Source: Longimicrobiales bacterium
Lineage (GTDB): Bacteria > Gemmatimonadota > Gemmatimonadetes > Longimicrobiales > Gaopeijiaceae
Direction: 5' to 3'
NCBI GenBank assembly: GCA_951813395.1
Contig: OX638356.1
Span: 2,864,501-2,928,500 of the forward strand
DNA length: 64,000 nt
Part shown: positions 1 to 64,000 of the stretch, in pieces
Layout: every line of letters starts with the position of its first letter
How positions within the stretch are numbered: position 1 is the first letter of the stretch
Notes under the pieces: model-generated
What the model was told of the DNA's origin: nothing
The model's database searches: none
What the model saw: only the letters and a program-made list of their open reading frames with translations
Translations under genes and position numbers: made by a program

Positions 1-188
1 TCCAGGCACCCTGCCAACATTCGCTGTTCGGGACACAACGTGTTGCGGCTTGTCGGGCGCGTGGGTATCGCCTCAACTTCCGGATCGCCACGGACATCCT
101 GCCTCCAACCTGCCGCCTTCCGATCGCCCCCGACATCAACACCCTCCCGGCCCGCCTCGCGCTGTCCGCCCATTCCGACCGGACAGCC

Positions 189-1793
189 GTGATCGACCAC
201 ACAGGCCGCTGGAGCTACGCCGACCTGATGGCCGCCGCGACCGCGGCCCGTAACCGCCTGGTGGAAGCGGCTAAGGCCTCGCGCTCGCCGGAGCCGGCAT
301 CCGCGCATCCCACGGCGCCGCGAGAGTCGCCCGACGAAGCCCTGGCCGGCGAGCGCGTGGCCTACCTGATACCGCCCGGGGGCAACCATGTGGCGGTACA
401 GTTGGGCACGTGGCTGGCGCGCGGCGTCGCGGTGCCGCTTGCCGTGTCACACCCGCCCCCCGAACTCGAATACGTGCTCGCGGACGCCCAACCGGGTGTC
501 GTCGTGCTGGATCCGGCGCTGCCGCACTCGGCGGCCCTGGCGGGTGCCGCGTCGGCGCAGGGCATTCCCGTGCTGGAAGCCGCCGCCACAACGTCCCCGC
601 CCCAACCCGGCTCCGGCACCGATGGCCCCGACTTGCCTTCGCTCCGCTCCACCGACCCCGCCTTCATCGTCTACACCAGCGGCACCACCGGGCGGCCCAA
701 GGGAGTCGTGACCACCCACCACAACGTCACGGCTCACATTACCGCGCTGACCACCGCGTGGGCGTGGCGCGAGAGCGACCGCATTCTCCATACGCTTCCG
801 CTCCACCACGTCCACGGCCTCGTCAACGCCCTGGCCTGCGCCCTCTGGTCCGGCGCCGCCTGCGAATTCGGTCCGGGGGCGCCGGCCGCCACCTGGGAGC
901 GCTTCGCGTCGGGCGACATCACGCTGTTCATGTCGGTCCCCACCGTCTACGCCCGCCTGATCCGGGCCTGGGAGGACGCCCCCCGCGCCACGCGGCAACG
1001 GTGGGCCCGGGGGGCGCGGCGGCTCCGTCTCATGGTGTCGGGTTCGGCGGCGCTTCCCGTGGCCACACTGCGCCGCTGGCGGGAGATCACCGGACACGCG
1101 CTCCTCGAGCGGTACGGAATGACGGAGATCGGCATGGCGCTGTCCAATCCGCTGGAGGGCGAACGCCTCGCGGGGCACGTGGGCCATCCGCTGCCCGGGG
1201 TCGAGGTGCGGATCGTCGACGATGAAGGGCGGCCCGTCGCCGCGGGAGGCCAGGGGGAGATCGCGGTGCGCGGCCCACAGGTATTCCGCGAGTACTGGCG
1301 GCGCCCCCGGGAGACGGATGCGTCCTTCCGCAACGGCTGGTTCCGCACCGGTGACGAGGGACTGGAGGGCGACGGGGGCTACTACCGGATCCTCGGACGG
1401 CGCAACGTGGATATTGTCAAGACGGGCGGCTACAAGGTGTCGGCGCTGGAGGTGGAGGAGCTGTACCGGACGCACCGGGCGATCCGCGACCTTGCCGTGG
1501 TTGGCTTGCCGGACTCCGAATGGGGCGAGCGGATCTGCGCGGCGTGGGTGCCCGCCGACGGTTTCGACGCCGAGGACGGTCCCGCGTTGCGCGCGTGGGG
1601 CAAGGAGAGGCTCGCCCCGTACAAGGTTCCCCATGACTTCATCGCGGTCGATGTTCTGCCCCGCAGCGCGATGGGGAAGGTGCGAAAAGACGCCGTCTCC
1701 CGCATGTTCACGCGGTCCGCCGCCCGCCCCGCCGGGCCCACCGCCGCCCCCGGCCACGCACGGGACCCCCATCCGAACGAGGAGCCCGCTTGA
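189..1793 (+). CDS. AMP-dependent acyl-CoA synthetase (ACSF3/malonyl-CoA synthetase-like)
   Basis: Adenylate-forming enzyme that would activate a carboxylic acid to acyl-AMP and then acyl-CoA. The P-loop-like core YTSGTTGRPKGVV lies near residue 160, the motif ERYGMTEIGM near 306, WFRTGDEG near 383, a hinge/lid motif GRRNVDIVKTGGYKVS near 402, and the catalytic lysine region SAMGKVRK near 495. The ERYGMTEIGMALSNP wording is typical of ACSF3/MatB-type malonyl- or methylmalonyl-CoA synthetases, so a small dicarboxylate is a likely substrate, but specificity is inference. The frame is open to the left window edge and residues such as NTLPARLALSAHSDRTA before the GTG at 189 look coding, so the true start probably lies further upstream. 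The stop overlaps the next gene. Confidence 0.9.
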   Translation: MIDHTGRWSYADLMAAATAARNRLVEAAKASRSPEPASAHPTAPRESPDEALAGERVAYLIPPGGNHVAVQLGTWLARGVAVPLAVSHPPPELEYVLADAQPGVVVLDPALPHSAALAGAASAQGIPVLEAAATTSPPQPGSGTDGPDLPSLRSTDPAFIVYTSGTTGRPKGVVTTHHNVTAHITALTTAWAWRESDRILHTLPLHHVHGLVNALACALWSGAACEFGPGAPAATWERFASGDITLFMSVPTVYARLIRAWEDAPRATRQRWARGARRLRLMVSGSAALPVATLRRWREITGHALLERYGMTEIGMALSNPLEGERLAGHVGHPLPGVEVRIVDDEGRPVAAGGQGEIAVRGPQVFREYWRRPRETDASFRNGWFRTGDEGLEGDGGYYRILGRRNVDIVKTGGYKVSALEVEELYRTHRAIRDLAVVGLPDSEWGERICAAWVPADGFDAEDGPALRAWGKERLAPYKVPHDFIAVDVLPRSAMGKVRKDAVSRMFTRSAARPAGPTAAPGHARDPHPNEEPA

Positions 1794-3280
1794 TTCAGGC
1801 AATCCTGGACAACCTGCGGACGTACTGGATCGTTCACGCGCTGTTGCTCCTGTACACGGTCCTTCTCGCCTACCACGCCTGGCACGGCAACCGCAAGACG
1901 AGCGGCGTCACCGACTATTTCGTCGGAGGACGCTCCATGGGGCCCATCGCCATCGGCCTTTCGTTCTTCGCCACCTATTCCAGCACGAATTCGTTCGTCG
2001 GCTTCTCGGGACAGGCGTATGACTGGGGGATCACCTGGTTCCTGCTGGTCCCCGCCGTGGTCGGGTTTTCGCTGTTCGCCTGGATCGCCGTGGCGCCGCG
2101 ACTGAGGACCTTTACCGAATCCCTCGGGTCACTGACGATCCCCGATTTCATCGGCTTCCGGTTCGGCAGCACTTCCGCGCGCGTCCTTGCGGCCGTGATC
2201 GTCATCTTCGCGTCGTTTTTCTACATGACGGCAGTGTTCAAGGGAATCGGGAACCTGCTCGAGGTCTTCCTCGAAATCCCGTACCGGACGGCGATCATCA
2301 TCGTCTTTTTCATCGTGATGATCTACACGGTCGTGGGCGGCTTCATCTCGGTGGTGAAGACCGATGCCGTGCAGGGCGTGGTGATGATTCTGGCGGGCAT
2401 CCTCCTCTTTCGCGGAGCGGTCGCGGCGGCGGGCGGACTCGGCTCCGTCGGAGCGCTGGCGAGCGACCCGTCCACGGAACCCCTCCTGAGATGGGGGGGC
2501 GGCGTGTCCGTGCCGCTGGCGCTGGGGGTCGTGTTCGCCGCAACCGTCAAGTTCGCGGTGGAGCCACGGCAGCTGTCGCGCTTCTACGCGCTCGAAAGCA
2601 GAGCGGCGATCTGGAAGGGCGTGTGGGTGTCCACGGCCGCATTCATTCTTGTGTATTCGCTTCTGATCCCGGTCGGGCTGTACGCGCGCAACATCATTCC
2701 CGGGGGCCTGGCCGATACCGACCTGGTCGTGCCCCGCCTGCTCGCCGCGCAGGATGTCTTTTCGGCCGGGACCAGCGCGTTTCTCCTGCTCGCCATGGTC
2801 GCGGCGGCGATGTCGTCGCTGGACAGCGTCCTTCTCGTGCTCGCCTCGACCGTGCAGCGCGACCTGGTTGCCGTGGCGTTCGGATCCGCCTCGGAGCGCG
2901 GCACCCTGAAGGCCACCCGGTGGTACGTGGCGCTTTTCGCCCTGATCACCGCCATCATCGCGCTCAATCCTCCCGACGGCGTGGTGGCCCTCACCGCGTT
3001 TTCGGGCGCGGTCTACGGCGCGTGTTTCGGACCGGCCCTGCTCATGGGGCTCTATTGGCGGAAGGGCAACGGGACCGCCACCGTGGCGTCGTTCACCGTC
3101 GGGCTCGCAGTGCTCCTCCTGTGGAACCGCCTGCCGGGCACCGGAGGCATGCACCAGGTCTTCCCGGGCGTGGGGCTCTCGTTCCTCACCTACTGGGCGG
3201 TCGCGAAGTGGACGCCCGCCCATGCGTCCGCGGAGATTGACCGCCTCTTCGCAGCGGAGAGGCGAGGCAGCGCGGCGTGA
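1790..3280 (+). CDS. sodium:solute symporter family protein
   Basis: Polytopic inner-membrane protein of the SSS family, which couples sodium entry to uptake of an organic solute. It has about 13 hydrophobic segments over 496 residues and the family-typical N-terminal pattern of a membrane helix followed by DYFVGGRSMGP and the unwound-helix region FFATYSSTNSFVGFSGQAY. The TTG start at 1790 sits inside the TTGA overlap with the acyl-CoA synthetase stop, which argues for translational coupling. The pairing suggests uptake of an organic acid that is then activated to its CoA thioester. The exact substrate cannot be read from the sequence. Confidence 0.92.
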   Translation: MIQAILDNLRTYWIVHALLLLYTVLLAYHAWHGNRKTSGVTDYFVGGRSMGPIAIGLSFFATYSSTNSFVGFSGQAYDWGITWFLLVPAVVGFSLFAWIAVAPRLRTFTESLGSLTIPDFIGFRFGSTSARVLAAVIVIFASFFYMTAVFKGIGNLLEVFLEIPYRTAIIIVFFIVMIYTVVGGFISVVKTDAVQGVVMILAGILLFRGAVAAAGGLGSVGALASDPSTEPLLRWGGGVSVPLALGVVFAATVKFAVEPRQLSRFYALESRAAIWKGVWVSTAAFILVYSLLIPVGLYARNIIPGGLADTDLVVPRLLAAQDVFSAGTSAFLLLAMVAAAMSSLDSVLLVLASTVQRDLVAVAFGSASERGTLKATRWYVALFALITAIIALNPPDGVVALTAFSGAVYGACFGPALLMGLYWRKGNGTATVASFTVGLAVLLLWNRLPGTGGMHQVFPGVGLSFLTYWAVAKWTPAHASAEIDRLFAAERRGSAA

Positions 3281-3298
3281 ACGCCCGAAGGCCGCCGG

Positions 3299-4498
3299 TC
3301 AGCGCGCGACCAGCGACCCGTCCCGAACCCAGACTTCCCCGTCCACAACCACCGTGGCGTCGGTGAAGAAGTTCCAGCGAACGTATCCTCCGCCGACCGC
3401 CCCACCGAGTTCGGTGTTGTCGCCCAGCGAGAGCCTCACCACCCCGGCGCCGTATCCGTAGTACGGGATCCATTGCTCCCCGTCGGGAATCGCGAGCAGC
3501 GGGTTGAGTCCCACCGCAAGTTCACGAAACGTACGTCCCGCATCGCCGGCGGCATCCATTTCCGCAATCACCCCCTCCCTCCCGCTGTCCGCCTCCACGT
3601 CGACGACGCGGCCCTCCTCGAAGCTCAGGACCAGCCCTTCGACCGCGCTGCCACCCCACTCGGCGGGCGGAAAGGCGATCGTCCCCTCTACCGTCGCCAG
3701 CACGGGCGACACGCGCGCCGCCCCGGCGGGAAGCTCGACCTCACGGTCGATCAGGTTCCGGGCTTCCTCGCTTCGCGCCGCCGACGCGTCCCCGTCCTGC
3801 CGCGTCACCGGCCGGTCGGCCACCTCGAAGCCAATGTCGGTCCCCGCCGGGGTGGTTACCCTGACCACGCCCTCGCGCAACGCGGCCTCGAAGGCGCTCA
3901 GCGTCGCTGACAGCGCTTCGTAGTCGGTCTCCAGCAGCGCCCTCTGGTACACCATGTCGACGTGCTCGTCCACGGGAAGCTCCTCCATCCCGAACGAGGT
4001 CGCGCCGGCCCAGTGAAAGTGCACGGTGCGGGCGCGGTCCCCGCGCAGGACATCCTGCAGCGCGCGATAAACGTCGTATTCGACATCGGGCGAAGGCGTG
4101 GCGCCCGGAAGCTTCACGGCGAGATCCACATCGGCCAGCGCTGCCCCCCACCCGTCCGGGTCAGGACCGAGCCCCGTCGCAAACGCGGCGGACTCCGCGC
4201 CGGGCAGCGGCGCCCCGAAGATATCCACCGCACCCACGTAGACGGCTCCCGCCTCCCGGATTCCCCCGCTCAGAAGGGGCAGAATCGGGTCCCACCGGCC
4301 TCCCGCCTGTCCCAGCAACAGGACCCGTTCACCGGGTTGCAGCGCCGCGCGCTCCAGCACCTCGGCGGCGATGGCGGGCAAGTCGAGCGTCTCGCCGGTC
4401 CCCGCGTCGGAAACTTCCTCCGATTCGGGGCCACATGCACCGGTCGTGAGCAGGCAGGCGAGCGCGAAACACGGGGTCAATCCGAGGCGGTGTGGCAT
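3299..4498 (-). CDS. M29 aminopeptidase-like lipoprotein
   Basis: Secreted lipoprotein: the N-terminus ends in a TTGAC lipobox near residue 22. The body resembles the M29 (aminopeptidase T/AmpS) family, with the segments RVTTPAGTDIGF, ELPAGAARVSP, GTIAFPP and a C-terminal LGDNTELGGAVGGG followed by VVVDG. In M29 enzymes the C-terminal part carries metal-binding histidines (H-x-A-L-G and a later H-x-D); here those positions read VRLSLG and RWNFFTD, so the usual His ligands appear replaced. It may therefore be a non-peptidase member or use other ligands. It converges with the symporter gene and diverges from the next gene. Confidence 0.68.
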   Translation of the reverse strand: MPHRLGLTPCFALACLLTTGACGPESEEVSDAGTGETLDLPAIAAEVLERAALQPGERVLLLGQAGGRWDPILPLLSGGIREAGAVYVGAVDIFGAPLPGAESAAFATGLGPDPDGWGAALADVDLAVKLPGATPSPDVEYDVYRALQDVLRGDRARTVHFHWAGATSFGMEELPVDEHVDMVYQRALLETDYEALSATLSAFEAALREGVVRVTTPAGTDIGFEVADRPVTRQDGDASAARSEEARNLIDREVELPAGAARVSPVLATVEGTIAFPPAEWGGSAVEGLVLSFEEGRVVDVEADSGREGVIAEMDAAGDAGRTFRELAVGLNPLLAIPDGEQWIPYYGYGAGVVRLSLGDNTELGGAVGGGYVRWNFFTDATVVVDGEVWVRDGSLVAR

Positions 4499-4589
4499 CT
4501 GGAAGCTTCCTCTGGCACCGGGTCGTCGTGGCGGGTGGAACGTACGCGATCAGGATAGTACCTTGGAGAGGAAAAACAGAGGGCATAGC

Positions 4590-5450
4590 ATGCAATTCAA
4601 AGTGGTCGCGTCCGTGCTGGCGGTACTGGCAGGCTCTCTGCCGGCGGGGCAGGTCTGCGTCGCCCAGACGGTACGGGGCACCGTGACCGACCCCATCTCC
4701 ACCCGTCCCGTCGGCAACGCTCTGGTTGTGCTGGTCAACGAAGCCGGCGACCGGGTGGCCAGCGTCTTCACCGATGCCGGGGGCATCTTCGCAATCGACA
4801 CGCCGGGCAGCGGCTCGTACATGCTGGGCGTCGCGCGGGTGGGGTACCAACAGGCGATCTCCCCCCAACTGCAAGTAGGCGCGGACGACTTGACCGTCGA
4901 CGTTCTGCTGCCCCCGACTCCGATCGCGCTCGACTCGCTCACGGTCCGGTCAACGCGCAACACGCCGGATGCCGGGCGTCTTCGAGGCCTCCTGTCGGGG
5001 GAGCGCTCGCGAGGCACGCTGGTCGGGCGGCTGACACGTGCCGAGATCGAGTCGCGGGGACCCCGTAGCGACCTGGTGTCGCTCCTGGCTACAATGAACA
5101 TTCCGGGACTCCGGGCGCGCCGCATGGCACTCTCCACCGGAGCTCCGGAGACCGGACTTTGCGTCGAGCTGGGGCGCAATCGCTCGGTCCTGCCCAAGAC
5201 GCGCGGCCGACTGGCCGGAGAGAGAGATCAACTGGGCTTCGCCGACCAGGACGACATCGCGGGGCGCGCGGGCGCCTGCGCCATGGTGGCGGTAGTCGTG
5301 GACGACATTCCCGTGCACGACCCGGCCGAAGTCCTCGGAAGCATCACGCCGGCGGATCTGGCGGGCCTGGAGATCGTACCGCCCCTGGAAGCCCTTGCCC
5401 GCTATGGGGCCCGTGCAGGCAACGGTGCCCTGTTGCTTTGGACCCGCTAG
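4590..5450 (+). CDS. secreted CarboxypepD_reg-like / TonB plug-domain protein
   Basis: 286-residue exported protein. A signal peptide covers roughly residues 1-25 (cleavage near VCVAQT), followed by a carboxypeptidase-regulatory-like beta-sandwich domain (VRGTVTDPISTRPVGNALV onward) and a C-terminal part resembling an isolated TonB-receptor plug, ending in IVPPLEALARYGARAGNGALLLWTR. There is no beta-barrel, so it cannot be a receptor by itself. Short plug-only proteins of this kind recur in genomes rich in SusC/TonB receptors, and their function is unclear. The ATG at 4590 was preferred because it precedes the signal peptide; in-frame codons upstream are not needed. Confidence 0.7.
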   Translation: MQFKVVASVLAVLAGSLPAGQVCVAQTVRGTVTDPISTRPVGNALVVLVNEAGDRVASVFTDAGGIFAIDTPGSGSYMLGVARVGYQQAISPQLQVGADDLTVDVLLPPTPIALDSLTVRSTRNTPDAGRLRGLLSGERSRGTLVGRLTRAEIESRGPRSDLVSLLATMNIPGLRARRMALSTGAPETGLCVELGRNRSVLPKTRGRLAGERDQLGFADQDDIAGRAGACAMVAVVVDDIPVHDPAEVLGSITPADLAGLEIVPPLEALARYGARAGNGALLLWTR

Positions 5451-5490
5451 GGAGCGCGCAAACAGCCGGACGGACCTGTTCCCGCCCGAC

Positions 5491-6303
5491 CTACTCCGAC
5501 TCGCCGTAGAAGAGGACGATCACGCCACTCCCTTCGTCGTCCCGTCCGGCCACGACAGACAGCTTGCGCCCCTCGTCCCCACCCGACGTTACCTCCAGGC
5601 GTCCACGGTCTCCGTCCGGCCCCACCACCACAACCGACGTCTTGTACCCCGACTCGTCCAGCCGGTCACCATACCAGGCCACGACATCGGCAGCGGGCGC
5701 GTCGGTGGTCAGCACCACGGCGCCCGACCGCCCCGATTCCGTCCGCGTGGAAAAGAGCAGGTCCCGTATCCGCGCATCGGGATACACCGGAACCCAACCC
5801 GGCAACTCCTGGGCCTCCTCGCCGGCACCGAACCGCATCTCGCCGTCGGGAGATTCGATGTAGAGGAAGCCACCGTCCCTGTCCCCGCGAAGCTCGATCC
5901 TGGTCTCGCCGTCGGAGGTCCGGAACCGGATCCGCCCGCCGGACTCGCTCGCTTCGCCGTCAAACCGGACGCCTTCCCGGATCCTGTCCATCGCCTGTGC
6001 GACGTCCACCGTGACCATCTCGCCCTCGTCGCCGAAGCGGAGGGTTACGTGTTCCGCGTTCCCGTCCGTCGCCACGACCGTGACGTCTTCGGCGAACCGT
6101 TCGGCCATCTCCGCAAAGGCTTCCGCCGGGTTCTCACGGAAATCGACAGCTCTCTCGGATGCCTTGCGCACGAACAGGAGGCCCACGACGAAGAGCGCCG
6201 TCATCCCCAACGCGGCGCATCCCGCAAGGATGACCAGGATCTTTGCCAACGGAGACATTCCCCGCCGGTCGTAACGAGTCGCTTCCGAATACGGGTCGGA
6301 CAT
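5491..6303 (-). CDS. hypothetical single-pass membrane protein
   Basis: 270 residues, function not recognised. A cytoplasmic N-terminus of about 16 residues is followed by one hydrophobic segment (LAKILVILAGCAALGMTALFVV region, about residues 17-41). The rest is a soluble, presumably periplasmic, domain rich in charged beta-like stretches, with a segment WVPVYPDARIRDLLFS and a later AADVVAWYGDRLDESGYKT. That pattern resembles proteins that fit a PDZ-like or AMIN-like exported fold, but no family can be claimed. The start at 6303 has a strong ribosome site (GGAGAGG) 5 bases upstream, better than the ATG 21 codons earlier. Confidence 0.7.
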   Translation of the reverse strand: MSDPYSEATRYDRRGMSPLAKILVILAGCAALGMTALFVVGLLFVRKASERAVDFRENPAEAFAEMAERFAEDVTVVATDGNAEHVTLRFGDEGEMVTVDVAQAMDRIREGVRFDGEASESGGRIRFRTSDGETRIELRGDRDGGFLYIESPDGEMRFGAGEEAQELPGWVPVYPDARIRDLLFSTRTESGRSGAVVLTTDAPAADVVAWYGDRLDESGYKTSVVVVGPDGDRGRLEVTSGGDEGRKLSVVAGRDDEGSGVIVLFYGESE

Positions 6304-6468
6304 GGGTTCCTCTCCGGGTCTTTTGGGGGGCTTCCCGCGTGTGCTTGCAGATTCCCGGGCCTTCATCGGGCCACGCTCCTGATGGTACGAACGCCCTGAT
6401 CGGTTTGTTTCGCGGACCGCCGCCTTCCAGCCCCCATGCGGCGCCTGGACGCCCGTTGTAGCTTCTCC

Positions 6469-7350
6469 ATGGACCAGTCATCCGCTTCGCCGAACGAGGA
6501 GCCGAGGACCCAGTTGCAGACGGTTGCCGAAGGGCCCGACACCACGCCTGAAGAGCCTCAACGGCAGCGGCTGCGGGCGCGGGAGTGGGCCCGCGCGGTT
6601 TTCCGGACGGCCACGGTGTTCATGTGGACCACCGTCGTCGCCGCGGCGATGCTTGCGGCCTGGACACCCACGTTTGCGATGCCGGCCGCGGGAGACCCCC
6701 TGCGACGCCGGATCCGGCGCCGTGCGCAACGCACCTGGGGCCGTGGGATGATGCTCCTGACGGGGGTCCGTGTATCTACCGAGGGGACCCCCCCACCCGA
6801 GGGCGTCCTGGTCGTCTCCAATCATCTCAGCTACCTGGACATCGTGGTTGTCGACTCGGTCGCGCCGGCGGTCTTCGTCTCCAAGGCCGAGGTGCGCCGC
6901 TGGCCGTTCTGGGGAGCCGTGGCGGCACTGGGCGGCACCGTGTTCGTCGACAGGGCCCGGAAGCGCGACGTGATCGGCGTGCGCCACCGCATGGAAGCAG
7001 CCCTGCAACGTGGCGACCGCGTACTGATCTTCCCGGAAGCGACCAGCACCGACGGATCGACCATTCGCCCGCTCAAGCCGGCGCTGCTTGCCGGCGCCGC
7101 GGAGCGCAACATGCCCGTGTACTGGCTGACGCTATCGTATCGAACGCCTCCGGGAAGCCCCGCGGCGCGCGACCGGGTCTGCTGGTGGCAGGAGATCGGC
7201 TTCGTGCCGCATGTGCTGGCGCTGTTCGGACTCAGGCGGATCCAATGCACCATCCGGTTTGGCGACGCTCCGGTGCGCGCCGCTCATCGCAAGGAGTTGG
7301 CGGCCGCGTTGCACACCCGGATGCTGCAGCGATTCGAGCCGGTCGAGTGA
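6469..7350 (+). CDS. 1-acyl-sn-glycerol-3-phosphate acyltransferase family protein (PlsC-like)
   Basis: Membrane-associated acyltransferase that would move an acyl group to lysophosphatidic acid or a related acceptor in phospholipid synthesis. It carries the H(X4)D motif as NHLSYLD, and FPEATSTDG where the canonical block is FPEGTRS. One hydrophobic segment (TATVFMWTTVVAAAMLAAW) sits near the N-terminus. Length (about 293 aa) suits the family. The start is uncertain: ATG 6469 or ATG 6436, and neither has a convincing ribosome site. The altered third block leaves room for a different acceptor. Confidence 0.85.
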   Translation: MDQSSASPNEEPRTQLQTVAEGPDTTPEEPQRQRLRAREWARAVFRTATVFMWTTVVAAAMLAAWTPTFAMPAAGDPLRRRIRRRAQRTWGRGMMLLTGVRVSTEGTPPPEGVLVVSNHLSYLDIVVVDSVAPAVFVSKAEVRRWPFWGAVAALGGTVFVDRARKRDVIGVRHRMEAALQRGDRVLIFPEATSTDGSTIRPLKPALLAGAAERNMPVYWLTLSYRTPPGSPAARDRVCWWQEIGFVPHVLALFGLRRIQCTIRFGDAPVRAAHRKELAAALHTRMLQRFEPVE

Positions 7351-7465
7351 CGCCCGGCTGGAGACGCCGGCGCTGAGGGCGACCGTTGACGAAGTCAGCC
7401 GAGGCACTGATGGTTTCTACTTCGGACGCTACGATATTCGAGGAGACACGCTGGAAGACTGACCC

Positions 7466-8050
7466 ATGGCCTGGATCGAGCAAATCCCGCCCGCGGATGC
7501 CACCGGGCTCCTGCGAAGAGAATTCAACGCGGCTGTGGCACGCTCCGGACGCGTTTGGAACATCGTGCGGGTGATGAGCCTGAATGCGCCGGTCCTCAGG
7601 GCCACCATGGCGCAGTACGGGGCCATCATGTTCGGTCCGTCTCCCCTGTCCCGGTTCCAGCGCGAGCTTCTGGCCACGGTGGTGTCGGCCGAGCTGGACT
7701 GCTTCTACTGAACCCAGGCGCACGCGCATGACCTCCGGGCAGAGGTCGAGGAGATGGGCATGGGCGAAGCGGAGGGCGACGGGCTGGTGCACAGGATCGC
7801 GGGCGGCTGGCGCGAGGCGCCGCTTTCGCCGGCCGACCGGGCGTTGTGCGACTACGCGTCGAAGCTGACCGGCAAACAGACGGTGATGACGGAGGCAGAC
7901 CTGGATCGGCTTCGGGGCGAGGGGCTGAGTGACCGGGCGATCCACGACGCCGTACAGGTCATCGCCTTCTTCAACTACATCACGCGGATCGCGGACGGCC
8001 TGGGGGTGCAGCCGGAAACCTTCATCAGAAAATGGGGTCTGGACGAGTGA
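7466..8050 (+). CDS. peroxidase-related CMD-fold protein, candidate selenoprotein (CxxU)
   Basis: Reads as one 194-residue protein of the peroxidase-related carboxymuconolactone decarboxylase/AhpD fold if the in-frame TGA at 7709-7711 is decoded as selenocysteine (residue 82). Family members have a CxxC redox pair followed by a histidine; here the sequence is ELDCFY-(TGA)-TQAHAHDLR, so TGA replaces exactly the second cysteine. Both flanks are intact and collinear with the family: N-terminal MAWIEQIPPADATG with NIVRVMSLNAP, C-terminal VIAFFNYITRIADGLG. A hairpin suited to a bacterial SECIS begins 18 nt after the TGA. Likely role is thiol/selenol peroxide reduction. The alternative is a nonsense mutation, which is less likely given the hairpin and two further such genes nearby. 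Confidence 0.85.
7730..7747 (+). promoter_or_regulatory. candidate bacterial SECIS hairpin (CMD selenoprotein)
   Basis: Perfect 6-bp stem GACCTC/GAGGTC, extendable by one T-G wobble, with a 6-nt loop CGGGCA. The loop begins 24 nt after the UGA and has a G in its second position. Known bacterial SECIS elements have their apical loop about 16-37 nt past the UGA with a G in the first two loop positions, so spacing and loop both fit. Confidence 0.75.
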
Positions 8051-8124
8051 CCCCGACTTGTCGTACCTTGACGCCGACGGTTGCCCGGGTGGCTCGGGCC
8101 CACAGACCAAGGAGCTAGGCGGAA

Positions 8125-8565
8125 ATGACTGGAAAGGGCGGAACGCGGATCAGGGTTACACTGCGGTGGCTGCAGGTCCTCGACAACCTGGAACCGTTCT
8201 TCAAGGAGAAGGGCGAGTTCGTCTTTTGGGCGAAGGTGATCACGGACAACCATGGCGGTCAGGTGCAGGAGACGCGGATGCCCGGACAGGGGCACTACTC
8301 GATCTCGGACCGCCCACGCTGGAACCGCCTCAAGAACCTTGACAAGGTGCTCTTCGAGGGCGAGGTGACCGATCACCTCGTCGTCGAGCTGAGAGGCGAG
8401 GAACTCGACCAGTTCAGCGCCAACGACCAACTGGACACCTACCGGAGGACCTTCACGGGCCCCATCGGGGAGCATGTCGCGGTGATTCAGCCCGGCGACG
8501 AGGGTTCGGACGACCCCGAGAACATGACCAACTGGCGCATCGGATACGAGATCGAAGCCGTCTGA
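8125..8565 (+). CDS. hypothetical protein
   Basis: 146-residue soluble protein with no signal peptide or membrane segment; family not recognised. It begins with a beta-rich stretch (TRIRVTLRWLQVLDNLEP), includes the conserved-looking KNLDKVLFEGEVTDHLVVELRGEE, and ends in an acidic patch before WRIGYEIEAV. The pattern suggests a small beta-sandwich, which is inference only. A purine-rich AAGGAG lies about 11 bases before the ATG. It follows the CMD selenoprotein by 74 bases on the same strand and converges with sufE. Confidence 0.6.
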   Translation: MTGKGGTRIRVTLRWLQVLDNLEPFFKEKGEFVFWAKVITDNHGGQVQETRMPGQGHYSISDRPRWNRLKNLDKVLFEGEVTDHLVVELRGEELDQFSANDQLDTYRRTFTGPIGEHVAVIQPGDEGSDDPENMTNWRIGYEIEAV

Positions 8566-8572
8566 AGTGCCT

Positions 8573-8983
8573 TCACGAGAGTGACGCGGCCACGCTCCTG
8601 ATCTTTTTGACCATCGAGTAGAATCCGTTGCGCCGGTTCGGGCTGAGGGCCTCACCCAGCCTGAGACGGTCGAAGATATCGGAAAGGTCGACGGCCAGGG
8701 CCTCTTCCGGCGGGTTGCCGTTGTACACCTCCGCCAGGATCGCGAAGAGTCCCTTCACGATGACGGACTCCGAGTCCCCCACGAAGCGGAGGACCGGCGG
8801 ATCACCGTCTTCCAGGCCGCCGGCGAGCCAGGCCGGGCTCATGCATCCGCGCACCTGATTCTCCTCCGTCTTCAGTTCGCCGGGCATCGGGGGCAGCCGC
8901 CGGCCAAGCTGGATGATGTAGTGGTATCTCAGCGTTCGGTCCGCCAGGCTGTTCAGCCTCTTTTCGAGCTCTTCTATCGTCAT
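8573..8983 (-). CDS. sufE: SufE family Fe-S cluster sulfur-acceptor protein
   Basis: 136-residue SufE-like protein that would accept persulfide sulfur from a cysteine desulfurase (SufS) and pass it to Fe-S cluster assembly. The acceptor cysteine lies in VRGCMSPAWL, matching the family's V-x-GC-x-S-x-x-W-L block; the C-terminal LSPNRRNGFYSMVKKIR is also typical. The ATG at 8983 was chosen over upstream in-frame starts because it gives the usual family length and has an AAGGAG-type site upstream. It is divergent from the radical SAM gene. If selenoproteins are made here, a sulfur/selenium-mobilising context would be relevant, though nothing ties this gene to selenium. Confidence 0.9.
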   Translation of the reverse strand: MTIEELEKRLNSLADRTLRYHYIIQLGRRLPPMPGELKTEENQVRGCMSPAWLAGGLEDGDPPVLRFVGDSESVIVKGLFAILAEVYNGNPPEEALAVDLSDIFDRLRLGEALSPNRRNGFYSMVKKIRSVAASLS

Positions 8984-9031
8984 TCGGAGAGGTCTCCTTG
9001 CAAAAAGCCGAATAAAGTCCGAAATTGAGGA

Positions 9032-10141
9032 ATGCGAATTCCAACTGTCAAGCTCCGGAGGGATCCCGCTCGTCCCCGGAAGCGCCTTGCGATCCGCCAC
9101 CGGCTCAAGGGGCGTGCCGTACCTTACGATCCTCCCAACCGTTTCGAAACGGTGCACACCGAGATCGACCCGGAGCACCTAGGCCCCACAGCTCCCCGCA
9201 CCGAGTTTCTCGCGGATGGCACCAGGGAGATCATAGCGACCAACCGCAGCCCGGACATCCCGTTCGACGCATCGGTCAACCCGTACCGGGGCTGCGAGCA
9301 CGGCTGCGTCTACTGCTACGCGCGCCCGACCCACGAATTCCTCGGCTTTTCGTCAGGACTGGATTTCGAGCGGAAGATCCTGGTCAAGCACCGAGCGCCC
9401 GAGCTGTTGCGCGAGGCGCTTGGGGCGCGCTCCTGGCGGCCCAGGCTGATCGGCCTGTCGGGCGTCACCGATCCCTACCAGCCGGCGGAGCGGCGCCTGG
9501 GCCTGACCCGGGGCTGCCTGGAAGTGCTGCGGGACTACAGAAACCCGGTGGCGGTCGTGACCAAGAACCATCTCGTAACCCGGGATGGGGACGTGCTGCG
9601 CGACCTGTCCGAGCACGAATGCGTGAACGTGACCCTGTCCGTGACCACCCTGAAGAACGAACTGCAACGCGTGATGGAGCCCCGCACCTCCATCCCTGCA
9701 AGGCGGCTCGACGCGATAAGGCGCCTCTCATCCGCCGGAATACCGGTCGGCGTGTTTGTGGCCCCCGTGATCCCGGGACTGAACGACGAGGAAATCCCGG
9801 CCATCCTGCAGGCGGCGGCCGAAGCGGGAGCGGCATACGCGTCGTTTCTGCTGCTGCGGCTGCCCCTGGGGGTGGCCGACCATTTCACCAACTGGCTGGA
9901 GACCCATTTCCCCGACAGGAAGGCCAGGGTCCTCTTCAGGATCAGGGAGATGCGCGGCGGCAGGTTGAACGACCCCGGGTTTCATACCCGCTTCCGCGGC
10001 AGGGGACAATACGCGAAACAGCTCGAACGACTGTTCCGCGCCACCGCTCGCAAGCTCGGGCTGGACCGGAAGGCGCCGCGCCTTTCGACGACCGGGTTCC
10101 GCAGGCACGGTGGAACCCAGGGCGATCTCTTCGACTCCTAG
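9032..10141 (+). CDS. PA0069 family radical SAM protein
   Basis: 369-residue radical SAM protein of the uncharacterised PA0069 group, distantly related to spore photoproduct lyase. The 4Fe-4S binding motif is in NPYRGCEHGCVYCYARPTHE (CxxxCxxC) near residue 93, followed by TKNHLVTRD and PVIPGLND blocks of the SAM barrel. The reaction and substrate are unknown for the family. The ATG at 9032 is preceded closely by GAGGA. It shares a 48-base divergent intergenic region with sufE. Confidence 0.88.
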   Translation: MRIPTVKLRRDPARPRKRLAIRHRLKGRAVPYDPPNRFETVHTEIDPEHLGPTAPRTEFLADGTREIIATNRSPDIPFDASVNPYRGCEHGCVYCYARPTHEFLGFSSGLDFERKILVKHRAPELLREALGARSWRPRLIGLSGVTDPYQPAERRLGLTRGCLEVLRDYRNPVAVVTKNHLVTRDGDVLRDLSEHECVNVTLSVTTLKNELQRVMEPRTSIPARRLDAIRRLSSAGIPVGVFVAPVIPGLNDEEIPAILQAAAEAGAAYASFLLLRLPLGVADHFTNWLETHFPDRKARVLFRIREMRGGRLNDPGFHTRFRGRGQYAKQLERLFRATARKLGLDRKAPRLSTTGFRRHGGTQGDLFDS

Positions 10142-10154
10142 CGGTCCGCGGACC

Positions 10155-10646
10155 CTACAGCCGGCTCAGCATGTAAGCGTAGGCGGCAACCGCCTCCACC
10201 TGCTCGTCGGTCAGCGGCATTCCGGCACGCGGCAGCATCGCGCCCGGATGCTCGATGGGCTGGGAGACCCCTGTCTTGACCAGCTCGATGATCGACAGGT
10301 ACTCGCCGTCCACGTTGATCCAGGTATCGTCGGTGAGGTCGGGCGCAAGCGGTCCGCCGGTGGCCTCGATGGTGTGGCAGGTATAGCAGATTCCTCCGCC
10401 ATTGAATAGGTCTCGTCCCTGCTCCACCATGGCGACCGTCACGCCTTCCGGCAAAAGCGCCGGATCCATCCCGGCCAGCGGATCGACGGCCTCGGTGCCA
10501 GGTGTCGACGCCTGATTCATGTCCGCGTCGGGTGCCTCTTCCGACCCCCCCAAGCCGGAATCGCCGCCACCACAGGCGGCAACCGCGATGAGCGCCGCGG
10601 CGAGCGTTGCGTGGCAGAGCGGTCCATGCCCCTTGTTCCCAGTCAT
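10155..10646 (-). CDS. c-type cytochrome lipoprotein
   Basis: 163-residue exported monohaem cytochrome c. The N-terminus is a lipoprotein signal with lipobox AVAAC near residue 24, then a low-complexity acidic linker, then the haem-binding CYTCH motif and a distal methionine in RAGMPLTDEQ. It would carry electrons at the periplasmic face, anchored to a membrane by lipid. The start at 10646 has GAGGA about 10 bases upstream; an upstream ATG at 10679 is possible. It is divergent from the FprA-like reductase gene, another electron-transfer protein. Confidence 0.9.
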   Translation of the reverse strand: MTGNKGHGPLCHATLAAALIAVAACGGGDSGLGGSEEAPDADMNQASTPGTEAVDPLAGMDPALLPEGVTVAMVEQGRDLFNGGGICYTCHTIEATGGPLAPDLTDDTWINVDGEYLSIIELVKTGVSQPIEHPGAMLPRAGMPLTDEQVEAVAAYAYMLSRL

Positions 10647-10760
10647 TATCTTCGTTCCTCGAATCAGTGTGTTCTGCATGGTGCGACCGGAAGCTCGCCT
10701 GCGCGCGCGGTCCCGGTCAACCGCACACGCGCCGCACGGCGCCCGGGGATCGTCGATACA

Positions 10761-12152
10761 GTGAAAACCTCGCCGACGCGCATCGCGATCATAGGAGCCG
10801 GACCGGCGGGCTTCTTCACGGCCGAGGCGCTGCTGAAGGGCGATGACCGCGTCGCGGTCGACATGATCAACAATCTGCCCGCGCCATACGGGCTCGTCCG
10901 CGACGGCGTGGCCCCGGACCACCAGGCCATCAAGTCGGTGGCGAGGGTCTACCGGAAAATCCTGGCGCGGGACGAGGTTCGCTTTTTCGGCAACGTCACC
11001 CTCGGCGAGGACGTGACGCTGGAGGACCTTCGCTCCCGTTATGACCAGATCGTGTACGCGGTCGGGGCCCAGAGCGACCGCCGCCTGGGCATTCCGGGAG
11101 AGGACCTGTCCGGGAGCCACGCCGCGATGCGTTTCGTGGGCTGGTACAACGCCCACCCGCACTTCCGGACCGAGGCATTCAATCTCGATTGCGAGGACGT
11201 GGTGGTCGTGGGAAACGGAAATGTCGCGATCGACGTGGCGCGCATCCTCGTGCTCCGGCCCGACCGCCTGGCCACCACCGATATCGCCGACCACGCGCTG
11301 GCGGCGCTGCGGAACTCCCGGGTGAGAAGGGTCACGCTGCTGGGTCGCCGGGGCCCGGCGCAGGCGTCATTCACCAACCCGGAGCTGCGCGAATTCGGTC
11401 GCCTGGACGGCGTCTGTGCCGAGGTGGACGCGGCCGAACTGGCGCTGGACGACGCGAGCGCGGCCGAAATCGAGGACAACGCGGTGCGCAAGCGCAACAT
11501 GAATACGCTGCGCGGGTACGCCGAAAGCAAGGCGGGGGACGGGGATCGAGTCGTGCGTTTCCGCTTCCTGGTGTCGCCGATCGAGGTCGTGGGCAGCGAC
11601 GGCAAGGTGTGCGGCGTGCGCGTCGAGCGGAACCGCCTGGTCGCTCAGGACGACGGCTACCAGAGGGCCGAGGGCACCGGCGCGGTGGAGACGCTGCCGT
11701 GCGGGATGCTGATCCGCTCCGTGGGATACCGGGGCGCTCCGGTGCCGGGCGTGCCCTTCGACGAGCGCGCCGGGATCGTGCCGAACGAGGGCGGCCGCGT
11801 GGTGGCGCGGGCCGGCGGCACCGAGGTCGTTCGCGGCGAGTATGTGGTGGGGTGGGCCAAGCGGGGGCCGTCGGGCGTGATCGGGACGAACAAGGCCGAC
11901 GCGGCCGCCACGGTCGCCCTCATGGCCGAGGACCGTGGTGCGGGGATCTTCGCCGGGAGCGAGCGCGACACGGAGGACGATCTCGCCCGGTTGCTGGAGC
12001 GGGGTGGCGTTCGCTGGGTCGACAACGAGGGATGGGCTCGTCTGGACGCCCGCGAAACGGCGCTCGGCGAAGCCCAGGGACGGCCAAGGGTCAAGTTCTG
12101 CACCGTATCGGCGATGCTTGAGGCGGCGGAGGTTCACGGCTCCGGCGACTGA
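10761..12152 (+). CDS. fprA: FAD-dependent ferredoxin-NADP+ reductase (FprA/adrenodoxin reductase-like)
   Basis: Flavoprotein moving electrons between NADPH and ferredoxin. The FAD-binding Rossmann motif IIGAGPAGFF is at the N-terminus, followed by the family signature PAPYGLVRDGVAPDHQ, an NADP-binding GNGNVAIDVARIL, and GRRGPAQASFTNPELRE. Near the C-terminus, VGWAKRGPSGVIGTNKADA is also diagnostic. The GTG at 10761 gives 463 residues, close to the family's usual 450-460; no in-frame ATG lies nearby. It converges with feoB. Possible partners are ferredoxins feeding P450s or Fe-S assembly, none of which is in the window. Confidence 0.93.
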   Translation: MKTSPTRIAIIGAGPAGFFTAEALLKGDDRVAVDMINNLPAPYGLVRDGVAPDHQAIKSVARVYRKILARDEVRFFGNVTLGEDVTLEDLRSRYDQIVYAVGAQSDRRLGIPGEDLSGSHAAMRFVGWYNAHPHFRTEAFNLDCEDVVVVGNGNVAIDVARILVLRPDRLATTDIADHALAALRNSRVRRVTLLGRRGPAQASFTNPELREFGRLDGVCAEVDAAELALDDASAAEIEDNAVRKRNMNTLRGYAESKAGDGDRVVRFRFLVSPIEVVGSDGKVCGVRVERNRLVAQDDGYQRAEGTGAVETLPCGMLIRSVGYRGAPVPGVPFDERAGIVPNEGGRVVARAGGTEVVRGEYVVGWAKRGPSGVIGTNKADAAATVALMAEDRGAGIFAGSERDTEDDLARLLERGGVRWVDNEGWARLDARETALGEAQGRPRVKFCTVSAMLEAAEVHGSGD

Positions 12153-12174
12153 CTGCCGGTGGACGAACCAGAAG

Positions 12175-14451
12175 TCACATACCGCCTGCGAGCCTCCAGA
12201 ACTGCGCCACGAGGAAGCAGACCACGAACCCCATGAGCAGCGGCAGCAGCGAGGACAGCGTCGTCCAGCGGCCGCTCTTCGTTTCCTTGTAGATGGTGTA
12301 GATGGTCGTGGAGCATGGATTGTGCAGCAGGCTGAACAGCATGAGGTTGACGCCGGTCAGCAGCGTCCAGCCTCCCGCAACCAGCAGCTCCTCCATGTCG
12401 CCAACGGAGTCCCCTTCGAACATCACCCCGGCCCCCGACCCGAGTTCCGGCGCGCCCAGGGTCAGGACGGTCAGCATCAGAATGGTCGGAATCACGATCT
12501 CGTTGGCGGGGATCGCGATGATGTAGGCGAGCAGGATCACCCCGTTGAGCCCCAGCAGGACACCAAAGGGGTTCATCCAGTCGATCGCGTGCTCGGCCAG
12601 CGAGGCACCGCCGAAGGCGATGTTCGAAATCAGCCATATCACCGCGCCGGCGGGAACCGCGAAGAGCACCGCGCGCCAGAGTATGATCAGGGTGCGATCG
12701 ATGATCGAGGTGTACAGCGTCTGCAGGACCCGTGGCGGGCGGTACGGCGGCAGTTCGAGCGAAAACGTGGTGGCCTCGCCCTTCAGCACGGTGTTGGACA
12801 GTCCCCACGAAGTGATGAACATGAACGCGATCCCGAGCAGCGCGATCGTCACGACGGCGCCGGCGGAGACCACGCCCGCGAGATGAGGGGGCACGAGAGC
12901 GCCGATGAAGATCGTCGCGATCAGGATCTGGGTCGGCCAGCGCCCGTTGCACAGTGAGAAGTTGTTCGTGATGACGGCGATGAGGCGTTCCCTGGGGCTG
13001 TCGATCACACGCGTGGCGACGACCCCGGCCGCGTTGCAGCCGAAGCCCATGCTCATGGTCAGCGCCTGCTTGCCGTGCGCGCCTGCGCGCTTGAACAGCG
13101 AATCCAGGTTGAACGCCACCCGCGGCAGGTAGCCGAAGTCCTCAAGCAGGGTAAAAAGAGGGAAGAAGATGGCCATGGGCGGCAACATGACGCTCACCAC
13201 CCAGGCGGTCGCGAGATACACCCCATCGAAGAGAAAGCCGTTCAGCCACCAGGGCATGCGGGCCCATTCCCCGAACCCCTGCAGCACGGGGTGCAGGTTG
13301 TCGATCAGAAGCGTGGCGAGCATCCCCGAAGGGACGTTCGCGCCGGCGATCGTCAGCCAGAATACGACCGCCAGGATGCCCAGCATGAGCGGGAAGCCGA
13401 GGATGCGGCTCGTAAGCCAGCGATCCAGGCGACGGTCCAGTCCCGCGCTCGCCTTTTTCAACCCCCTGTGAACGCTTGCCTCGCCGATCCGGGCGGCCTC
13501 CCTGTGGAGGTTCTCGGCAACGGCATCCTGAAAGCCGGGTCGCAGAGTCCAGCGCTGACGCGTGGCCGCATCCAGAATCCGCGCCCTGGCCGCGGTCACC
13601 TCCGGTGGTGACGCTCGAGCCGGCTCGTCCCCCGGCGTCCCGTCGCCGGTGCCGGACACCTCCGGGGTCGTGTCCGGATTGAGATCGCCGATTTCGCCGG
13701 AGCGCACGGCCTCGGCAACCCGCTCGTCCCCGTTCAGCAGCCGCAGGGCCACCCACTTCGCGTTGGGCAGCTCCGGAAACGCCTCCACGACAAGGGGCTG
13801 CAGGGCGTCGACGGCTTCCTCCACACCGGCCGGATGCGATCGCAGGCGGCGGGGTGTGGTCTTGCGGGCGCCCGTGGCCACTTCGGAGGCCGCGCGCAGC
13901 AGTGCGTCGATCCCCTCACCCTGACGCGCCACCGTCGGCACAACCGGGACACCGAGCTCCTTCTCCAGGCACGACGGATCCACCGACACGCCGTGCCGCC
14001 GCGCCTCGTCGACCAGGTTGAGGCAAACGACCACGCGATCGGTGATCTCCAGGATCTGCAGCACCAGGTTCAGGTTGCGCTCCAGGCGCATGGCGTCCAC
14101 CACCACAACCGTCACATCCGGTTGACCGAAAAGGATGAAATCGCGGGCGACCTCCTCGTCGACGCTGCCTGCCTGAAGCGAATAGGTGCCCGGCAGATCC
14201 ACCACCTTGACCCGGCGTCCGTCGTGCAGGAACGCGCCTTCGGCCCGGGTGACGGTCTTGCCGGGCCAGTTGCCGGTGTGTTGCCGAAGCCCGGTAAGAG
14301 CGTTGAAGACTGTGGTCTTGCCGACATTCGGATTGCCGGCGAGGGCGATCAGGTGATCCCACTTGTGGGGACTCAGGCCAAGGCGGACCAGGTTGCGGTT
14401 GCGCCGCGGCCCCGGCCCATGGGCCGTCGCGGCTGCTGCCTGACCGGTCAT
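12175..14451 (-). CDS. feoB: ferrous iron transporter FeoB
   Basis: 758-residue inner-membrane Fe2+ transporter. The N-terminal G-protein domain has G1 [10 protein letters not shown] near residue 40, G3 DLPGTYSL and G4 NLVDE. A helical, partly variable stretch of about 110 residues follows, then the membrane core with the two Gate-type domains and NaFeoB-like segments such as GFGCNAAGV and [14 protein letters not shown]. The ATG at 14451 overlaps the upstream regulator's stop by 4 bases (ATGA), so translation is likely coupled. Expression should follow the DtxR-type operator at 15535-15552. No separate feoA is present; FeoA domains are fused to the regulator. Confidence 0.96.
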
Positions 14452-15479
14452 GCCACGCCCTCCGGCGATTCGCCGTCGACATGGATCAGCGCGGCCTGTT
14501 CGCGCCGCAACGCGATCAATGCGCCCCTGATGTCGTATGCAACCGGATCGCCGGCGGCGCTGCGCATCCGGGGCTGCACGACCGTGCCCGGCACGACCCC
14601 GAGGTCCAGGAGGCGCCGGCGGGCCGGACCACGACACCGCGTCGAGATCCCGACCACGGTCGCAGAGTCGCCCGGCTCGATTTCGGCCAGCGTCCGGGAC
14701 CAGCGCGGACCCGCCACGTCCTCCGCGATTTCAACCGTCACGTTGCGCGCCAGCGCACTGGACACCTCGTACTGCCGGTCACCGGTCTGGAAATGCACCC
14801 TTCCCGCCTCCCCCTCCAATCGCCGGACGGGTTCCATCAGACCCAGTCCAAGCGCGACCAGTTGACCGTAGATCTCGGCGGGTTCGTCCTCGAGGTGAAC
14901 GATGACGGCCTGGTCGCCCGGTCTCAGAGACGAGAGCGGGACCCCCGACCGGGCGGGGATTTCCCCCGAGGCCGTGGGAATCGGGTCGCCGTGCGGGTCG
15001 TAGACGGGGTGGCCGAGCGCCGAGGCAAGGTCCTCGGTCTCCTCCGGCGACAGCGTGTGCTCCCGAGCTTCGGCCTGATCATGCCACTCCTCGGGACGCG
15101 TTCCCGTCCGGTCCGCGAGAAAGCGCTCCCACAGGCGATGGGTGCGGACAATCCGCAGAGCCTGTGCACGACCCGCCTCGGTGAGGCTGAACCGGGTCCC
15201 GCTTGCCGTCACCAGTCCCTTTTCCTCGAGCCGTTGCAGCAGCCGAATGGCCTGGTGCCGTGAGATCTGAACGCCGCCTGCCACGCTGTCCGCCGTGGCG
15301 GAGTGCCTGTCGTACTCCAGTTTGTGGAGTTGCTTGAGCATGTCTTCCAGCCGCACGCGCTCGGTCAGGCGGGCCAGTCGACGCATCCGGGCGGCGGCGC
15401 CGGAGCCGGGCCACAGCACGACACAGCCAAGGGCGACCAGACCGGCGAAGACTGCGAGGGCGAGGACTGGATCGGTCAT
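14448..15479 (-). CDS. membrane-anchored DtxR/MntR-type regulator fused to two FeoA domains
   Basis: 343-residue protein with an unusual layout: a hydrophobic N-terminal segment ([17 protein letters not shown], residues about 6-23), a DtxR-type winged helix (residues about 43-100, [19 protein letters not shown]), a dimerisation/metal-binding part with [13 protein letters not shown] near residue 135 (His/Glu ligands), and then two FeoA-like SH3 domains (about 175-245 and 263-335, the last ending in [15 protein letters not shown]). It should sense Fe2+ or Mn2+ and repress its own operon with feoB. The FeoA domains may also act on FeoB, with which it overlaps by 4 bases. The membrane anchor is the odd point. 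Confidence 0.88.
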
Positions 15480-15533
15480 GGGGCCGGGGATGGGTGGTCG
15501 GTGGACTTTGCGTCGAGGTCTGGAATCTGGCAG

Positions 15534-15562
15534 AATTTAGGCAAGCCTAAATATTTCCGCAA
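15534..15562 (-). promoter_or_regulatory. promoter with overlapping DtxR/MntR-type operator for regulator-feoB
   Basis: On the minus strand, TTGCGG (15557-15562) and TAAATT (15534-15539) are separated by exactly 17 bp and read as -35 and -10 boxes. A near-perfect inverted repeat, TTTAGGC-AA-GCCTAAA (15536-15551, with one more A/T pair outside), covers the spacer and -10. The TTAGGC...GCCTAA form is the classic DtxR/IdeR/MntR box. Metal-loaded repressor bound here would block polymerase, giving autoregulation and iron-responsive feoB. Confidence 0.85.
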
Positions 15563-15701
15563 CCTTGGGCTCCAATGCTCCCGCCGGCCGACCGAGTTGG
15601 CGAGACTCGCCCGAACGCCTATTCTAGATGTGTGACCTCCGGCCCCCACGGACGCCTGCGGTCAACATGTTGTCTGCGGCCTGATGATCGGAAGACAGAG
15701 T

Positions 15702-16238
15702 ATGACGCGTCGCCTGTTGCCCATCGCCCTCGTCCTGTCGGCGGGCCTGCTTCCAGCAGACGCCGACGGACAGACGCGCCGCCACCCGGGAGCGCCGGGC
15801 AGCGACGGGTTTTCGGCGGCCGCCGCCAGAGCCGAATTCTACGCCGACGTCCTGGAGCACACGAACGAGATCCTGTCCAGGTGGCGCCGGGCGTGGGCGG
15901 AGGATGATCTCGACGCCGTACTGGAACTCTACACCGAGGACGCCACCTTCATCTTCACCAACGACGCCCCGGTCCAGGGACGCGAGGCGATCCGCGAGAA
16001 GCTGGTGACTCTGCTCGAGAGGACCGGAGAGGTGCAGGCCGCCTTTACCGACTTCGACGCGAGCGGGCGCATGGGTATGGTCTCCGGTCTGCTGACCTTC
16101 CAGATGCGCGATGCGCGCAGATCACGGACCGTTGGCGGAATCCATATGACGGTCCTGATCCGCCAGGGGCGCGACTGGAGAATCCGCGCCCAGCTCTTCA
16201 GGCTCGACGAGGAGACGGCCAGCCCGCCGTCGGCATAG
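15702..16238 (+). CDS. secreted SnoaL/NTF2-like domain protein
   Basis: 178-residue exported protein. A signal peptide (LLPIALVLSAGLLPADADG) leads to an NTF2/DUF4440-type cone fold with WRRAWAEDDLDAVLELYTEDATFIF, PVQGREAIREKL and a C-terminal VLIRQGRDWRIRAQLF. The fold hosts both enzymes and ligand-binding proteins; no catalytic set can be assigned here. ATG 15702 was preferred over 15684 because it has a purine-rich upstream stretch and starts directly with a basic n-region. It is divergent from the iron regulator. Confidence 0.78.
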   Translation: MTRRLLPIALVLSAGLLPADADGQTRRHPGAPGSDGFSAAAARAEFYADVLEHTNEILSRWRRAWAEDDLDAVLELYTEDATFIFTNDAPVQGREAIREKLVTLLERTGEVQAAFTDFDASGRMGMVSGLLTFQMRDARRSRTVGGIHMTVLIRQGRDWRIRAQLFRLDEETASPPSA

Positions 16239-16264
16239 CGGAAACGCGGCTGCCTGGATCCAGG

Positions 16265-17548
16265 CTACCTGTTGATCCGATACATCCGCACGTACTGAAC
16301 GTCCAGTTCGTCGGTCCAGACCCCCAGGACGTAGTCGGCTCCGATCTCCATGTAGGGCGCCTGGTACTGGACAAAGGCCCGCTGGAGCCCGGGCGGCACC
16401 GACACGCTGCCCAGCCACGAACCGTCCGGGGCGTGGATCTCGAAGGGAGGAGGGTCGGCGCCGGCCACGTAGTAGGGCTGTAGCCAGAGGTGTCCGGTGG
16501 TGTCCACGTGGATGGAGCGAAGCACGGGGAGCACGGGGGCTCTGTGGAAGTCGCGCCACATGCGCTGAACGCGGTCGATCTCCTCGGGAGGAGCGCCGCT
16601 GACCATGTCGAGGATTCCGGCCAGGTGCTCTTCGAAGACCGCGTCCGTCGCTTCCCGCGGCGCAACGTCGCGCCGCACGATCCGCTCGATGGCGCCGTCA
16701 ACCGGGGAAAGCACGCGGACCGAGTAGGCATCGGTATCGATCACGGCGACCCGGCCCGCCGAGGCCCCGAATTCGGGGTAGTTGCTGAACGCGTACCGGC
16801 CTTCCCTGCGGCCGCCCCGCATTACTACCTCCTCGCCGCCGACCACAATCAGGTCCTTGGCGGTGCCGTCTGCCAATCGGATGGCCACCGGACGCTCGTC
16901 GATCCACCGCACGACACCGCTCGTCCTCAGGTCCGCCGACTCCATGAAGCGCACGATCAGGTCGCGCCCCACAACCCCCACGGCCCTGTCGGGACCCGAC
17001 AGGTCGTCGGGGGACGGCGTGCCGCCAGCGCCGTCGGAATCGAATCGCTGCGGACGGATGTCGAAGGTCCGCGCCACTCGTCCCCGGGCGTCGAAGAGTT
17101 GCACGCGCATAAGCGTCTCGTCGTACGTGACCAGCGAATCGCCGGTCGTGGTTCCGAGGAAGTCGAGGCCCTCGAACTCGCCGGGACCCTGTCCGAATCT
17201 CCCCGCGCGCCACTGGAAGGTGCCCGCTGGGTCATAGCTCCGCAGCTCGGAAGCGCCCCGGTCGGCCACCACGACATCGCCGTTGCTCAGCCGCACGGCG
17301 GCTACGACGTCGCTGAACTGGTACTCGAGCGCGCCGGACACCGTGCCGATCTCGAGAAGGGGCTCGGAATCGATCGTCCAGCCGTCGTCCGGTCCCCAGA
17401 GCGGGGCGACGGCGGTGACGATGGGGATCCCGGCGGAGTCGGTGTGTATCGTGTGTACAGGCGGGGGAGCGGTGTCGCAGGAGGCGGCGATGAGCAGGAT
17501 AGCGGTTGTGACTGCGCTGGCCGCGGGCGAAGGGTGCGCGCCTGTCAT
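16265..17548 (-). CDS. 6-bladed beta-propeller lipoprotein
   Basis: 427-residue probable lipoprotein (hydrophobic leader ending AILLIAASC) of the 6-bladed beta-propeller type. The N-terminal portion has HTIHTDSAGIPIV and repeated blade motifs such as FSDVVAAVRLSNGDVVVADRG and GRFGQGPGEFEGLDF, which are characteristic of these proteins; the last blades include WLQPYYVAGADPPPF. Function is unknown; the family often occurs as outer-surface or periplasmic sensors or scaffolds. Start 17548 was chosen because it precedes the signal peptide. It lies 43 bases downstream of the sortilin-like gene on the same strand. Confidence 0.75.
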   Translation of the reverse strand: MTGAHPSPAASAVTTAILLIAASCDTAPPPVHTIHTDSAGIPIVTAVAPLWGPDDGWTIDSEPLLEIGTVSGALEYQFSDVVAAVRLSNGDVVVADRGASELRSYDPAGTFQWRAGRFGQGPGEFEGLDFLGTTTGDSLVTYDETLMRVQLFDARGRVARTFDIRPQRFDSDGAGGTPSPDDLSGPDRAVGVVGRDLIVRFMESADLRTSGVVRWIDERPVAIRLADGTAKDLIVVGGEEVVMRGGRREGRYAFSNYPEFGASAGRVAVIDTDAYSVRVLSPVDGAIERIVRRDVAPREATDAVFEEHLAGILDMVSGAPPEEIDRVQRMWRDFHRAPVLPVLRSIHVDTTGHLWLQPYYVAGADPPPFEIHAPDGSWLGSVSVPPGLQRAFVQYQAPYMEIGADYVLGVWTDELDVQYVRMYRINR

Positions 17549-17591
17549 GCCGGCTATCCTGTGGCCACGTTGAACGCGCGTGCCATGCGCC

Positions 17592-20500
17592 TCACCGCAG
17601 CCACCTCGGAATCGGCCGTCCGGGTGTCCACGGCACGCCCGCCGCCTCCAACTCCGCCTCCAGGGTGGCCAGGTCACCTTCCACCAGCGCCCGCAGCGCC
17701 TCCGACATCTCGGCCAGCTGCGCGGACGCGACCGCCTGGCTCTCGCGCTGGGTGGTGGTGGGCGCGGACGTCGCCCTGAACTGCGCGCCCACGACGCGCG
17801 AGATGCGCTGCAACACCGACGGCGGTGCGAATTCGGCGCGGTCGAGGGCGGTGCGGTCCCGCGACAGCACGCGCCGGATCTCGAACAGCCGCTCCTCGAG
17901 GGCGGTGAGGCGCGTCTCGTAGGGTGCGGCGTCCAGCCCGGGCGCGGCGCGCACCGCCCGGCGCAGCAGACCCAGCCGCTCCGAGGTCTCCCGCGCCGCG
18001 CGATCCACGGCGACGGCGGCCCGCTGCAGCGCGGCGACCTCGCGCTGGAAGGCCAGCAGGGCGTCCCGGTCGGCGGCGGCCAGCGTCGCGGTGCCGAGCG
18101 GTTTGACCGTGAAGGACTGCGGCGCCGTGAGATCCTCGTAGCCGTCGCCGGTTACCAGGACCACGCGCGCGGAGAACTCCCCGGGCGCCACCATGGGGCC
18201 GTCGGCCTCGCCGCCGCCGGGCGACGGCGGCTGCAGCGATGCGTATCGCAGGTCCCAGGCGATGCGATGCAGCCCGGCCCGCCGGGGCCCGGGAACGCGC
18301 CGCACCACCTCGCCGGCGGCATCGGACACCACCAGGAACACCTCCGGGGGCCGTTCCATGTCTTCGGCGGTCAGCGTGGCCTGGTCCGGGTAGGCGATGT
18401 CTTCGCCCCGCGCCAGCGCCTCCCGCTCCAGCCGCTGCCGCCGCTCCCTGAGCGACTCCTGGCCGTCGCGCAGGTAGTACGTGAAGACGGCGCCGAAGGG
18501 CGGATTGGGCGCCGTGAAGAAGGCGTCGCCAAACGTCCCCTTCTCCTGCCCGCCCAGGGGGCGCGCCGGGATGTACGCCCACGGGTCCTTGATCGGGAAC
18601 AGGTGCGCCGCATCCCCCGCGACGGCCTCGTCCATCCCGCGCAGAGGCGAGTAGTCGTCCAGGATGTAGAAACCGCGCCCGAACGTGGCGAGCACCAGGT
18701 CGTTCTCGCGGCGCTGGATCTCGAGGTCGCGCACCGCGATCGTCGGCAGTCCGCCGCGCAGCCGCACCCACGAGCCGCCCCCGTCCCGCGTCACGAAGAC
18801 GCCGAACTCGGTGCCCAGGAAGAGGAGGTCCGGGTCTACATGGTCCTCCACCAGCGTCCAGCTCGACTGCCCGTCCGGCACGTCCCCGGTGACGTTCGTC
18901 CAGGTCGCGCCCCGGTCGTCGCTCCGCACCACGTACGGCGCGAAGTCGCCCTCCTTGTGGTTGTTGAAGACCGCGTAGACCCGGTCGCCCACGTGCCGGG
19001 ACGCCACCACATCTGCCACGTAGGCCATCGCAGGCACCGCCGGGAACACCTCCTGCCGCCGCCACCCGCCACCACCGTCCTCGCTCACCTGCACCAGTCC
19101 GTCATCCGTCCCCACATACAGCAACCCCTCGACCAGAGGCGACTCGTCGAGCGCCACGATCGTCCCGTACGGCGAAGTAAAGACGTTCTTCCACACCGCC
19201 TCGGGGGGCCAGATCCGGCCCATTACCGGACGCTGGTTGCGGTCCATCCCCCGGCTCAGGTCCCCGCTCACCGCCGTCCACGTCTCGGCGCGGTCGTCGG
19301 AGCGGAAGAGCTTCTGGGCCGCGAAGTACACCCGCCGCGAGTTGTGCGGACTGATGATCAGCGGCGAGTCCCAGTGCCAGCGCAGTGCGCCCTCCCCCGC
19401 CTCCGGCTGCGGCTGGATGTCCAGCTCCTCGCCGCTCGCCCGGTCGTAGCGGACGATGCCCGCGTACTGGGACTGCGTGTAGACGATGTTCGGGTCCTCG
19501 GGGTCGACGCGCGCCTGGAAGCCGTCGCCCCCGTGGGTGATGAACCAGTCGCTGTTGCGGATCCCGTGGACGTTGTCGGTGCGCGAGGGGCCGCCGACGG
19601 ACGAGTTGTCCTGCGTGCCGCCGTAGACCGTGTAGAAGGGCGCCTTGTTGTCGATGCCGACGCGGTAGAACTGCATCAGCGGCATGTTGCCCGAGGCGTA
19701 GCGCCAGGTGCGGGCGCCGTCGAAGGTCTCGTAGAGTCCGCCGTCGCTGCCGACCAGCATGTAGTTTGGGTCGTCGGGGTCGAAGACGATCTCGTGGTTG
19801 TCGACGTGCTTGAAGCGGGTGTTGACCCGGTCGAAGGTGCGCCCTCCGTCGTTGGTCACGTGGATGATCACGTCGACGGCGTAGACCCGGTCCATCCGGT
19901 GGGGGTCCGGGTAGAGCTCGCCGTAGTACTGCGGGTCGACCACGATGTAGTCGGACATCCGCACCCACGTCTCGCCCCGGTCCGGCGACCGGTAGAAGCC
20001 GCTGTTGTCCTCGGTGGCGGCCGCATTGGCGTAGAGCACGTCGGGGTCGATGGGCGATACAGCCAGCGCGATTCGGCCCAGGTCGCCCGCAGGCAGCCCC
20101 CGGGTGATGTCACGCCACGACTCGCCCCCGTCGGTGCTCTTCCACACGCCCGACTCGGGCCCGCCGGCAACCAGCACCCCCACGTGCCGCCGCCGCTGAA
20201 ACGCCACCGCATATAGCACGTCCGGGTCGCGCGGGTCCATGGCCACGTCGGCGATGCCGGTGTTCTCGCTGATCTCCAGCACCGGGGTCCAGGTCTCGCC
20301 GCCGTCGGTGGTCTTGAAGAGGCCGCGCTCGCCCCCGGGCGCCCAGAGCCCGCCCATGGCCGCGGCGTACACCACGTCCGGGTCGCGAGGGTCGATGAGG
20401 ATCTGGCCGATGTGCTCGGAGGTGCGCAGGCCGGTGTTCGACCAGGTGCGCCCGCCGTCGAGGCTCTTGTAGACGCCGTCGCCCCAGCCGACGCTGCGCT

Positions 20501-20969
20501 GGCTGGTGTTCTCGCCGGTCCCGAGCCAGATCACGTTGGAGTCGGTGGGGTCGATGGCGATCGAGCCCGTGGAGTACGAGGGGTGGTCGTCGAAGATGGG
20601 CGTCCAGGTCGTCCCCCGGTTCACCGTCTTCCACACGTTCGACGAGCTGGTGGCCACGTACCACACGCTCCGGTTGGTGGGGTCGACGGCCACGTCCGCG
20701 ATCCGGCCGGACATGAAGGCCGGGCCGATGCCGCGGAGTTCGAGCGCCGAGAGGAGGCCCTCGTCGACGGCGGTGGGTGGGGGAGATTGGGCGCGGAGAG
20801 GGGCGAAGGTCGCGCAGAGGGCGACCGCGAGGGTGAGCGCGATGGTGGTGGGTGGGGGGAGGAGGGGGGTTGTGAGGGGCGCGGCATTGGCCTGGGCGCA
20901 CATCGTCCCGGACAGGATCGCGGGCAGCCTGCGAAAGATGGAGGTGGCGGCAACGGGGATGCGGCTCAT
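17592..20969 (-). CDS. sortilin/BNR-repeat exo-alpha-sialidase-like secreted protein
   Basis: 1125-residue secreted protein. After a signal sequence (about residues 30-60, ending APLRAQS) come tandem BNR/Asp-box beta-propeller repeats of the sortilin/VPS10 type, with recurring units like SxDGGxTW (KTVNRGTTWTP, KSLDGGRTWSN, KTTDGGETWTP, KSTDGGESWRD). Two propellers occupy roughly residues 70-780, followed by a helical C-terminal region including KPLGTATLAAADRDALLAFQ. Such proteins are often labelled glycosyl hydrolases, but no sialidase active site can be assigned. ATG 20969 was chosen at the start of the signal-bearing region. Confidence 0.85.
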   Translation of the reverse strand: MSRIPVAATSIFRRLPAILSGTMCAQANAAPLTTPLLPPPTTIALTLAVALCATFAPLRAQSPPPTAVDEGLLSALELRGIGPAFMSGRIADVAVDPTNRSVWYVATSSSNVWKTVNRGTTWTPIFDDHPSYSTGSIAIDPTDSNVIWLGTGENTSQRSVGWGDGVYKSLDGGRTWSNTGLRTSEHIGQILIDPRDPDVVYAAAMGGLWAPGGERGLFKTTDGGETWTPVLEISENTGIADVAMDPRDPDVLYAVAFQRRRHVGVLVAGGPESGVWKSTDGGESWRDITRGLPAGDLGRIALAVSPIDPDVLYANAAATEDNSGFYRSPDRGETWVRMSDYIVVDPQYYGELYPDPHRMDRVYAVDVIIHVTNDGGRTFDRVNTRFKHVDNHEIVFDPDDPNYMLVGSDGGLYETFDGARTWRYASGNMPLMQFYRVGIDNKAPFYTVYGGTQDNSSVGGPSRTDNVHGIRNSDWFITHGGDGFQARVDPEDPNIVYTQSQYAGIVRYDRASGEELDIQPQPEAGEGALRWHWDSPLIISPHNSRRVYFAAQKLFRSDDRAETWTAVSGDLSRGMDRNQRPVMGRIWPPEAVWKNVFTSPYGTIVALDESPLVEGLLYVGTDDGLVQVSEDGGGGWRRQEVFPAVPAMAYVADVVASRHVGDRVYAVFNNHKEGDFAPYVVRSDDRGATWTNVTGDVPDGQSSWTLVEDHVDPDLLFLGTEFGVFVTRDGGGSWVRLRGGLPTIAVRDLEIQRRENDLVLATFGRGFYILDDYSPLRGMDEAVAGDAAHLFPIKDPWAYIPARPLGGQEKGTFGDAFFTAPNPPFGAVFTYYLRDGQESLRERRQRLEREALARGEDIAYPDQATLTAEDMERPPEVFLVVSDAAGEVVRRVPGPRRAGLHRIAWDLRYASLQPPSPGGGEADGPMVAPGEFSARVVLVTGDGYEDLTAPQSFTVKPLGTATLAAADRDALLAFQREVAALQRAAVAVDRAARETSERLGLLRRAVRAAPGLDAAPYETRLTALEERLFEIRRVLSRDRTALDRAEFAPPSVLQRISRVVGAQFRATSAPTTTQRESQAVASAQLAEMSEALRALVEGDLATLEAELEAAGVPWTPGRPIPRWLR

Positions 20970-21044
20970 GCGTGGCCTCGGTTGTAGTTGAATGGGCGGT
21001 GGCGCGACAGGTAGCAGGATGCTTGCGGTTGCGCGCTCCCGCAA

Positions 21045-21719
21045 TCACCCCAGCTCCCAAAACTCCCCGCTCAGCCCCGCGCTCCGCACCGCGGCTTTCT
21101 TCGCGGCGGGCGACAGGGGCCGCCAATCGTCGCTCATCCGCCCCCCGTACCAGCCCCGGCTCAGTTCGCCCAGGGTCCCGATGCCGACAGCGGCGGCCGA
21201 CTCCAGCCCGCGCACAGCCGCCCAGGCCATCGCGTCCCCTTCCGACCGGAAGGCAAGCATGTTGCTTCAGGTGAAGCCGATGTCGTCCCAGAAGCGCCGG
21301 GCCGGAACGGGAAGGAGCACGACCGTGCCGCCGGGCTCGACGCGTCCCCCCGTCACGACGAGATCGATGACCGCTCCCGAGTGCGGACACCTGCTCGATG
21401 TCCGTCCGTCGGTGTCGAGAGTGACGGGTATCGCGATCGCGTCCCAGGCGCAGTTCGCCCAGTACGCCCCGGCCGGTGTTTCGACCCGGTACGGGGTGGG
21501 CACCGCCGAGAAGGGGTGCGCCATCCAGACTTCGCCGTGTTCGTCGAGGGCGAGGACGCAGGCGTCGGCCAGGAAGCGAAGAGCCCGGTGGATCTCGGTG
21601 TCGGCCCCGCCGAAGTCGGTGGCAAGCTCGGCGCGCGAAGGCACCGCTCCGGTGTCCCGGATCCGTCGGTAGAGGTGGCCGCGGAGACGCCACGCGAAGG
21701 CTTCGGTCGGCGCGGTCAT
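21045..21719 (-). CDS. alkylmercury lyase (MerB) homologue, candidate selenoprotein
   Basis: Reads as one 224-residue MerB-family protein if the in-frame TGA at 21267-21269 is selenocysteine (residue 151). The N-terminal winged-helix-like part leads to AYWANCAWDAIAIP, matching the first catalytic Cys and the Asp three residues later (C96/D99 of the plasmid enzyme). The second catalytic Cys (C159 there) aligns with the TGA in RFWDDIGFT-(TGA)-SNMLAFRSE. The last 73 residues continue collinearly to DDWRPLSPAAKKA and GLSGEFWELG. A SECIS-like hairpin starts 13 nt after the TGA. Its ATG overlaps the DoxX gene stop by 4 bases. It may cleave C-Hg bonds or act on other organometal or thiol substrates; the activity is untested. 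Confidence 0.83.
21238..21253 (-). promoter_or_regulatory. candidate bacterial SECIS hairpin (MerB homologue)
   Basis: On the minus strand a perfect 6-bp stem CCTTCC/GGAAGG encloses the tetraloop GGTC. The loop starts after 19 nt from the UGA, begins with two G residues, and its GGUC sequence recalls the SelB-contacting loop of the E. coli fdhF element. Spacing, stem and loop all satisfy the bacterial SECIS model. Confidence 0.75.
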
Positions 21720-22153
21720 GGGTTCGGCGACGCTGCCCCGCCCCGCCGGGCCAGCCACGAGTCCAGGCTCAACCGGTCTTCCTCGAACAGCGCCAGGACG
21801 ACAACCAGCAGCACCACGCGCGGTATCACGTGGGCGTTGAAGGCGTACAGCGGCTCGGCCAGGAGGTGCCCGAACGTGACCAGCATCAGGACGCAACCGA
21901 GCCCGACCGCCGCCGCAAAGCGCTTCCAGCCGGCGAGCATGAGGGCGCCGCCGATGAGCTCCACGTACGGGACCACGACCCCGGTGAACCAGAGCGACCA
22001 TTCGGGCAGCGGGCCCGATGCGTAGGGTTCCACGAAGAGGCTCCTGGCGTGCTCCACCGCGCCGAGCCTGAACACCTTCCAGAATCCGGCGGCGAAGAAG
22101 ACGAGCCCCAGGATCACCCGTGCCACGAACACGGCCCAACACTTCGGTGTCAT
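21716..22153 (-). CDS. DoxX family membrane protein
   Basis: 145-residue inner-membrane protein with four predicted helices: VARVILGLVFFAAGFWKVF, a middle pair around VVPYVELIGGALMLAG and AAAVGLGCVLMLVTFGHLL, and VVLLVVVLALF. The arrangement and the PYVELIGGALMLAG block are DoxX-like; the family is linked to quinone/thiol chemistry in some systems, but most members are uncharacterised. The start at 22153 is supported by GGAGAGG 8 bases upstream. It overlaps the seleno-MerB gene by ATGA, so the two are probably translated together. Confidence 0.85.
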   Translation of the reverse strand: MTPKCWAVFVARVILGLVFFAAGFWKVFRLGAVEHARSLFVEPYASGPLPEWSLWFTGVVVPYVELIGGALMLAGWKRFAAAVGLGCVLMLVTFGHLLAEPLYAFNAHVIPRVVLLVVVLALFEEDRLSLDSWLARRGGAASPNP

Positions 22154-22260
22154 CGAATGTCCTCTCCCCACCGGGGCCCGCCGAAACCTCGCCGGCACCC
22201 GCCCCGTAGTACACGGCTAACGCAGGTGGACAACCTTCACTCCCGACACACGGCGAAGCA

Positions 22261-22317
22261 ATGAGACCGACCATCCACGACCCCGTCACGACCGCGACCA
22301 GGGAGCGAGCGCCATAG
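22261..22317 (+). CDS. possible leader peptide (18 codons)
   Basis: A short open frame, ATG at 22261 to TAG at 22317, encoding MRPTIHDPVTTATRERAP. It lies in the 5' leader of the ABC exporter gene, 27 bases before a strong terminator hairpin. The layout matches a ribosome-controlled attenuator, but the upstream ribosome site is weak and a competing antiterminator was not found, so coding status is speculative. Confidence 0.25.
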   Translation: MRPTIHDPVTTATRERAP

Positions 22318-22344
22318 AACGGTAGATCGACGTCCATCGGACCG

Positions 22345-22386
22345 AATCGGCCCCCCGGCGCTCGAACCGCCGGGGGGCCGATTTTT
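22345..22386 (+). terminator. intrinsic terminator-like hairpin in the ABC exporter leader
   Basis: A 16-bp perfect stem (22345-22360 with 22368-22383), very GC-rich, with a 7-nt loop CTCGAAC, followed by a run of five T residues (22382-22386). It lies 22 bases before the ATG at 22408 and reads in the same direction as that gene. No annotated plus-strand gene ends just upstream, so it is either an attenuator or the end of a small RNA. Confidence 0.7.
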
Positions 22387-22407
22387 CTTGAGGAGCCAGC
22401 AGAACGC

Positions 22408-24717
22408 ATGTCACACCTGACGCAAGACACCAGAATCATCGAGCGCTACACGGACCAGCCGGCGCGCATGCCCGCCGAGCTGCGGCGGCGCATCGAGGAC
22501 CGCTGGAACGGGGAGCCCGTGCAGCTGTACGCGATGGCCGACCTGGACGAGTCCCTGACGCTCACCGAGCGTTGGTTCGCCGTGGGGCCCTCGCGCGGGG
22601 CGACCGCGGCCCGGCGCGACGACGGCTCGTGGAGGATCGACTCGTTCGAGCGCCGGGACGTGGAGGCCGTCCGCGAGGTGCCGGGACTGAGCAGCACGGT
22701 CCTGCTGGTGCTGGGACCGCCGGGCGACCGGCCCCTGGCGAGCCTGCGCTACACGCACCGCCAGCGGCGCGCGATGGAGAATCTTCGTTTCGTGCTCGAA
22801 GTCGGGACCGAGCCCACCGCCGTCGTGCCCGGCCTCGAAGGTGGCGACGGCGCTTCACTCGCCGACGCGGACCTCGAATACGAACGTGGCGTGGCCGGCC
22901 CGGTTCGCGAGGCCCAGGCGCTGGTGGGGGGCACGCGCAGGGCGGTTCTGTGGAGGCTGCTCAGCTACCTGGGACCCTACAAGTCGCGGCTGCTGGCCGG
23001 ATTCGCCGCCGCGGCCCTCATCACCGGGGTGAGTCTCGTGCCGCCGTTTCTGGCTGGCTACCTGATCGACGAGGTCGTGAGACCGGCTCGCGACGGTTCG
23101 CTTGCCATGGCCGATGCTCTGCGGACGGCCTGGATCGCCGTGGCCGGCATGGCGCTGATGTACCTGGTGCGGGAGGGGGCCGCCCACGTCCGCCTGAAGC
23201 AGATGAGCGTGCTCGGCGAGTACGTGGCGCGGGATCTGCGCACCGAGCTGTACGAACACCTGCAGCGTCTGAGCCTGAGCTTCTACGCCAGGAAGAAGAC
23301 GGGCGGCCTCATCACAAGGGTCAGCTCGGACACCGACCGGCTGTGGGAGTTCCTGGCCTTCGGGATCGTGGACGTGTCGCTGTCGGCGGTGATGCTCGCG
23401 GGGCTGAGCACCGTCCTGCTCAACCTGGACTGGCGGCTGGGCCTGGTCATGATTCTCCCCGTGCCCCTGCTGTGCTGGTCGATCTTCCGGCACGGCGAGC
23501 GCATTCACCGTCTGTTCGCGCGGGCGTGGCGGAAGTGGTCGGGGCTCACGGACATTCTGTCGGACACGATCCCCGGGATGCGCGTGGTCAAGGCGTTCAA
23601 CCAGGAGGACCGGGAGAAGCGGCGCTTCAACGCCAGCAACGACGCCGCGATGGGCGAGTTCAACCGCATCCACCGCGTCTGGACGGTCTTCTGGCCTGCG
23701 CTGATGCTGGGCGTGCACGTCATGACCATGGCCGTTTGGGCGCTGGCGGTGCCAAGGCTCCTGGGCGCGCCCGGAAGCCCCGGCAACCTCACGCCGGGGA
23801 CGTTCGTTTCGTTCCTCCTGTACATGACGATGTACGTGCAGCCCATCGAGGTCATCGGCCAGATGGCCAGGGTGATGAACAGGGCAACGAGTTCGGCCCA
23901 CAGGGTCTTCGAGGTGCTGGACACGGAGCCGGAGGTGCGCGATGCCGCCCGCCCGGTTCGGCTGGAACCGGTCCGAGGGGCCGTGGAATTCGATTCGGTG
24001 ACCTTCGGGTACGATGGCGTCAAGCAGGTGGTGAAGGGCGTGTCGTTTTCGGTCCGGACCGGTGAGATGATCGGACTGGTGGGACCCTCGGGGGGTGGCA
24101 AGACGACGATCACCAACCTCATCGCACGCTTCTACGACGCCACCGGCGGGCGCGTGCTGATCGACGGAACCGATGTCCGCACGCTCGACACGGGCCACTT
24201 CCGGCGCCAGATCGGGATCGTGCTTCAGGATCCGTACCTGTTCCATGGCACGATTCTGGAGAACATCCGGTACGGCGACCCGGAGGCATCGCTCGACGCG
24301 GTGGTGGAGGCATCGAGGGCCGCCAACGCGCACGACTTCATCTGCCGGCTGCCGCTGGGCTACGACACCGTGGTCGGGGAGCGCGGGCAGACACTGTCCG
24401 GAGGCGAGCGTCAGCGCGTGTCGATTGCCCGCGCGATCCTCCACGACCCGCGGATCCTGATCCTGGACGAGGCCACCTCGGCCGTCGACACCGAGACCGA
24501 GCGCAAGATCCAGGAAGCGATCGACCGGCTCGTTTCCGGGAGAACCGTGTTCGCAATCGCGCACCGGCTTTCCACGCTGGCCCGCGCGGACCGGATCTTC
24601 GTCATGAAGAACGGCTACCTCGTCGAGGCGGGCACCCAGGAAGAGCTGCTGGCACTCGAGGACGGAGTCTACAGGAGGCTCTACGAGTTGCAGATCGAAA
24701 CTGACAAGGACGATTGA
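22408..24717 (+). CDS. ABC exporter half-transporter (permease-ATPase fusion) with N-terminal extension
   Basis: 769 residues. An extra soluble N-terminal region of about 170 residues precedes six transmembrane helices (about residues 180-480, type-IV/MsbA-like fold) and a nucleotide-binding domain with Walker A GPSGGGKTT near 560, Q-loop VLQDPYLF, signature LSGGERQR, Walker B ILILDEATSA and H-loop AIAHRLST. It would work as a homodimer. The following gene is a DUF1854 protein; this pairing is known from cassettes labelled as cyanophycin-metabolism-associated, though no cyanophycin synthetase is in view. The preceding terminator hairpin suggests attenuation. Confidence 0.92.
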   Translation: MSHLTQDTRIIERYTDQPARMPAELRRRIEDRWNGEPVQLYAMADLDESLTLTERWFAVGPSRGATAARRDDGSWRIDSFERRDVEAVREVPGLSSTVLLVLGPPGDRPLASLRYTHRQRRAMENLRFVLEVGTEPTAVVPGLEGGDGASLADADLEYERGVAGPVREAQALVGGTRRAVLWRLLSYLGPYKSRLLAGFAAAALITGVSLVPPFLAGYLIDEVVRPARDGSLAMADALRTAWIAVAGMALMYLVREGAAHVRLKQMSVLGEYVARDLRTELYEHLQRLSLSFYARKKTGGLITRVSSDTDRLWEFLAFGIVDVSLSAVMLAGLSTVLLNLDWRLGLVMILPVPLLCWSIFRHGERIHRLFARAWRKWSGLTDILSDTIPGMRVVKAFNQEDREKRRFNASNDAAMGEFNRIHRVWTVFWPALMLGVHVMTMAVWALAVPRLLGAPGSPGNLTPGTFVSFLLYMTMYVQPIEVIGQMARVMNRATSSAHRVFEVLDTEPEVRDAARPVRLEPVRGAVEFDSVTFGYDGVKQVVKGVSFSVRTGEMIGLVGPSGGGKTTITNLIARFYDATGGRVLIDGTDVRTLDTGHFRRQIGIVLQDPYLFHGTILENIRYGDPEASLDAVVEASRAANAHDFICRLPLGYDTVVGERGQTLSGGERQRVSIARAILHDPRILILDEATSAVDTETERKIQEAIDRLVSGRTVFAIAHRLSTLARADRIFVMKNGYLVEAGTQEELLALEDGVYRRLYELQIETDKDD

Positions 24718-24718
24718 A

Positions 24719-25216
24719 GTGAACAGAGCAAGTGTGCAGCAACGCGGGTCTGGCCGAGACCGGGTCGCGCTTCGCTGGCGGCCTGACGGCCAGCTGTGGG
24801 CCGACACCGCGGGACGCCATGCGCCGGTCGTGGTTCACCGGTGCTTTCCGTGGTCCGATCCGACCCGGCACATCTCTCTGCGGGACAGTGACGAGGAGGA
24901 GTTCGCCTACGTCCGGGATGTGTCGAGGCTGGATGAGGAGTCGCGCGCCGCGCTGGAGCGTGCGCTTGCCGAGGCCGGATTCCTCCTGGAGATTACCGCG
25001 GTTGAAGACGTATCCGAGGAGGTTGAGATCCGGCACTGGGCAGTCCGAACACGCCAGGGGCCAAGGCGGTTCCAGACACGGCTGGACGACTGGCCGGTCG
25101 AGATTGCCGGCGGCGGCCTGCTGATACGCGATCTGGCGGGCGACCTGTATCACGTCGCCGATCCCGAGGCGCTGGATCCGGCCAGCCGCGAGTGGCTGTG
25201 GGCGTACGCGGGCTGA
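24719..25216 (+). CDS. DUF1854 domain protein
   Basis: 165-residue soluble protein resembling DUF1854, with the hallmark segments VVHRCFPWSDPTRHISLRD, DEEEFAYVRDVSRLDEESR and RDLAGDLYHVADPEALDPASR. The GTG start lies one base after the ABC transporter stop, and its own stop overlaps the next ATG (TGATG), so it is part of a tightly coupled operon. Function is unknown; the fixed neighbourhood with the ABC exporter suggests a regulator or cytoplasmic partner of the transporter. Confidence 0.82.
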   Translation: MNRASVQQRGSGRDRVALRWRPDGQLWADTAGRHAPVVVHRCFPWSDPTRHISLRDSDEEEFAYVRDVSRLDEESRAALERALAEAGFLLEITAVEDVSEEVEIRHWAVRTRQGPRRFQTRLDDWPVEIAGGGLLIRDLAGDLYHVADPEALDPASREWLWAYAG

Positions 25217-25668
25217 TGGTGCAGCGCGACTACATCCTGCGGATGATCGAGGAGCTGGGCGCGGTGCTGATTGCGCTGCGAAACGCGATCCTGGGTGGAG
25301 GCGCGGCCCGGGCCACCGACGTGGAGGACACGCTGCGTCGCGCCTCGGCCGGCGCAGGAATGGACCTGGATCTCGCCCGCGCGGCGTCCGTCGACGCGCT
25401 GCCCGCGATGATGGCGCCCACGGGCGAGGTCGATCCCGCGCGCTGCTGGCTGCTGGCCGAGGTGCTGATGACGGACGGGGCGGAGCGCCTGTCTTCCGGA
25501 GAGACGGACCTGGCGCGCTCCTCCCTGGCCAAGGCCGCGGCGCTCTTCAAGCTGGTCGAGCCGGGGGGCGCCTACCTGACCGGATTCCCGGAGGCCAGCG
25601 AACGCATCGAGGAGATCGAAGCGATGCTGGCCGGGATCACGCCCTCCGGCAACGGACGGTCATCCTGA
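25216..25668 (+). CDS. hypothetical alpha-helical protein (DUF6483-like)
   Basis: 150-residue protein, mostly helical. Its N-terminus MVQRDYILRMIEELGAVL is similar to DUF6483 proteins, a link made from memory of the pattern and held loosely. A later stretch, DLARSSLAKAAALFKLVE, looks like a TPR-type helix pair. ATG 25216 shares a base with the DUF1854 stop. It ends 9 bases inside the convergent threonine aldolase gene. Context suggests a third member of the ABC/DUF1854 cassette. Confidence 0.65.
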   Translation: MVQRDYILRMIEELGAVLIALRNAILGGGAARATDVEDTLRRASAGAGMDLDLARAASVDALPAMMAPTGEVDPARCWLLAEVLMTDGAERLSSGETDLARSSLAKAAALFKLVEPGGAYLTGFPEASERIEEIEAMLAGITPSGNGRSS

Positions 25669-26709
25669 CGGATCAAGCGTCGGCATCGCCTCGCGAACCA
25701 CCTGCGCGGCGCGCTCGGCGTCGCTCATCGACACGTCCCGGTGCATCACGGCCCGGACATCGTGGCGTCCCGACACCAGCATCGCGACGCCCCGCGCGAT
25801 GCACGCGTCCACGAAGTCGCCCGCGGGGCACCGCACGGAGAAGCGGAGGATGTTCGTCTCCACGTGGGCCCGGACCAGTTCCACGCCCGGGACCCCGACC
25901 AGCGCATCGGCAAGGAGGCCTGCCCTGGCGTGATCCTCCGCCAGGCACGCGCGGTGGTTCTCCAGCGCGTACAGCGCCCCCGCCGCGATGATGCCCGCCT
26001 GCCTGAACCCGCCGCCAAAAAGCTGCTTGAACCGCCGCGCCCGCTGCACGAACCCCCCGGAGCCGGCCAGCGCAGACCCCACCGGCGCCCCCAGCGCTTT
26101 CGAAAAACACACCGAGACGCTGTCGAAGTCGCGTGCGTAGCGTCCCGGCGGAATCCCCGTCGCCGCCGACGCGTTCCAGAGCCGGGCTCCGTCGAGGTGG
26201 CAGCGGAGCCCGGCAGCACGAGCGACGCCCACGACCGCGTCCATTTGCTCCAGCGGCCAGATGCTGCCTCCCCCGCCGTTGTGCGTGTTCTCCACGCAGA
26301 GAAGCGTCGGCGGCGGGGAGAGGGTCGTGGGCGATCCGTGGTGAGAGGTGCCCAGCGCGTCGCGCACCTGGCCGGGCGTGAAGATGCCCCGGTCGCCGGC
26401 GATGCGCTGAGCCGTGACGCCCGAGAGCGCCGCCGGCCCGCCCCCCTCCGAGCGCACCACGTGGGACGCGGCATCCATGAGGACGAGGTCGCCCGGCTCG
26501 GTGTGTGCGCGGATGGCCACCTGGTTCGTCATCGACCCGGTGGGCATGTAGACGGCGTCCTCCTTGCCGAGCAGCTCCGCGGTGCGCGCCTCGAGCCGCT
26601 TCACGGTCGGGTCGTCGCCGTAGACGTCGTCGCCGACGACGGCCCGGGCCATCGCCTCGCGCATGGCCGGCGAGGGGCGGGTGACGGTGTCGCTGCGGAG
26701 ATCGATCAT
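25660..26709 (-). CDS. ltaE: low-specificity L-threonine aldolase
   Basis: 349-residue PLP enzyme that splits threonine or allo-threonine to glycine and acetaldehyde. The start MIDLRSDTVTRPSPAMREAM and VGDDVYGDDPTVKRLE are family hallmarks; the PLP lysine lies in VCFSKALGAPVGSAL, and CVENTHNGGGG and HLDGARLWNA complete the active site. Length is normal. It follows the GNAT gene by 9 bases on the same strand. Confidence 0.93.
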   Translation of the reverse strand: MIDLRSDTVTRPSPAMREAMARAVVGDDVYGDDPTVKRLEARTAELLGKEDAVYMPTGSMTNQVAIRAHTEPGDLVLMDAASHVVRSEGGGPAALSGVTAQRIAGDRGIFTPGQVRDALGTSHHGSPTTLSPPPTLLCVENTHNGGGGSIWPLEQMDAVVGVARAAGLRCHLDGARLWNASAATGIPPGRYARDFDSVSVCFSKALGAPVGSALAGSGGFVQRARRFKQLFGGGFRQAGIIAAGALYALENHRACLAEDHARAGLLADALVGVPGVELVRAHVETNILRFSVRCPAGDFVDACIARGVAMLVSGRHDVRAVMHRDVSMSDAERAAQVVREAMPTLDPSG

Positions 26710-26718
26710 GCGAGAAGA

Positions 26719-27594
26719 CTACTCAAAGTCGACATCCATGACATCCTGGAGCGGGCGGTATCCGATTCCGCCGTAGATCCTGTTGGAAACGGGGTTCGCG
26801 AGGTCGGTGTAGAGGACGCAGTGGTCGAAGCCCAAATCGAGCGCATGGCTGCTCAGTTCGGCCACCAGCGCAGTCGCATAGCCTCGCCCGCGACGCTTCT
26901 CGGGCGTGTAGACGTAGCCGATCCGAACCCCGTGGCGCGTGCGCGCCGGGAAGCCGGCCATGGACACGGGGACTTCATGTACCCACAGCGCGAGCAGGCG
27001 CTTGCCGCCCTCTTCACCACACAGTCGGCGCGCACTCGCCAGGGGGTCTCCCGCCTCTCCCAGCCCGGTCTCCCGAATGAACGAGGCGAGCCAGCGCGCG
27101 ACGAGGGGGATGTCCGCGGGTCCGGCGAGACGCATTCCTCCCGGCGCCATCCGCGAAGGCGGCGTCACACGCTCCAGGACATGGATCCGTTGCCGGGTGC
27201 CCGGCGTGGCCCTGACGCCTCCGAGGGCGCTCCAGACCTCGCCGAACGCGCGGGCAACCGCGACCGGCCCCAGGACCGCGGGCAACTCCTCATACACTTC
27301 GGCCACGTCCCGTGCCAGTAGCCGAACCGCGTGCAGCGGCATGCGTGTCAGGCCCAGCTTGTAGGGCGGCGTGCGGAAGGCGCATCCGACCACGCCGCCA
27401 CCGGACTCGATCGTCGCGAAGTAGAGCGGACCCGGCGCCGCATTGGCAGGGCCCGACGCTGACGCCGCGGGGCGCACCCCCACGAGCGACGCAGCGATCC
27501 CGAGGGGCAGGTTGTTCTCGGCTTCGCGCTGCAGCAGCCAGGACTCCGCCCGGTCGAGAAACGCCCGGGGATCCTGGAGGCGCACCACCCGCAT
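26719..27594 (-). CDS. GNAT family N-acetyltransferase
   Basis: 291 residues. The C-terminal half is a GNAT domain with the acetyl-CoA pyrophosphate-binding segment EKRRGRGYATALVAEL and the terminal LYTDLANPVSNRIYGGIGY. The N-terminal half (RAESWLLQREAENNLPLGIA) resembles the double-GNAT arrangement of some acetyltransferases. The acceptor is unknown. Start 27594 removes a proline/arginine-rich upstream stretch that looks non-coding. It is likely co-transcribed with ltaE. Confidence 0.85.
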   Translation of the reverse strand: MRVVRLQDPRAFLDRAESWLLQREAENNLPLGIAASLVGVRPAASASGPANAAPGPLYFATIESGGGVVGCAFRTPPYKLGLTRMPLHAVRLLARDVAEVYEELPAVLGPVAVARAFGEVWSALGGVRATPGTRQRIHVLERVTPPSRMAPGGMRLAGPADIPLVARWLASFIRETGLGEAGDPLASARRLCGEEGGKRLLALWVHEVPVSMAGFPARTRHGVRIGYVYTPEKRRGRGYATALVAELSSHALDLGFDHCVLYTDLANPVSNRIYGGIGYRPLQDVMDVDFE

Positions 27595-27625
27595 ATCGCG
27601 CGGGGGCGGACGGCGGTGCGGTCTC

Positions 27626-28339
27626 CTATCCGTCCGACTCTTCGCCCGTGACAAGGGTCCTGATGAAGTCGCCGACGCCGGAAAAGCGGGCCATCAGCGT
27701 GATGTGAACGTCGTGCACGCGGTTCTCGCCGCCGTTCCTGCCGTAGTAGTCGCCCACCTCGAAGACGGCCGCGCCGCTGCCCACGGGCGCCTCGATCCCG
27801 AACCCGCCGTGCAGCGTGCGTGCGCGCTCGGCGCCGACCAGGGAATAGGGCAGGATGGGCGTCTGGTCCGGAGAACCGATGATCTTGGAGCCGAATCCCG
27901 AGAACACGTAGGCCCGGACGCCGTCGTACGCAGGTGTGTAGGCCATGAGGTCCACCACCACGGTCTCGAAGTACCGGGCATCCAGTTCGTCGTCGAATGC
28001 GGTCAGGCCGCTGGACGGGATGACGCCTTCCGGGTCGCGCCGCGGGGCCCAGCGCGTCGAGCGTTCGAAGAGCGCCCGGGCGCCGTACCAGGACCCATTG
28101 CGTCTGGCGGCCAGTTCCACGCCGTAGGTCGGCCGACGCGCCGTCCTCTGGCCACCGGCATTGCCGTGCTGGGGCAGGAAGTACCCCACTCTCGGCGCGA
28201 ACGAGATAGCCCAGCCGTCCGGTTTGGAGGCGCGGGTCACCGCTTCCGGCCGCGCCTGGGCCGATGCGGCTTCGGACGAGGCGACGGCCACAAGGCCGGC
28301 GATGGCGGAGCAGATGGCAAGGCGGCAGAGCGGCTTCAT
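27626..28339 (-). CDS. hypothetical secreted beta-barrel-like protein
   Basis: 237-residue exported protein. A signal peptide of about 27 residues ends in ASSEAASAQ. The rest has alternating hydrophobic/aromatic strands (WAISFAPRVGYFLPQ, TYGVELAARRNGSWYGARALF, VRAYVFSGFGSKII, ITLMARFSGVG), as expected for a small outer-membrane barrel of the OmpA/W size class. The family is not identified. ATG 28339 begins the signal peptide. It sits between the FkbM methyltransferase and the GNAT gene on the same strand. Confidence 0.65.
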   Translation of the reverse strand: MKPLCRLAICSAIAGLVAVASSEAASAQARPEAVTRASKPDGWAISFAPRVGYFLPQHGNAGGQRTARRPTYGVELAARRNGSWYGARALFERSTRWAPRRDPEGVIPSSGLTAFDDELDARYFETVVVDLMAYTPAYDGVRAYVFSGFGSKIIGSPDQTPILPYSLVGAERARTLHGGFGIEAPVGSGAAVFEVGDYYGRNGGENRVHDVHITLMARFSGVGDFIRTLVTGEESDG

Positions 28340-28405
28340 CGACGGACTCCTGGCGGTCAACGGTCCCGGCACAACGGTCCCCAACAATAGTGCGGCGACC
28401 GGGAT

Positions 28406-29314
28406 TCAGGCCAGATCGGCGCTGCTTCGAGTCAGGCGAAAAAGCCCGTTCAGCCTGGTCCGCAGTTCGAGCCGGTACCCCCTGGCAACCAGCCACGCCT
28501 CCAGCCCGCGCGACCGCCGTCCGTCGCGGGCATCGGCCTTGAGTTCGACGATCAGATGCCGCGGCCAAAGTCTTCGCGGAGCGTCACGCAAGAAGGGCTG
28601 GACGACTTCGGGCTCGTATCCCTCCACGTCGACCTTGAGGCAGTCGAGCCGATCGAGCCCGGCGTCCTTCACGACGTCGGCCAGCGTGACGACTTGCACG
28701 GGCATCGTGGTGGCTGCGCGTTCGGCGGACTCGGCCGATGCCCCGGCCCCCGCCCCGACCAGCCGCCCCTCTCCCGAGTTCCGCGCGTTGACGGCGAGCG
28801 CGCCGGTGCCCCTGGCCGCGCCAACCGCCGCTTCGACCACCCGCACACGGTCCCCCACCCGGTTGACGCGCACGTTGAACCGGAGCTGCCGCGCCAGGTC
28901 GGGGTTGGGCTCCACCGCGACGATGGCACCCGAGCCGCGGACGAGGGAGAGGACCCAGAAGGAGTAGCCGCCGACGTTGGCACCGACGTCCACGAAGGTG
29001 AATCCCGGCTCGGCCCACTGCGCGAGAAGCCTGCGTTCGGCCCGATCCCAGGAACGGGGCAGAAACAGGATCCCGGCCTCCGAGACCGACCGGTCCGGGA
29101 AGAGGCGCAGACGCTGCCCCCAGACCGCGACGTCGACGGGGCCGGTCAGGTGCCGGCGCGCGACGCGGCGGGCGATGAGCGCGAACCGGCTCCAGGGCCA
29201 GCCACCCGGCATGGAGCGCGCGATGCGGAGCCATAAGGCGCCCCGCCCGTCCGGTCGGCAACCGCCCCAGGCGCTGGTCTCGCTGAATGGGTCACGCACG
29301 TGCCGGCCTGCCAA
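28406..29314 (-). CDS. FkbM family SAM-dependent methyltransferase
   Basis: 302-residue FkbM-type O-methyltransferase. The SAM-binding motif is FVDVGANVGGYSFWVL, followed by AIVAVEPNPDLARQLRFNV and the FkbM block CLKVDVEGYEPEVV. Members often methylate sugars of polysaccharides or macrolides; substrate here is unknown and no glycan cluster is evident. The start is uncertain: TTG at 29314, GTG at 29299 or ATG at 29212, none with a clear ribosome site, though residues before 29212 look family-like. It is divergent from the ANKH-like gene. Confidence 0.87.
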   Translation of the reverse strand: MAGRHVRDPFSETSAWGGCRPDGRGALWLRIARSMPGGWPWSRFALIARRVARRHLTGPVDVAVWGQRLRLFPDRSVSEAGILFLPRSWDRAERRLLAQWAEPGFTFVDVGANVGGYSFWVLSLVRGSGAIVAVEPNPDLARQLRFNVRVNRVGDRVRVVEAAVGAARGTGALAVNARNSGEGRLVGAGAGASAESAERAATTMPVQVVTLADVVKDAGLDRLDCLKVDVEGYEPEVVQPFLRDAPRRLWPRHLIVELKADARDGRRSRGLEAWLVARGYRLELRTRLNGLFRLTRSSADLA

Positions 29315-29382
29315 CGTTATCGTAGTTGCTGTCGTTCATCCCCAAAATGCGGCCGTTCGGTCCGCGCGGAGACCCATCCAAC

Positions 29383-30687
29383 ATGAACCCCGCTCCCCGC
29401 GGGACGCTCACTTCCGGCCACATTGCGCGGTTCTGGTCCCCCCTGGCCGCGACCTGGGTAATGATGGCGCTCGAAGGCCCGCTCATCGCAGCCACCATCG
29501 CGCGCCTGCCCGACGCCAAGATCAATCTGGCGTCCCACGGCGTGGTCTTTGCCATCGCGATCCTGGTCGAGGCGCCGGTGATCATGCTCATGACCGCCGC
29601 CACCGCACTGGTGCGTGACAGCGACGGCTACCGCAAGCTGCGCCTTTTCGCCCACGGGCTCAACGCGCTGGCCACGCTGCTGGTCGCCCTCCTGCTGATA
29701 CCGGCCATCTTCGAGCCGTTGATCGCGGGACTCCTCGCGCTGCCCCGCGAGGTCGCCGACATCATCTACGGGGCGCTCTGGATCTACCTGCCATGGCCCG
29801 CCGCGATCGGCTACCGGCGCTTCATTCACGGCGTGATGATCAGCGCGGGAAGGACCCGGCAGGTCGCGTTCGGAACCGTCTTTCGCCTCATCGCCATGGC
29901 GGGGAGCGCGTTCACGCTGCCCGCGCTCACCGACCTGCACGGTGCCTGGGTGGGCGCCGCCAGCCTGACGATCGGCGTCTGCGTCGAGGCCGTCGCGGCC
30001 CGCGTCATGGCCACCGGGGCGATCCGGCGGGTGCTTGCCACATCGCCCCGGGAGAGCGGGACCGCGCCGATGAGTTACCGGGGGATTCTGGCCTTCTACT
30101 ACCCGCTTGCCCTGACCTCGCTCGTAGCTCTGGCCACGCATCCGATCCTCACCTTTTTCGTGGGCCGCGCCCGCGACCCGCTGGAATCACTGGCCGTGCT
30201 TCCCGTCGTGCACTCGCTGTCGTTCCTCTTCCGCGCTGCGGGGCTCAGCTACCAGGAGGCCGCGATCGCGCTGACCGGTAACGAATTCGAGCACCGAAGG
30301 CCGGTGGGACGCTTCGCGCTCCGCATGGGTCTGGCGGCCACTGCAGCCTACGCGCTGATCGTCCTCACGCCCCTCTTCGGCGTCTGGTTCGAGACCGTTT
30401 CGGGGCTGACTCCCGAGCTGTCCGGATACGCAAGAATCCCGGCATTGGTGCTGATCCCGGTGCCCGGGATGGCCTTCTGGCTGGCGCACCAGAGTGCGGT
30501 TATGGTGTTGAGGCGCCGCACCAAGGCGATTACGATGGCGACGACGCTCGGACTGCTCGGCATTGTGGTCCTCTTCCCCGTGCTGGCCTGGGGGCTGGGA
30601 TGGGTCGGGGCCACGGCCGCCGTCGTGGCGTTCCTGGGCGGGCGCCTCGCGGCAAACATCTACCTGTACCGGACTGGATCACCATGA
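29383..30687 (+). CDS. polytopic membrane protein, MATE/ANKH-like fold
   Basis: 434-residue inner-membrane protein with about 12 hydrophobic helices. The beginning FWSPLAATWVMMALEGPLI and the second-half repeat FYYPLALTSLVALATHPILTFFVGR look like the two halves of a MOP-superfamily (MATE/Wzx-type) transporter; the wording is closest to ANKH-like members, which export citrate/pyrophosphate-type anions in animals. Substrate is unknown here. ATG 29383 has GGAG 11 bases upstream. It overlaps the next gene by ATGA. Confidence 0.72.
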   Translation: MNPAPRGTLTSGHIARFWSPLAATWVMMALEGPLIAATIARLPDAKINLASHGVVFAIAILVEAPVIMLMTAATALVRDSDGYRKLRLFAHGLNALATLLVALLLIPAIFEPLIAGLLALPREVADIIYGALWIYLPWPAAIGYRRFIHGVMISAGRTRQVAFGTVFRLIAMAGSAFTLPALTDLHGAWVGAASLTIGVCVEAVAARVMATGAIRRVLATSPRESGTAPMSYRGILAFYYPLALTSLVALATHPILTFFVGRARDPLESLAVLPVVHSLSFLFRAAGLSYQEAAIALTGNEFEHRRPVGRFALRMGLAATAAYALIVLTPLFGVWFETVSGLTPELSGYARIPALVLIPVPGMAFWLAHQSAVMVLRRRTKAITMATTLGLLGIVVLFPVLAWGLGWVGATAAVVAFLGGRLAANIYLYRTGSP

Positions 30688-31655
30688 GCATCAGCCGCCG
30701 CCGCTTCGTCGCCGCCTCCGCCGGTTGCGCCTCGTACCTGGCCGCCGCGGCACCCCTTCTGAGCGCGTCCGCGCTGCGCCGGTGGAGCGGGGCGGGTGCG
30801 CGCCGGATGGTCGCCCAGACGCCCTTTGCGCGCATCGAGGAGCTGGGAGACGGGATGTTCGCGATCGTGTCCACGCCGCTTGACGGAGACTTCACCACCG
30901 TATGCAACGGCGGGATCGTGGGGGGGTCGGAGGGGACGCTGGTGGTGGAGGCGTTCGCCACGCCCGAGGGCGCGGCGTGGGCGGCCGAGCAGGCCCGGGC
31001 GCTTACCGGGCGGTGGCCCACGCACGTCGTGGTATCGCACTACCACGGGGACCACTCGGCCGGGCCCGCCGGCTACGCGGAAGGCGGCGAGAGCGCGCCC
31101 GCACTTCGAGCCACCGCGGTGACGCGCGACCTGGTGCAGGGATCTCCCGGCGACGAGGCCGCGAAGGCTCCCTGGGCCGACGTGGTGGTCGTGCCCGAGG
31201 ACGGTCCCGGCGAGATCGACCTCGGCAGCCGCACGGTGGCGGTGGTGCCGCGCGGAGGCCACACCGCGAGCGACCTGTCGGTGGAGGTGGACGGTGGCGA
31301 GGGGCCGGTCTGGTGCGGGGACCTGGTGTGGAACGCCATGTTCCCCAACTACATGGACGCGGTGCCGTCCCGGCTGTCGCGCTCGGTCCGCGCCCTGCAG
31401 GCCATCGCCGCCGACGCCTTCGTACCCGGCCACGGCCCGCTGGCGGACGCCGAAGCGATGTCGAGATACGTCGCGCTCATCGACTCGGTGGAGGAGGCCG
31501 CGCGGGACGCGTGGCGGCGCGGCATCAACTCGGACGACGCGGCGGAGGCCTACGAGGTCCCCGTCGAGCTGGGCGAGTGGATGATGTTCAGCCCCAACTA
31601 CCACCAGCGCGCAATCCAGGCGTGGATGGACGAACTGGCGGGCCCCGAATACTAA
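30684..31655 (+). CDS. Tat-exported metallo-beta-lactamase-fold hydrolase
   Basis: 323 residues. The N-terminus SRRRFVAASAG is a twin-arginine signal. The mature part has the metal-binding set of the MBL fold: SHYHGDHSAGP (HxHxDH), the third histidine in RGGHTASDLS, the bridging Asp in WCGDLVWNAM and the last His in VPGHGPLAD. It probably hydrolyses an ester, lactone or amide in the periplasm; the substrate cannot be told. The ATGA overlap ties it to the ANKH-like transporter, hinting at a shared substrate. Confidence 0.87.
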   Translation: MSISRRRFVAASAGCASYLAAAAPLLSASALRRWSGAGARRMVAQTPFARIEELGDGMFAIVSTPLDGDFTTVCNGGIVGGSEGTLVVEAFATPEGAAWAAEQARALTGRWPTHVVVSHYHGDHSAGPAGYAEGGESAPALRATAVTRDLVQGSPGDEAAKAPWADVVVVPEDGPGEIDLGSRTVAVVPRGGHTASDLSVEVDGGEGPVWCGDLVWNAMFPNYMDAVPSRLSRSVRALQAIAADAFVPGHGPLADAEAMSRYVALIDSVEEAARDAWRRGINSDDAAEAYEVPVELGEWMMFSPNYHQRAIQAWMDELAGPEY

Positions 31656-31672
31656 ACATATTGGTTTAGTAT
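31649..31672. repeat. AT-rich 24-bp palindrome spanning a convergent gene junction (copy A)
   Basis: Perfect 9-bp arms ATACTAAAC/GTTTAGTAT with loop ATATTG. It covers the TAA stop of the MBL gene and touches the stop of the aminotransferase on the other strand. A related copy, 20 of 24 positions identical, is at 45140-45163. The composition stands out from the GC-rich background. It may be a bidirectional terminator-like or protein-binding element. Confidence 0.7.
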
Positions 31673-32847
31673 CAGAGCCCCAAGGCCCGCCTGAACCGCT
31701 CCCCCAGCCCCCGCAGCCGCTCCACGGGCTCGTTGCTGAAGACGATCCGCACGAATTGGGCGGCGTTCTCCCGGCCCCAGTGGGTCATGGGCGTGGCCGC
31801 CACCTTGCCGTGCTCCAGCAGCCGGGCCGAGGCGGTGGCAGCGTCGCAGCCGAGCGCTCCCGTGTCCACCAGCAGCGACCAGCCCCCGTCTGCGCGCACG
31901 ACGTGGAGGCCGTCCAGCTCGGCCAGCACGGTGTCGCGCCTGCGCTCCCACTCCGCGACCGCGTCCGCCACGCCGCCTCCCGCAGGATCGACGAGCGCCG
32001 CCAGCGCGCCCGGCTGCGCGATCCCGACGGGCGTGACGACATTGTAGATGCTTACCAACCCTATCCGGTTCATGACGCGGCTCGGGCCCGTCACCCAGCC
32101 GACGCGCCAACCGATCATGCGGTATTCCTTGGAGACGGAGCCGACCGTGATCGTGAGGTCCGCGAGTCCGCCCACGCCGGCGGGGTGGATGTAGCGGTGG
32201 CGGTCGAAGAGGATGCGCTCCATCGCGGCGTTGTAGAGCAGCCAGATGCCGCGCTCCTCGCATACACGGGCGATTTCGTGCCAGTCCTCGCGGGTCAGGA
32301 CCGCGCCCGACGGGATGGACGGGTTCATGAGGAAGATCACGCGGGTGCGGCCGGTCACGGCGCGGCGAAGGCGGTCGAGGTCCAGCGCCCAGCCACCGTC
32401 GCGGACCACGAACGGCGCGAAACGGGCCAAGCCGCCGGCCAGGCGGACGCGGTAGAGCATGCCCGCGTACGTGGGGTCGGTCACCACGACCTCGTCGCCC
32501 GGCTCGATGAGGGCGAGGAGCGCGTTGAACAACCCCTCGGTGCCGCCCGCGGTGACGATCGTCTGCGTGTCCGGGTCGTGGGGGACGCCACTCAGGCGGG
32601 TGACGTGGGCGGCGGCGGCGGCGCGCAGTTCGGCGCTGCCCAGGAAGGGGAGGTAGCTGTTGGCATCGTCTTCGCCGACGGCGGCGCGGGTGGCCTCGAT
32701 CGCCGCCCGGGGCGGAGGAATGTCGGTGTCGAGGTTTTCCAGGCGAAGGACTTCCGTGTCGGCTTCGGCGGCCTGCGCGACCCGGTCGATCGAGAAACCG
32801 ACGATGTCGCCGAGGCGGGACGGTCGGGAGGGGGTCGGCGGGTGCAT
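31672..32847 (-). CDS. class I/II aminotransferase-fold PLP enzyme with altered active-site block
   Basis: 391-residue fold-type I PLP protein similar to aspartate-type aminotransferases. The cofactor lysine is in GSVSKEYRMIGWRVGW, and the C-terminal arginine region VRIVFSNEP is present. The usual DEIY block that holds the pyridine nitrogen reads LLYNAAMERILFD, so Asp becomes Asn and the Tyr is lost; NPxNPTG reads NPSIPSG. The enzyme may have changed reaction type or be poorly active. It is 7 bases downstream of the LOG gene on the same strand. Confidence 0.83.
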   Translation of the reverse strand: MHPPTPSRPSRLGDIVGFSIDRVAQAAEADTEVLRLENLDTDIPPPRAAIEATRAAVGEDDANSYLPFLGSAELRAAAAAHVTRLSGVPHDPDTQTIVTAGGTEGLFNALLALIEPGDEVVVTDPTYAGMLYRVRLAGGLARFAPFVVRDGGWALDLDRLRRAVTGRTRVIFLMNPSIPSGAVLTREDWHEIARVCEERGIWLLYNAAMERILFDRHRYIHPAGVGGLADLTITVGSVSKEYRMIGWRVGWVTGPSRVMNRIGLVSIYNVVTPVGIAQPGALAALVDPAGGGVADAVAEWERRRDTVLAELDGLHVVRADGGWSLLVDTGALGCDAATASARLLEHGKVAATPMTHWGRENAAQFVRIVFSNEPVERLRGLGERFRRALGL

Positions 32848-32854
32848 CGCGGCA

Positions 32855-33448
32855 CTACTGCTGAGCGCCGCCCTCGCGCGGTGGCGCCTGCGTTTCGGGT
32901 TGTCGCTGCTGGGCAGGGGGTGGCGGACCCGCTTCGAACAGGGAGCGCCTCACGAACGCGATGACCTCGTCGACGGTGGCGGCGGTGGCGACCGGCCCGG
33001 GGAGGTCTTGCGCCCGATCGAGATCGCCCAGGAGGATCAGGGGCCGGCCGTACCGGATGGCCAGGTCGACCTCCGACGCCGTGCCCGAGCTCCCCGGCAG
33101 CGCCACGACGACATCCGAGGTGAGCACGTTGACGTGGTTCCGCGAATCCGCCTCCGCGCCCTGCTTCCCCAATTGCGTGCGGATCGGCAACTCGACCCAG
33201 CGATTGGGATACCCGGGGGGCGATGCGGGCCCACCGTCCGCTTCCAGGTGCGGGAGGATCCCGATCACCAGCCCCGCGCGCCCCTCCACTTCGGCGAAGG
33301 CGCGAGAGACCGACGCCATGACCCCGCGCCCGCCTCCCGTCAGCAGGTGAACCCCCAGCGAGGCCAGACGGCGTCCCAAAGGCGCGGCAAGATCCTCGTG
33401 CGCGCGGGCACCGGAGCCCATGACGCCGACAATGGGTAGCTGCTTCAA
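32855..33448 (-). CDS. LOG/TIGR00725-like nucleotide-binding protein
   Basis: About 197 residues of Rossmann-like LOG fold, related to cytokinin-activating phosphoribohydrolases and molybdenum-carrier-like proteins. Seen: VGVMGSGARAHEDLAAPLG, LLTGGGRGVMASVSRAF and the PGGxGTxxE-type block as ALPGSSGTASEVDLAIRYG. The replaced glycines in that block (PGSSGT) fit the TIGR00725-like branch, whose function is unknown. The start is uncertain; TTG 33448 is the nearest candidate compatible with the divergent permease gene. A low-complexity PPPPAQQRQPETQ tail ends the protein. Confidence 0.72.
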   Translation of the reverse strand: MKQLPIVGVMGSGARAHEDLAAPLGRRLASLGVHLLTGGGRGVMASVSRAFAEVEGRAGLVIGILPHLEADGGPASPPGYPNRWVELPIRTQLGKQGAEADSRNHVNVLTSDVVVALPGSSGTASEVDLAIRYGRPLILLGDLDRAQDLPGPVATAATVDEVIAFVRRSLFEAGPPPPAQQRQPETQAPPREGGAQQ

Positions 33449-33526
33449 CGCTGGATCGAACCGTGCGAAGAGGAGAGTATTGGGGGGTACGCGGCCCAAT
33501 CTCGCAACTGAGGAGGTGAAGCGCCA

Positions 33527-34831
<1,305 letters not shown>

Positions 34832-34852
34832 TCCCGTGCGCCTCGCGCGAGC

Positions 34853-35533
34853 CTACTGCACGCCCAGCAACTCGATCTCGAAGATGAGTACCTGGTTGGG
34901 GCCGATGTTCGGCGGCGCCCCGGCCGTGCCGTACGCCAGCTCGCTGGGGATCGCCACCCGGATGCGGCTGCCCACCGCCATCAGCTTGAGCGCCTCCGAG
35001 AAGCCCGAGATGACATTGTCGACGCCGAAGCTGGCCGGCTGGTCCTCGGTGGCGGGATCGTCGTCGTAGGAAGAGTCGAACACCGTACCGTCGGGAAGCG
35101 TGCCCCGGTAGTGCAGCACGGCGATCTGGCCCGACTCGATGGCGGGGCCGCCGCCCTCCTGCAGCACCTCGTACTGCAGGCCGGACTCGGTGGTGATGAC
35201 CCCTTCCCTCGCCCCGTTGTCGGCGAGAAACGCTTCCCCTTCCGCTATGCCTTCTTCCGCGGCGGCGGCCTCGATCGCCTCGGTGAAGGCCGTCACTGCC
35301 GCCTGGATCTCCTCGTGCGACAACGCGGGGTCCGCGTCTCCCAGGCCGTCGTTGAGCCCCTTCATCAGCGCGGGCATGTCCACGTGTTCCATCACGTCGA
35401 CGAGCGACCGGCCCATGTTCAGGCCAATCCCGTAGCTGGCCCTCTGCGAGTCGGTTTCCAGCGTCGCCTCGGGCACGCAGGCGGCGAGGGGCAATAGCAG
35501 GAGCGAAACGGACAGGCAGCGGCGAGCGGACAT
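34853..35533 (-). CDS. FKBP-type peptidyl-prolyl cis-trans isomerase lipoprotein
   Basis: 226 residues. Lipobox LPLAAC near residue 18 anchors the protein. An N-terminal FKBP_N dimerisation domain (ASYGIGLNMGRSLVDV...) is followed by an FKBP domain from about residue 120 with VLHYRGTLPDGTVFDSSYD, DNVISGFSEALKLMAVG and IPSELAYGTAGAPPNIGPN. It would assist folding of exported proteins. ATG 35533 gives the signal at the N-terminus. It lies at the end of the minus-strand run from 39975. Confidence 0.93.
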   Translation of the reverse strand: MSARRCLSVSLLLLPLAACVPEATLETDSQRASYGIGLNMGRSLVDVMEHVDMPALMKGLNDGLGDADPALSHEEIQAAVTAFTEAIEAAAAEEGIAEGEAFLADNGAREGVITTESGLQYEVLQEGGGPAIESGQIAVLHYRGTLPDGTVFDSSYDDDPATEDQPASFGVDNVISGFSEALKLMAVGSRIRVAIPSELAYGTAGAPPNIGPNQVLIFEIELLGVQ

Positions 35534-35613
35534 GGGGGTCAACCTTCTCCAGGGAAACCGGGGCGACGAATCAGCGGCCAGGAGCAGGGAGTCAAGGTAA
35601 CCGCGCGAGGGGA

Positions 35614-36249
35614 TCACGCCAGCAGCAAGGCGAGTTCCCGCAGGTCGTCAAAGACGGAGAGTGCGGCCGCTTCCGCGGCTGGCGAGGCCAGGAGGGCCGG
35701 ATTGTGCCACACCACCGCAAGGCCGGCCGCGCTCGCTCCAACGACGTCGAAAGGGGATCCCGCCACGAACAGAACCTCGTCCGGGGCGGCGTGCATGGCC
35801 TTGGCGCCAGCCGCGTAGATGCGCGCATCCGGCTTGTAGAAGCCCGCGGACTCGGCGGTGACCACCGCGTCGAACGGTGCGCCTACCAGGTCGGCCGCGC
35901 GTTGCCCCATCGCTTCGGAACAGTTGGTCACCACGCCCAGCGGCCTGTCCGCGGCGAGCCCCCGCAGCACCCTGGCCGCCCCCGGCCACGGCGCGAGTTC
36001 GTCCCACCGCGCGTCGAGCTCGTGCGCGGCGGCAGCGGGCAGGCCCACGCCCTTTGCCGACGCGGCGACGAGGTCCAGGTATGGGACATAGGCGCCCGCC
36101 GCATAGGTGAGGTTCAGGTATTCCATGCGCCAGCGGCGTCCAGATCCGCGGCCCCCCGCGATGTCGTCCCAGAGCGACCACGAGTCGAGCAGCGCCGACA
36201 GCAGGTCGAAGAGGATGACCCCGGGGCGCGGGGGAGCGGGCGCCTTCAC
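35614..36249 (-). CDS. HAD family hydrolase, haloacid dehalogenase type II-like
   Basis: 211-residue HAD protein. The nucleophile motif is VILFDLLSALLDS, lacking the second Asp of phosphatases, as in type II haloacid dehalogenases; VVTNCSEAMGQ, SAGFYKPDARIY (lysine) and FVAGSPFDVVGASAAG give motifs II-IV. It may dehalogenate 2-haloacids or hydrolyse another substrate. The GTG start at 36249 overlaps the upstream stop by 4 bases (GTGA), so it belongs to the same operon. Confidence 0.85.
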   Translation of the reverse strand: MKAPAPPRPGVILFDLLSALLDSWSLWDDIAGGRGSGRRWRMEYLNLTYAAGAYVPYLDLVAASAKGVGLPAAAAHELDARWDELAPWPGAARVLRGLAADRPLGVVTNCSEAMGQRAADLVGAPFDAVVTAESAGFYKPDARIYAAGAKAMHAAPDEVLFVAGSPFDVVGASAAGLAVVWHNPALLASPAAEAAALSVFDDLRELALLLA

Positions 36250-37679
36250 GACAGCTCTGCGTCCGCCTCGATTTCGACGAGAAGGTCGTCGTCCACCGTG
36301 TTCGCCCGCACGAGCGTGTTCGCGGGGCGAACGCGCGCGAAACGCAGTCCGTGGGCCCGGGCCACCGGCTCCCAGTCCACGCCGTCGCGAATGAAGACCC
36401 GGGTGCGCACGATGTCCTCCAGCGACCCGCCCAGCGATTGCAGCGCCCCGTCGATCCTGTCGATGATGAAATGGGTCTGCGCGGCGGGATCGCGGCCGCC
36501 GATCACCCGGCCGGCGTGGCTGGAGGTCGTGCCCGACACGTGAATCCGGTCGCCCTTTCGCACGGCGCGGCTGTAGCCCGCCAGCGCCTCCCAGGGGGTG
36601 CCCGTGGAAACCCGCGCCACACCGCCGCCCAACGTGGCCGGCCAGGGTGCCGGAAAGTGCGTCACGTGGTGGCTGAGGTCCCCCGAAGCGGTCAGGAAGG
36701 GGGGGCGCCGATACTCGTCGCCGCAGTCGCCGGCGATCGGATCGAGCGCATCGCACGCCGCCTCCAGCGCCCGGCGCGCATCCGCGTCCAACGTGAACCG
36801 GGAGAGCCTGAGGTTGTCCTCGATGTGGCTCCGTTTCCCGGGCCTGGCACCGACGATGACGCCGGCGACCGCGGGCTGATCGAGGACGTAGCGGCAGGCG
36901 ACATTGGCGATGGAAACACCGAGCCGGTCCGCAACGCGGCGCACGGCGCCGAGCAGTGCCTGAAACCGCTCCCAGCCGCCCGCCTGGTCGACGAAGCGAC
37001 GGTATTTCATCTGCGACCAGGTCAGCGATTCGTCGATCGCCGGCTCCGCGCGGCCCAGCCACCGGTCGCTGAGGAGGCCGCCCGCCAGCGTTCCGTACGC
37101 GAGCAACTTCACACCGTGCTCCCCGCAGACCCGTGACATCGCGCCCGCTGCGCGGCGGTCGAGCAGCGAAAAACACACCTGGTTGGACACAATGGGAACG
37201 CCGGTCCGGATCGCCATGTCGAGGTGGACGGCGTCGCAGTTCGTGAGTCCGAGGTGAAGGATCCGGCCGGCCGCACGGTGCTCGGCGAGCAGGAAGAGGT
37301 TGTCCAGCCAGCCAGGATCCGCGTAGCTCCACGGGTGGAACTGCAGGAGATCGATTCGGTCGGTGCTGAGCCGATCCAGCGCGCGGTCCACCGCCGCCGC
37401 TGCCGCCTCCGCGCTCGCGGGACCCGGCTCGGGCACCCACTTGGTGAGGAGCTGGACGTTGCCCCGGCGCGCGGCCAGCCGCCCCGCGATGATTTCGGCG
37501 GAACCGTAGTGGTCCGCCATGTCGAAGCTGCAGAGGCCCGCGTCGACGTGCGGGTGGAGGGCCCGCGCCGCGACTTCCGGATCGAGCGCCCGCCCGCCCC
37601 GTTCCTGATCGGCAACCTGCCACAGCCCGGTCAGAACGCGGGACACCTCGAGTCCCGGGCCCAGCAATGCGCGTTCCAT
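36246..37679 (-). CDS. aldo/keto reductase-RidA fusion protein
   Basis: 477 residues with two domains. Residues about 1-315 are an aldo/keto reductase barrel: GLCSFDMADHYGSAE holds the catalytic Asp/Tyr, LLTKWVPEPG the Lys, QFHPWSYADPGW the His, and GVIVGARPGKRSHIEDNL binds NADPH phosphate. Residues about 350-477 are a RidA/YjgF domain (VARVSTGTPWEALAGYSRAV, RIHVSGTTSSH, DRIDGALQSLGGSLEDIVRTRVFI, ending in RANTVDDDLLVEIEADAEL). RidA deaminates reactive enamines, so reduction and enamine hydrolysis may be coupled. The ATG overlaps the permease stop by 4 bases. Confidence 0.88.
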   Translation of the reverse strand: MERALLGPGLEVSRVLTGLWQVADQERGGRALDPEVAARALHPHVDAGLCSFDMADHYGSAEIIAGRLAARRGNVQLLTKWVPEPGPASAEAAAAAVDRALDRLSTDRIDLLQFHPWSYADPGWLDNLFLLAEHRAAGRILHLGLTNCDAVHLDMAIRTGVPIVSNQVCFSLLDRRAAGAMSRVCGEHGVKLLAYGTLAGGLLSDRWLGRAEPAIDESLTWSQMKYRRFVDQAGGWERFQALLGAVRRVADRLGVSIANVACRYVLDQPAVAGVIVGARPGKRSHIEDNLRLSRFTLDADARRALEAACDALDPIAGDCGDEYRRPPFLTASGDLSHHVTHFPAPWPATLGGGVARVSTGTPWEALAGYSRAVRKGDRIHVSGTTSSHAGRVIGGRDPAAQTHFIIDRIDGALQSLGGSLEDIVRTRVFIRDGVDWEPVARAHGLRFARVRPANTLVRANTVDDDLLVEIEADAELS

Positions 37680-39196
37680 CAGCCCGGCGGCAGCTCCCGG
37701 AAGAGGGCGCCCGTGTCGGCGCCCTGTCTTCGCATCCGGGTCACGCGCACGAAGAAGATCGCCGAAGCGACAGCCATGACGCCGATCCACACCCAGGTGG
37801 AGTGGAAGTACCAGGCACTCACGTCGGCACTCAGATCCTTGTTGATGTGGACGACCAGGAAGACGGTGAGCAGCACGACGCCGGCGGCACCGGCCACGAG
37901 CTGGCCCGCGCGCGCCGAAAGCACCTTCATGCGCGCCGCGCGTTCCGGGTTGCGCCTGGCCAGGGTGAGCAGCGACAGGCACATCAGGAGGAAATTGACC
38001 AGCATCGCGGTGACGAGAATGTCGATGCCCAGGAAGAAATCGCCGGCCAGATGGCTGCCCAGGATGCCCACCGTCGCCATCAGGCCACTCGCCACAAGCG
38101 CCGCGTGCGGGGTTCGCCACCGCGCGTTGACGCTGGCGACCGCGCGCGGGAAGATCCCGTCCTCGGCCCACGCGAACATGAGGCGCGAAACGGCGAGCAG
38201 CATGGCGGGGAGATCGTTGATGAGCGCCACCGCCGCCCCCGCGACGATCGCCACCGTCCAGCCCGTGGGGAGCAGGTAGCCGAGCAGGCCGGGCGCGGTG
38301 AGGTCCTGGAGCTGCGCCTCCTGGGCCACGAAGCTCCACGGGACCGCGTGGTAGATCGCGGCCGTGAAGAGGATGTAGAAGGCGCCGACCGTGACAACCG
38401 CGAGGCAGGTGGCGAGCGGGAGGTTGCGGGCGGGGTTGCGGGCCTCGCCACCCGCCTGGGCGATCGAATCGAAGCCGATGAAGCTCGAGAAGAGCAGCGC
38501 GGCGGCCGCGAGGAAGGGGCCGATGCGGAAGGGCGCCTCCCCGGGCGGCGGAACCGCGCGGCCCTCGGTGGCCATCAGGGCCGTGGCAAAGTCCCCGTGA
38601 TCGAACATGAAGCCCGCCACGATGACCACGCTGCCGAGCGCGAACATGAGGAACATCATCGGCACGAGCGTGACCTGGTACACGCCGAGGCCGCGCAGGT
38701 TGACCATCACGAAGGTCCACAGGAACGCGAGCGCGAGGCCGACCCGGACCGGTCCGGTGTCGAGCGCCGCCCCAACCGCCTCCCATCCCACGGCATCGGC
38801 GATGTCCCTCAGAAACGGGATGAGGACGTATGACACCACACCGATCGCGATCGAGAGCCCGAACCACTGCGAGAAGCTCGCGACAAACCCCCAGTAGGGG
38901 CTGAGCGAGCGGCTCACGTAGATGTAGCTGCCGCCCGCGCGGGGCATGGCCGACGACAGGCTCGCGTAGGCGAGCGCGGCCACCAGCGCCGGAATCGCGG
39001 CAAAGAAATACGAGGCGAGGACGTGCGGCCCGATCCCGGGGACGTTCCGCTGCAGCATGATCGGGATGATGTTGATCGCGGCGCCCAGCATGGCGCAGAT
39101 GCCGGTCGCGGTCAGCCCGAGCAGCCCCAGGCGCCTGCTGAGTCCCGGGGACGGTTGCGCGCCGCCCACCCCGCCGCCGGACTCGCCGTTTGTCAC
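37679..39196 (-). CDS. APC family permease
   Basis: 505-residue polytopic transporter, about 12 helices. The first helix has ATGICAMLGAAINIIPIML, and ASLSSAMPRAGGSYIYVSRSLSPYWGFVASFSQWFG is the standard APC block near residue 85; FIGFDSIAQAGGEARNPARNLP near residue 230 matches amino-acid permeases. It starts at GTG 39196, overlapping the NTF2-like lipoprotein stop by 4 bases, and its end overlaps the aldo/keto reductase-RidA start. The substrate is probably an amino acid or amine handled by the downstream enzymes (inference). Confidence 0.9.
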   Translation of the reverse strand: MTNGESGGGVGGAQPSPGLSRRLGLLGLTATGICAMLGAAINIIPIMLQRNVPGIGPHVLASYFFAAIPALVAALAYASLSSAMPRAGGSYIYVSRSLSPYWGFVASFSQWFGLSIAIGVVSYVLIPFLRDIADAVGWEAVGAALDTGPVRVGLALAFLWTFVMVNLRGLGVYQVTLVPMMFLMFALGSVVIVAGFMFDHGDFATALMATEGRAVPPPGEAPFRIGPFLAAAALLFSSFIGFDSIAQAGGEARNPARNLPLATCLAVVTVGAFYILFTAAIYHAVPWSFVAQEAQLQDLTAPGLLGYLLPTGWTVAIVAGAAVALINDLPAMLLAVSRLMFAWAEDGIFPRAVASVNARWRTPHAALVASGLMATVGILGSHLAGDFFLGIDILVTAMLVNFLLMCLSLLTLARRNPERAARMKVLSARAGQLVAGAAGVVLLTVFLVVHINKDLSADVSAWYFHSTWVWIGVMAVASAIFFVRVTRMRRQGADTGALFRELPPG

Positions 39197-39720
39197 GGGC
39201 GTTCCCCGGGGCCGGTGGCCGAGGCCTCTTCAGCGCGGCCGGACGCGGACGAAGCGGTCGACGTGTGACCGGAGGCGAAGAGCCAGCGGCCGTCCTCGTT
39301 CCGCAGGACGATGGTCATCGCCCCGGAGTATGCAAACCCGCCCGCGCCCTCGACGCCGATCTCCTGTTCGAAGTGACAGCTCGCAACCGCGCTGCCCGGC
39401 CCGAGCGCCGTGATCGACAGGTCGCTGAGCGTGAGTCGGGTGGACGACGCCATCGCGCCCAGGGCCGCCAACGATTCCCGGGCCTCGCGGGCGGAGCCAT
39501 AGCGCACGGCGCCGTCCTCGACCCACTGGAATCCCGGCGCGTCCGAGTAGAACGTGCCCGCCGAATCGAGGTCCATCGCGTTGATGGCCTCGACGTACGC
39601 CCCGATGGCGGCGCGGGCCTCCCCGGCGATGGTCTCCAGGACACCGGAGGCCCGGTCGGGCGCGCAACCCGCCGAAGCGACGGTCACGGCGAGCAGCGCG
39701 AGGGCTCGAACCGGGTTCAA
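39193..39720 (-). CDS. NTF2-like/DUF4440 lipoprotein
   Basis: 175-residue lipoprotein (lipobox ASAGC near residue 18). The mature domain is NTF2-like: AIGAYVEAINAMDLDSAGTFYSDAPGF, YGSAREARESLAALG and a C-terminal IVLRNEDGRWLFASGHTS. No enzyme activity can be assigned. It is tightly packed: three bases after fmdB and overlapping the permease. Confidence 0.8.
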   Translation of the reverse strand: MNPVRALALLAVTVASAGCAPDRASGVLETIAGEARAAIGAYVEAINAMDLDSAGTFYSDAPGFQWVEDGAVRYGSAREARESLAALGAMASSTRLTLSDLSITALGPGSAVASCHFEQEIGVEGAGGFAYSGAMTIVLRNEDGRWLFASGHTSTASSASGRAEEASATGPGERP

Positions 39721-39723
39721 CGC

Positions 39724-39975
39724 TCAGCCGTGCCGGTCGTGGCTCTCTTCATACCGGATGCGCTCGTGCATCCTGTCCCGGGCCTGACCCGCGTCGCGCT
39801 TTCTGGCGGCGCGCATCGCCATCTCGCGCGTGTTGGAAGACTTGACGCGCGGCAGCGACAAACGCCGCGCGAGGTTCTCGCTCTCGCACTCCGGACAGGA
39901 CGGGGTGCGCCCGCCGAGCACGAGGCGCTCGAAGTCGAGGTCACAATCCTGGCAGGTGTACTCGTAGATGGGCAT
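39724..39975 (-). CDS. FmdB family zinc-ribbon protein
   Basis: 83 residues. Starts MPIYEYTCQDCDLDFERLV with a second pair SCPECESEN, giving two CxxC knuckles that bind one zinc, followed by a basic helical tail (REMAMRAARKRDAGQARDRM). FmdB-type proteins were linked to regulation of formamidase genes, but most have no known role. The ATG at 39975 is unambiguous. It is the first gene of the run that continues to the FKBP gene. Confidence 0.9.
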   Translation of the reverse strand: MPIYEYTCQDCDLDFERLVLGGRTPSCPECESENLARRLSLPRVKSSNTREMAMRAARKRDAGQARDRMHERIRYEESHDRHG

Positions 39976-40025
39976 GGCTGGAAGCTAAGGCGGCGGCCGG
40001 AGGGGGACCAGTACGCGGCCCGGCA

Positions 40026-41024
40026 TCAGAACCAGCCGCGCATGAGTCGCGGCTCGAACTCCACAAAACGGCCTCCGACGGTGTCGACCACCACTCGCAC
40101 CCAGCCGATGTCCGGAGAACCGAAGGTCTCCAGGCGGGTGAAGTTGGCGTGGACCACGCCCGCGCTGTCGCGGAGCGGCTGGTCGACCCGCTGCTCGTGC
40201 GAGTCGCCGTGGATGAACAGGACCGGTCCCGCAAAACCCGCAACGTGGTGCTCGAGCGCGGATACGAAGGGTCCGTAGGGCTCGGATCCCCAGTCGCCCC
40301 ACGCACCCCCCCTTTCCAGGGAGACGTTGCCGTGGGCGATGATCACCACGCCTTTCGCGCTGTCGGCGTGTGCCGTGGCGAACGTCCGTTCCAGCCACGC
40401 CACCGCGGCTTCCGTACGGCGGAGCACTTCGGCATCGTGCGCCGCGGTGCGATTCGCAAAGGTCAGCGTACCGTTCGCGGATCCGACGATATGCACGGTG
40501 GCGAAGACGAAGCCGCCCCGGCTCCAGCGCGCGTTTTCCGGGAAATCGGGGTAGTCCGGCCTGGACGCCTGCGAAAGGAGCTGCATCGGACGGCCGCCCA
40601 GGCTCCGCTCCGGATCGTCGAAGAAGACGCTTCGGAGCGCATCGAGGCGTTCGAGGGGGTCGTAGCCGCCCGACCCCTCCTCGTGACAGTCGGTCCACTC
40701 GTTGTCCCCGGGCGTGTATACGACAGGCAGTTCCACGGCATCCAGAAGCGCCCGGCGCTCGCGGAACGCGTCGTCCGTGCAGGGTGTCCAGAGGATATCG
40801 CCGATGTGCACCAGCCATTCGAGATCGGAGGCCGCGGCATCCTCCAGCAACCGCCGGTGCCGCCCATTCTCCCAGAAGAAATAGGGGCCGTCCCCGTAGA
40901 CGCCGAACGCGTAGGCGCCCGAGGGCAGCGGATCGGCTTTGGGCGGCGTGCAGGCGGCGATGGCCAGGAGCGTGGCCGTCGACAGCAAGCCCCCCCTCGC
41001 CCCCAATACCGCGCGATGCTTCAT
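40026..41024 (-). CDS. calcineurin-like metallophosphoesterase lipoprotein
   Basis: 332 residues. A lipoprotein signal ends at LAIAAC near residue 25. The metallophosphoesterase motifs are present in order: VYGDGP, HIGDILW, PGDNEWTDC, IIAHGNVSL and IHGDSHEQR, which supply the dinuclear metal ligands. It would hydrolyse a phosphoester outside the cytoplasm. The first motif reads GDGPYF rather than the more common D-x-H, as in some atypical members. It is the gene just downstream of the S9 peptidase. Confidence 0.87.
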   Translation of the reverse strand: MKHRAVLGARGGLLSTATLLAIAACTPPKADPLPSGAYAFGVYGDGPYFFWENGRHRRLLEDAAASDLEWLVHIGDILWTPCTDDAFRERRALLDAVELPVVYTPGDNEWTDCHEEGSGGYDPLERLDALRSVFFDDPERSLGGRPMQLLSQASRPDYPDFPENARWSRGGFVFATVHIVGSANGTLTFANRTAAHDAEVLRRTEAAVAWLERTFATAHADSAKGVVIIAHGNVSLERGGAWGDWGSEPYGPFVSALEHHVAGFAGPVLFIHGDSHEQRVDQPLRDSAGVVHANFTRLETFGSPDIGWVRVVVDTVGGRFVEFEPRLMRGWF

Positions 41025-41040
41025 TCGCCCATATCCCGGT

Positions 41041-43956
41041 CTACGACACCTTCCTCCTCACCCCGAGCCCCAGGTCCTTTCCCTTCAGGATCGCGGGCAC
41101 GCCTTCCTCCATCCACACCGGCGCGGGCGCATCCATGAGGTAGTGATCGAAGAACTGCTGCATGCGGATCGCCCAGTCCTTGCGGTTCGGTTCCCTGCGC
41201 AGGCCGTGCGCCTCGCCGTTGTAGTTGAGCATCCAGACCGGCTTCTGCAGGCGGCGCATGGCGACGAACATCTCGATCCCCTGGTACCACGGCACCGCGC
41301 CGTCCTCGTCGTTGTGCATCATCAGGAGCGGGGTGTGGATCTTGTCGGCATAGAAGACGGGCGAGTTGTGCAGGTACTCGTTCGTGGATTCCCACAGGGT
41401 ACCGCCGATGCGGCTCTGCGTACGCTCATACTGGAACATGCGGCTCATGCCGGACTGCCAGCGGATGCCCCCGTAGGCGCTGGTCATGTTGCTGACGGGC
41501 GCACCCGCCTCGGCCGCCGCGAACAGGTTGGTCTTGGTGATCATATAGGCGATCTGGTAGCCGCCCCACGAGTGTCCCTGCACGCCGATCCTGTCCTCCT
41601 TCACGAAGCCGCGCGCGATGAGGCTGAGGACGCCGGGCACCACCGCGTCGAGGGCGCTCTCGCCGGGATAGCCGATCTCGTACGGGATGTCCGGGATGAA
41701 GACGACGTACCCGCGGCTGACGTAGAACGGCACCGAGACCGAAGAGCCCCCGGGGCGGGGCGAGCGGTACTGGTGGATCCCGTCGGACATGCGCTCGTAG
41801 AAGTACACCATCATCGGGTACTCGCTGGACGGGTCGAAGCCGTCGGGTGTGAAGAGGATGCCCTGAAGGGGGATTCCGTCGTTCGAGGCCCACTCCACGA
41901 TCTCCGCGGAGCCCCAGCGGTATTCGGCCTGCTGGGGGTTGGCGTCGGACATCTTCACCATGCCGGTGAAGTCGATGTCGGCGCCCTCGCCACCGGTCAC
42001 CCAGAGGTCCGGGAACTCGCGGAAGTCCTCGCGGGTGACCAGCCAGCGGTCCGCGTCGTCCGCCTTGCCCCGGAAGCGGAAGGTCTTGTCCGCCATGACG
42101 ACCGGCTCGGGCGTGGCGGTCCGGTCGGTGCGGCCGGTGTGGAAGCCCGACTGTTTGTTCAGATAGTGGAAGGCCTGCCAGAGCGCCTCGCCTTCCGCGA
42201 TGTGGGGCTCGTCGAAGTCGGTGCGGGCATACCGGAACCGGGTGCCCGATTCGCGGCCCGCGCCATTGGTGAGGTTGGTGGTCTCGCCGGTGGCGGGCTC
42301 GAAGCGCCAGACGTCATGGCGGTCGTAGAAAAGGAATGCCTCGTCGTCCTCGGTCCAGCCGGCGGATCCGTACGGCGGGGGCAGGTCCGGATGGTCGTCG
42401 AGCTCGTTCCAGACCGGGTGAGGCACGGCGGCGCTGGCCGCGACCGGATCGCCGCCCGCGGTCGGGGCAACCACCCAGTGCCGGGCCTCCCCGTCCCACC
42501 AGGCCATGTAGCCGCCGGCGGGCGACATCGACGCGCCGAAGAAGCCCTTCACCTTCTCGGCGATTCTGCGATGCTCGCCGGTCGCGACGTCGATCGCGTA
42601 GATGTCGTTGTAGCGCCCGTCCCAGGAGATGAGTTGCCGGTAGGGCATGTCGGTCGTGCCGATCGCATGCGACGCGTCGCCCTCGGGCGCGAAGCGCACC
42701 GTGGGAACATCCGGGGTGCCCAGCTGCACCACCCGGCCGCCGGAAGCACCACCGTCCAGGTGGGCCACGGCCGCATAGGTGCGATTGCGCTCCTGGCTCG
42801 CCTGCACGAGCTGCATCGGCTGCAGGTAGGGGTCCTTCCAGTTCCACACGTCGAGGGTGACCTTGTCCTCGTCGAGTGTTTCGTCCTCTTCCTCCGGCTC
42901 GGGGCGGGGCGACGTTCCGAAGTGGACGCGGCCGCCGCCGTCCGAGAAGCTCACGTCGCCGTTTTCGCTGACCCACCACCCCGAGGGGATCCCGGCGGTG
43001 GCCGATCTGGCCATTCCCGCGCCCGTCCAGTCGGGCGAGGCGGCGTGGTACAGCGTGAACTCGGGCTGATCGGCTTCGTAGTCGTCGCGGTCGGACAGAA
43101 ACGCCGTCTGCGTGCCGTCCTCGGAGATGGCCAGCTGCTTGTAGTTGCCCTCTCCCTCGAGCACCGCGTGACGGGCCATGGTCTCAAGGTCGACCACGTA
43201 CGCACCGTCGCCCGATCCGTCGCTGGTGGATGTCGCGAATGCCAGAACCGGAGCCTCGTCGGCGAAGAAGTAGTCGGTGACCTTTTCGTACCGCACCTCC
43301 TCGCCGGTCGCAAGGTTCAGCAAAACCAGCAGCGAGCCCTCGTCCTTCTCCTTCTCCTCGTCGTCCTCTTCTCCGGCCGTCTCCTCCTCCGGTTCGGGCT
43401 CCCGAGCGGGCTCCTCGGCGGCAGCCTCCTCCTCTTCGCCCCCGGCTTCCTCTTCTTCGGCCTCGTCCTCCTCGACCGGCACGTAGGCCACCCAGCCTCC
43501 GCTGCCCGCCACCCGGTGGCTCTCGACGGCGCCCACCGTGCGCGCCCGCATCCCGCTGCCGCCTCCTCCAAGGTCGACGACGCCCAGCGAGTCCTCAGGC
43601 AACGCGTCGCCGGACTTGCCTTCGCGCTTCAGCGAGTCCACCACGGTCTCAACCGGCGGCACCTCGTACACGACAAACCGGGAATCCGAGGTGAACCGCG
43701 GGTTCGATCCCCTCAAGGCCAGCGCCTCGGCCCCCGGGCGGGCCGCGCGAACCGTCAGGACGGGGTCGCCCTCCATGGCCGTGAGCACGAACACCAGCCA
43801 GTTGCCGTCCGGCGACAGCGAGGGGCTGCCTATGGTGTTCCAGTGAAGGACGTCCTCGTGGTCGAGGGCGCGCTCTTGCGCCAGAGCCGGGACGGCGGCG
43901 GCATGGAGGGCGAGCGAGAGGGTGAAGACCGTGGTGAGGGCGCGCGCGTGACGCAT
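41041..43956 (-). CDS. S9 family peptidase (prolyl oligopeptidase-type)
   Basis: 971-residue exported serine peptidase. A signal peptide of about 27 residues ends in ALAQE. A beta-propeller gate fills roughly residues 30-650, and the alpha/beta-hydrolase domain follows with the nucleophile in QGHSWGGYQIAY near residue 793, the Asp in HNDEDGAVPW and His in YNGEAHGLRRE. An unusual, strongly acidic low-complexity insert (about residues 157-200, mostly Glu/Ala/Asp/Pro) interrupts the propeller. It likely degrades peptides in the periplasm, feeding the amino-acid permeases. Start at 43956. Confidence 0.92.
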   Translation of the reverse strand: MRHARALTTVFTLSLALHAAAVPALAQERALDHEDVLHWNTIGSPSLSPDGNWLVFVLTAMEGDPVLTVRAARPGAEALALRGSNPRFTSDSRFVVYEVPPVETVVDSLKREGKSGDALPEDSLGVVDLGGGGSGMRARTVGAVESHRVAGSGGWVAYVPVEEDEAEEEEAGGEEEEAAAEEPAREPEPEEETAGEEDDEEKEKDEGSLLVLLNLATGEEVRYEKVTDYFFADEAPVLAFATSTSDGSGDGAYVVDLETMARHAVLEGEGNYKQLAISEDGTQTAFLSDRDDYEADQPEFTLYHAASPDWTGAGMARSATAGIPSGWWVSENGDVSFSDGGGRVHFGTSPRPEPEEEDETLDEDKVTLDVWNWKDPYLQPMQLVQASQERNRTYAAVAHLDGGASGGRVVQLGTPDVPTVRFAPEGDASHAIGTTDMPYRQLISWDGRYNDIYAIDVATGEHRRIAEKVKGFFGASMSPAGGYMAWWDGEARHWVVAPTAGGDPVAASAAVPHPVWNELDDHPDLPPPYGSAGWTEDDEAFLFYDRHDVWRFEPATGETTNLTNGAGRESGTRFRYARTDFDEPHIAEGEALWQAFHYLNKQSGFHTGRTDRTATPEPVVMADKTFRFRGKADDADRWLVTREDFREFPDLWVTGGEGADIDFTGMVKMSDANPQQAEYRWGSAEIVEWASNDGIPLQGILFTPDGFDPSSEYPMMVYFYERMSDGIHQYRSPRPGGSSVSVPFYVSRGYVVFIPDIPYEIGYPGESALDAVVPGVLSLIARGFVKEDRIGVQGHSWGGYQIAYMITKTNLFAAAEAGAPVSNMTSAYGGIRWQSGMSRMFQYERTQSRIGGTLWESTNEYLHNSPVFYADKIHTPLLMMHNDEDGAVPWYQGIEMFVAMRRLQKPVWMLNYNGEAHGLRREPNRKDWAIRMQQFFDHYLMDAPAPVWMEEGVPAILKGKDLGLGVRRKVS

Positions 43957-44068
43957 GGCGAATACTCCGGTTCCGGGACTTCGGTGGCCTGGGTCAGGCA
44001 GAACTGGTCTGCCCAGCGAAAAAGCTGTGAAGGAACCGGTTGGACCGCCAGTATCGCGGTGTCGCCGC

Positions 44069-44434
44069 TCAGCCGTCCCCGGTCCCGAAGACCGATGCCA
44101 GAATGTCCCGGTTGAAGCCGACGACGAACGTGGTGCCGACCCGCATGGCAGGCGCCCGAAGCTTGCCCCACCGGCTCACCATCATGCCGACGAGCTCCTT
44201 GTCCGCGGGGCGGTCGTCCGCCGAGAGGTCGACGCGCACCACCTTCTTGCCCTTGGCCACGCAGAGCTCGCTCATGCCCTCGAGCAGCGACAGGGCATCG
44301 TCGGCCACCACCGGGTCCCGTGTGGCGCTTCGCGTTTCAGCCGCTTCGATTCCGTTCTGCGCAAGAAACTCCTGCGTACGTTTGCAGCTGGTTCAGCCAG
44401 GGCGGTGGTACCGCCATTCGAGGTTCGGGGTCAT
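44069..44434 (-). CDS. ArsC-like thioredoxin-fold protein, candidate selenoprotein (UxxC)
   Basis: Reads as one 121-residue ArsC/Spx-like protein if the in-frame TGA at 44393-44395 is selenocysteine (residue 14). The context is WRYHRPG-(TGA)-TSCKRTQEFLAQNG; related proteins have CxxC here, so the TGA takes the place of the first, nucleophilic cysteine. The rest is intact: GIEAAETRSATRDPV, ELCVAKGKKVVRVDLS and KLRAPAMRVGTTFVVGFN, which fit the family's C-terminal cis-Pro region. ATG 44434 has GAGGA 8 bases upstream. A SECIS-like hairpin begins 16 nt after the TGA. A conventional call would start after the UGA and miss the active site. It probably acts as a redox enzyme; arsenate as substrate is not shown. 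Confidence 0.83.
44360..44376 (-). promoter_or_regulatory. candidate bacterial SECIS hairpin (ArsC-like)
   Basis: On the minus strand a 7-bp stem CGCAGGA/TCTTGCG (one G-U pair) encloses the loop GTT. The loop begins after 23 nt from the UGA and starts with G, within the spacing range known for bacterial SECIS. The loop is short (3 nt), which is the weakest point. Confidence 0.65.
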
Positions 44435-44602
44435 GCGCGGGTTCCTCTGGGATTCGGGGAATGCCAGGTCCTACTACCGGCCACTCAAGGTAAAACTTTC
44501 CGATGCCGTGCCGGGGCGTCCTGCGTCCCTGGGGTCTTGCCGTGCCGGACGGGCCACCCTTAATCTCGCCGACACGGTTCCATACGCGAAAGGTACGCCC
44601 CG

Positions 44603-45103
44603 ATGATTTCGACAATCCTGCGCAACTCCCCCGTCACGGCCCTCGCCGCCCCTGTTCTCGTGCTGTCCATGGCCTGCGAGGAAGCCGCCACGGCCGACGA
44701 CGCCCAGATGGCGGACGCGGCGCCGGCGGTCGAGTTCGTCAATCCGCGCTCGCCCGCCGACGGCGACGGGGTGGCGCCATTCAGCGGAGCGGTGTGGGTC
44801 GGCAACACGTTTTACGTGTCCGGCATGCTCGGGCTCGAGGGAGGCCAGGTTCCCGAGACGGCGGAACAGGAAGCCGCCAATGTCCTCGATGCCATGAAGG
44901 GTGTCCTGGAGGGCGAGGGTCTGACCATGGACGACCTCGTCGTCGTGCAGGTGTTCGCCTCCGACGTAGCGGACTACGGCGCTTTCAACAGCGTCTACCG
45001 CACCTACTTCACCACCGAGTTCCCCGCCCGGGCGTTCCTCGGATCGGGTCCGCTTCTCTTCGGGGCCCGCTTCGAGGTGATGGGGACTGCGGTCAGGCGG
45101 TAG
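44603..45103 (+). CDS. secreted RidA family protein
   Basis: 166 residues: a lipoprotein-type signal (VLVLSMAC near residue 25), then a RidA/YjgF domain with GAVWVGNTFYVSGMLG, TAEQEAANVLDAMKGVLEGEG, DDLVVVQVFASDV and the terminal GARFEVMGTAVRR. Cytosolic RidA hydrolyses 2-aminoacrylate imines; exported members are uncharacterised. A key Arg in the RidA active site (usually in the PAR-xxV block) falls at FPARAFLGSG, so it is present. It is divergent from the ArsC-like gene. Confidence 0.87.
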   Translation: MISTILRNSPVTALAAPVLVLSMACEEAATADDAQMADAAPAVEFVNPRSPADGDGVAPFSGAVWVGNTFYVSGMLGLEGGQVPETAEQEAANVLDAMKGVLEGEGLTMDDLVVVQVFASDVADYGAFNSVYRTYFTTEFPARAFLGSGPLLFGARFEVMGTAVRR

Positions 45104-45135
45104 CACCGCGCGACCGGCTCTGCAAACGACGGCGA

Positions 45136-45163
45136 CGATACTAAACATTATTGTTAAGTATCG
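45136..45163. repeat. AT-rich palindrome at a convergent gene junction (copy B)
   Basis: 11-bp arms with one mismatch (CGATACTAAAC at 45136-45146, GTTAAGTATCG at 45153-45163) and a 6-bp loop. The inner 24 bp match copy A (31649-31672) at 20 positions. It lies between the RidA gene and the convergent class V aminotransferase gene. Confidence 0.7.
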
Positions 45164-45168
45164 AACAC

Positions 45169-46443
45169 CTACCCTAAGATCACCTCGCGCAGCGCCCTTA
45201 CGCCCGCCACCGCCCGCTCCACATGCTCGCGGGTGTTGTAGACGTGGGGGCAAAGCCGGAGTCCGCCCGTGCCCGCTCCCGCGATCCCGTGTTCCTCGTA
45301 CAGGCGGCGCAGCGCCGCGCCGCGGTCGCCCGGCACCTCGATGATGCAGACGCCGCCCGCGAGGGCCGGGTCCATCGGGGTAACCAGGGTCATCCCGAGC
45401 TCGGCGAGCCCCTCCTTCAGGGTCGTCGCGAGTTCGCTGATCCGCTCCTCGGTCTCGCGGCCGCCGATCGCGGCATGGAAACGGGCCGTCGTGCCGACCG
45501 CGGCCAGACAGGCATCGTCCCGCTGGCCCATTGACTCGAACTTGCGGGCCCCCTTCACGTCGGGGTCGGCGTCGCTCCCCCAACCGGGCGCCACGATGTT
45601 CGGCCAGATCTCGGCGATCCGGTCCTCCCTGACGTAGAGCAGGCCCGCTTCCTTCGGGCCCATGAACCACTTGTGGGACGAAGCCGAATACGAGTCGCAC
45701 CCGAGTTCGCGCAGGTCGACGTCGAGCGCGCCCCAGCTCTGTGCGCCGTCCAGGTGGACGTGGATGCCGCGGGCGTGGGCCACCTCGACGAGTTCGCGGA
45801 CGGGGAGCCGCACACCGCTGACGTTCGAGACGTGGGTGAGCGCCAGCACACGGGTCCGGGCGGTCAGGGCCGCGACGAAGGGGTCGCTCAGCTCCTGGGC
45901 CGAAGCCGGGTGACGCGGCACGCCTACCCTCTTCACGGTGATCCCGAACCTCGCCGCCCGCACGTCCCACGCCACGTTGTTGGTCGGGTGGTTCTGATCC
46001 CAGACAACCACCTCGTCGCCCGCGCTCAACGGCACGCCGTTGTTGATCGTGTTGTTGGCCTCGCTGGTGTTGCGGACGAGCGCGACCTCGTCGGGGCTGA
46101 CGCCGACCTGGGCCGCCACGGCCGTCCGGGAAGCCTCCGTCAGGGTGCGGAACTTCGCGCGGTTGTTGGACGAGCAGTCGCGATCGATGTCGCGGGTCAG
46201 GTCCTCGACGCGCGCGGCCACGGAACGGGGCGACGGGCAGAGGTTGGCCGCGTTCATGGGGACGCGTTCGTCGGTGAAGGAGAACTGCGCGCGGACCTGC
46301 TTCCAGTAGGACTCGTCGGTCGGGGAGGCCGGACCAGCGGGCGGGGCGGCCGGAGCGTCGGGGCGCGCGATGGCCGCGGGGAGGACAACGGCGCCGGCGG
46401 CCATGTCGGCGAGGAAGGAGCGGCGGCTGGTTCGACGCTTCAC
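45169..46443 (-). CDS. Tat-exported class V aminotransferase-fold protein
   Basis: 424 residues. The N-terminus RRTSRRSFLADMAAG is a Tat signal, so a PLP enzyme would be folded with cofactor before export. The catalytic domain is cysteine-desulfurase/kynureninase-like: RNTSEANNTINNG, DQNHPTNNVAW, HVHLDGAQSWGALDVDL, and the PLP lysine in YSASSHKWFMGPKEAGLL. The C-terminus has RLCPHVYNTREHVERAV. The GTG start at 46443 has AGGAGG 7 bases upstream. Substrate is unknown; isopenicillin-N epimerase-like annotations are common for this type. Confidence 0.85.
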   Translation of the reverse strand: MKRRTSRRSFLADMAAGAVVLPAAIARPDAPAAPPAGPASPTDESYWKQVRAQFSFTDERVPMNAANLCPSPRSVAARVEDLTRDIDRDCSSNNRAKFRTLTEASRTAVAAQVGVSPDEVALVRNTSEANNTINNGVPLSAGDEVVVWDQNHPTNNVAWDVRAARFGITVKRVGVPRHPASAQELSDPFVAALTARTRVLALTHVSNVSGVRLPVRELVEVAHARGIHVHLDGAQSWGALDVDLRELGCDSYSASSHKWFMGPKEAGLLYVREDRIAEIWPNIVAPGWGSDADPDVKGARKFESMGQRDDACLAAVGTTARFHAAIGGRETEERISELATTLKEGLAELGMTLVTPMDPALAGGVCIIEVPGDRGAALRRLYEEHGIAGAGTGGLRLCPHVYNTREHVERAVAGVRALREVILG

Positions 46444-46576
46444 GGGACTGCCTCCTGGGACTGGGGCCGAACGGGCGGGTTGCTCTGATCATACCGGGTA
46501 GGCAGCTTCCGTTGCCAGTCTCGTCCGCGAGCCCGCGCGACCGCGCTCCCCCACCCCATGCCCACAGGAGAGCACC

Positions 46577-47884
46577 TTGGCACTGATCGCCCAGCGCATG
46601 AGTCACCTGGGTACGGAAAACGCCTTCAAGCTCGGAGACGACATCCAGCGATGCGTCGACAGGGGAATGGACGTGATCCGCTTCAACCTGGGCGCGCCCG
46701 ATTTTCGCAGTGCTCCGCACCTCAACCGCGTCGCCGGCGAGGCGCTGGACGCCGGGAACTCCGGCTACTGCGACCCCGCCGGCATCCTCCCGTTTCGCGA
46801 GGCCATTGCGGCACACGTGACGCAAACTCGCGGCGTGGAGGTGACTCCCGGCCGGGTCATCGTCACCCCGGGCGCAAAGCCCCCGATCGGCTACACGCTG
46901 CAGACCTACGTGAACGAGGGCGACGAGGTCATCTACCCCTCTCCCGGATTCCCGATCTACGAATCGTGGGTGCGTTTCGCGCGCGCGGCGCCGGTGCCGC
47001 TGCTGCTCTCGGAAGACAGGGACTTCGCCTTCACCGCGGACGATCTCGCCGCGCTGATCACCGAGCGGACCAAGGTGATCATCCTGTGCTCGCCCTCGAA
47101 TCCGACGGGGGGCGTCCTGTCGCGCGACGAACTGGCGGGGATCGCCGAGACGATCCGGACGGCCTGCCGCCCCGACGTGCGCGTGTACGCCGACGAGATC
47201 TACGAGCACATCCTCTTCGACGGCCTCGAACACGAGAGCATCATGTCGCACGAGGGCATGCCCGAGCGCACCGTCCTGGCGAGCGGCCATTCCAAGGGGT
47301 TCGCGATGACCGGGTGGCGTCTGGGATGGGCGGTGCTGCCCACCGAGGAGGAGGCCGCGATCTTCAAGCAGCTCAACATCAACATCATGTCGTGCGTGCC
47401 TCCGTTCCTCCAGGAAGCGGGAGCGGCGGCGTACGAAGACCCGGCGTCGGCGGTGCAGGTCGAACGCATGGTGCGGGAGTTCGAGCGGCGCCGCGACTGG
47501 ATCGTGCCGGCGCTGAACGGGGTTCCGGGCGTGAGGTGCCGACTGCCGAAGGGCGCGTTCTACGTCTTCCCCGACGTGTCGGGGGCGTGCGAGCGGCTGG
47601 GCGTGCACGACGCGCGGGCCCGGCTGCCGGCCGCGGCGCGCGAGCGGGCGACTCCGGCGGCCGTGCTCCAGATGTTCCTGCTGTACCGGTACGGAGTGGC
47701 GTCGATGGACCGGGCGTCGTTCGGCAGGATCGGTGCGGAGGGGCAGGATTTCCTGCGGCTGTCGATCGCCAACAGCATGGACGACATCCGGCGAGGGGTG
47801 AAGCGGATCGGCGAAGCTGCCGAGGATGTCGCCGGGTTTGCGGAATTCGCGGGGAGCGGGGACTTCAGGGAGCTCTTCGGGTGA
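46577..47884 (+). CDS. class I/II pyridoxal phosphate-dependent aminotransferase
   Basis: 435 residues, aspartate-aminotransferase-like. Present: NLGAPDF, VTPGAKPPI, CSPSNPTGGVLSRDEL, YADEIYEHILFDG (pyridine-binding Asp and Tyr) and the PLP lysine in ASGHSKGFAMTGWRLGW. The C-terminal Arg is in FLRLSIANSMDDIRRGV. The TTG start at 46577 is backed by GGAG 7 bases upstream. The stop overlaps the dapB start (GTGA), which suggests a role in amino-acid (possibly lysine/diaminopimelate) metabolism, by context only. Confidence 0.92.
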   Translation: MALIAQRMSHLGTENAFKLGDDIQRCVDRGMDVIRFNLGAPDFRSAPHLNRVAGEALDAGNSGYCDPAGILPFREAIAAHVTQTRGVEVTPGRVIVTPGAKPPIGYTLQTYVNEGDEVIYPSPGFPIYESWVRFARAAPVPLLLSEDRDFAFTADDLAALITERTKVIILCSPSNPTGGVLSRDELAGIAETIRTACRPDVRVYADEIYEHILFDGLEHESIMSHEGMPERTVLASGHSKGFAMTGWRLGWAVLPTEEEAAIFKQLNINIMSCVPPFLQEAGAAAYEDPASAVQVERMVREFERRRDWIVPALNGVPGVRCRLPKGAFYVFPDVSGACERLGVHDARARLPAAARERATPAAVLQMFLLYRYGVASMDRASFGRIGAEGQDFLRLSIANSMDDIRRGVKRIGEAAEDVAGFAEFAGSGDFRELFG

Positions 47885-48684
47885 GCCTCCGGGCATGCGT
47901 CGCGGGCGTCACCGGCTGGACGGGGCGCGAGGTGGCCGCCGCGGTGCGGGATTCTCACGAGTTCGAGCTGGTGGCGGCGGTCTCGCGCCGGGCGGCGGGA
48001 ACGGATGTCGGCGACGCGCTCGGCTGGGGGGCGCGCACGGGAGTGGAGATCACGGCCGATCCCGTGAGCGCGCTGTCCCGGGCACCCGACGTCTGGATCG
48101 ACTACACGCATCCGCTCGCGGTCAAGAGCCACGCACTGACCGCACTGGAGGCGGGTACGCGGGTGGTGATCGGCACCTCGGGGCTGGGAGCCTCCGACTA
48201 CAGCGACATCGAGGCCGCAGCGGTTGCACACGGGACGGGGGTGATCGCGGCGGGCAACTTTTCGCTGACGGCCGCGTGCCTCAAGCACCTGGCCGGGATC
48301 GCGTCGCGCCACCTGCCGCACCGAGAGATCGTCGACTACGCCCACTCCGGGAAGCCGGACGCCCCGAGCGGTACCGCGATGGAGCTGGCGGAGTACCTCG
48401 ACACCGTCTCGCCCAACCGCATCGAGGTTCCCGTGGACGAGATCGTGGGCGTCCCGGGGACCCGCGGCGCGGGAATCGCGGGCACGCAGGTGCATTCGGT
48501 CAGGCTTCCCGGCTACGTCATCTCGGTCGAGGTCCTCTTCGGGCTCCCCGGTGAGCACCTCACCATTCGCCACGACGCCGGCGAGAGCGCGGAACCGTAC
48601 GTGGCGGGAACGCTGCTGGCGGCGCGGCGGGTCGGCGAAGTCCGGGGACTGGTCCGCGGGCTCGACCGGTTGCTGTTCGGATAG
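47881..48684 (+). CDS. dapB: 4-hydroxy-tetrahydrodipicolinate reductase
   Basis: 267-residue DapB-like enzyme of the lysine/diaminopimelate pathway. The Rossmann start is VAGVTGWTGREVAAAV, then DYTHPLAVKSHA, GTSGLG, AAGNFSLTAACLKHLA and the substrate block EIVDYAHSGKPDAPSGTAMELA. The usual double His before the lysine is DYAHSGK here, a slight variant. GTG 47881 overlaps the aminotransferase stop by 4 bases. It converges with the glutamine cyclotransferase gene. Confidence 0.9.
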   Translation: MSLRACVAGVTGWTGREVAAAVRDSHEFELVAAVSRRAAGTDVGDALGWGARTGVEITADPVSALSRAPDVWIDYTHPLAVKSHALTALEAGTRVVIGTSGLGASDYSDIEAAAVAHGTGVIAAGNFSLTAACLKHLAGIASRHLPHREIVDYAHSGKPDAPSGTAMELAEYLDTVSPNRIEVPVDEIVGVPGTRGAGIAGTQVHSVRLPGYVISVEVLFGLPGEHLTIRHDAGESAEPYVAGTLLAARRVGEVRGLVRGLDRLLFG

Positions 48685-48696
48685 GGGGAAAGGGAG

Positions 48697-49470
48697 CTAC
48701 TCGTCCGTGATGGCGATTTCGAACATCGAAGACCACAGCTTCCCGGTCACGTAGAACGTGCCGGTGGCCTCGTCGTAGGCGATGCCGTTGAAGACCGCGC
48801 CCGCGTCCGTCGGCCGGCCGCTCACCAGCGAGAGTCCGAAAGCGTCGAGCTGGCCCGTAACCTCTCCGGTCGACTTGTCGATCCGCACGATTTCGTCCTT
48901 CAGGTATATGTTCGCGTAGATGTGGTCGCCGACGCACTCGAGTTCGTTCAGGTTGCGCACCGAGAAGCCGGACCGCTTGACGTCGATCCGGTCCAGCAGT
49001 TCGAAGGTGGCCGGATCCCGCCGCTGCAGCGTATCCGAGCCATCCGACATGAACAGCGACTCGCCGTCGTGACAGAGTCCCCAGCCCTCGCCCTCGTACG
49101 CGAATGTGCCCTCCGGCACCAGCGTCGCGGCATCGTAGACGAAGGCCAGCCCCGCCTTCCAGGTGAGTTGAATCAGCTTGTCGTCGACGAGGGCGATCCC
49201 CTCGCCGAAATGCTCGTCCGAGAGCGCGTGGCTGCGCAGCACCTCGCCGGTCGCGATGTCGACCTGCCGGACATCGGACTCTCCGTACTGGCCCGTGCTT
49301 TCGAAGAACACGCCGTCGTGGATCAGCAATCCCTGCGTGTATCCGGACGGGTCGTGCGGGAGCGTGCGCCGCAGTTCGTACCCAAGCACCGCAACGGCGT
49401 CCCCGCAGGCGCCGACGAACAGCGGCACCACCGCGACTGCCGCAACCAACCGATTGACTCGCTGAATCAT
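48697..49470 (-). CDS. glutaminyl-peptide cyclotransferase (bacterial/plant-type) lipoprotein
   Basis: 257 residues. Lipoprotein signal ending in VGAC near residue 21, then a five-bladed propeller of the glutamine cyclotransferase family: HDPSGYTQGLLIHDGVFFESTGQYGES, EHFGEGIALVDDKLIQLTWK and VRNLNELECVGDHIYANI are diagnostic. It would cyclise N-terminal Gln of exported peptides to pyroglutamate. ATG 49470 was chosen because the hydrophobic leader begins there. It is divergent from the next gene. Confidence 0.9.
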   Translation of the reverse strand: MIQRVNRLVAAVAVVPLFVGACGDAVAVLGYELRRTLPHDPSGYTQGLLIHDGVFFESTGQYGESDVRQVDIATGEVLRSHALSDEHFGEGIALVDDKLIQLTWKAGLAFVYDAATLVPEGTFAYEGEGWGLCHDGESLFMSDGSDTLQRRDPATFELLDRIDVKRSGFSVRNLNELECVGDHIYANIYLKDEIVRIDKSTGEVTGQLDAFGLSLVSGRPTDAGAVFNGIAYDEATGTFYVTGKLWSSMFEIAITDE

Positions 49471-49583
49471 CACTTGCCTCGCATTGCATGGCGCACCGAA
49501 CCCGGAGCCGAGGCGCGCTCTATTCTCATCGTGGGACCCTCTGGCTAACGTATCACTTCTCATCCCGATCCAAGGAGGCGGAA

Positions 49584-50750
49584 GTGCCCGGGCTGCATCC
49601 CCACATAGATCCCGACGGACTACTGGAATACTCGGTCGTCTTCACCGACCGATCACTGAATCACATGTCGGCGCGGTTTCGCGACATCATGAAGTATCTC
49701 TCCGGGACGCTGAAGGCGACGTACGGCGCGGAAGCCGTCGCCGTGGTTCCCGGCGGGGGAACGTACGCGATGGAGGCGGCGGCCCGGCAGTTCGGCACCG
49801 GCAAGCGCTGCCTGGTCATCCGCAACGGCTGGTTCAGCTACCGCTGGACCCAGATCTTCAAGGCGGGAGGGATCCCGTCCGCGGAGACGGTGCTTACCGC
49901 TCGCGCCGTCGCCGACGGTCCGCAACCTCCATTCGCGCCGCCGCCGATCGCCGACGTCACGGCGGCCATTGCGGCCGAGCGCCCGGATGTGGTGTTCGCG
50001 CCCCATGTGGAGACGTCGGCCGGGATTCTCCTGCCAGACGGCTATCTGCGGGCCGTGGCGGACGCGACGCACGCCGCCGGGGGCATTTTCGTGCTCGACA
50101 GTATCGCGGCGGGGGCAATGTGGGTCGACATGAAGGCGTGCGGCGTAGACGTGCTGCTCAGCGCCCCGCAAAAGGGGTGGAGCGGGTCGCCGTGCGCGGG
50201 GCTCGTGATGCTGGGTCCGGAGGCGCTGGCGAGGATGGACCCGGCGGACAACACGAGCTTCTCGTGCGACCTGCTGCGCTGGCTCCGCGTGATGGAGAGC
50301 TACGAAGAGGGCGGACACACCTACCACGCGACCATGCCCACGGACGCGCTGCGCATGTTGCACGACGCGATGGTGGAGCTGCAGGCATTCGGCCCGGAGA
50401 AGGCGAAGGCCCGGCAACGGCAACTCGGCGACCGCGTCAGGGCGCTTCTTGCCGAACGGGGCTTCAGGAGCGTGGCCGCACCGGGCTTCGAGGCGCCCGG
50501 GGTGGTCGTCAGCTACACCGACGATCCCGAAATCAGGCAGGGGACCGCTTTCGCGCGGGCGGGCGTACAGATCGCGGCTGGCGTGCCCCTGCAGTGCGGT
50601 GAGCCCGAGGGATTCAGCACCTTCCGCCTGGGCCTTTTCGGGCTGGACAAGCTCGGTCATGTCGATCGTACGGTGACCGCCTTCGCCGAGGCGCTGGAGC
50701 AGGTGCTCGAGGGGGCGGCGGCGACCGCGTCCCAGGCGGCGGCAATCTGA
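49584..50750 (+). CDS. class V PLP-dependent aminotransferase (AGT/SPT-like)
   Basis: 388 residues, similar to alanine-glyoxylate/serine-pyruvate aminotransferases. Seen: VVPGGGTYAMEAAAR, NGWFSYRW, VFAPHVETSAGI, GGIFVLDSIAAG (Asp) and the PLP lysine in LLSAPQKGWSGSP. GLFGLDKLGHVDRTV closes the small domain. The GTG at 49584 is favoured over 49488 by AAGGAGG six bases upstream and by the absence of family similarity before it. It runs into the DUF3224 gene with a 1-base overlap. Confidence 0.9.
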   Translation: MPGLHPHIDPDGLLEYSVVFTDRSLNHMSARFRDIMKYLSGTLKATYGAEAVAVVPGGGTYAMEAAARQFGTGKRCLVIRNGWFSYRWTQIFKAGGIPSAETVLTARAVADGPQPPFAPPPIADVTAAIAAERPDVVFAPHVETSAGILLPDGYLRAVADATHAAGGIFVLDSIAAGAMWVDMKACGVDVLLSAPQKGWSGSPCAGLVMLGPEALARMDPADNTSFSCDLLRWLRVMESYEEGGHTYHATMPTDALRMLHDAMVELQAFGPEKAKARQRQLGDRVRALLAERGFRSVAAPGFEAPGVVVSYTDDPEIRQGTAFARAGVQIAAGVPLQCGEPEGFSTFRLGLFGLDKLGHVDRTVTAFAEALEQVLEGAAATASQAAAI

Positions 50751-51163
50751 TGGGGCGCCGCATCGTTTCGGAATTCGAAGTGACGGGGTGGGAACAGACG
50801 CCGTACGGCGAGGAGGAGGACGGCCCGAGTCTCGGCGAGGCGATGGTGCTCAAGCGCTACCGGGGGAAACTCGAGGGCGTCGGCCGCGCCAGGCTCCTGA
50901 TGTGCCGGGCCGATCCCGCCAGCAACAGCGAGAACGCCGGGTACGTGGCATCGGAACGGGTCGAGGGAAGCCTGGATGGCAGGAAGGGCACGTTCGTCCT
51001 GCAGCATTGGGGAGTGGTGGCCGCCGGCGCGCCACCCACAACCGCCGGACACGTCGTGCCCGGATCCGGCACCGGCGAGCTGGCCGGGCTGACCGGTTCG
51101 ATGGAGATCGCCGTCGCGCCGGACGGAACCCACACCCTCGCGCTGGACTACGAGCTTCCGTAG
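50750..51163 (+). CDS. DUF3224 domain protein
   Basis: 137 residues, a small beta-barrel family of unknown function. The pattern SEFEVTGWEQTPYGEEE, MVLKRYRGKLEGVG, YVASERVEGSLDGRKGTFVLQH and GSGTGELAGLTGSMEI matches DUF3224 throughout. No signal peptide. The ATG shares one base with the aminotransferase stop. The 3' end overlaps the convergent NHL gene by 16 bases. Confidence 0.85.
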   Translation: MGRRIVSEFEVTGWEQTPYGEEEDGPSLGEAMVLKRYRGKLEGVGRARLLMCRADPASNSENAGYVASERVEGSLDGRKGTFVLQHWGVVAAGAPPTTAGHVVPGSGTGELAGLTGSMEIAVAPDGTHTLALDYELP

Positions 51164-52320
51164 GAGCCCGGGACGGCGCTGAACTTCTGCACCCGGCGAC
51201 CCGTCGAAGCCTCGCCGACGTACAGGGCCCCGCGCGAATCGACATCCATGCCGTGGGGGCGAAGGAACTGGCCCGCCTGCCGTCCTCCGCGTCCGAATTC
51301 ACCCACCACCTCGAGGTCTTCGCGGCGCAGGGTCCAGACCTTGTGGTTGGTCCCGTCGGCAAGGTACAGCCAGCGCTGATCGGGGTCTGGTGACAGTGCC
51401 AGGACAAAGGCCGAGCCGGACGCCAGCGTACGCGGTGCGATCGTCTTCTCGGTCACGTACTGCCCGCTCTGCCGGAAGACCTGGATCCGGTTGCCCCGCC
51501 GGTCCGCCACATAGATCAGGCCGTCGGCAGACCCGATGATCCCGTGGACGGTCGAATACTGGAGCGGGGGCGGGCCATCCGGGTCGCGGCCGGCATAGTC
51601 GTACCGGTATTCGTCGTCGGGCGGCTCGCCGTACGCGCCCCAGTGACGCCTGTACTCGCCCGTTTCGCCGTCGAAGACGATGACGCGGCGGTTGGCGTAG
51701 CCGTCGGCGATGAATACCTCGTTCGAACCGGGATCCACCCAGATGCCCGCCGGCCCTCCCAGCAGCCGGGTGTCGTCGCTCCCGCCGGTTACGTCGTACT
51801 CGCCCAGCGTCATGACCCGTTCGCCGTCGCGCGTGAACTTCATGACCCGGTGGTGACGATAGGTGCCCACCCAGACGAAATCGTTGTGGTCGACGAAGAG
51901 ACCGTGGGGGTTGCGGGGGTATTCGGCGATATCCTGCGACGGATCGCCCCATCCCTGCACCACGCGCCCGGAGGGATCGAACTCGATCACGGCTGGTGCG
52001 GGCACGCAGCAGGTCCCTATGGGCGGTTCCTGAACCGCCGAAGTCTCCTCCGGCGTCAGGGTCTCCGGCAGGTGTGCCACCCAGACGTGGTCGCGAGCGT
52101 CAACGAACACCGCCGTCACGGACCCCATGATCCATTTGTTCGGCATTTCCAGCGGCCATGACGCGTCGACCTGAAACGCGGGCGGCGAGTCGCCAGGGTT
52201 GTCGTTCGTTTCCGGGGGCATGGCATCCTGCGGCACGTCGCAGGCCGCGACAAGAGCAATGACGAGGAATGCCGCCGGATTGCGGAGTCTGCGGGTGGCC
52301 ACGCTTCGGGTTATCGTCAT
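51148..52320 (-). CDS. NHL-repeat beta-propeller lipoprotein
   Basis: 390 residues. Lipobox LVAAC near residue 27, then a six-bladed NHL propeller with repeated units such as PRNPHGLFVDHNDFVWVGTYRHHRV, GGPAGIWVDPGSNEVFIADGYANRRVIVFD and LRPHGMDVDSRGALYVGEAS. It resembles peptidylglycine alpha-amidating-lyase-type propellers, but catalytic residues cannot be assigned. Function is unknown. It is divergent from the efflux operon. Confidence 0.85.
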   Translation of the reverse strand: MTITRSVATRRLRNPAAFLVIALVAACDVPQDAMPPETNDNPGDSPPAFQVDASWPLEMPNKWIMGSVTAVFVDARDHVWVAHLPETLTPEETSAVQEPPIGTCCVPAPAVIEFDPSGRVVQGWGDPSQDIAEYPRNPHGLFVDHNDFVWVGTYRHHRVMKFTRDGERVMTLGEYDVTGGSDDTRLLGGPAGIWVDPGSNEVFIADGYANRRVIVFDGETGEYRRHWGAYGEPPDDEYRYDYAGRDPDGPPPLQYSTVHGIIGSADGLIYVADRRGNRIQVFRQSGQYVTEKTIAPRTLASGSAFVLALSPDPDQRWLYLADGTNHKVWTLRREDLEVVGEFGRGGRQAGQFLRPHGMDVDSRGALYVGEASTGRRVQKFSAVPGSYGSS

Positions 52321-52483
52321 TGGTGATCTCGCTGTCGTGGGAGAGCAGGCTCGTCGTACTTGCGTCGGTGCCGGACGCCCGGGAAAGTTTCGTGTGGGAG
52401 GGCGATCGCGCCAGCCCCGCGCGAGAGGCTCCGTGATTGACGCGGGACGTCCGCGGGAACGCTACACACGGTCGAGAGGGCAC

Positions 52484-54085
52484 ATGAACGGGACACTGAC
52501 TTCACCCGCCGGTGCTGGCGGCGGGACCGCGATGTCCGGGCTCGGCGCGCGACGGTTGCTGTTGGCCGCGGGCGCGCTCTTCCTGCCGTCGGCGTGTTCG
52601 TTTGTGCCGCCTCCGGCGGTCCCGGAGCCGGTCGCCGAGCTGCCGGGCAACTTCATGGGCGGTTCGCTGCCCGGAGACTACGAGTCACGCGAGTGGTGGG
52701 AGATCTTCGAGGACCCCGTGCTGAGCACGGTTGTCGATTCGGTCCTCGCGGCGAACTTCGACCTGGCCGAGGCGGTCGCCCGGGTGCAGCAGGCCCGGGC
52801 ACAGGCGGGTATCGCCAGGGCGGGACTGTTCCCGGCGCTGCAGGCCAGCGCCACCGCCACCGATCAGGACACGCCCGCCAACGCCGGATTCGGCGAGCAG
52901 TTTCGCAAGCTGGCGGGTGGCGAAGACGGCGCGCTGCCCGGAGCGTTCGAGTTCCCGGACCGTCTGGCCTTCACGACCTATTCGCTGGGCGTCGACTTCG
53001 CGTACGAACTCGATTTCTGGGGACGCGCCCGCAACGATGCCCGCGCGGCGGGCACCCAGTACATGGCTTCGGAGTCGGACTACCACGCCGCCCGGATCGG
53101 GGTGCTCGCGACAACCATCTCGACCTACTTCGAGATCGTGGATCTGCGTCGCCGCTCCGATCTCGCCCGGCGCACGATCGATGTGCTGATGGAGCGCGAG
53201 GCGCTGGCGGAAACCCGGTATGACCGCGGGCTAGTCACCTCGTTCGAGCTCTACCAGGTCAGACAGGACCTCCGCAACACGCAGGCCGCTCTACCCCAGC
53301 TGGAGACCCTCCTGACCGATGCCGAGGGGCGTCTGGCGGTACTGCTCGGCGGGTTCCGCGGGAAGCTCGAAGCGATCCTGCCGGACTCGCTCGCCCCCGT
53401 GCCCCTGGGAGATCCGGTCGCTGTGGGCGTCCCGGCGAACCTGCTCTACCAGCGCCCCGACGTACTGGCCGCTGGGCTGCGACTGGACGCGGCGCGGTAT
53501 GCGATCGGCGCGCGAAGGGCGGAACTGCTTCCGTCGCTGTCTCTTTCCGGCACGATCGGAGTCCAGTCCGCGCAGGCCGACGGGCTCTTCAACGTGGACC
53601 AGTGGTTCCGCAACCTGCTGGGCAACCTGACCGCCCCGATCTTCCAGGGGGGCCGCATCCGGCAGAACATCGCGCTGGCGCGCGCCCAGTTCGGCCAGGC
53701 CGCGGCATCGTACGGCCGCACGGTGGTGACGGCAGTCTACGAGGTCGAAGCCGCTCTGGCCGCCCTCGCCAACGAGGACCGCCGCCACGCGTTCCTTGTC
53801 TCCCAGCGCGAGGAGGCCCAGGGCTCGGTCGATCTCCAGTCGGAACGGTACGCATCGGGGGTCGGAGGCTACACCGACTACCTGGACGCGCTGCGCACAC
53901 TCCTCAATGTCGAATCGACCCTGTCCGGGGCAAGCCGTGACCTGGCCTTGGCCCGTCTGGCGGTGCACCGCGCACTGGGTGGGGAATGGACGGCGCCGCC
54001 CGAGTCCCTGGAGGGGCTGCAAATGGTCCCCGTCACGGGGTCGGCCGACGACGGCAACGCACGCAACTCGGAAGGGAGCAAATAG
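52484..54085 (+). CDS. RND efflux outer-membrane factor (NodT family)
   Basis: 533-residue TolC-like outer-membrane channel. An N-terminal signal (LLLAAGALFLPSAC) may carry an acylated cysteine. The first repeat has WWEIFEDPVLSTVVDSVLAANFDLAEAVARVQQARAQ and the second NLLYQRPDVLAAGLRLDAARYAIGARRAELLPSLSLSG, which are OEP-domain hallmarks. It forms the exit duct with the two genes that follow. ATG 52484 has GAGAGGG upstream. Confidence 0.92.
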   Translation: MNGTLTSPAGAGGGTAMSGLGARRLLLAAGALFLPSACSFVPPPAVPEPVAELPGNFMGGSLPGDYESREWWEIFEDPVLSTVVDSVLAANFDLAEAVARVQQARAQAGIARAGLFPALQASATATDQDTPANAGFGEQFRKLAGGEDGALPGAFEFPDRLAFTTYSLGVDFAYELDFWGRARNDARAAGTQYMASESDYHAARIGVLATTISTYFEIVDLRRRSDLARRTIDVLMEREALAETRYDRGLVTSFELYQVRQDLRNTQAALPQLETLLTDAEGRLAVLLGGFRGKLEAILPDSLAPVPLGDPVAVGVPANLLYQRPDVLAAGLRLDAARYAIGARRAELLPSLSLSGTIGVQSAQADGLFNVDQWFRNLLGNLTAPIFQGGRIRQNIALARAQFGQAAASYGRTVVTAVYEVEAALAALANEDRRHAFLVSQREEAQGSVDLQSERYASGVGGYTDYLDALRTLLNVESTLSGASRDLALARLAVHRALGGEWTAPPESLEGLQMVPVTGSADDGNARNSEGSK

Positions 54086-55261
54086 ATGGGTCGCTTCAAG
54101 AACACCTTGATTGCCTCGGGCATCCTGCTGGGCGCGATCATCATCGCGGTGATCATGTTTCAGCTCAGGCCCGAACCCCCGCTGCGCGAGCCGCCGTCAG
54201 CGGTGCCCTTCGTCACGACCGCACCCGCGACCGCCGGGGAGGGCGCGATCCCCGTCTTCGGCGCGGGCACGGTCAGGCCCCGCGCGGAGATCGATGTCTC
54301 GGCCCAGATCAATGGCAAGGTCGCGTGGGTGTCGCCGGCCTTTCAGGGTGGCGGACGCGTCCGGAGCGGCGATGTTCTCTTTCGCATCGACGAGGCCGAC
54401 TACCGCAACCGCGTGCAACAGGCGCGGGCCAACGTTGCAGCGGGACAGGTGGCGCTCCTGCAGGCCGAGGAGGACGCCCGGATCGCGCGCGAGGAGTATG
54501 CGCTCTTCCTGAAGCGTCAGCCCGACGCCGCAAACACGGGGGAAGCCAGTCCGCTCACGCTGCGCGAACCCCAGCTGGCCGCCGCCCGCGCTGCTCTGGC
54601 GCGGGACAGCGCCGCGCTGGCGGACGCCGAACTCGCCTTGTCGCGCACCGAGGTGCTGGCGCCGTTCAGCGGGGCCGTGCGGACCGAATCGGTCGATGTC
54701 GGGCAGTTCGTCGCGGCGGGCCAGGGCGTCGGCCGCCTGTACGCCGACGACGCGGTCGAGGTCGTGGTGCCCCTGTCCGACTCGGACGCCGCACTGGTCC
54801 CGGACCTGTGGCGACTGGCTGCCGGTGACGGAAACCGCCGGGTCCGGGCCGTCGTGACCGCGGGCTACGGTCAGGCGAACCATGATTGGGAGGGGTACGT
54901 GGACCGCGCCGAGGCCGCGCTTGACGAGCAGACGCGCACCATCGACGTGATCGTGCGCGTTCCGAACCCCTTCTCCGGATCGGGACCTCCGCTTCTGGTG
55001 GGCCAGTTCGTGGAGGTGCAGATCGACGGGGTGGCGCCCGAGCGGTATTCCGTGGTGCCGCGTGCCGCGCTGCGTACCGGCAACGAGATATGGGCAACGC
55101 GCCAGGACACGCTGGTGACCATCGTCCCTGTGCAGGTGCTTCAACGGTCCGAGGACCAGGTCTACGTCACCGGCGCCCTCGAGCCGGGACAGCCGGTGAT
55201 CGTCAGGGGAATTCAGATCGCAACCGAGGGAATGCAGGTACAGACGGGGAATACGCGGTGA
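54086..55261 (+). CDS. RND efflux periplasmic adaptor (membrane fusion protein)
   Basis: 391 residues. An N-terminal membrane anchor (LIASGILLGAIIIAVIMF) is followed by the lipoyl/hairpin fold: AQINGKVAWVSPAFQGGGRVRSGDVLFRIDEADY, a coiled-coil hairpin around residues 110-180, and LSRTEVLAPFSGAVRTESVDVGQFV. The C-terminal beta-barrel includes QFVEVQIDGVAP. It connects the inner-membrane pump to the outer-membrane factor. It starts directly after the preceding stop. Confidence 0.92.
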   Translation: MGRFKNTLIASGILLGAIIIAVIMFQLRPEPPLREPPSAVPFVTTAPATAGEGAIPVFGAGTVRPRAEIDVSAQINGKVAWVSPAFQGGGRVRSGDVLFRIDEADYRNRVQQARANVAAGQVALLQAEEDARIAREEYALFLKRQPDAANTGEASPLTLREPQLAAARAALARDSAALADAELALSRTEVLAPFSGAVRTESVDVGQFVAAGQGVGRLYADDAVEVVVPLSDSDAALVPDLWRLAAGDGNRRVRAVVTAGYGQANHDWEGYVDRAEAALDEQTRTIDVIVRVPNPFSGSGPPLLVGQFVEVQIDGVAPERYSVVPRAALRTGNEIWATRQDTLVTIVPVQVLQRSEDQVYVTGALEPGQPVIVRGIQIATEGMQVQTGNTR

Positions 55262-55326
55262 GCGCGGCCGCCGGATGGGCGGTCGCCGGCGCGCGCACGG
55301 GGTGGTCCCGGGCGGGCCGGTAACGC

Positions 55327-58300
55327 ATGAGCCAGGAAGACGGCATGGGCCCGAGGGAGCCGGGAGGCCCGATCGCGTACATGGCGCGAAACGGCGTCGC
55401 GGCCAACCTCCTGATGTTCTTCATTCTCCTTGCCGGGTTTTTCGCGCTCACAACGCTCGTGCAGGAGGTCTTTCCCGAGATCTCGCTGGACCGGGTCAAC
55501 ATCTCGGTCCCCTATCCCGGCGCCACTCCGGACGAGGTCGAGGAATCGATCATCCTCAAGATCGAGGAACAGATCGAGGGGGTCGAAGGGCTCAAGCAGG
55601 TCAGATCCACCGCGGCGGAGGGCCGCGGATCCGTTGTTGCCGAACTGGAGCTCGGCGAGGATCTGAATCGCTTCCTCGACGACATCAAGGCGCAGATCGA
55701 CCGGATCCAGACCTTCCCCGCGGGCGCCGAGCGCCCGGAGGTCACGGAGGTGACCAACCGGCAGAGCGTGATCCGCCTCGTCATCTACGGGGACGTGTCG
55801 GAGCGAACCCTGAAGGAGCTCGCGTACCGGACCGAGGACGCGCTCTCCGCGCTTCCCGAAGTCTCCTACGTCGAGACCACCGGAGTGCGCGAATACGAAA
55901 TCTCGATCGAGGTCCCGCTCCAGCGGCTGCGGGCGCTGGGCCTCACCCTCCGCGACATCTCGAACGCCGTCCGGGGCGGCTCGCTGGACCTCTCGGCCGG
56001 AAGCATCGACACCCGCGACGAGGAAGTGCGGATACGCACCACGGGTCAGAACTACACGCAGCAGGACTTCGAGGAGATCATCGTCGTCAGCCGTGGCGAC
56101 GGCACCGTTGTGCGCCTGGGCGACATCGCCGAGGTGCGCGACGGCTTCCGCGAAGTGGACCTCATCGGTCGCTACGGAGGACAGCCCGCCGCCTATGTCG
56201 AGGTCTTCCGGACCGCCGACGAGAAGGCTCTCGAGATCGTGGACGCCGTGGAGCGCCACCTCGACGAGGAGGTCATCCCCGCGCTCCCGGCGGGCGTGGG
56301 GCTCGAGATCTGGAACAACGACGCCGACATCCTGCAGGACCGCCTGGGGCTGCTCGTAAAGAACGGCCTGCTGGGCCTCGTCCTGGTCCTGATCGCGCTG
56401 GCGATCTTCCTGGAGATCAGGCTGGCCTTCTGGGTTGCGGTGGGCATCGCCGTCTCGTTCGTGGGCACCTTCGGCGTCATGGCCATGCTGGGGGTGTCGA
56501 TCAACCTGATGTCGCTCTTCGCCTTCATTCTCGCCGTGGGGATCGTTGTCGACGACGCGATCGTGGTGGGCGAGAACATCTATGCGGCCCGCGAGCGAGG
56601 CCACCGGGGCGTGGTGGCGTCGATCCGTGGCACGCGCAGGGTCACCAAGCCGGTGATCTTCGCGATCCTGACCACCGTGGTGGCCTTCTGCCCGCTCTTT
56701 TTCATCCCCAGCTCCATCGGAAGGATCGTCGGGGAGATCCCGATCATCGTGATCTCGGTCCTCCTCTTTTCCCTGATCGAGTCGCTGTTCGTCCTTCCGA
56801 ACCATCTGTCCCACCTTCCCAGGCGCCGCGGACCCTCGTCCGGCCAACAGCCCCACCTGATCAACCGCTTGCAGTCCCGCGTCGACACGGGCCTCAAGCG
56901 GTTCATCGAGGGCCCGCTCGACCGGAGCCTGCGGTTCGCGACGGGCCGGCCCGGAATCGTGATCGCGAGCGGCGTCGGCATGATCATCGTCTCCGTTGCA
57001 ATGATCCCGGCGGGCATTATCAAGGTCGACTTCATGCCGTCGGTGGAGGCGGACCTGGTGACGGCCAGCCTGGAGATGCCGGAAGGCACGCCGGTGCAGG
57101 GCACGTCGGACGTGGCCGGCAGGCTGGAATCGGCCGGGTATCGGGCGCTCGACCGGCTGGCGGCGGACGGGGGCGAAGCCGTCGAAGGTGTTCTGACGGG
57201 CGTCAATGTCACGGTCGGACTGCCGGCCAGACAGAGCGGCCCGGCGGGCGCTGCGGACGCTCAGGCCAACCCGCAGGCGAACATCGCGGCGGTCGAGTTC
57301 AAGCTCGTGAGTCCCGATGAGCGGGACATCTCCGCAACCGACCTTCAACAGGCGTGGCGCGAATCGGTTGGCCCGCTTCCCGAGGCGAAGTCGTTGACGA
57401 TCACCGCCGAGCTGATCAGCTTCGGCGCTCCGGTGCACGTCGAGCTCTCGCACCCGGACCCCGCCGGCCTCGGCGCGATCGGCGACACCGTAATGGCCCG
57501 ACTCCGCGGATTCGCGGGCGTGTTCGACGTGCAGGCGGATCAGGATCAGGGCCTGAAGGAGATCCAGCTCGATCTGCTGCCCGAAGCGCGAACCCTGGGG
57601 CTCACGCTGGACAATCTGGCCAGACAGATCCGTTCCGCCTTCTTCGGCGACGAGGCACTGCGGGTGCAGCGCGGCCGCGAAGACATGCGCGTGTATGTCC
57701 GACTGCCCGAAGAAGAGCGTAACGCCATCGCCGACGTGGAGAGCTACCTGGTCCGCACTCCGGGAGGCGACGAGGTCCCCCTGGCCCGCGTCGCATCCGT
57801 GCGATTCGGCCGCTCACCCACCACCATCCGTCGCAAGGACGGGCAAAGGGTGCTCACCGTCACGGCCGACGTGAACACCAACGTCGTCACCGGCGACGAG
57901 ATGACCAACGTCCTGGACCGCTCGATCATGCCGGAACTCGTCAGCCGCAATCCGGGGCTGACCTATTCGTTCGGGGGAGAACAGCAGGAACAGGTCGAAT
58001 CGTTCAGCGCGCTGGGCGGCGGCTTCGCCCTGGCCCTGCTCGCGATCTACGCGCTCCTGGCCATTCCGTTCGGTTCCTACACGAAGCCCCTGATCATCAT
58101 GGCGGCCATCCCCTTCGGGATTATCGGGGCCGTGCTGGGCCACGCGATTCTCGGCCTCCAGATGGCCATCATGTCCCTCTTCGGGGTCATCGGCCTGAGC
58201 GGCGTCGTCGTGAACGATTCGCTGGTCATGATCGACTTCATCAATGAGCGGCTTCGCCAGGGCATGCCCGGCCGTGAGGCGATCATCGCGGGGGCGAAGG

Positions 58301-58503
58301 CGCGCTTCCGCCCCATCTTCCTGACCTCGGTGACGACCTTCCTGGGCGTCGCGCCGCTCGTGTTCGAGACGAGCCTCCAGGCCCAGTTCCTGATACCGAT
58401 GGCGGCTTCACTGGGCTTCGGCATCCTGTTCGCGACGGCGGTGCTGATGATGATCGTGCCCGCGCTGGCGATGGTCCAGCATCGGGTGACGGGCGGCCGC
58501 TAG
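55327..58503 (+). CDS. RND efflux inner-membrane permease
   Basis: 1058-residue proton-driven pump of the AcrB type with 12 transmembrane helices and two large periplasmic loops. The N-terminal helix has NGVAANLLMFFILLAGFFAL, TM4 carries the conserved acidic pair in LAVGIVVDDAIVVGENI, and SVTTFLGVAPLVFE in the C-half is typical. It would expel drugs, metals or lipophilic compounds; specificity cannot be read. It is 65 bases after the adaptor on the same strand, with no other gene in between, and ends just before the convergent sulfurtransferase. Confidence 0.94.
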   Translation: MSQEDGMGPREPGGPIAYMARNGVAANLLMFFILLAGFFALTTLVQEVFPEISLDRVNISVPYPGATPDEVEESIILKIEEQIEGVEGLKQVRSTAAEGRGSVVAELELGEDLNRFLDDIKAQIDRIQTFPAGAERPEVTEVTNRQSVIRLVIYGDVSERTLKELAYRTEDALSALPEVSYVETTGVREYEISIEVPLQRLRALGLTLRDISNAVRGGSLDLSAGSIDTRDEEVRIRTTGQNYTQQDFEEIIVVSRGDGTVVRLGDIAEVRDGFREVDLIGRYGGQPAAYVEVFRTADEKALEIVDAVERHLDEEVIPALPAGVGLEIWNNDADILQDRLGLLVKNGLLGLVLVLIALAIFLEIRLAFWVAVGIAVSFVGTFGVMAMLGVSINLMSLFAFILAVGIVVDDAIVVGENIYAARERGHRGVVASIRGTRRVTKPVIFAILTTVVAFCPLFFIPSSIGRIVGEIPIIVISVLLFSLIESLFVLPNHLSHLPRRRGPSSGQQPHLINRLQSRVDTGLKRFIEGPLDRSLRFATGRPGIVIASGVGMIIVSVAMIPAGIIKVDFMPSVEADLVTASLEMPEGTPVQGTSDVAGRLESAGYRALDRLAADGGEAVEGVLTGVNVTVGLPARQSGPAGAADAQANPQANIAAVEFKLVSPDERDISATDLQQAWRESVGPLPEAKSLTITAELISFGAPVHVELSHPDPAGLGAIGDTVMARLRGFAGVFDVQADQDQGLKEIQLDLLPEARTLGLTLDNLARQIRSAFFGDEALRVQRGREDMRVYVRLPEEERNAIADVESYLVRTPGGDEVPLARVASVRFGRSPTTIRRKDGQRVLTVTADVNTNVVTGDEMTNVLDRSIMPELVSRNPGLTYSFGGEQQEQVESFSALGGGFALALLAIYALLAIPFGSYTKPLIIMAAIPFGIIGAVLGHAILGLQMAIMSLFGVIGLSGVVVNDSLVMIDFINERLRQGMPGREAIIAGAKARFRPIFLTSVTTFLGVAPLVFETSLQAQFLIPMAASLGFGILFATAVLMMIVPALAMVQHRVTGGR

Positions 58504-58518
58504 CACACGGGCCGACAG

Positions 58519-59508
58519 CTAGAAACGCTCCCCGTCTCGCGGATCCGGACCCAGTTCGACCGGCAGGTCGTGGCGGTCGCCCCAGTCGCGCCAGCTCCCG
58601 TCGTAGAAGTGGATGTCCAGCCCCATCATGCGCGCGGCCATGTAGTCCACGCTGGCTCTCATCCCGATCATGCAGTACGCGACGTGGGTCTTCCCCTCCC
58701 CCGCGCCGTGGCGCTCCAGGATGCGGGCGACCTCGGCACGGGGCCGGAACCGCGTGTTGTTGTCCGGATCCATCAACTCTTCCCAGTAGAGTTGCGCCGC
58801 GCCGGGAATATGCCCGGGCCGACCTCCGTTGCCGAGGCCCCCGTCCTCCCCCGTGTACTCGTCGTCGGGCCGAGCGTCCAGCAGGACGAGGGACTCGTCG
58901 CCGAGGCGCGCCTGGATCCAGTCCGCCGAAACCCGGAAGTCGACACGGGACGCGGCCTCGACATCGCCCGGCGCGACCATGGCGGGCGGACCGGTCGCGA
59001 CCTCGCCGCCCACCGCCCTCCAGGCCTCGAGCCCCCCGTTCAGCACGAATGCCCGGTCCCCCAGCCCCAACAGATCGAATGTCACCCACGTCCGCGCGGT
59101 CGCAGTCATGCTGGCGCCGTAGATCACCACCCTGGAGTCGCGCCGCACACCCGCCGCGCGCAGGGCCTCGACGATCTGATCCACTTCGGGGAACTCGACG
59201 ATCCAGCCCTCCTCGCCCTCCCAGGTGATCTCGTCGAACCGCAACGGGCGGGCTCCGGGAATATGCCCGGACGCGAAGGTTCCGGCCCGCCGTTCGGCCT
59301 GCAGGACGATCACGTCCTCGTCGCGGATGTGCCGCATGAGCCAATCGACTTCGACGAGAGGATCGACCGGCATCGTCTGCAGCGCGGGCCCGTCGGATGG
59401 ACGTTGAGAATCCTGACCCACGATTGGAGACGGGATGAGGAGGCCGCCGAGCGCGGTGGCGGCGGCAGCGGCGCGCACGGCCGGTGCAAGGGCAATCGAC
59501 TGTTTCAT
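58519..59508 (-). CDS. secreted tandem-rhodanese sulfurtransferase
   Basis: 329 residues. Signal peptide (AVRAAAAATALGGLLIPSPIVGQ) and two rhodanese domains; the first (about 60-185) is inactive, with FASGHIPGARPLRFDEI, and the second has the active-site cysteine in THVAYCMIGMRAS near residue 272, preceded by LLDARPDDEYTGED. It resembles thiosulfate/3-mercaptopyruvate sulfurtransferases. It lies 16 bases after the TonB receptor gene and may be exported with it as part of a sulfur-related uptake operon (inference). ATG 59508 begins the signal. Confidence 0.88.
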   Translation of the reverse strand: MKQSIALAPAVRAAAAATALGGLLIPSPIVGQDSQRPSDGPALQTMPVDPLVEVDWLMRHIRDEDVIVLQAERRAGTFASGHIPGARPLRFDEITWEGEEGWIVEFPEVDQIVEALRAAGVRRDSRVVIYGASMTATARTWVTFDLLGLGDRAFVLNGGLEAWRAVGGEVATGPPAMVAPGDVEAASRVDFRVSADWIQARLGDESLVLLDARPDDEYTGEDGGLGNGGRPGHIPGAAQLYWEELMDPDNNTRFRPRAEVARILERHGAGEGKTHVAYCMIGMRASVDYMAARMMGLDIHFYDGSWRDWGDRHDLPVELGPDPRDGERF

Positions 59509-59524
59509 CTGTGCAGATCCGGGG

Positions 59525-61681
59525 TCAGAATCGGGAAGTGACGGTGATACGGAAGCTACGAGTGGCGCCCGGATTGCGTTCCTGAACGTCGACGTACTCG
59601 GCTTGCAGGAGATTGGCAATCTTGGCCTGCACCTCCATGTCCCTGACCTCCATTCCGAACCTCAGGTCCACAAGCGTGATTGCTCCACGCTCGTCGAGCG
59701 GAAACGCGAGGACCTCCTCGGGTCGGCTGCGGTAGCGCAGGTCCAGCGCAATCAGATCCGTCCAGCCGGACAGGGTTGTCGTGACGTTGTGTCGGGAACG
59801 GTAGGCGAGTTGACGCCCCGTGGTGAGGTCCCGGCTGTCGAGGAGGAGGTAGTTCGCCTCGGCGTTCAGCTTGTGCGGCACCAGCCCGATCCTCGCACCG
59901 GCGTCCAGGCCCCTCACCCTCGCTTCCGCGACGTTTTGGAACTGAAACGTCAGGAACTGGTTCGGAGCGCCCGATACCTCGATCAGGCCGTCGTATTCGC
60001 TCCAGAACAGGCCCGCGTCGAACCAGATCCTGTCGCGGGGACTGGCGGTCAGGCCGACCTCTCCAGCCCAGGCGGACTCGCCCCGCAGTTCCAGGTTGGG
60101 GACAACGCGAAAGCCGAACACCACCGTGGACGTGAACTGCTCGGAGACCGAGGGGGCCCGATAGCCCCGACTGAGCGAAGTCCGGAAGCTCAGGCGGTCG
60201 CTGCGCTGGAGGACGAGCCCGATCTTCGGATTGAGGGTCAGGTCCGATTCCACAAACGAGGCTGCGTGCCTGTCCAGCCGCAAGCCGACGGAGCCGCGCA
60301 GGGTCTCGGAGAATGTGATGTCATCCTGGGCAAACAGCGCCATATCGGTAACGTTGGGCGTCGGATCCAGGAAGTTCGACGCTACACCGGTATATGCGGC
60401 CTCTCCGCCGAAGGTGAAGGAGCTGTGTCCAGCATTGAACAACGAGAACTGAACATCTGTTCCGTACCGCGTCGAGTGGTGATAGTCGTCGTTGTCGTGA
60501 AAGTGGTTCTGTACGCGGACGTGCTGGATCTGCGGTCGTATCTGAAGCTTGAGCCGGGGATTCACCAGCGGCGTCGCCGTCAGGCCCACCACCAGATCGG
60601 AGTTGCGGATCCAGTCGCCCAGCTGGCTGGGATCGACTTCCAGCCGCCGATCCGCCGAGCGCCATGTAAAGAACTCCTGCGCGTCTTCCCTCTTCCAGGT
60701 TGCGAAGACCGCCCAGGGGGCGAGGGATTCCGGTCCGAACACCGCCTTCGCCCGCAGGTGCCAGCGGTCCACGTTGCCATTCTGACGGAAACCATCGGAT
60801 CTTTCGCGGCCACCGAAAAGCGTCAGGTCGGTTGTGCCGATTCGGCGCGCGTGCTGCAGCTGGAGCCCCTGCATGTTCAGACGTTCGTCCGTGAAGTGCA
60901 CGTCCCCGGGCGTGTCGAAGACACCGTAGTATCCGCGGACCACGGATTCGGCGGCGACCACCAGGGGCCGCGTGATCACGTTGACGACGCCGCCCATGGC
61001 GTTGGTCCCCCAGAGGGTGGAGTGCGGACCCTTCACAATCTCGATCCGTTCCACGTCCAGGATCGGGAGGATGCCGAAGTCGATCGCCGAACCGACCCCG
61101 CCGAGCACCCGGTGGCCGTCAAGCAGCATGAGGACGCGGCTTCCCACCCCGCGGGCAATGCCGGTTGACCCTCGAATGTCCATGTGGCCCGCGTTGAAGG
61201 TCACCCCCTGGGCAAAGGGGAGCGCCTCGTCGAGGGATGTGACGTCACGGCGCTGCAGTTCCTCGGCTCCAATCACGGCCACGCTCGTGGGAGCGTCGCC
61301 GGGCCGGGCCGCGCCACGACTCGCCGTGACCGTAAGGGCCGGCACCTCGAAAAGGCGCCTGGTCACGGGAATCCGAAACGGGTCCTCGCCGGGCTCCTGC
61401 GGAACCACGGAGTGCTCGACGGTGCCATAGCCGTATGCCGCCACGACCAGCGCATGCGGGCCCGGGCCCGGAAGAACCAGTGAGAAGCTTCCATCTTCGC
61501 CCGTGAACGTGCCCAGCGGCGTGCCCATGACCAGCACTTCCGCCTGCGCGACGGCGGCGCCCGTTTCCGCGTCCACGACGACGCCGCGGAAGGGGACATC
61601 CTCCTGGGCGGTCACGGGGCCGAAGACGCCCAGGGCTGCGAGCCCGAAAAGCGCAGTGCGAAGCCGTACGTGACCGCGCAC
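59525..61681 (-). CDS. TonB-dependent receptor
   Basis: 718-residue outer-membrane receptor. Signal peptide (residues 1-25, ending PVTAQE), a carboxypeptidase-regulatory-like domain (GVVVDAETGAAVAQAEVLV, to about 100), a plug with PTSVAVIGAEELQRRDV and GTNAMGGVVNVITR, then a 22-stranded barrel ending in the aromatic RSFRITVTSRF. Ligand is unknown; it is closer to siderophore/cobalamin-type receptors than to SusC. The GTG at 61681 lies two bases after the lipoprotein stop. Confidence 0.93.
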   Translation of the reverse strand: MRGHVRLRTALFGLAALGVFGPVTAQEDVPFRGVVVDAETGAAVAQAEVLVMGTPLGTFTGEDGSFSLVLPGPGPHALVVAAYGYGTVEHSVVPQEPGEDPFRIPVTRRLFEVPALTVTASRGAARPGDAPTSVAVIGAEELQRRDVTSLDEALPFAQGVTFNAGHMDIRGSTGIARGVGSRVLMLLDGHRVLGGVGSAIDFGILPILDVERIEIVKGPHSTLWGTNAMGGVVNVITRPLVVAAESVVRGYYGVFDTPGDVHFTDERLNMQGLQLQHARRIGTTDLTLFGGRERSDGFRQNGNVDRWHLRAKAVFGPESLAPWAVFATWKREDAQEFFTWRSADRRLEVDPSQLGDWIRNSDLVVGLTATPLVNPRLKLQIRPQIQHVRVQNHFHDNDDYHHSTRYGTDVQFSLFNAGHSSFTFGGEAAYTGVASNFLDPTPNVTDMALFAQDDITFSETLRGSVGLRLDRHAASFVESDLTLNPKIGLVLQRSDRLSFRTSLSRGYRAPSVSEQFTSTVVFGFRVVPNLELRGESAWAGEVGLTASPRDRIWFDAGLFWSEYDGLIEVSGAPNQFLTFQFQNVAEARVRGLDAGARIGLVPHKLNAEANYLLLDSRDLTTGRQLAYRSRHNVTTTLSGWTDLIALDLRYRSRPEEVLAFPLDERGAITLVDLRFGMEVRDMEVQAKIANLLQAEYVDVQERNPGATRSFRITVTSRF

Positions 61682-61683
61682 GG

Positions 61684-62157
61684 CTATTGACGGCGCCAGA
61701 CCGTGGTGGAGGCCGAGAGGGGGGGCCGCAGGACCACGACCGTCAGAACCGCGCTCTCATAGGTGTACGTCCCCGTTTGCTGCGGGCTCAGGTCGACCAA
61801 TGGCCCGGTCAGGAACTCCTGCTCCCATGTTCCGTCCAGTCGATTGGTGTACGTGCCGGAGCCTGGGAGTCTCGCGATGTTGCCGCCGAAGGGCAGCGTC
61901 AGATCAGTGGTGAACGTGCCGGTCGCCTCGCCGTCGGCGACCGTCGTCTGCTGCACGGTGAAACTGCCCGCCACTTCCGGTGGCACCAGCGTCGTCTCGG
62001 GGTCCAGTGCCGAGGTAAAGGATTGTATGGTATACGTACCCGTGAGATCGGGCGGCATCGGATCCTGCACTACGACCATTTCGTCGCCGCAGCCCGGCAC
62101 GTAGAAGAAGACGCCTGTCAGCGCGACAATGAGCAATCTGGACCGGGCACAATACAC
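61684..62157 (-). CDS. hypothetical lipoprotein
   Basis: 157-residue lipoprotein, not recognised. The GTG at 62157 is preceded by GGGGGAGG and opens a short signal (LLIVALTGVFFYVPGC, lipobox near residue 24). The mature part is a small beta-rich domain with repeated GTYTI/SFTV/GTFTT/GTYTN strands, as in lipocalin-like or immunoglobulin-like folds. It is the first gene of the operon with the TonB receptor and sulfurtransferase, so it may be a surface partner of the receptor. Confidence 0.65.
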   Translation of the reverse strand: MYCARSRLLIVALTGVFFYVPGCGDEMVVVQDPMPPDLTGTYTIQSFTSALDPETTLVPPEVAGSFTVQQTTVADGEATGTFTTDLTLPFGGNIARLPGSGTYTNRLDGTWEQEFLTGPLVDLSPQQTGTYTYESAVLTVVVLRPPLSASTTVWRRQ

Positions 62158-62186
62158 GACAGCCTCCCCCTTGGATACTCGACGCC

Positions 62187-62200
62187 TACGTTTCAACGTA
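62187..62200. promoter_or_regulatory. candidate operator palindrome upstream of the lipoprotein-TonB operon
   Basis: TACGTT-TC-AACGTA, perfect 6-bp arms with a 2-bp spacer, 30 bases before the GTG at 62157. AT content is higher than the surroundings. It could bind a dimeric repressor of the receptor operon; no matching regulator is identified. Confidence 0.4.
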
Positions 62201-62235
62201 TATGTCGGCAATCCCTGCAACCAGTGATAGCGTTG

Positions 62236-62291
62236 TCCAATGAGAAGTGAGTATGAACAGGAAGCCGGTTTCCAACGGGAAGTGAGCATGA
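62236..62291 (+). repeat. two 21-bp imperfect direct repeats upstream of the transposase
   Basis: Units at 62236-62256 and 62271-62291 differ at 3 of 21 positions and share GAAGTGAG(T/C)ATGA; their period is 35 bp. They lie just upstream of the transposase remnant and may be transposase-binding or insertion-end sequence. No matching copy was found near the 3' end. Confidence 0.5.
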
Positions 62292-62318
62292 GCGAGGGTG
62301 CGAGCAGATCATGGGAGC

Positions 62319-63412
62319 ATGATCGTGACACTCCACACCGAACGGATTCGGACCCTGGACGACGTCCGCGCCTTCCTCGACGGGAACAAGGCTGCGGACA
62401 TCACCCCCCACAACCGCGAGGCCGCGTACGCGTTCATTGAGCGCACGCTGGTCAGGTTCCGCTACCACTTCGGCCTGTTAAGGGCCGGGAAGGGCCTTGT
62501 GCGGGAGTTCCTCGCCAAGGTCACCGGCTATTCGGAGGCGCAGCTGACCCGGCTGATCACGCAGCAGCGCCGCACGGGCCATATCCGCGACCACCGGCTT
62601 CGTCCACCTGCCCGGCCCTTTCCGACGTTCTACACGCCCGGCGACGCGCTGCTGCTGGCCGAGATGGACGAGGCGCTGGGCCAGCTCTCGGGTCCGGCGA
62701 CGAAGCCGGCCCTGTGGCGCATGTTCCATGTCTTCGGCGACAGGCGCTTCGAGCGACTGGCGGAGATCTCCAACGGCCACATCTACAACCTGCGGAGACG
62801 CCGGGCGTACCGGAACGCGAGGACCACGTTTCGCACGACCCGGGCGGTGCCCTCGCCGATCGGGCAGCGGCGCAGGCCCCGGCCGGAAGGCCGGCCCGGC
62901 TTCGTGCGCGTCGACACCGTCCACAGCGGCGACCGCGACGGAGAGAAGGGGGCCTACGTGATAAACATGGTCGACGAAGTGACGCAGTACCAGCAACTTG
63001 CGGCGGTTCCCCGGATCACCGAGCACTACATGGTTCCCGTGCTCGAAGCGCTCGTCGGCGCGTTCCCATTCCGCGTCTCGGCCTTCCATGCCGACAACGG
63101 GTCCGAGTACATCTCCTGCGCGACTTCCTCTCCCCCTTCCTCAACCACCACCGGCCCTGCCTGTTCGCCGTCGAGACCGAGGGGAAGGGCGGGCGCCGAC
63201 GCCGGAGGTATCCCCAGGCGCTGGTCATGACCCCCTACGAGAAGCTCGTCTCACTGCCCGGGGCCGACGGCTTCCTGAAGCCGGGCGTCACCTTCGAGCA
63301 GCTCGGCGCCGCTGCGCATGCCGCGACCGACCTGGAGGCCGCCGGGGAAGTCCAGCGCGCCCGCAAGGAGCTCTTCCGCCTCGTCGGCATGGCGATGAAC
63401 CCCGCCGCGTGA
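62319..63412 (+). pseudogene. degraded DDE/rve integrase-core transposase
   Basis: Remnant of an insertion-sequence transposase. The first 260 or so codons are good: an N-terminal DNA-binding region (FLAKVTGYSEAQLTRLITQQRR), then the integrase core with RVDTVHSGDRDGEKG and FHADNGSEYI (first and second catalytic Asp). After FHADNGSEYI the frame shifts; the C-terminus continues in another frame as FLNHHRPCLFAVE, MTPYEKLVSLPGADGFLKPG and ends at 63412. The stretch that should contain the third catalytic acid (DDE Glu) is missing, so an internal deletion and a frameshift make it inactive. Insertion family not determined. Confidence 0.85.
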
Positions 63413-63575
63413 TCCAGCACGCCAGGCCACCCCACCCCCAATATCCATCCACCCTTCACCCCTTCACCTTTAACGAAATCGAGTCTCGACCTGTATTCAG
63501 GTGGAGTGGGCCGGCGAACGCGAAGCGTGCTTGCCCGGATCACCCGCCGACACGAACCGAGCCAGCCGAGGACGA

Positions 63576-64000
63576 ATGAACCACCCCGGAAACGAAGCAG
63601 ACCCGACCCGACCCCGCACTGCCGGCGGCGCGCCCGCGCTCGTCGCGCTCCTTTGCGTCTCGTCGTGCGGGACCGAGGCCCAAACGGCTCCCGAGCCTCC
63701 GGGCGAGCTCGCTCCGGCCTTTGCGGAGTTCGACAGCGTCAACGTCACGGTGGCGCTGAACGGCGCCCTCGTGACTATCGAGAGCAACGGGCTGCCCAAC
63801 CACACCTCGCCCTACTGGTCTCCGAATCACCCGCTCTTCGTGGAGCCAACCGCGACCACGCGGGAGCGGATGGCCCCCGGCTACATCGACGACTTCAACG
63901 GGAGCTACGCCCTGACCATCTCGGCGACTCCGGAGCTGGCATCGTCGAGCCGGGCGACCGGCCTGGGTCCGATCGGCATTGCGGTCAGCGGAGCGATGAT
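63576..64000 (+). CDS. YHYH-domain lipoprotein (partial)
   Basis: Runs off the right edge; 141 codons are visible. Signal ending in LLCVSSC gives a lipoprotein. The mature part has NVTVALNGALVTIESNGLPNH, TSPYWSPNHPLFVEP and GLGPIGIAVSGAM, matching YHYH-domain proteins, which are found in secreted proteins of unknown role. The ATG at 63576 is the only sensible start. It follows the decayed transposase on the same strand. Confidence 0.78.
   Translation, partial: MNHPGNEADPTRPRTAGGAPALVALLCVSSCGTEAQTAPEPPGELAPAFAEFDSVNVTVALNGALVTIESNGLPNHTSPYWSPNHPLFVEPTATTRERMAPGYIDDFNGSYALTISATPELASSSRATGLGPIGIAVSGAM

Follow-up and report, generated by a model that had tools for sequence, protein, structure and literature searches.

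The window analysed here, a stretch of 64,000 nucleotides, carries on its minus strand a gene (21719-21045) that starts with ATG at 21719-21717 and contains a single internal TGA, at codon 151 (21269-21267). The frame then continues for 73 more codons to a TGA stop at 21047-21045 and reads MTAPTEAF...NCAWD...FWDDIGFT-U-SNMLAFRSE...FWELG, with U at the internal TGA. Standard gene calling yields two pieces separated at this codon, a 150-residue product and a second ORF of 71 residues. The following features were assigned, with selenocysteine abbreviated as Sec.

21716..22198, minus strand: DoxX/MauE-type membrane protein gene, overlapping the start of the MerB-like gene by ATGA
21045..21719, minus strand: MerB-like selenoprotein gene, 224 codons including one UGA almost certainly read as Sec, plus the stop
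21513..21719, minus strand: N-terminal winged-helix-like region, residues 1-69, also present in MerB (predicted structure and fold comparison)
21144..21512, minus strand: PF03243 catalytic domain, residues 70-192 (profile match and fold)
21441..21452, minus strand: C90-A-W-D93, equivalents of MerB Cys96 and Asp99 (translation and profile alignment)
21267..21269, minus strand: putative Sec codon UGA, residue 151, in the column of MerB Cys159 (frame reading and alignment)
21238..21253, minus strand: bacterial SECIS upper stem-loop CCTTCC-GGTC-GGAAGG, beginning 13 nt past the UGA (comparative evidence)
21244..21247, minus strand: SECIS apical loop GGUC, with almost invariant Arg and Ser codons

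The two overlapping genes are likely co-transcribed. The read-through protein matched PF03243 over residues 70-192 (E 3e-25), with the match running across the TGA, and its domain score of 89.1 bits against a gathering cut-off of 27 places it in the MerB superfamily. An earlier note, made from the sequence alone, had described an in-frame TGA separating parts of 150 and 73 codons, and its coordinates proved exact. It had also located the TGA at the second catalytic cysteine and regarded the first Cys and the Asp as intact; in the profile alignment the TGA indeed shares a column with Cys159 of E. coli MerB and its MerB2 counterpart, and NCAWD aligns with Cys96 and Asp99. The residue set of classical MerB is therefore present at two positions, with UGA/Sec at the third.

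The AlphaFold model of the protein had a pLDDT of 95.9. Its top solved match was mercury-bound MerB2 (Z 18.0, 188 residues, rmsd 3.2), followed by MerB at a Z of about 15 and an NMR entry at 8.9, and no solved structure outside the MerB family reached Z 5 or above. The predicted structure thus gives the protein a MerB fold.

The family was present in 19 of 59 related genomes, most copies carrying one TGA. Scanning named genomes of bacteria and archaea with an alignment provided 80 relative loci, and TGA occupied the same column in 77 of them, a recurrence that excludes chance. The remaining three comprised two loci with Cys at this column (L102 and L103) and one that is cut short (L040). The alternation of Cys and UGA at one column anticipated by the earlier note was accordingly observed, whereas stops or frameshifts at varied positions, which it had named as evidence to the contrary, are not what the relatives show.

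According to record titles, the loci belong to Gemmatimonadota, Acidobacteriota, Actinomycetota, Chloroflexota (with Thermomicrobiales), Planctomycetota, Neomarinimicrobiota, Eiseniibacteriota and Verrucomicrobiota, nearly all from metagenome bins. For each of the first five phyla there is a chromosome or one or more contigs longer than 90 kb, and for Neomarinimicrobiota there are two records with contigs of 13-17 kb. Placement is less sure for Eiseniibacteriota, as the single record is a 7-kb contig, and for Verrucomicrobiota, as both records come from one bin without full SelA. Two loci titled Gammaproteobacteria (L030 and L037) are probably mislabelled Gemmatimonadota, since the genes on their contigs are nested among that phylum and L037 is seemingly the same genome as G252, which was placed in the taxonomic family of the window's own organism.

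Bacterial SECIS elements have a G in the apical loop, located 16-37 nt from the UGA. In the window the loop starts 19 nt past the UGA, with GG first. The 6-bp hairpin with a GGTC loop reported in the earlier note is present at 21253-21238, and its selection was borne out by comparison, whereas the folding energy of the window hairpin alone was unremarkable (z -1.58, single sequence); comparative evidence was therefore used. The core CTTCC-GGTC-GGAAG is kept at fixed spacing from the UGA across relatives, with compensatory changes. Among 75 distinct sequences the stem was paired in 94.4% of cells, and pair 19-30 occurred as U-A in 52, U-G in 16 and C-G in 7, broken in none; pair 17-32 was U-A in 36 and C-G in 16. 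Covariation reached 0.218, compared to 0.137 in shuffles (0/500).

Codon usage in the loop was also biased. The loop Arg codon was CGG or AGG in 77 of 77 cases, compared to 38% elsewhere in the same genes, and the loop Ser codon was TCG at every Ser-bearing row, compared to 37% elsewhere. The full hairpin was kept in none of the 10 Cys relatives checked, most of which have a residue other than the loop Arg. This codon bias, together with the absence of the full hairpin from the Cys relatives, indicates that synonymous-site selection acts on the RNA and not on the protein alone, and shows, at the level of aligned sequences, that the hairpin after the UGA is under selection.

The source genome, assembled as one contig, contains SelA, SelB (313.5 bits, cut-off 242), tRNA-Sec (79.7 bits) and SelD (378 bits). 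All of selA, selB, selC and selD, for which the earlier note had proposed a search, are thus in the genome, and the absence of Sec machinery that would have spoken against Sec was not seen. The SelD (L024, C1:73954-74880) is itself a selenoprotein, reading GAGUACK, which is an internal sign of working Sec decoding in the source organism.

SelA was present in 49 of 51 UGA carriers among Gemmatimonadota, compared to 241 of 344 other members of the phylum (Fisher p 1.4e-5, uncorrected for relatedness), and the two carriers lacking it are genomes 81-89% complete. In the scan of named genomes, picked to reach beyond the window's genus, 44 of 48 TGA carriers had SelA above the cut-off; the other four, outside the genus, are draft bins. 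SelA was found in 3 of 8 Gemmatimonadota carriers with Cys at all three catalytic positions; the genome carrying L103, with Cys at the Sec column, had none.

The UGA column, the SECIS and the Sec machinery all favour the Sec-containing MerB-like protein put forward in the earlier note, and on these genomic grounds the UGA of the window gene is almost certainly read as Sec. An ordinary stop or decaying pseudogene, leaving the 150-residue product and perhaps the 71-residue second ORF, is hardly credible: standard gene calling yields exactly those two ORFs, but the codon is always UGA, the one fixed column across several phyla rules out decay or frameshift, the C-terminal part is conserved, and both a SECIS and the Sec machinery were found. 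Reading of UGA as Trp, or general recoding, was rejected on the same SECIS and machinery evidence, as well as on the Cys found at this column in relatives and the UGA with which the gene itself ends.

Every one of the 105 UGA rows, in which some genes appear twice, had C-D-U as its catalytic triad; classical MerBs and L103 had C-D-C, and the 11 nearest Cys relatives had C-C-C. In the tree, 82 distinct Sec sequences and their Cys variants formed one supported clade; Sec, C-C-C and L103 sequences together were separated from classical and plasmid MerB with an SH-aLRT of 99. The C-C-C group was a single clade nested among the Sec rows, with weak inner branches and L103 on a long branch, and this topology tentatively suggests that Sec was lost along with Asp. 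Its members (L005, L102, L110, L116, L117, L119, L120, L122, L128, L139 and L140) read NCAWC, with Cys at the Sec column and Cys replacing the catalytic Asp, and their genomes often lack SelA. Because these nearest Cys relatives swap Asp for Cys too, activity may differ within the clade, and Sec with Asp versus Cys with Cys constitutes a natural test of the role of Sec in the reaction.

Classical MerB (PF03243; NF009710, NF033555) shares with the window protein the fold, the PF03243 domain, the Cys96 and Asp99 equivalents and the winged-helix N-terminus, but has Cys159 where the window family has Sec. The family also differs in forming a separate branch, in an extra conserved C-terminus (WY...FW) and in having no mer operon, and the window protein scored below the NCBIfam MerB equivalog cut-offs (45.5 vs 193; 43.5 vs 200). 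MerB2 (PDB 5c17), the best match of the model in structure and of the family profile in sequence, has Ser at the Asp99 position and Cys in place of Sec.

To our knowledge, Sec in a mercury-cleaving fold has one precedent, SaoL of clostridia, reportedly from Haft and Gwadz in 2023. The earlier note did not count this family among known selenoproteins, which does not hold for MerB-type proteins at large, as PMC9312934 and PMC13188914 already include SaoL (NF040728), MerB-like and with a C-U motif, among selenoproteins. Both SaoL and the window family are MerB-like and contain Sec. They differ in the residue preceding it (C-U in SaoL, T-U here) and in distribution, clostridia as opposed to other phyla, and the window protein scored 38.3 bits on NF040728 against a cut-off of 140. 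In a comparison of neighbours across the fetched loci, no Sao gene was recognised close to window-family genes and no neighbour was common to all loci.

In K-62 MerB, the residue matching the end of the NF040728 profile is the Cys that immediately precedes the Cys159 column, so the Sec of SaoL probably occupies the equivalent catalytic place. K-62 plasmid MerB (63.8 bits) and Streptomyces plasmid MerBs outscored the window family on the SaoL profile, which weakly hints at separate origins for SaoL and the window family. One Streptomyces plasmid homologue (L141, 3620-4594) carries at its N-terminus a thioredoxin-like region similar to the DF (seleno)protein model NF049942 (53 bits, under the cut-off of 70) and adjoins a heavy-metal-responsive regulator.

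In NCBIfam release 20.0 (June 2026), no model covered the family above cut-off among 47 members scanned; matches were to MerB and SaoL models only, the cut-offs above being those shown for the window protein. In a 2026 review, the passages on MerB and mercury name SaoL alone, the SaoL-defining paper and a 2025 follow-up lying outside this comparison. The window protein is thus assigned to a new, previously uncurated selenoprotein family in several bacterial phyla, although SaoL is an earlier instance of selenium in a MerB-related protein.

A mercury operon context was sought and none was found at the locus: no mer gene adjoins the MerB-like gene, and the best MerA-like matches in the source genome were below the MerA cut-off. 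One of these, a flavoprotein (L105, C1:2306100-2307431), lacks the C-terminal vicinal Cys pair. DoxX was rejected as a general partner, being conserved in just 9 fetched loci. In an Acidobacteria-labelled bin (L039), a DoxX-type gene lies upstream of the Sec gene as in the window's genus, and this pair either moved as a unit or was mis-binned. With no above-cut-off MerA, no adjoining mer gene and no widely conserved neighbour, the context does not indicate the substrate.

In MerB, Cys96 and Cys159 hold the metal and Asp99 protonates the carbon. Selenolates outperform thiolates as nucleophiles towards soft metals, and mercury is bound more tightly by selenium than by sulphur. Among organomercurial lyase mimics, selones react faster than sulphur analogues (PMC11639659). 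In the window gene, UGA would be decoded by SelB and tRNA-Sec via the SECIS just downstream. By analogy with the three MerB residues, Sec151 and Cys90 would capture the metal of an organometal substrate, with R-Hg+ the most likely one, and Asp93 would protonate the carbon, releasing R-H. The metal would stay on the Se/S pair and then be handed to cell thiols. Cleavage of organomercury or another carbon-metal(loid) bond is, on this analogy, the likeliest function, held with modest confidence, and organomercury in particular is proposed as the substrate only tentatively.

A lyase for a non-mercury organometal (organoarsenic, -tin, -lead or endogenous), an idea raised for the SAO system of clostridia, is a sub-case of this explanation, in which mercury is not essential. 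It would accord with the lack of MerA above cut-off, with the filing of SaoL as an organometallic lyase and with one mycobacterial plasmid Cys homologue near arsM, but the proposal appears unlikely. Somewhat less improbable, though still doubtful, is a Sec protein without a lyase role, in which Cys90 and Sec151 either act as a thiol-selenol redox centre or bind or carry a metal, possibly in partnership with the DoxX/MauE membrane protein. The overlap of that gene and its retention in 9 loci, the missing mer context and a MerB Asp99 mutant described as copper-binding in the title of Wahba 2016 are in line with it; against it, DoxX is missing from most loci, and Asp is retained in every UGA row, though a simple redox pair could do without it.

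Cys159 is a condition for keeping merB sequences in a recent survey (PMC12874090), and surveys with this requirement would drop the window family; counts of demethylation potential may therefore be too low in groups such as Gemmatimonadota and Acidobacteriota. The family may possibly represent a widespread, stand-alone, selenium-dependent organomercury-demethylating enzyme of environmental bacteria from several phyla, outside mer operons, which would have been overlooked because annotation ends at the UGA and mercury surveys demand Cys159. In this broad, uncurated family of mostly uncultured environmental bacteria, selection appears to have placed selenium at the catalytic position of a mercury-cleaving fold.
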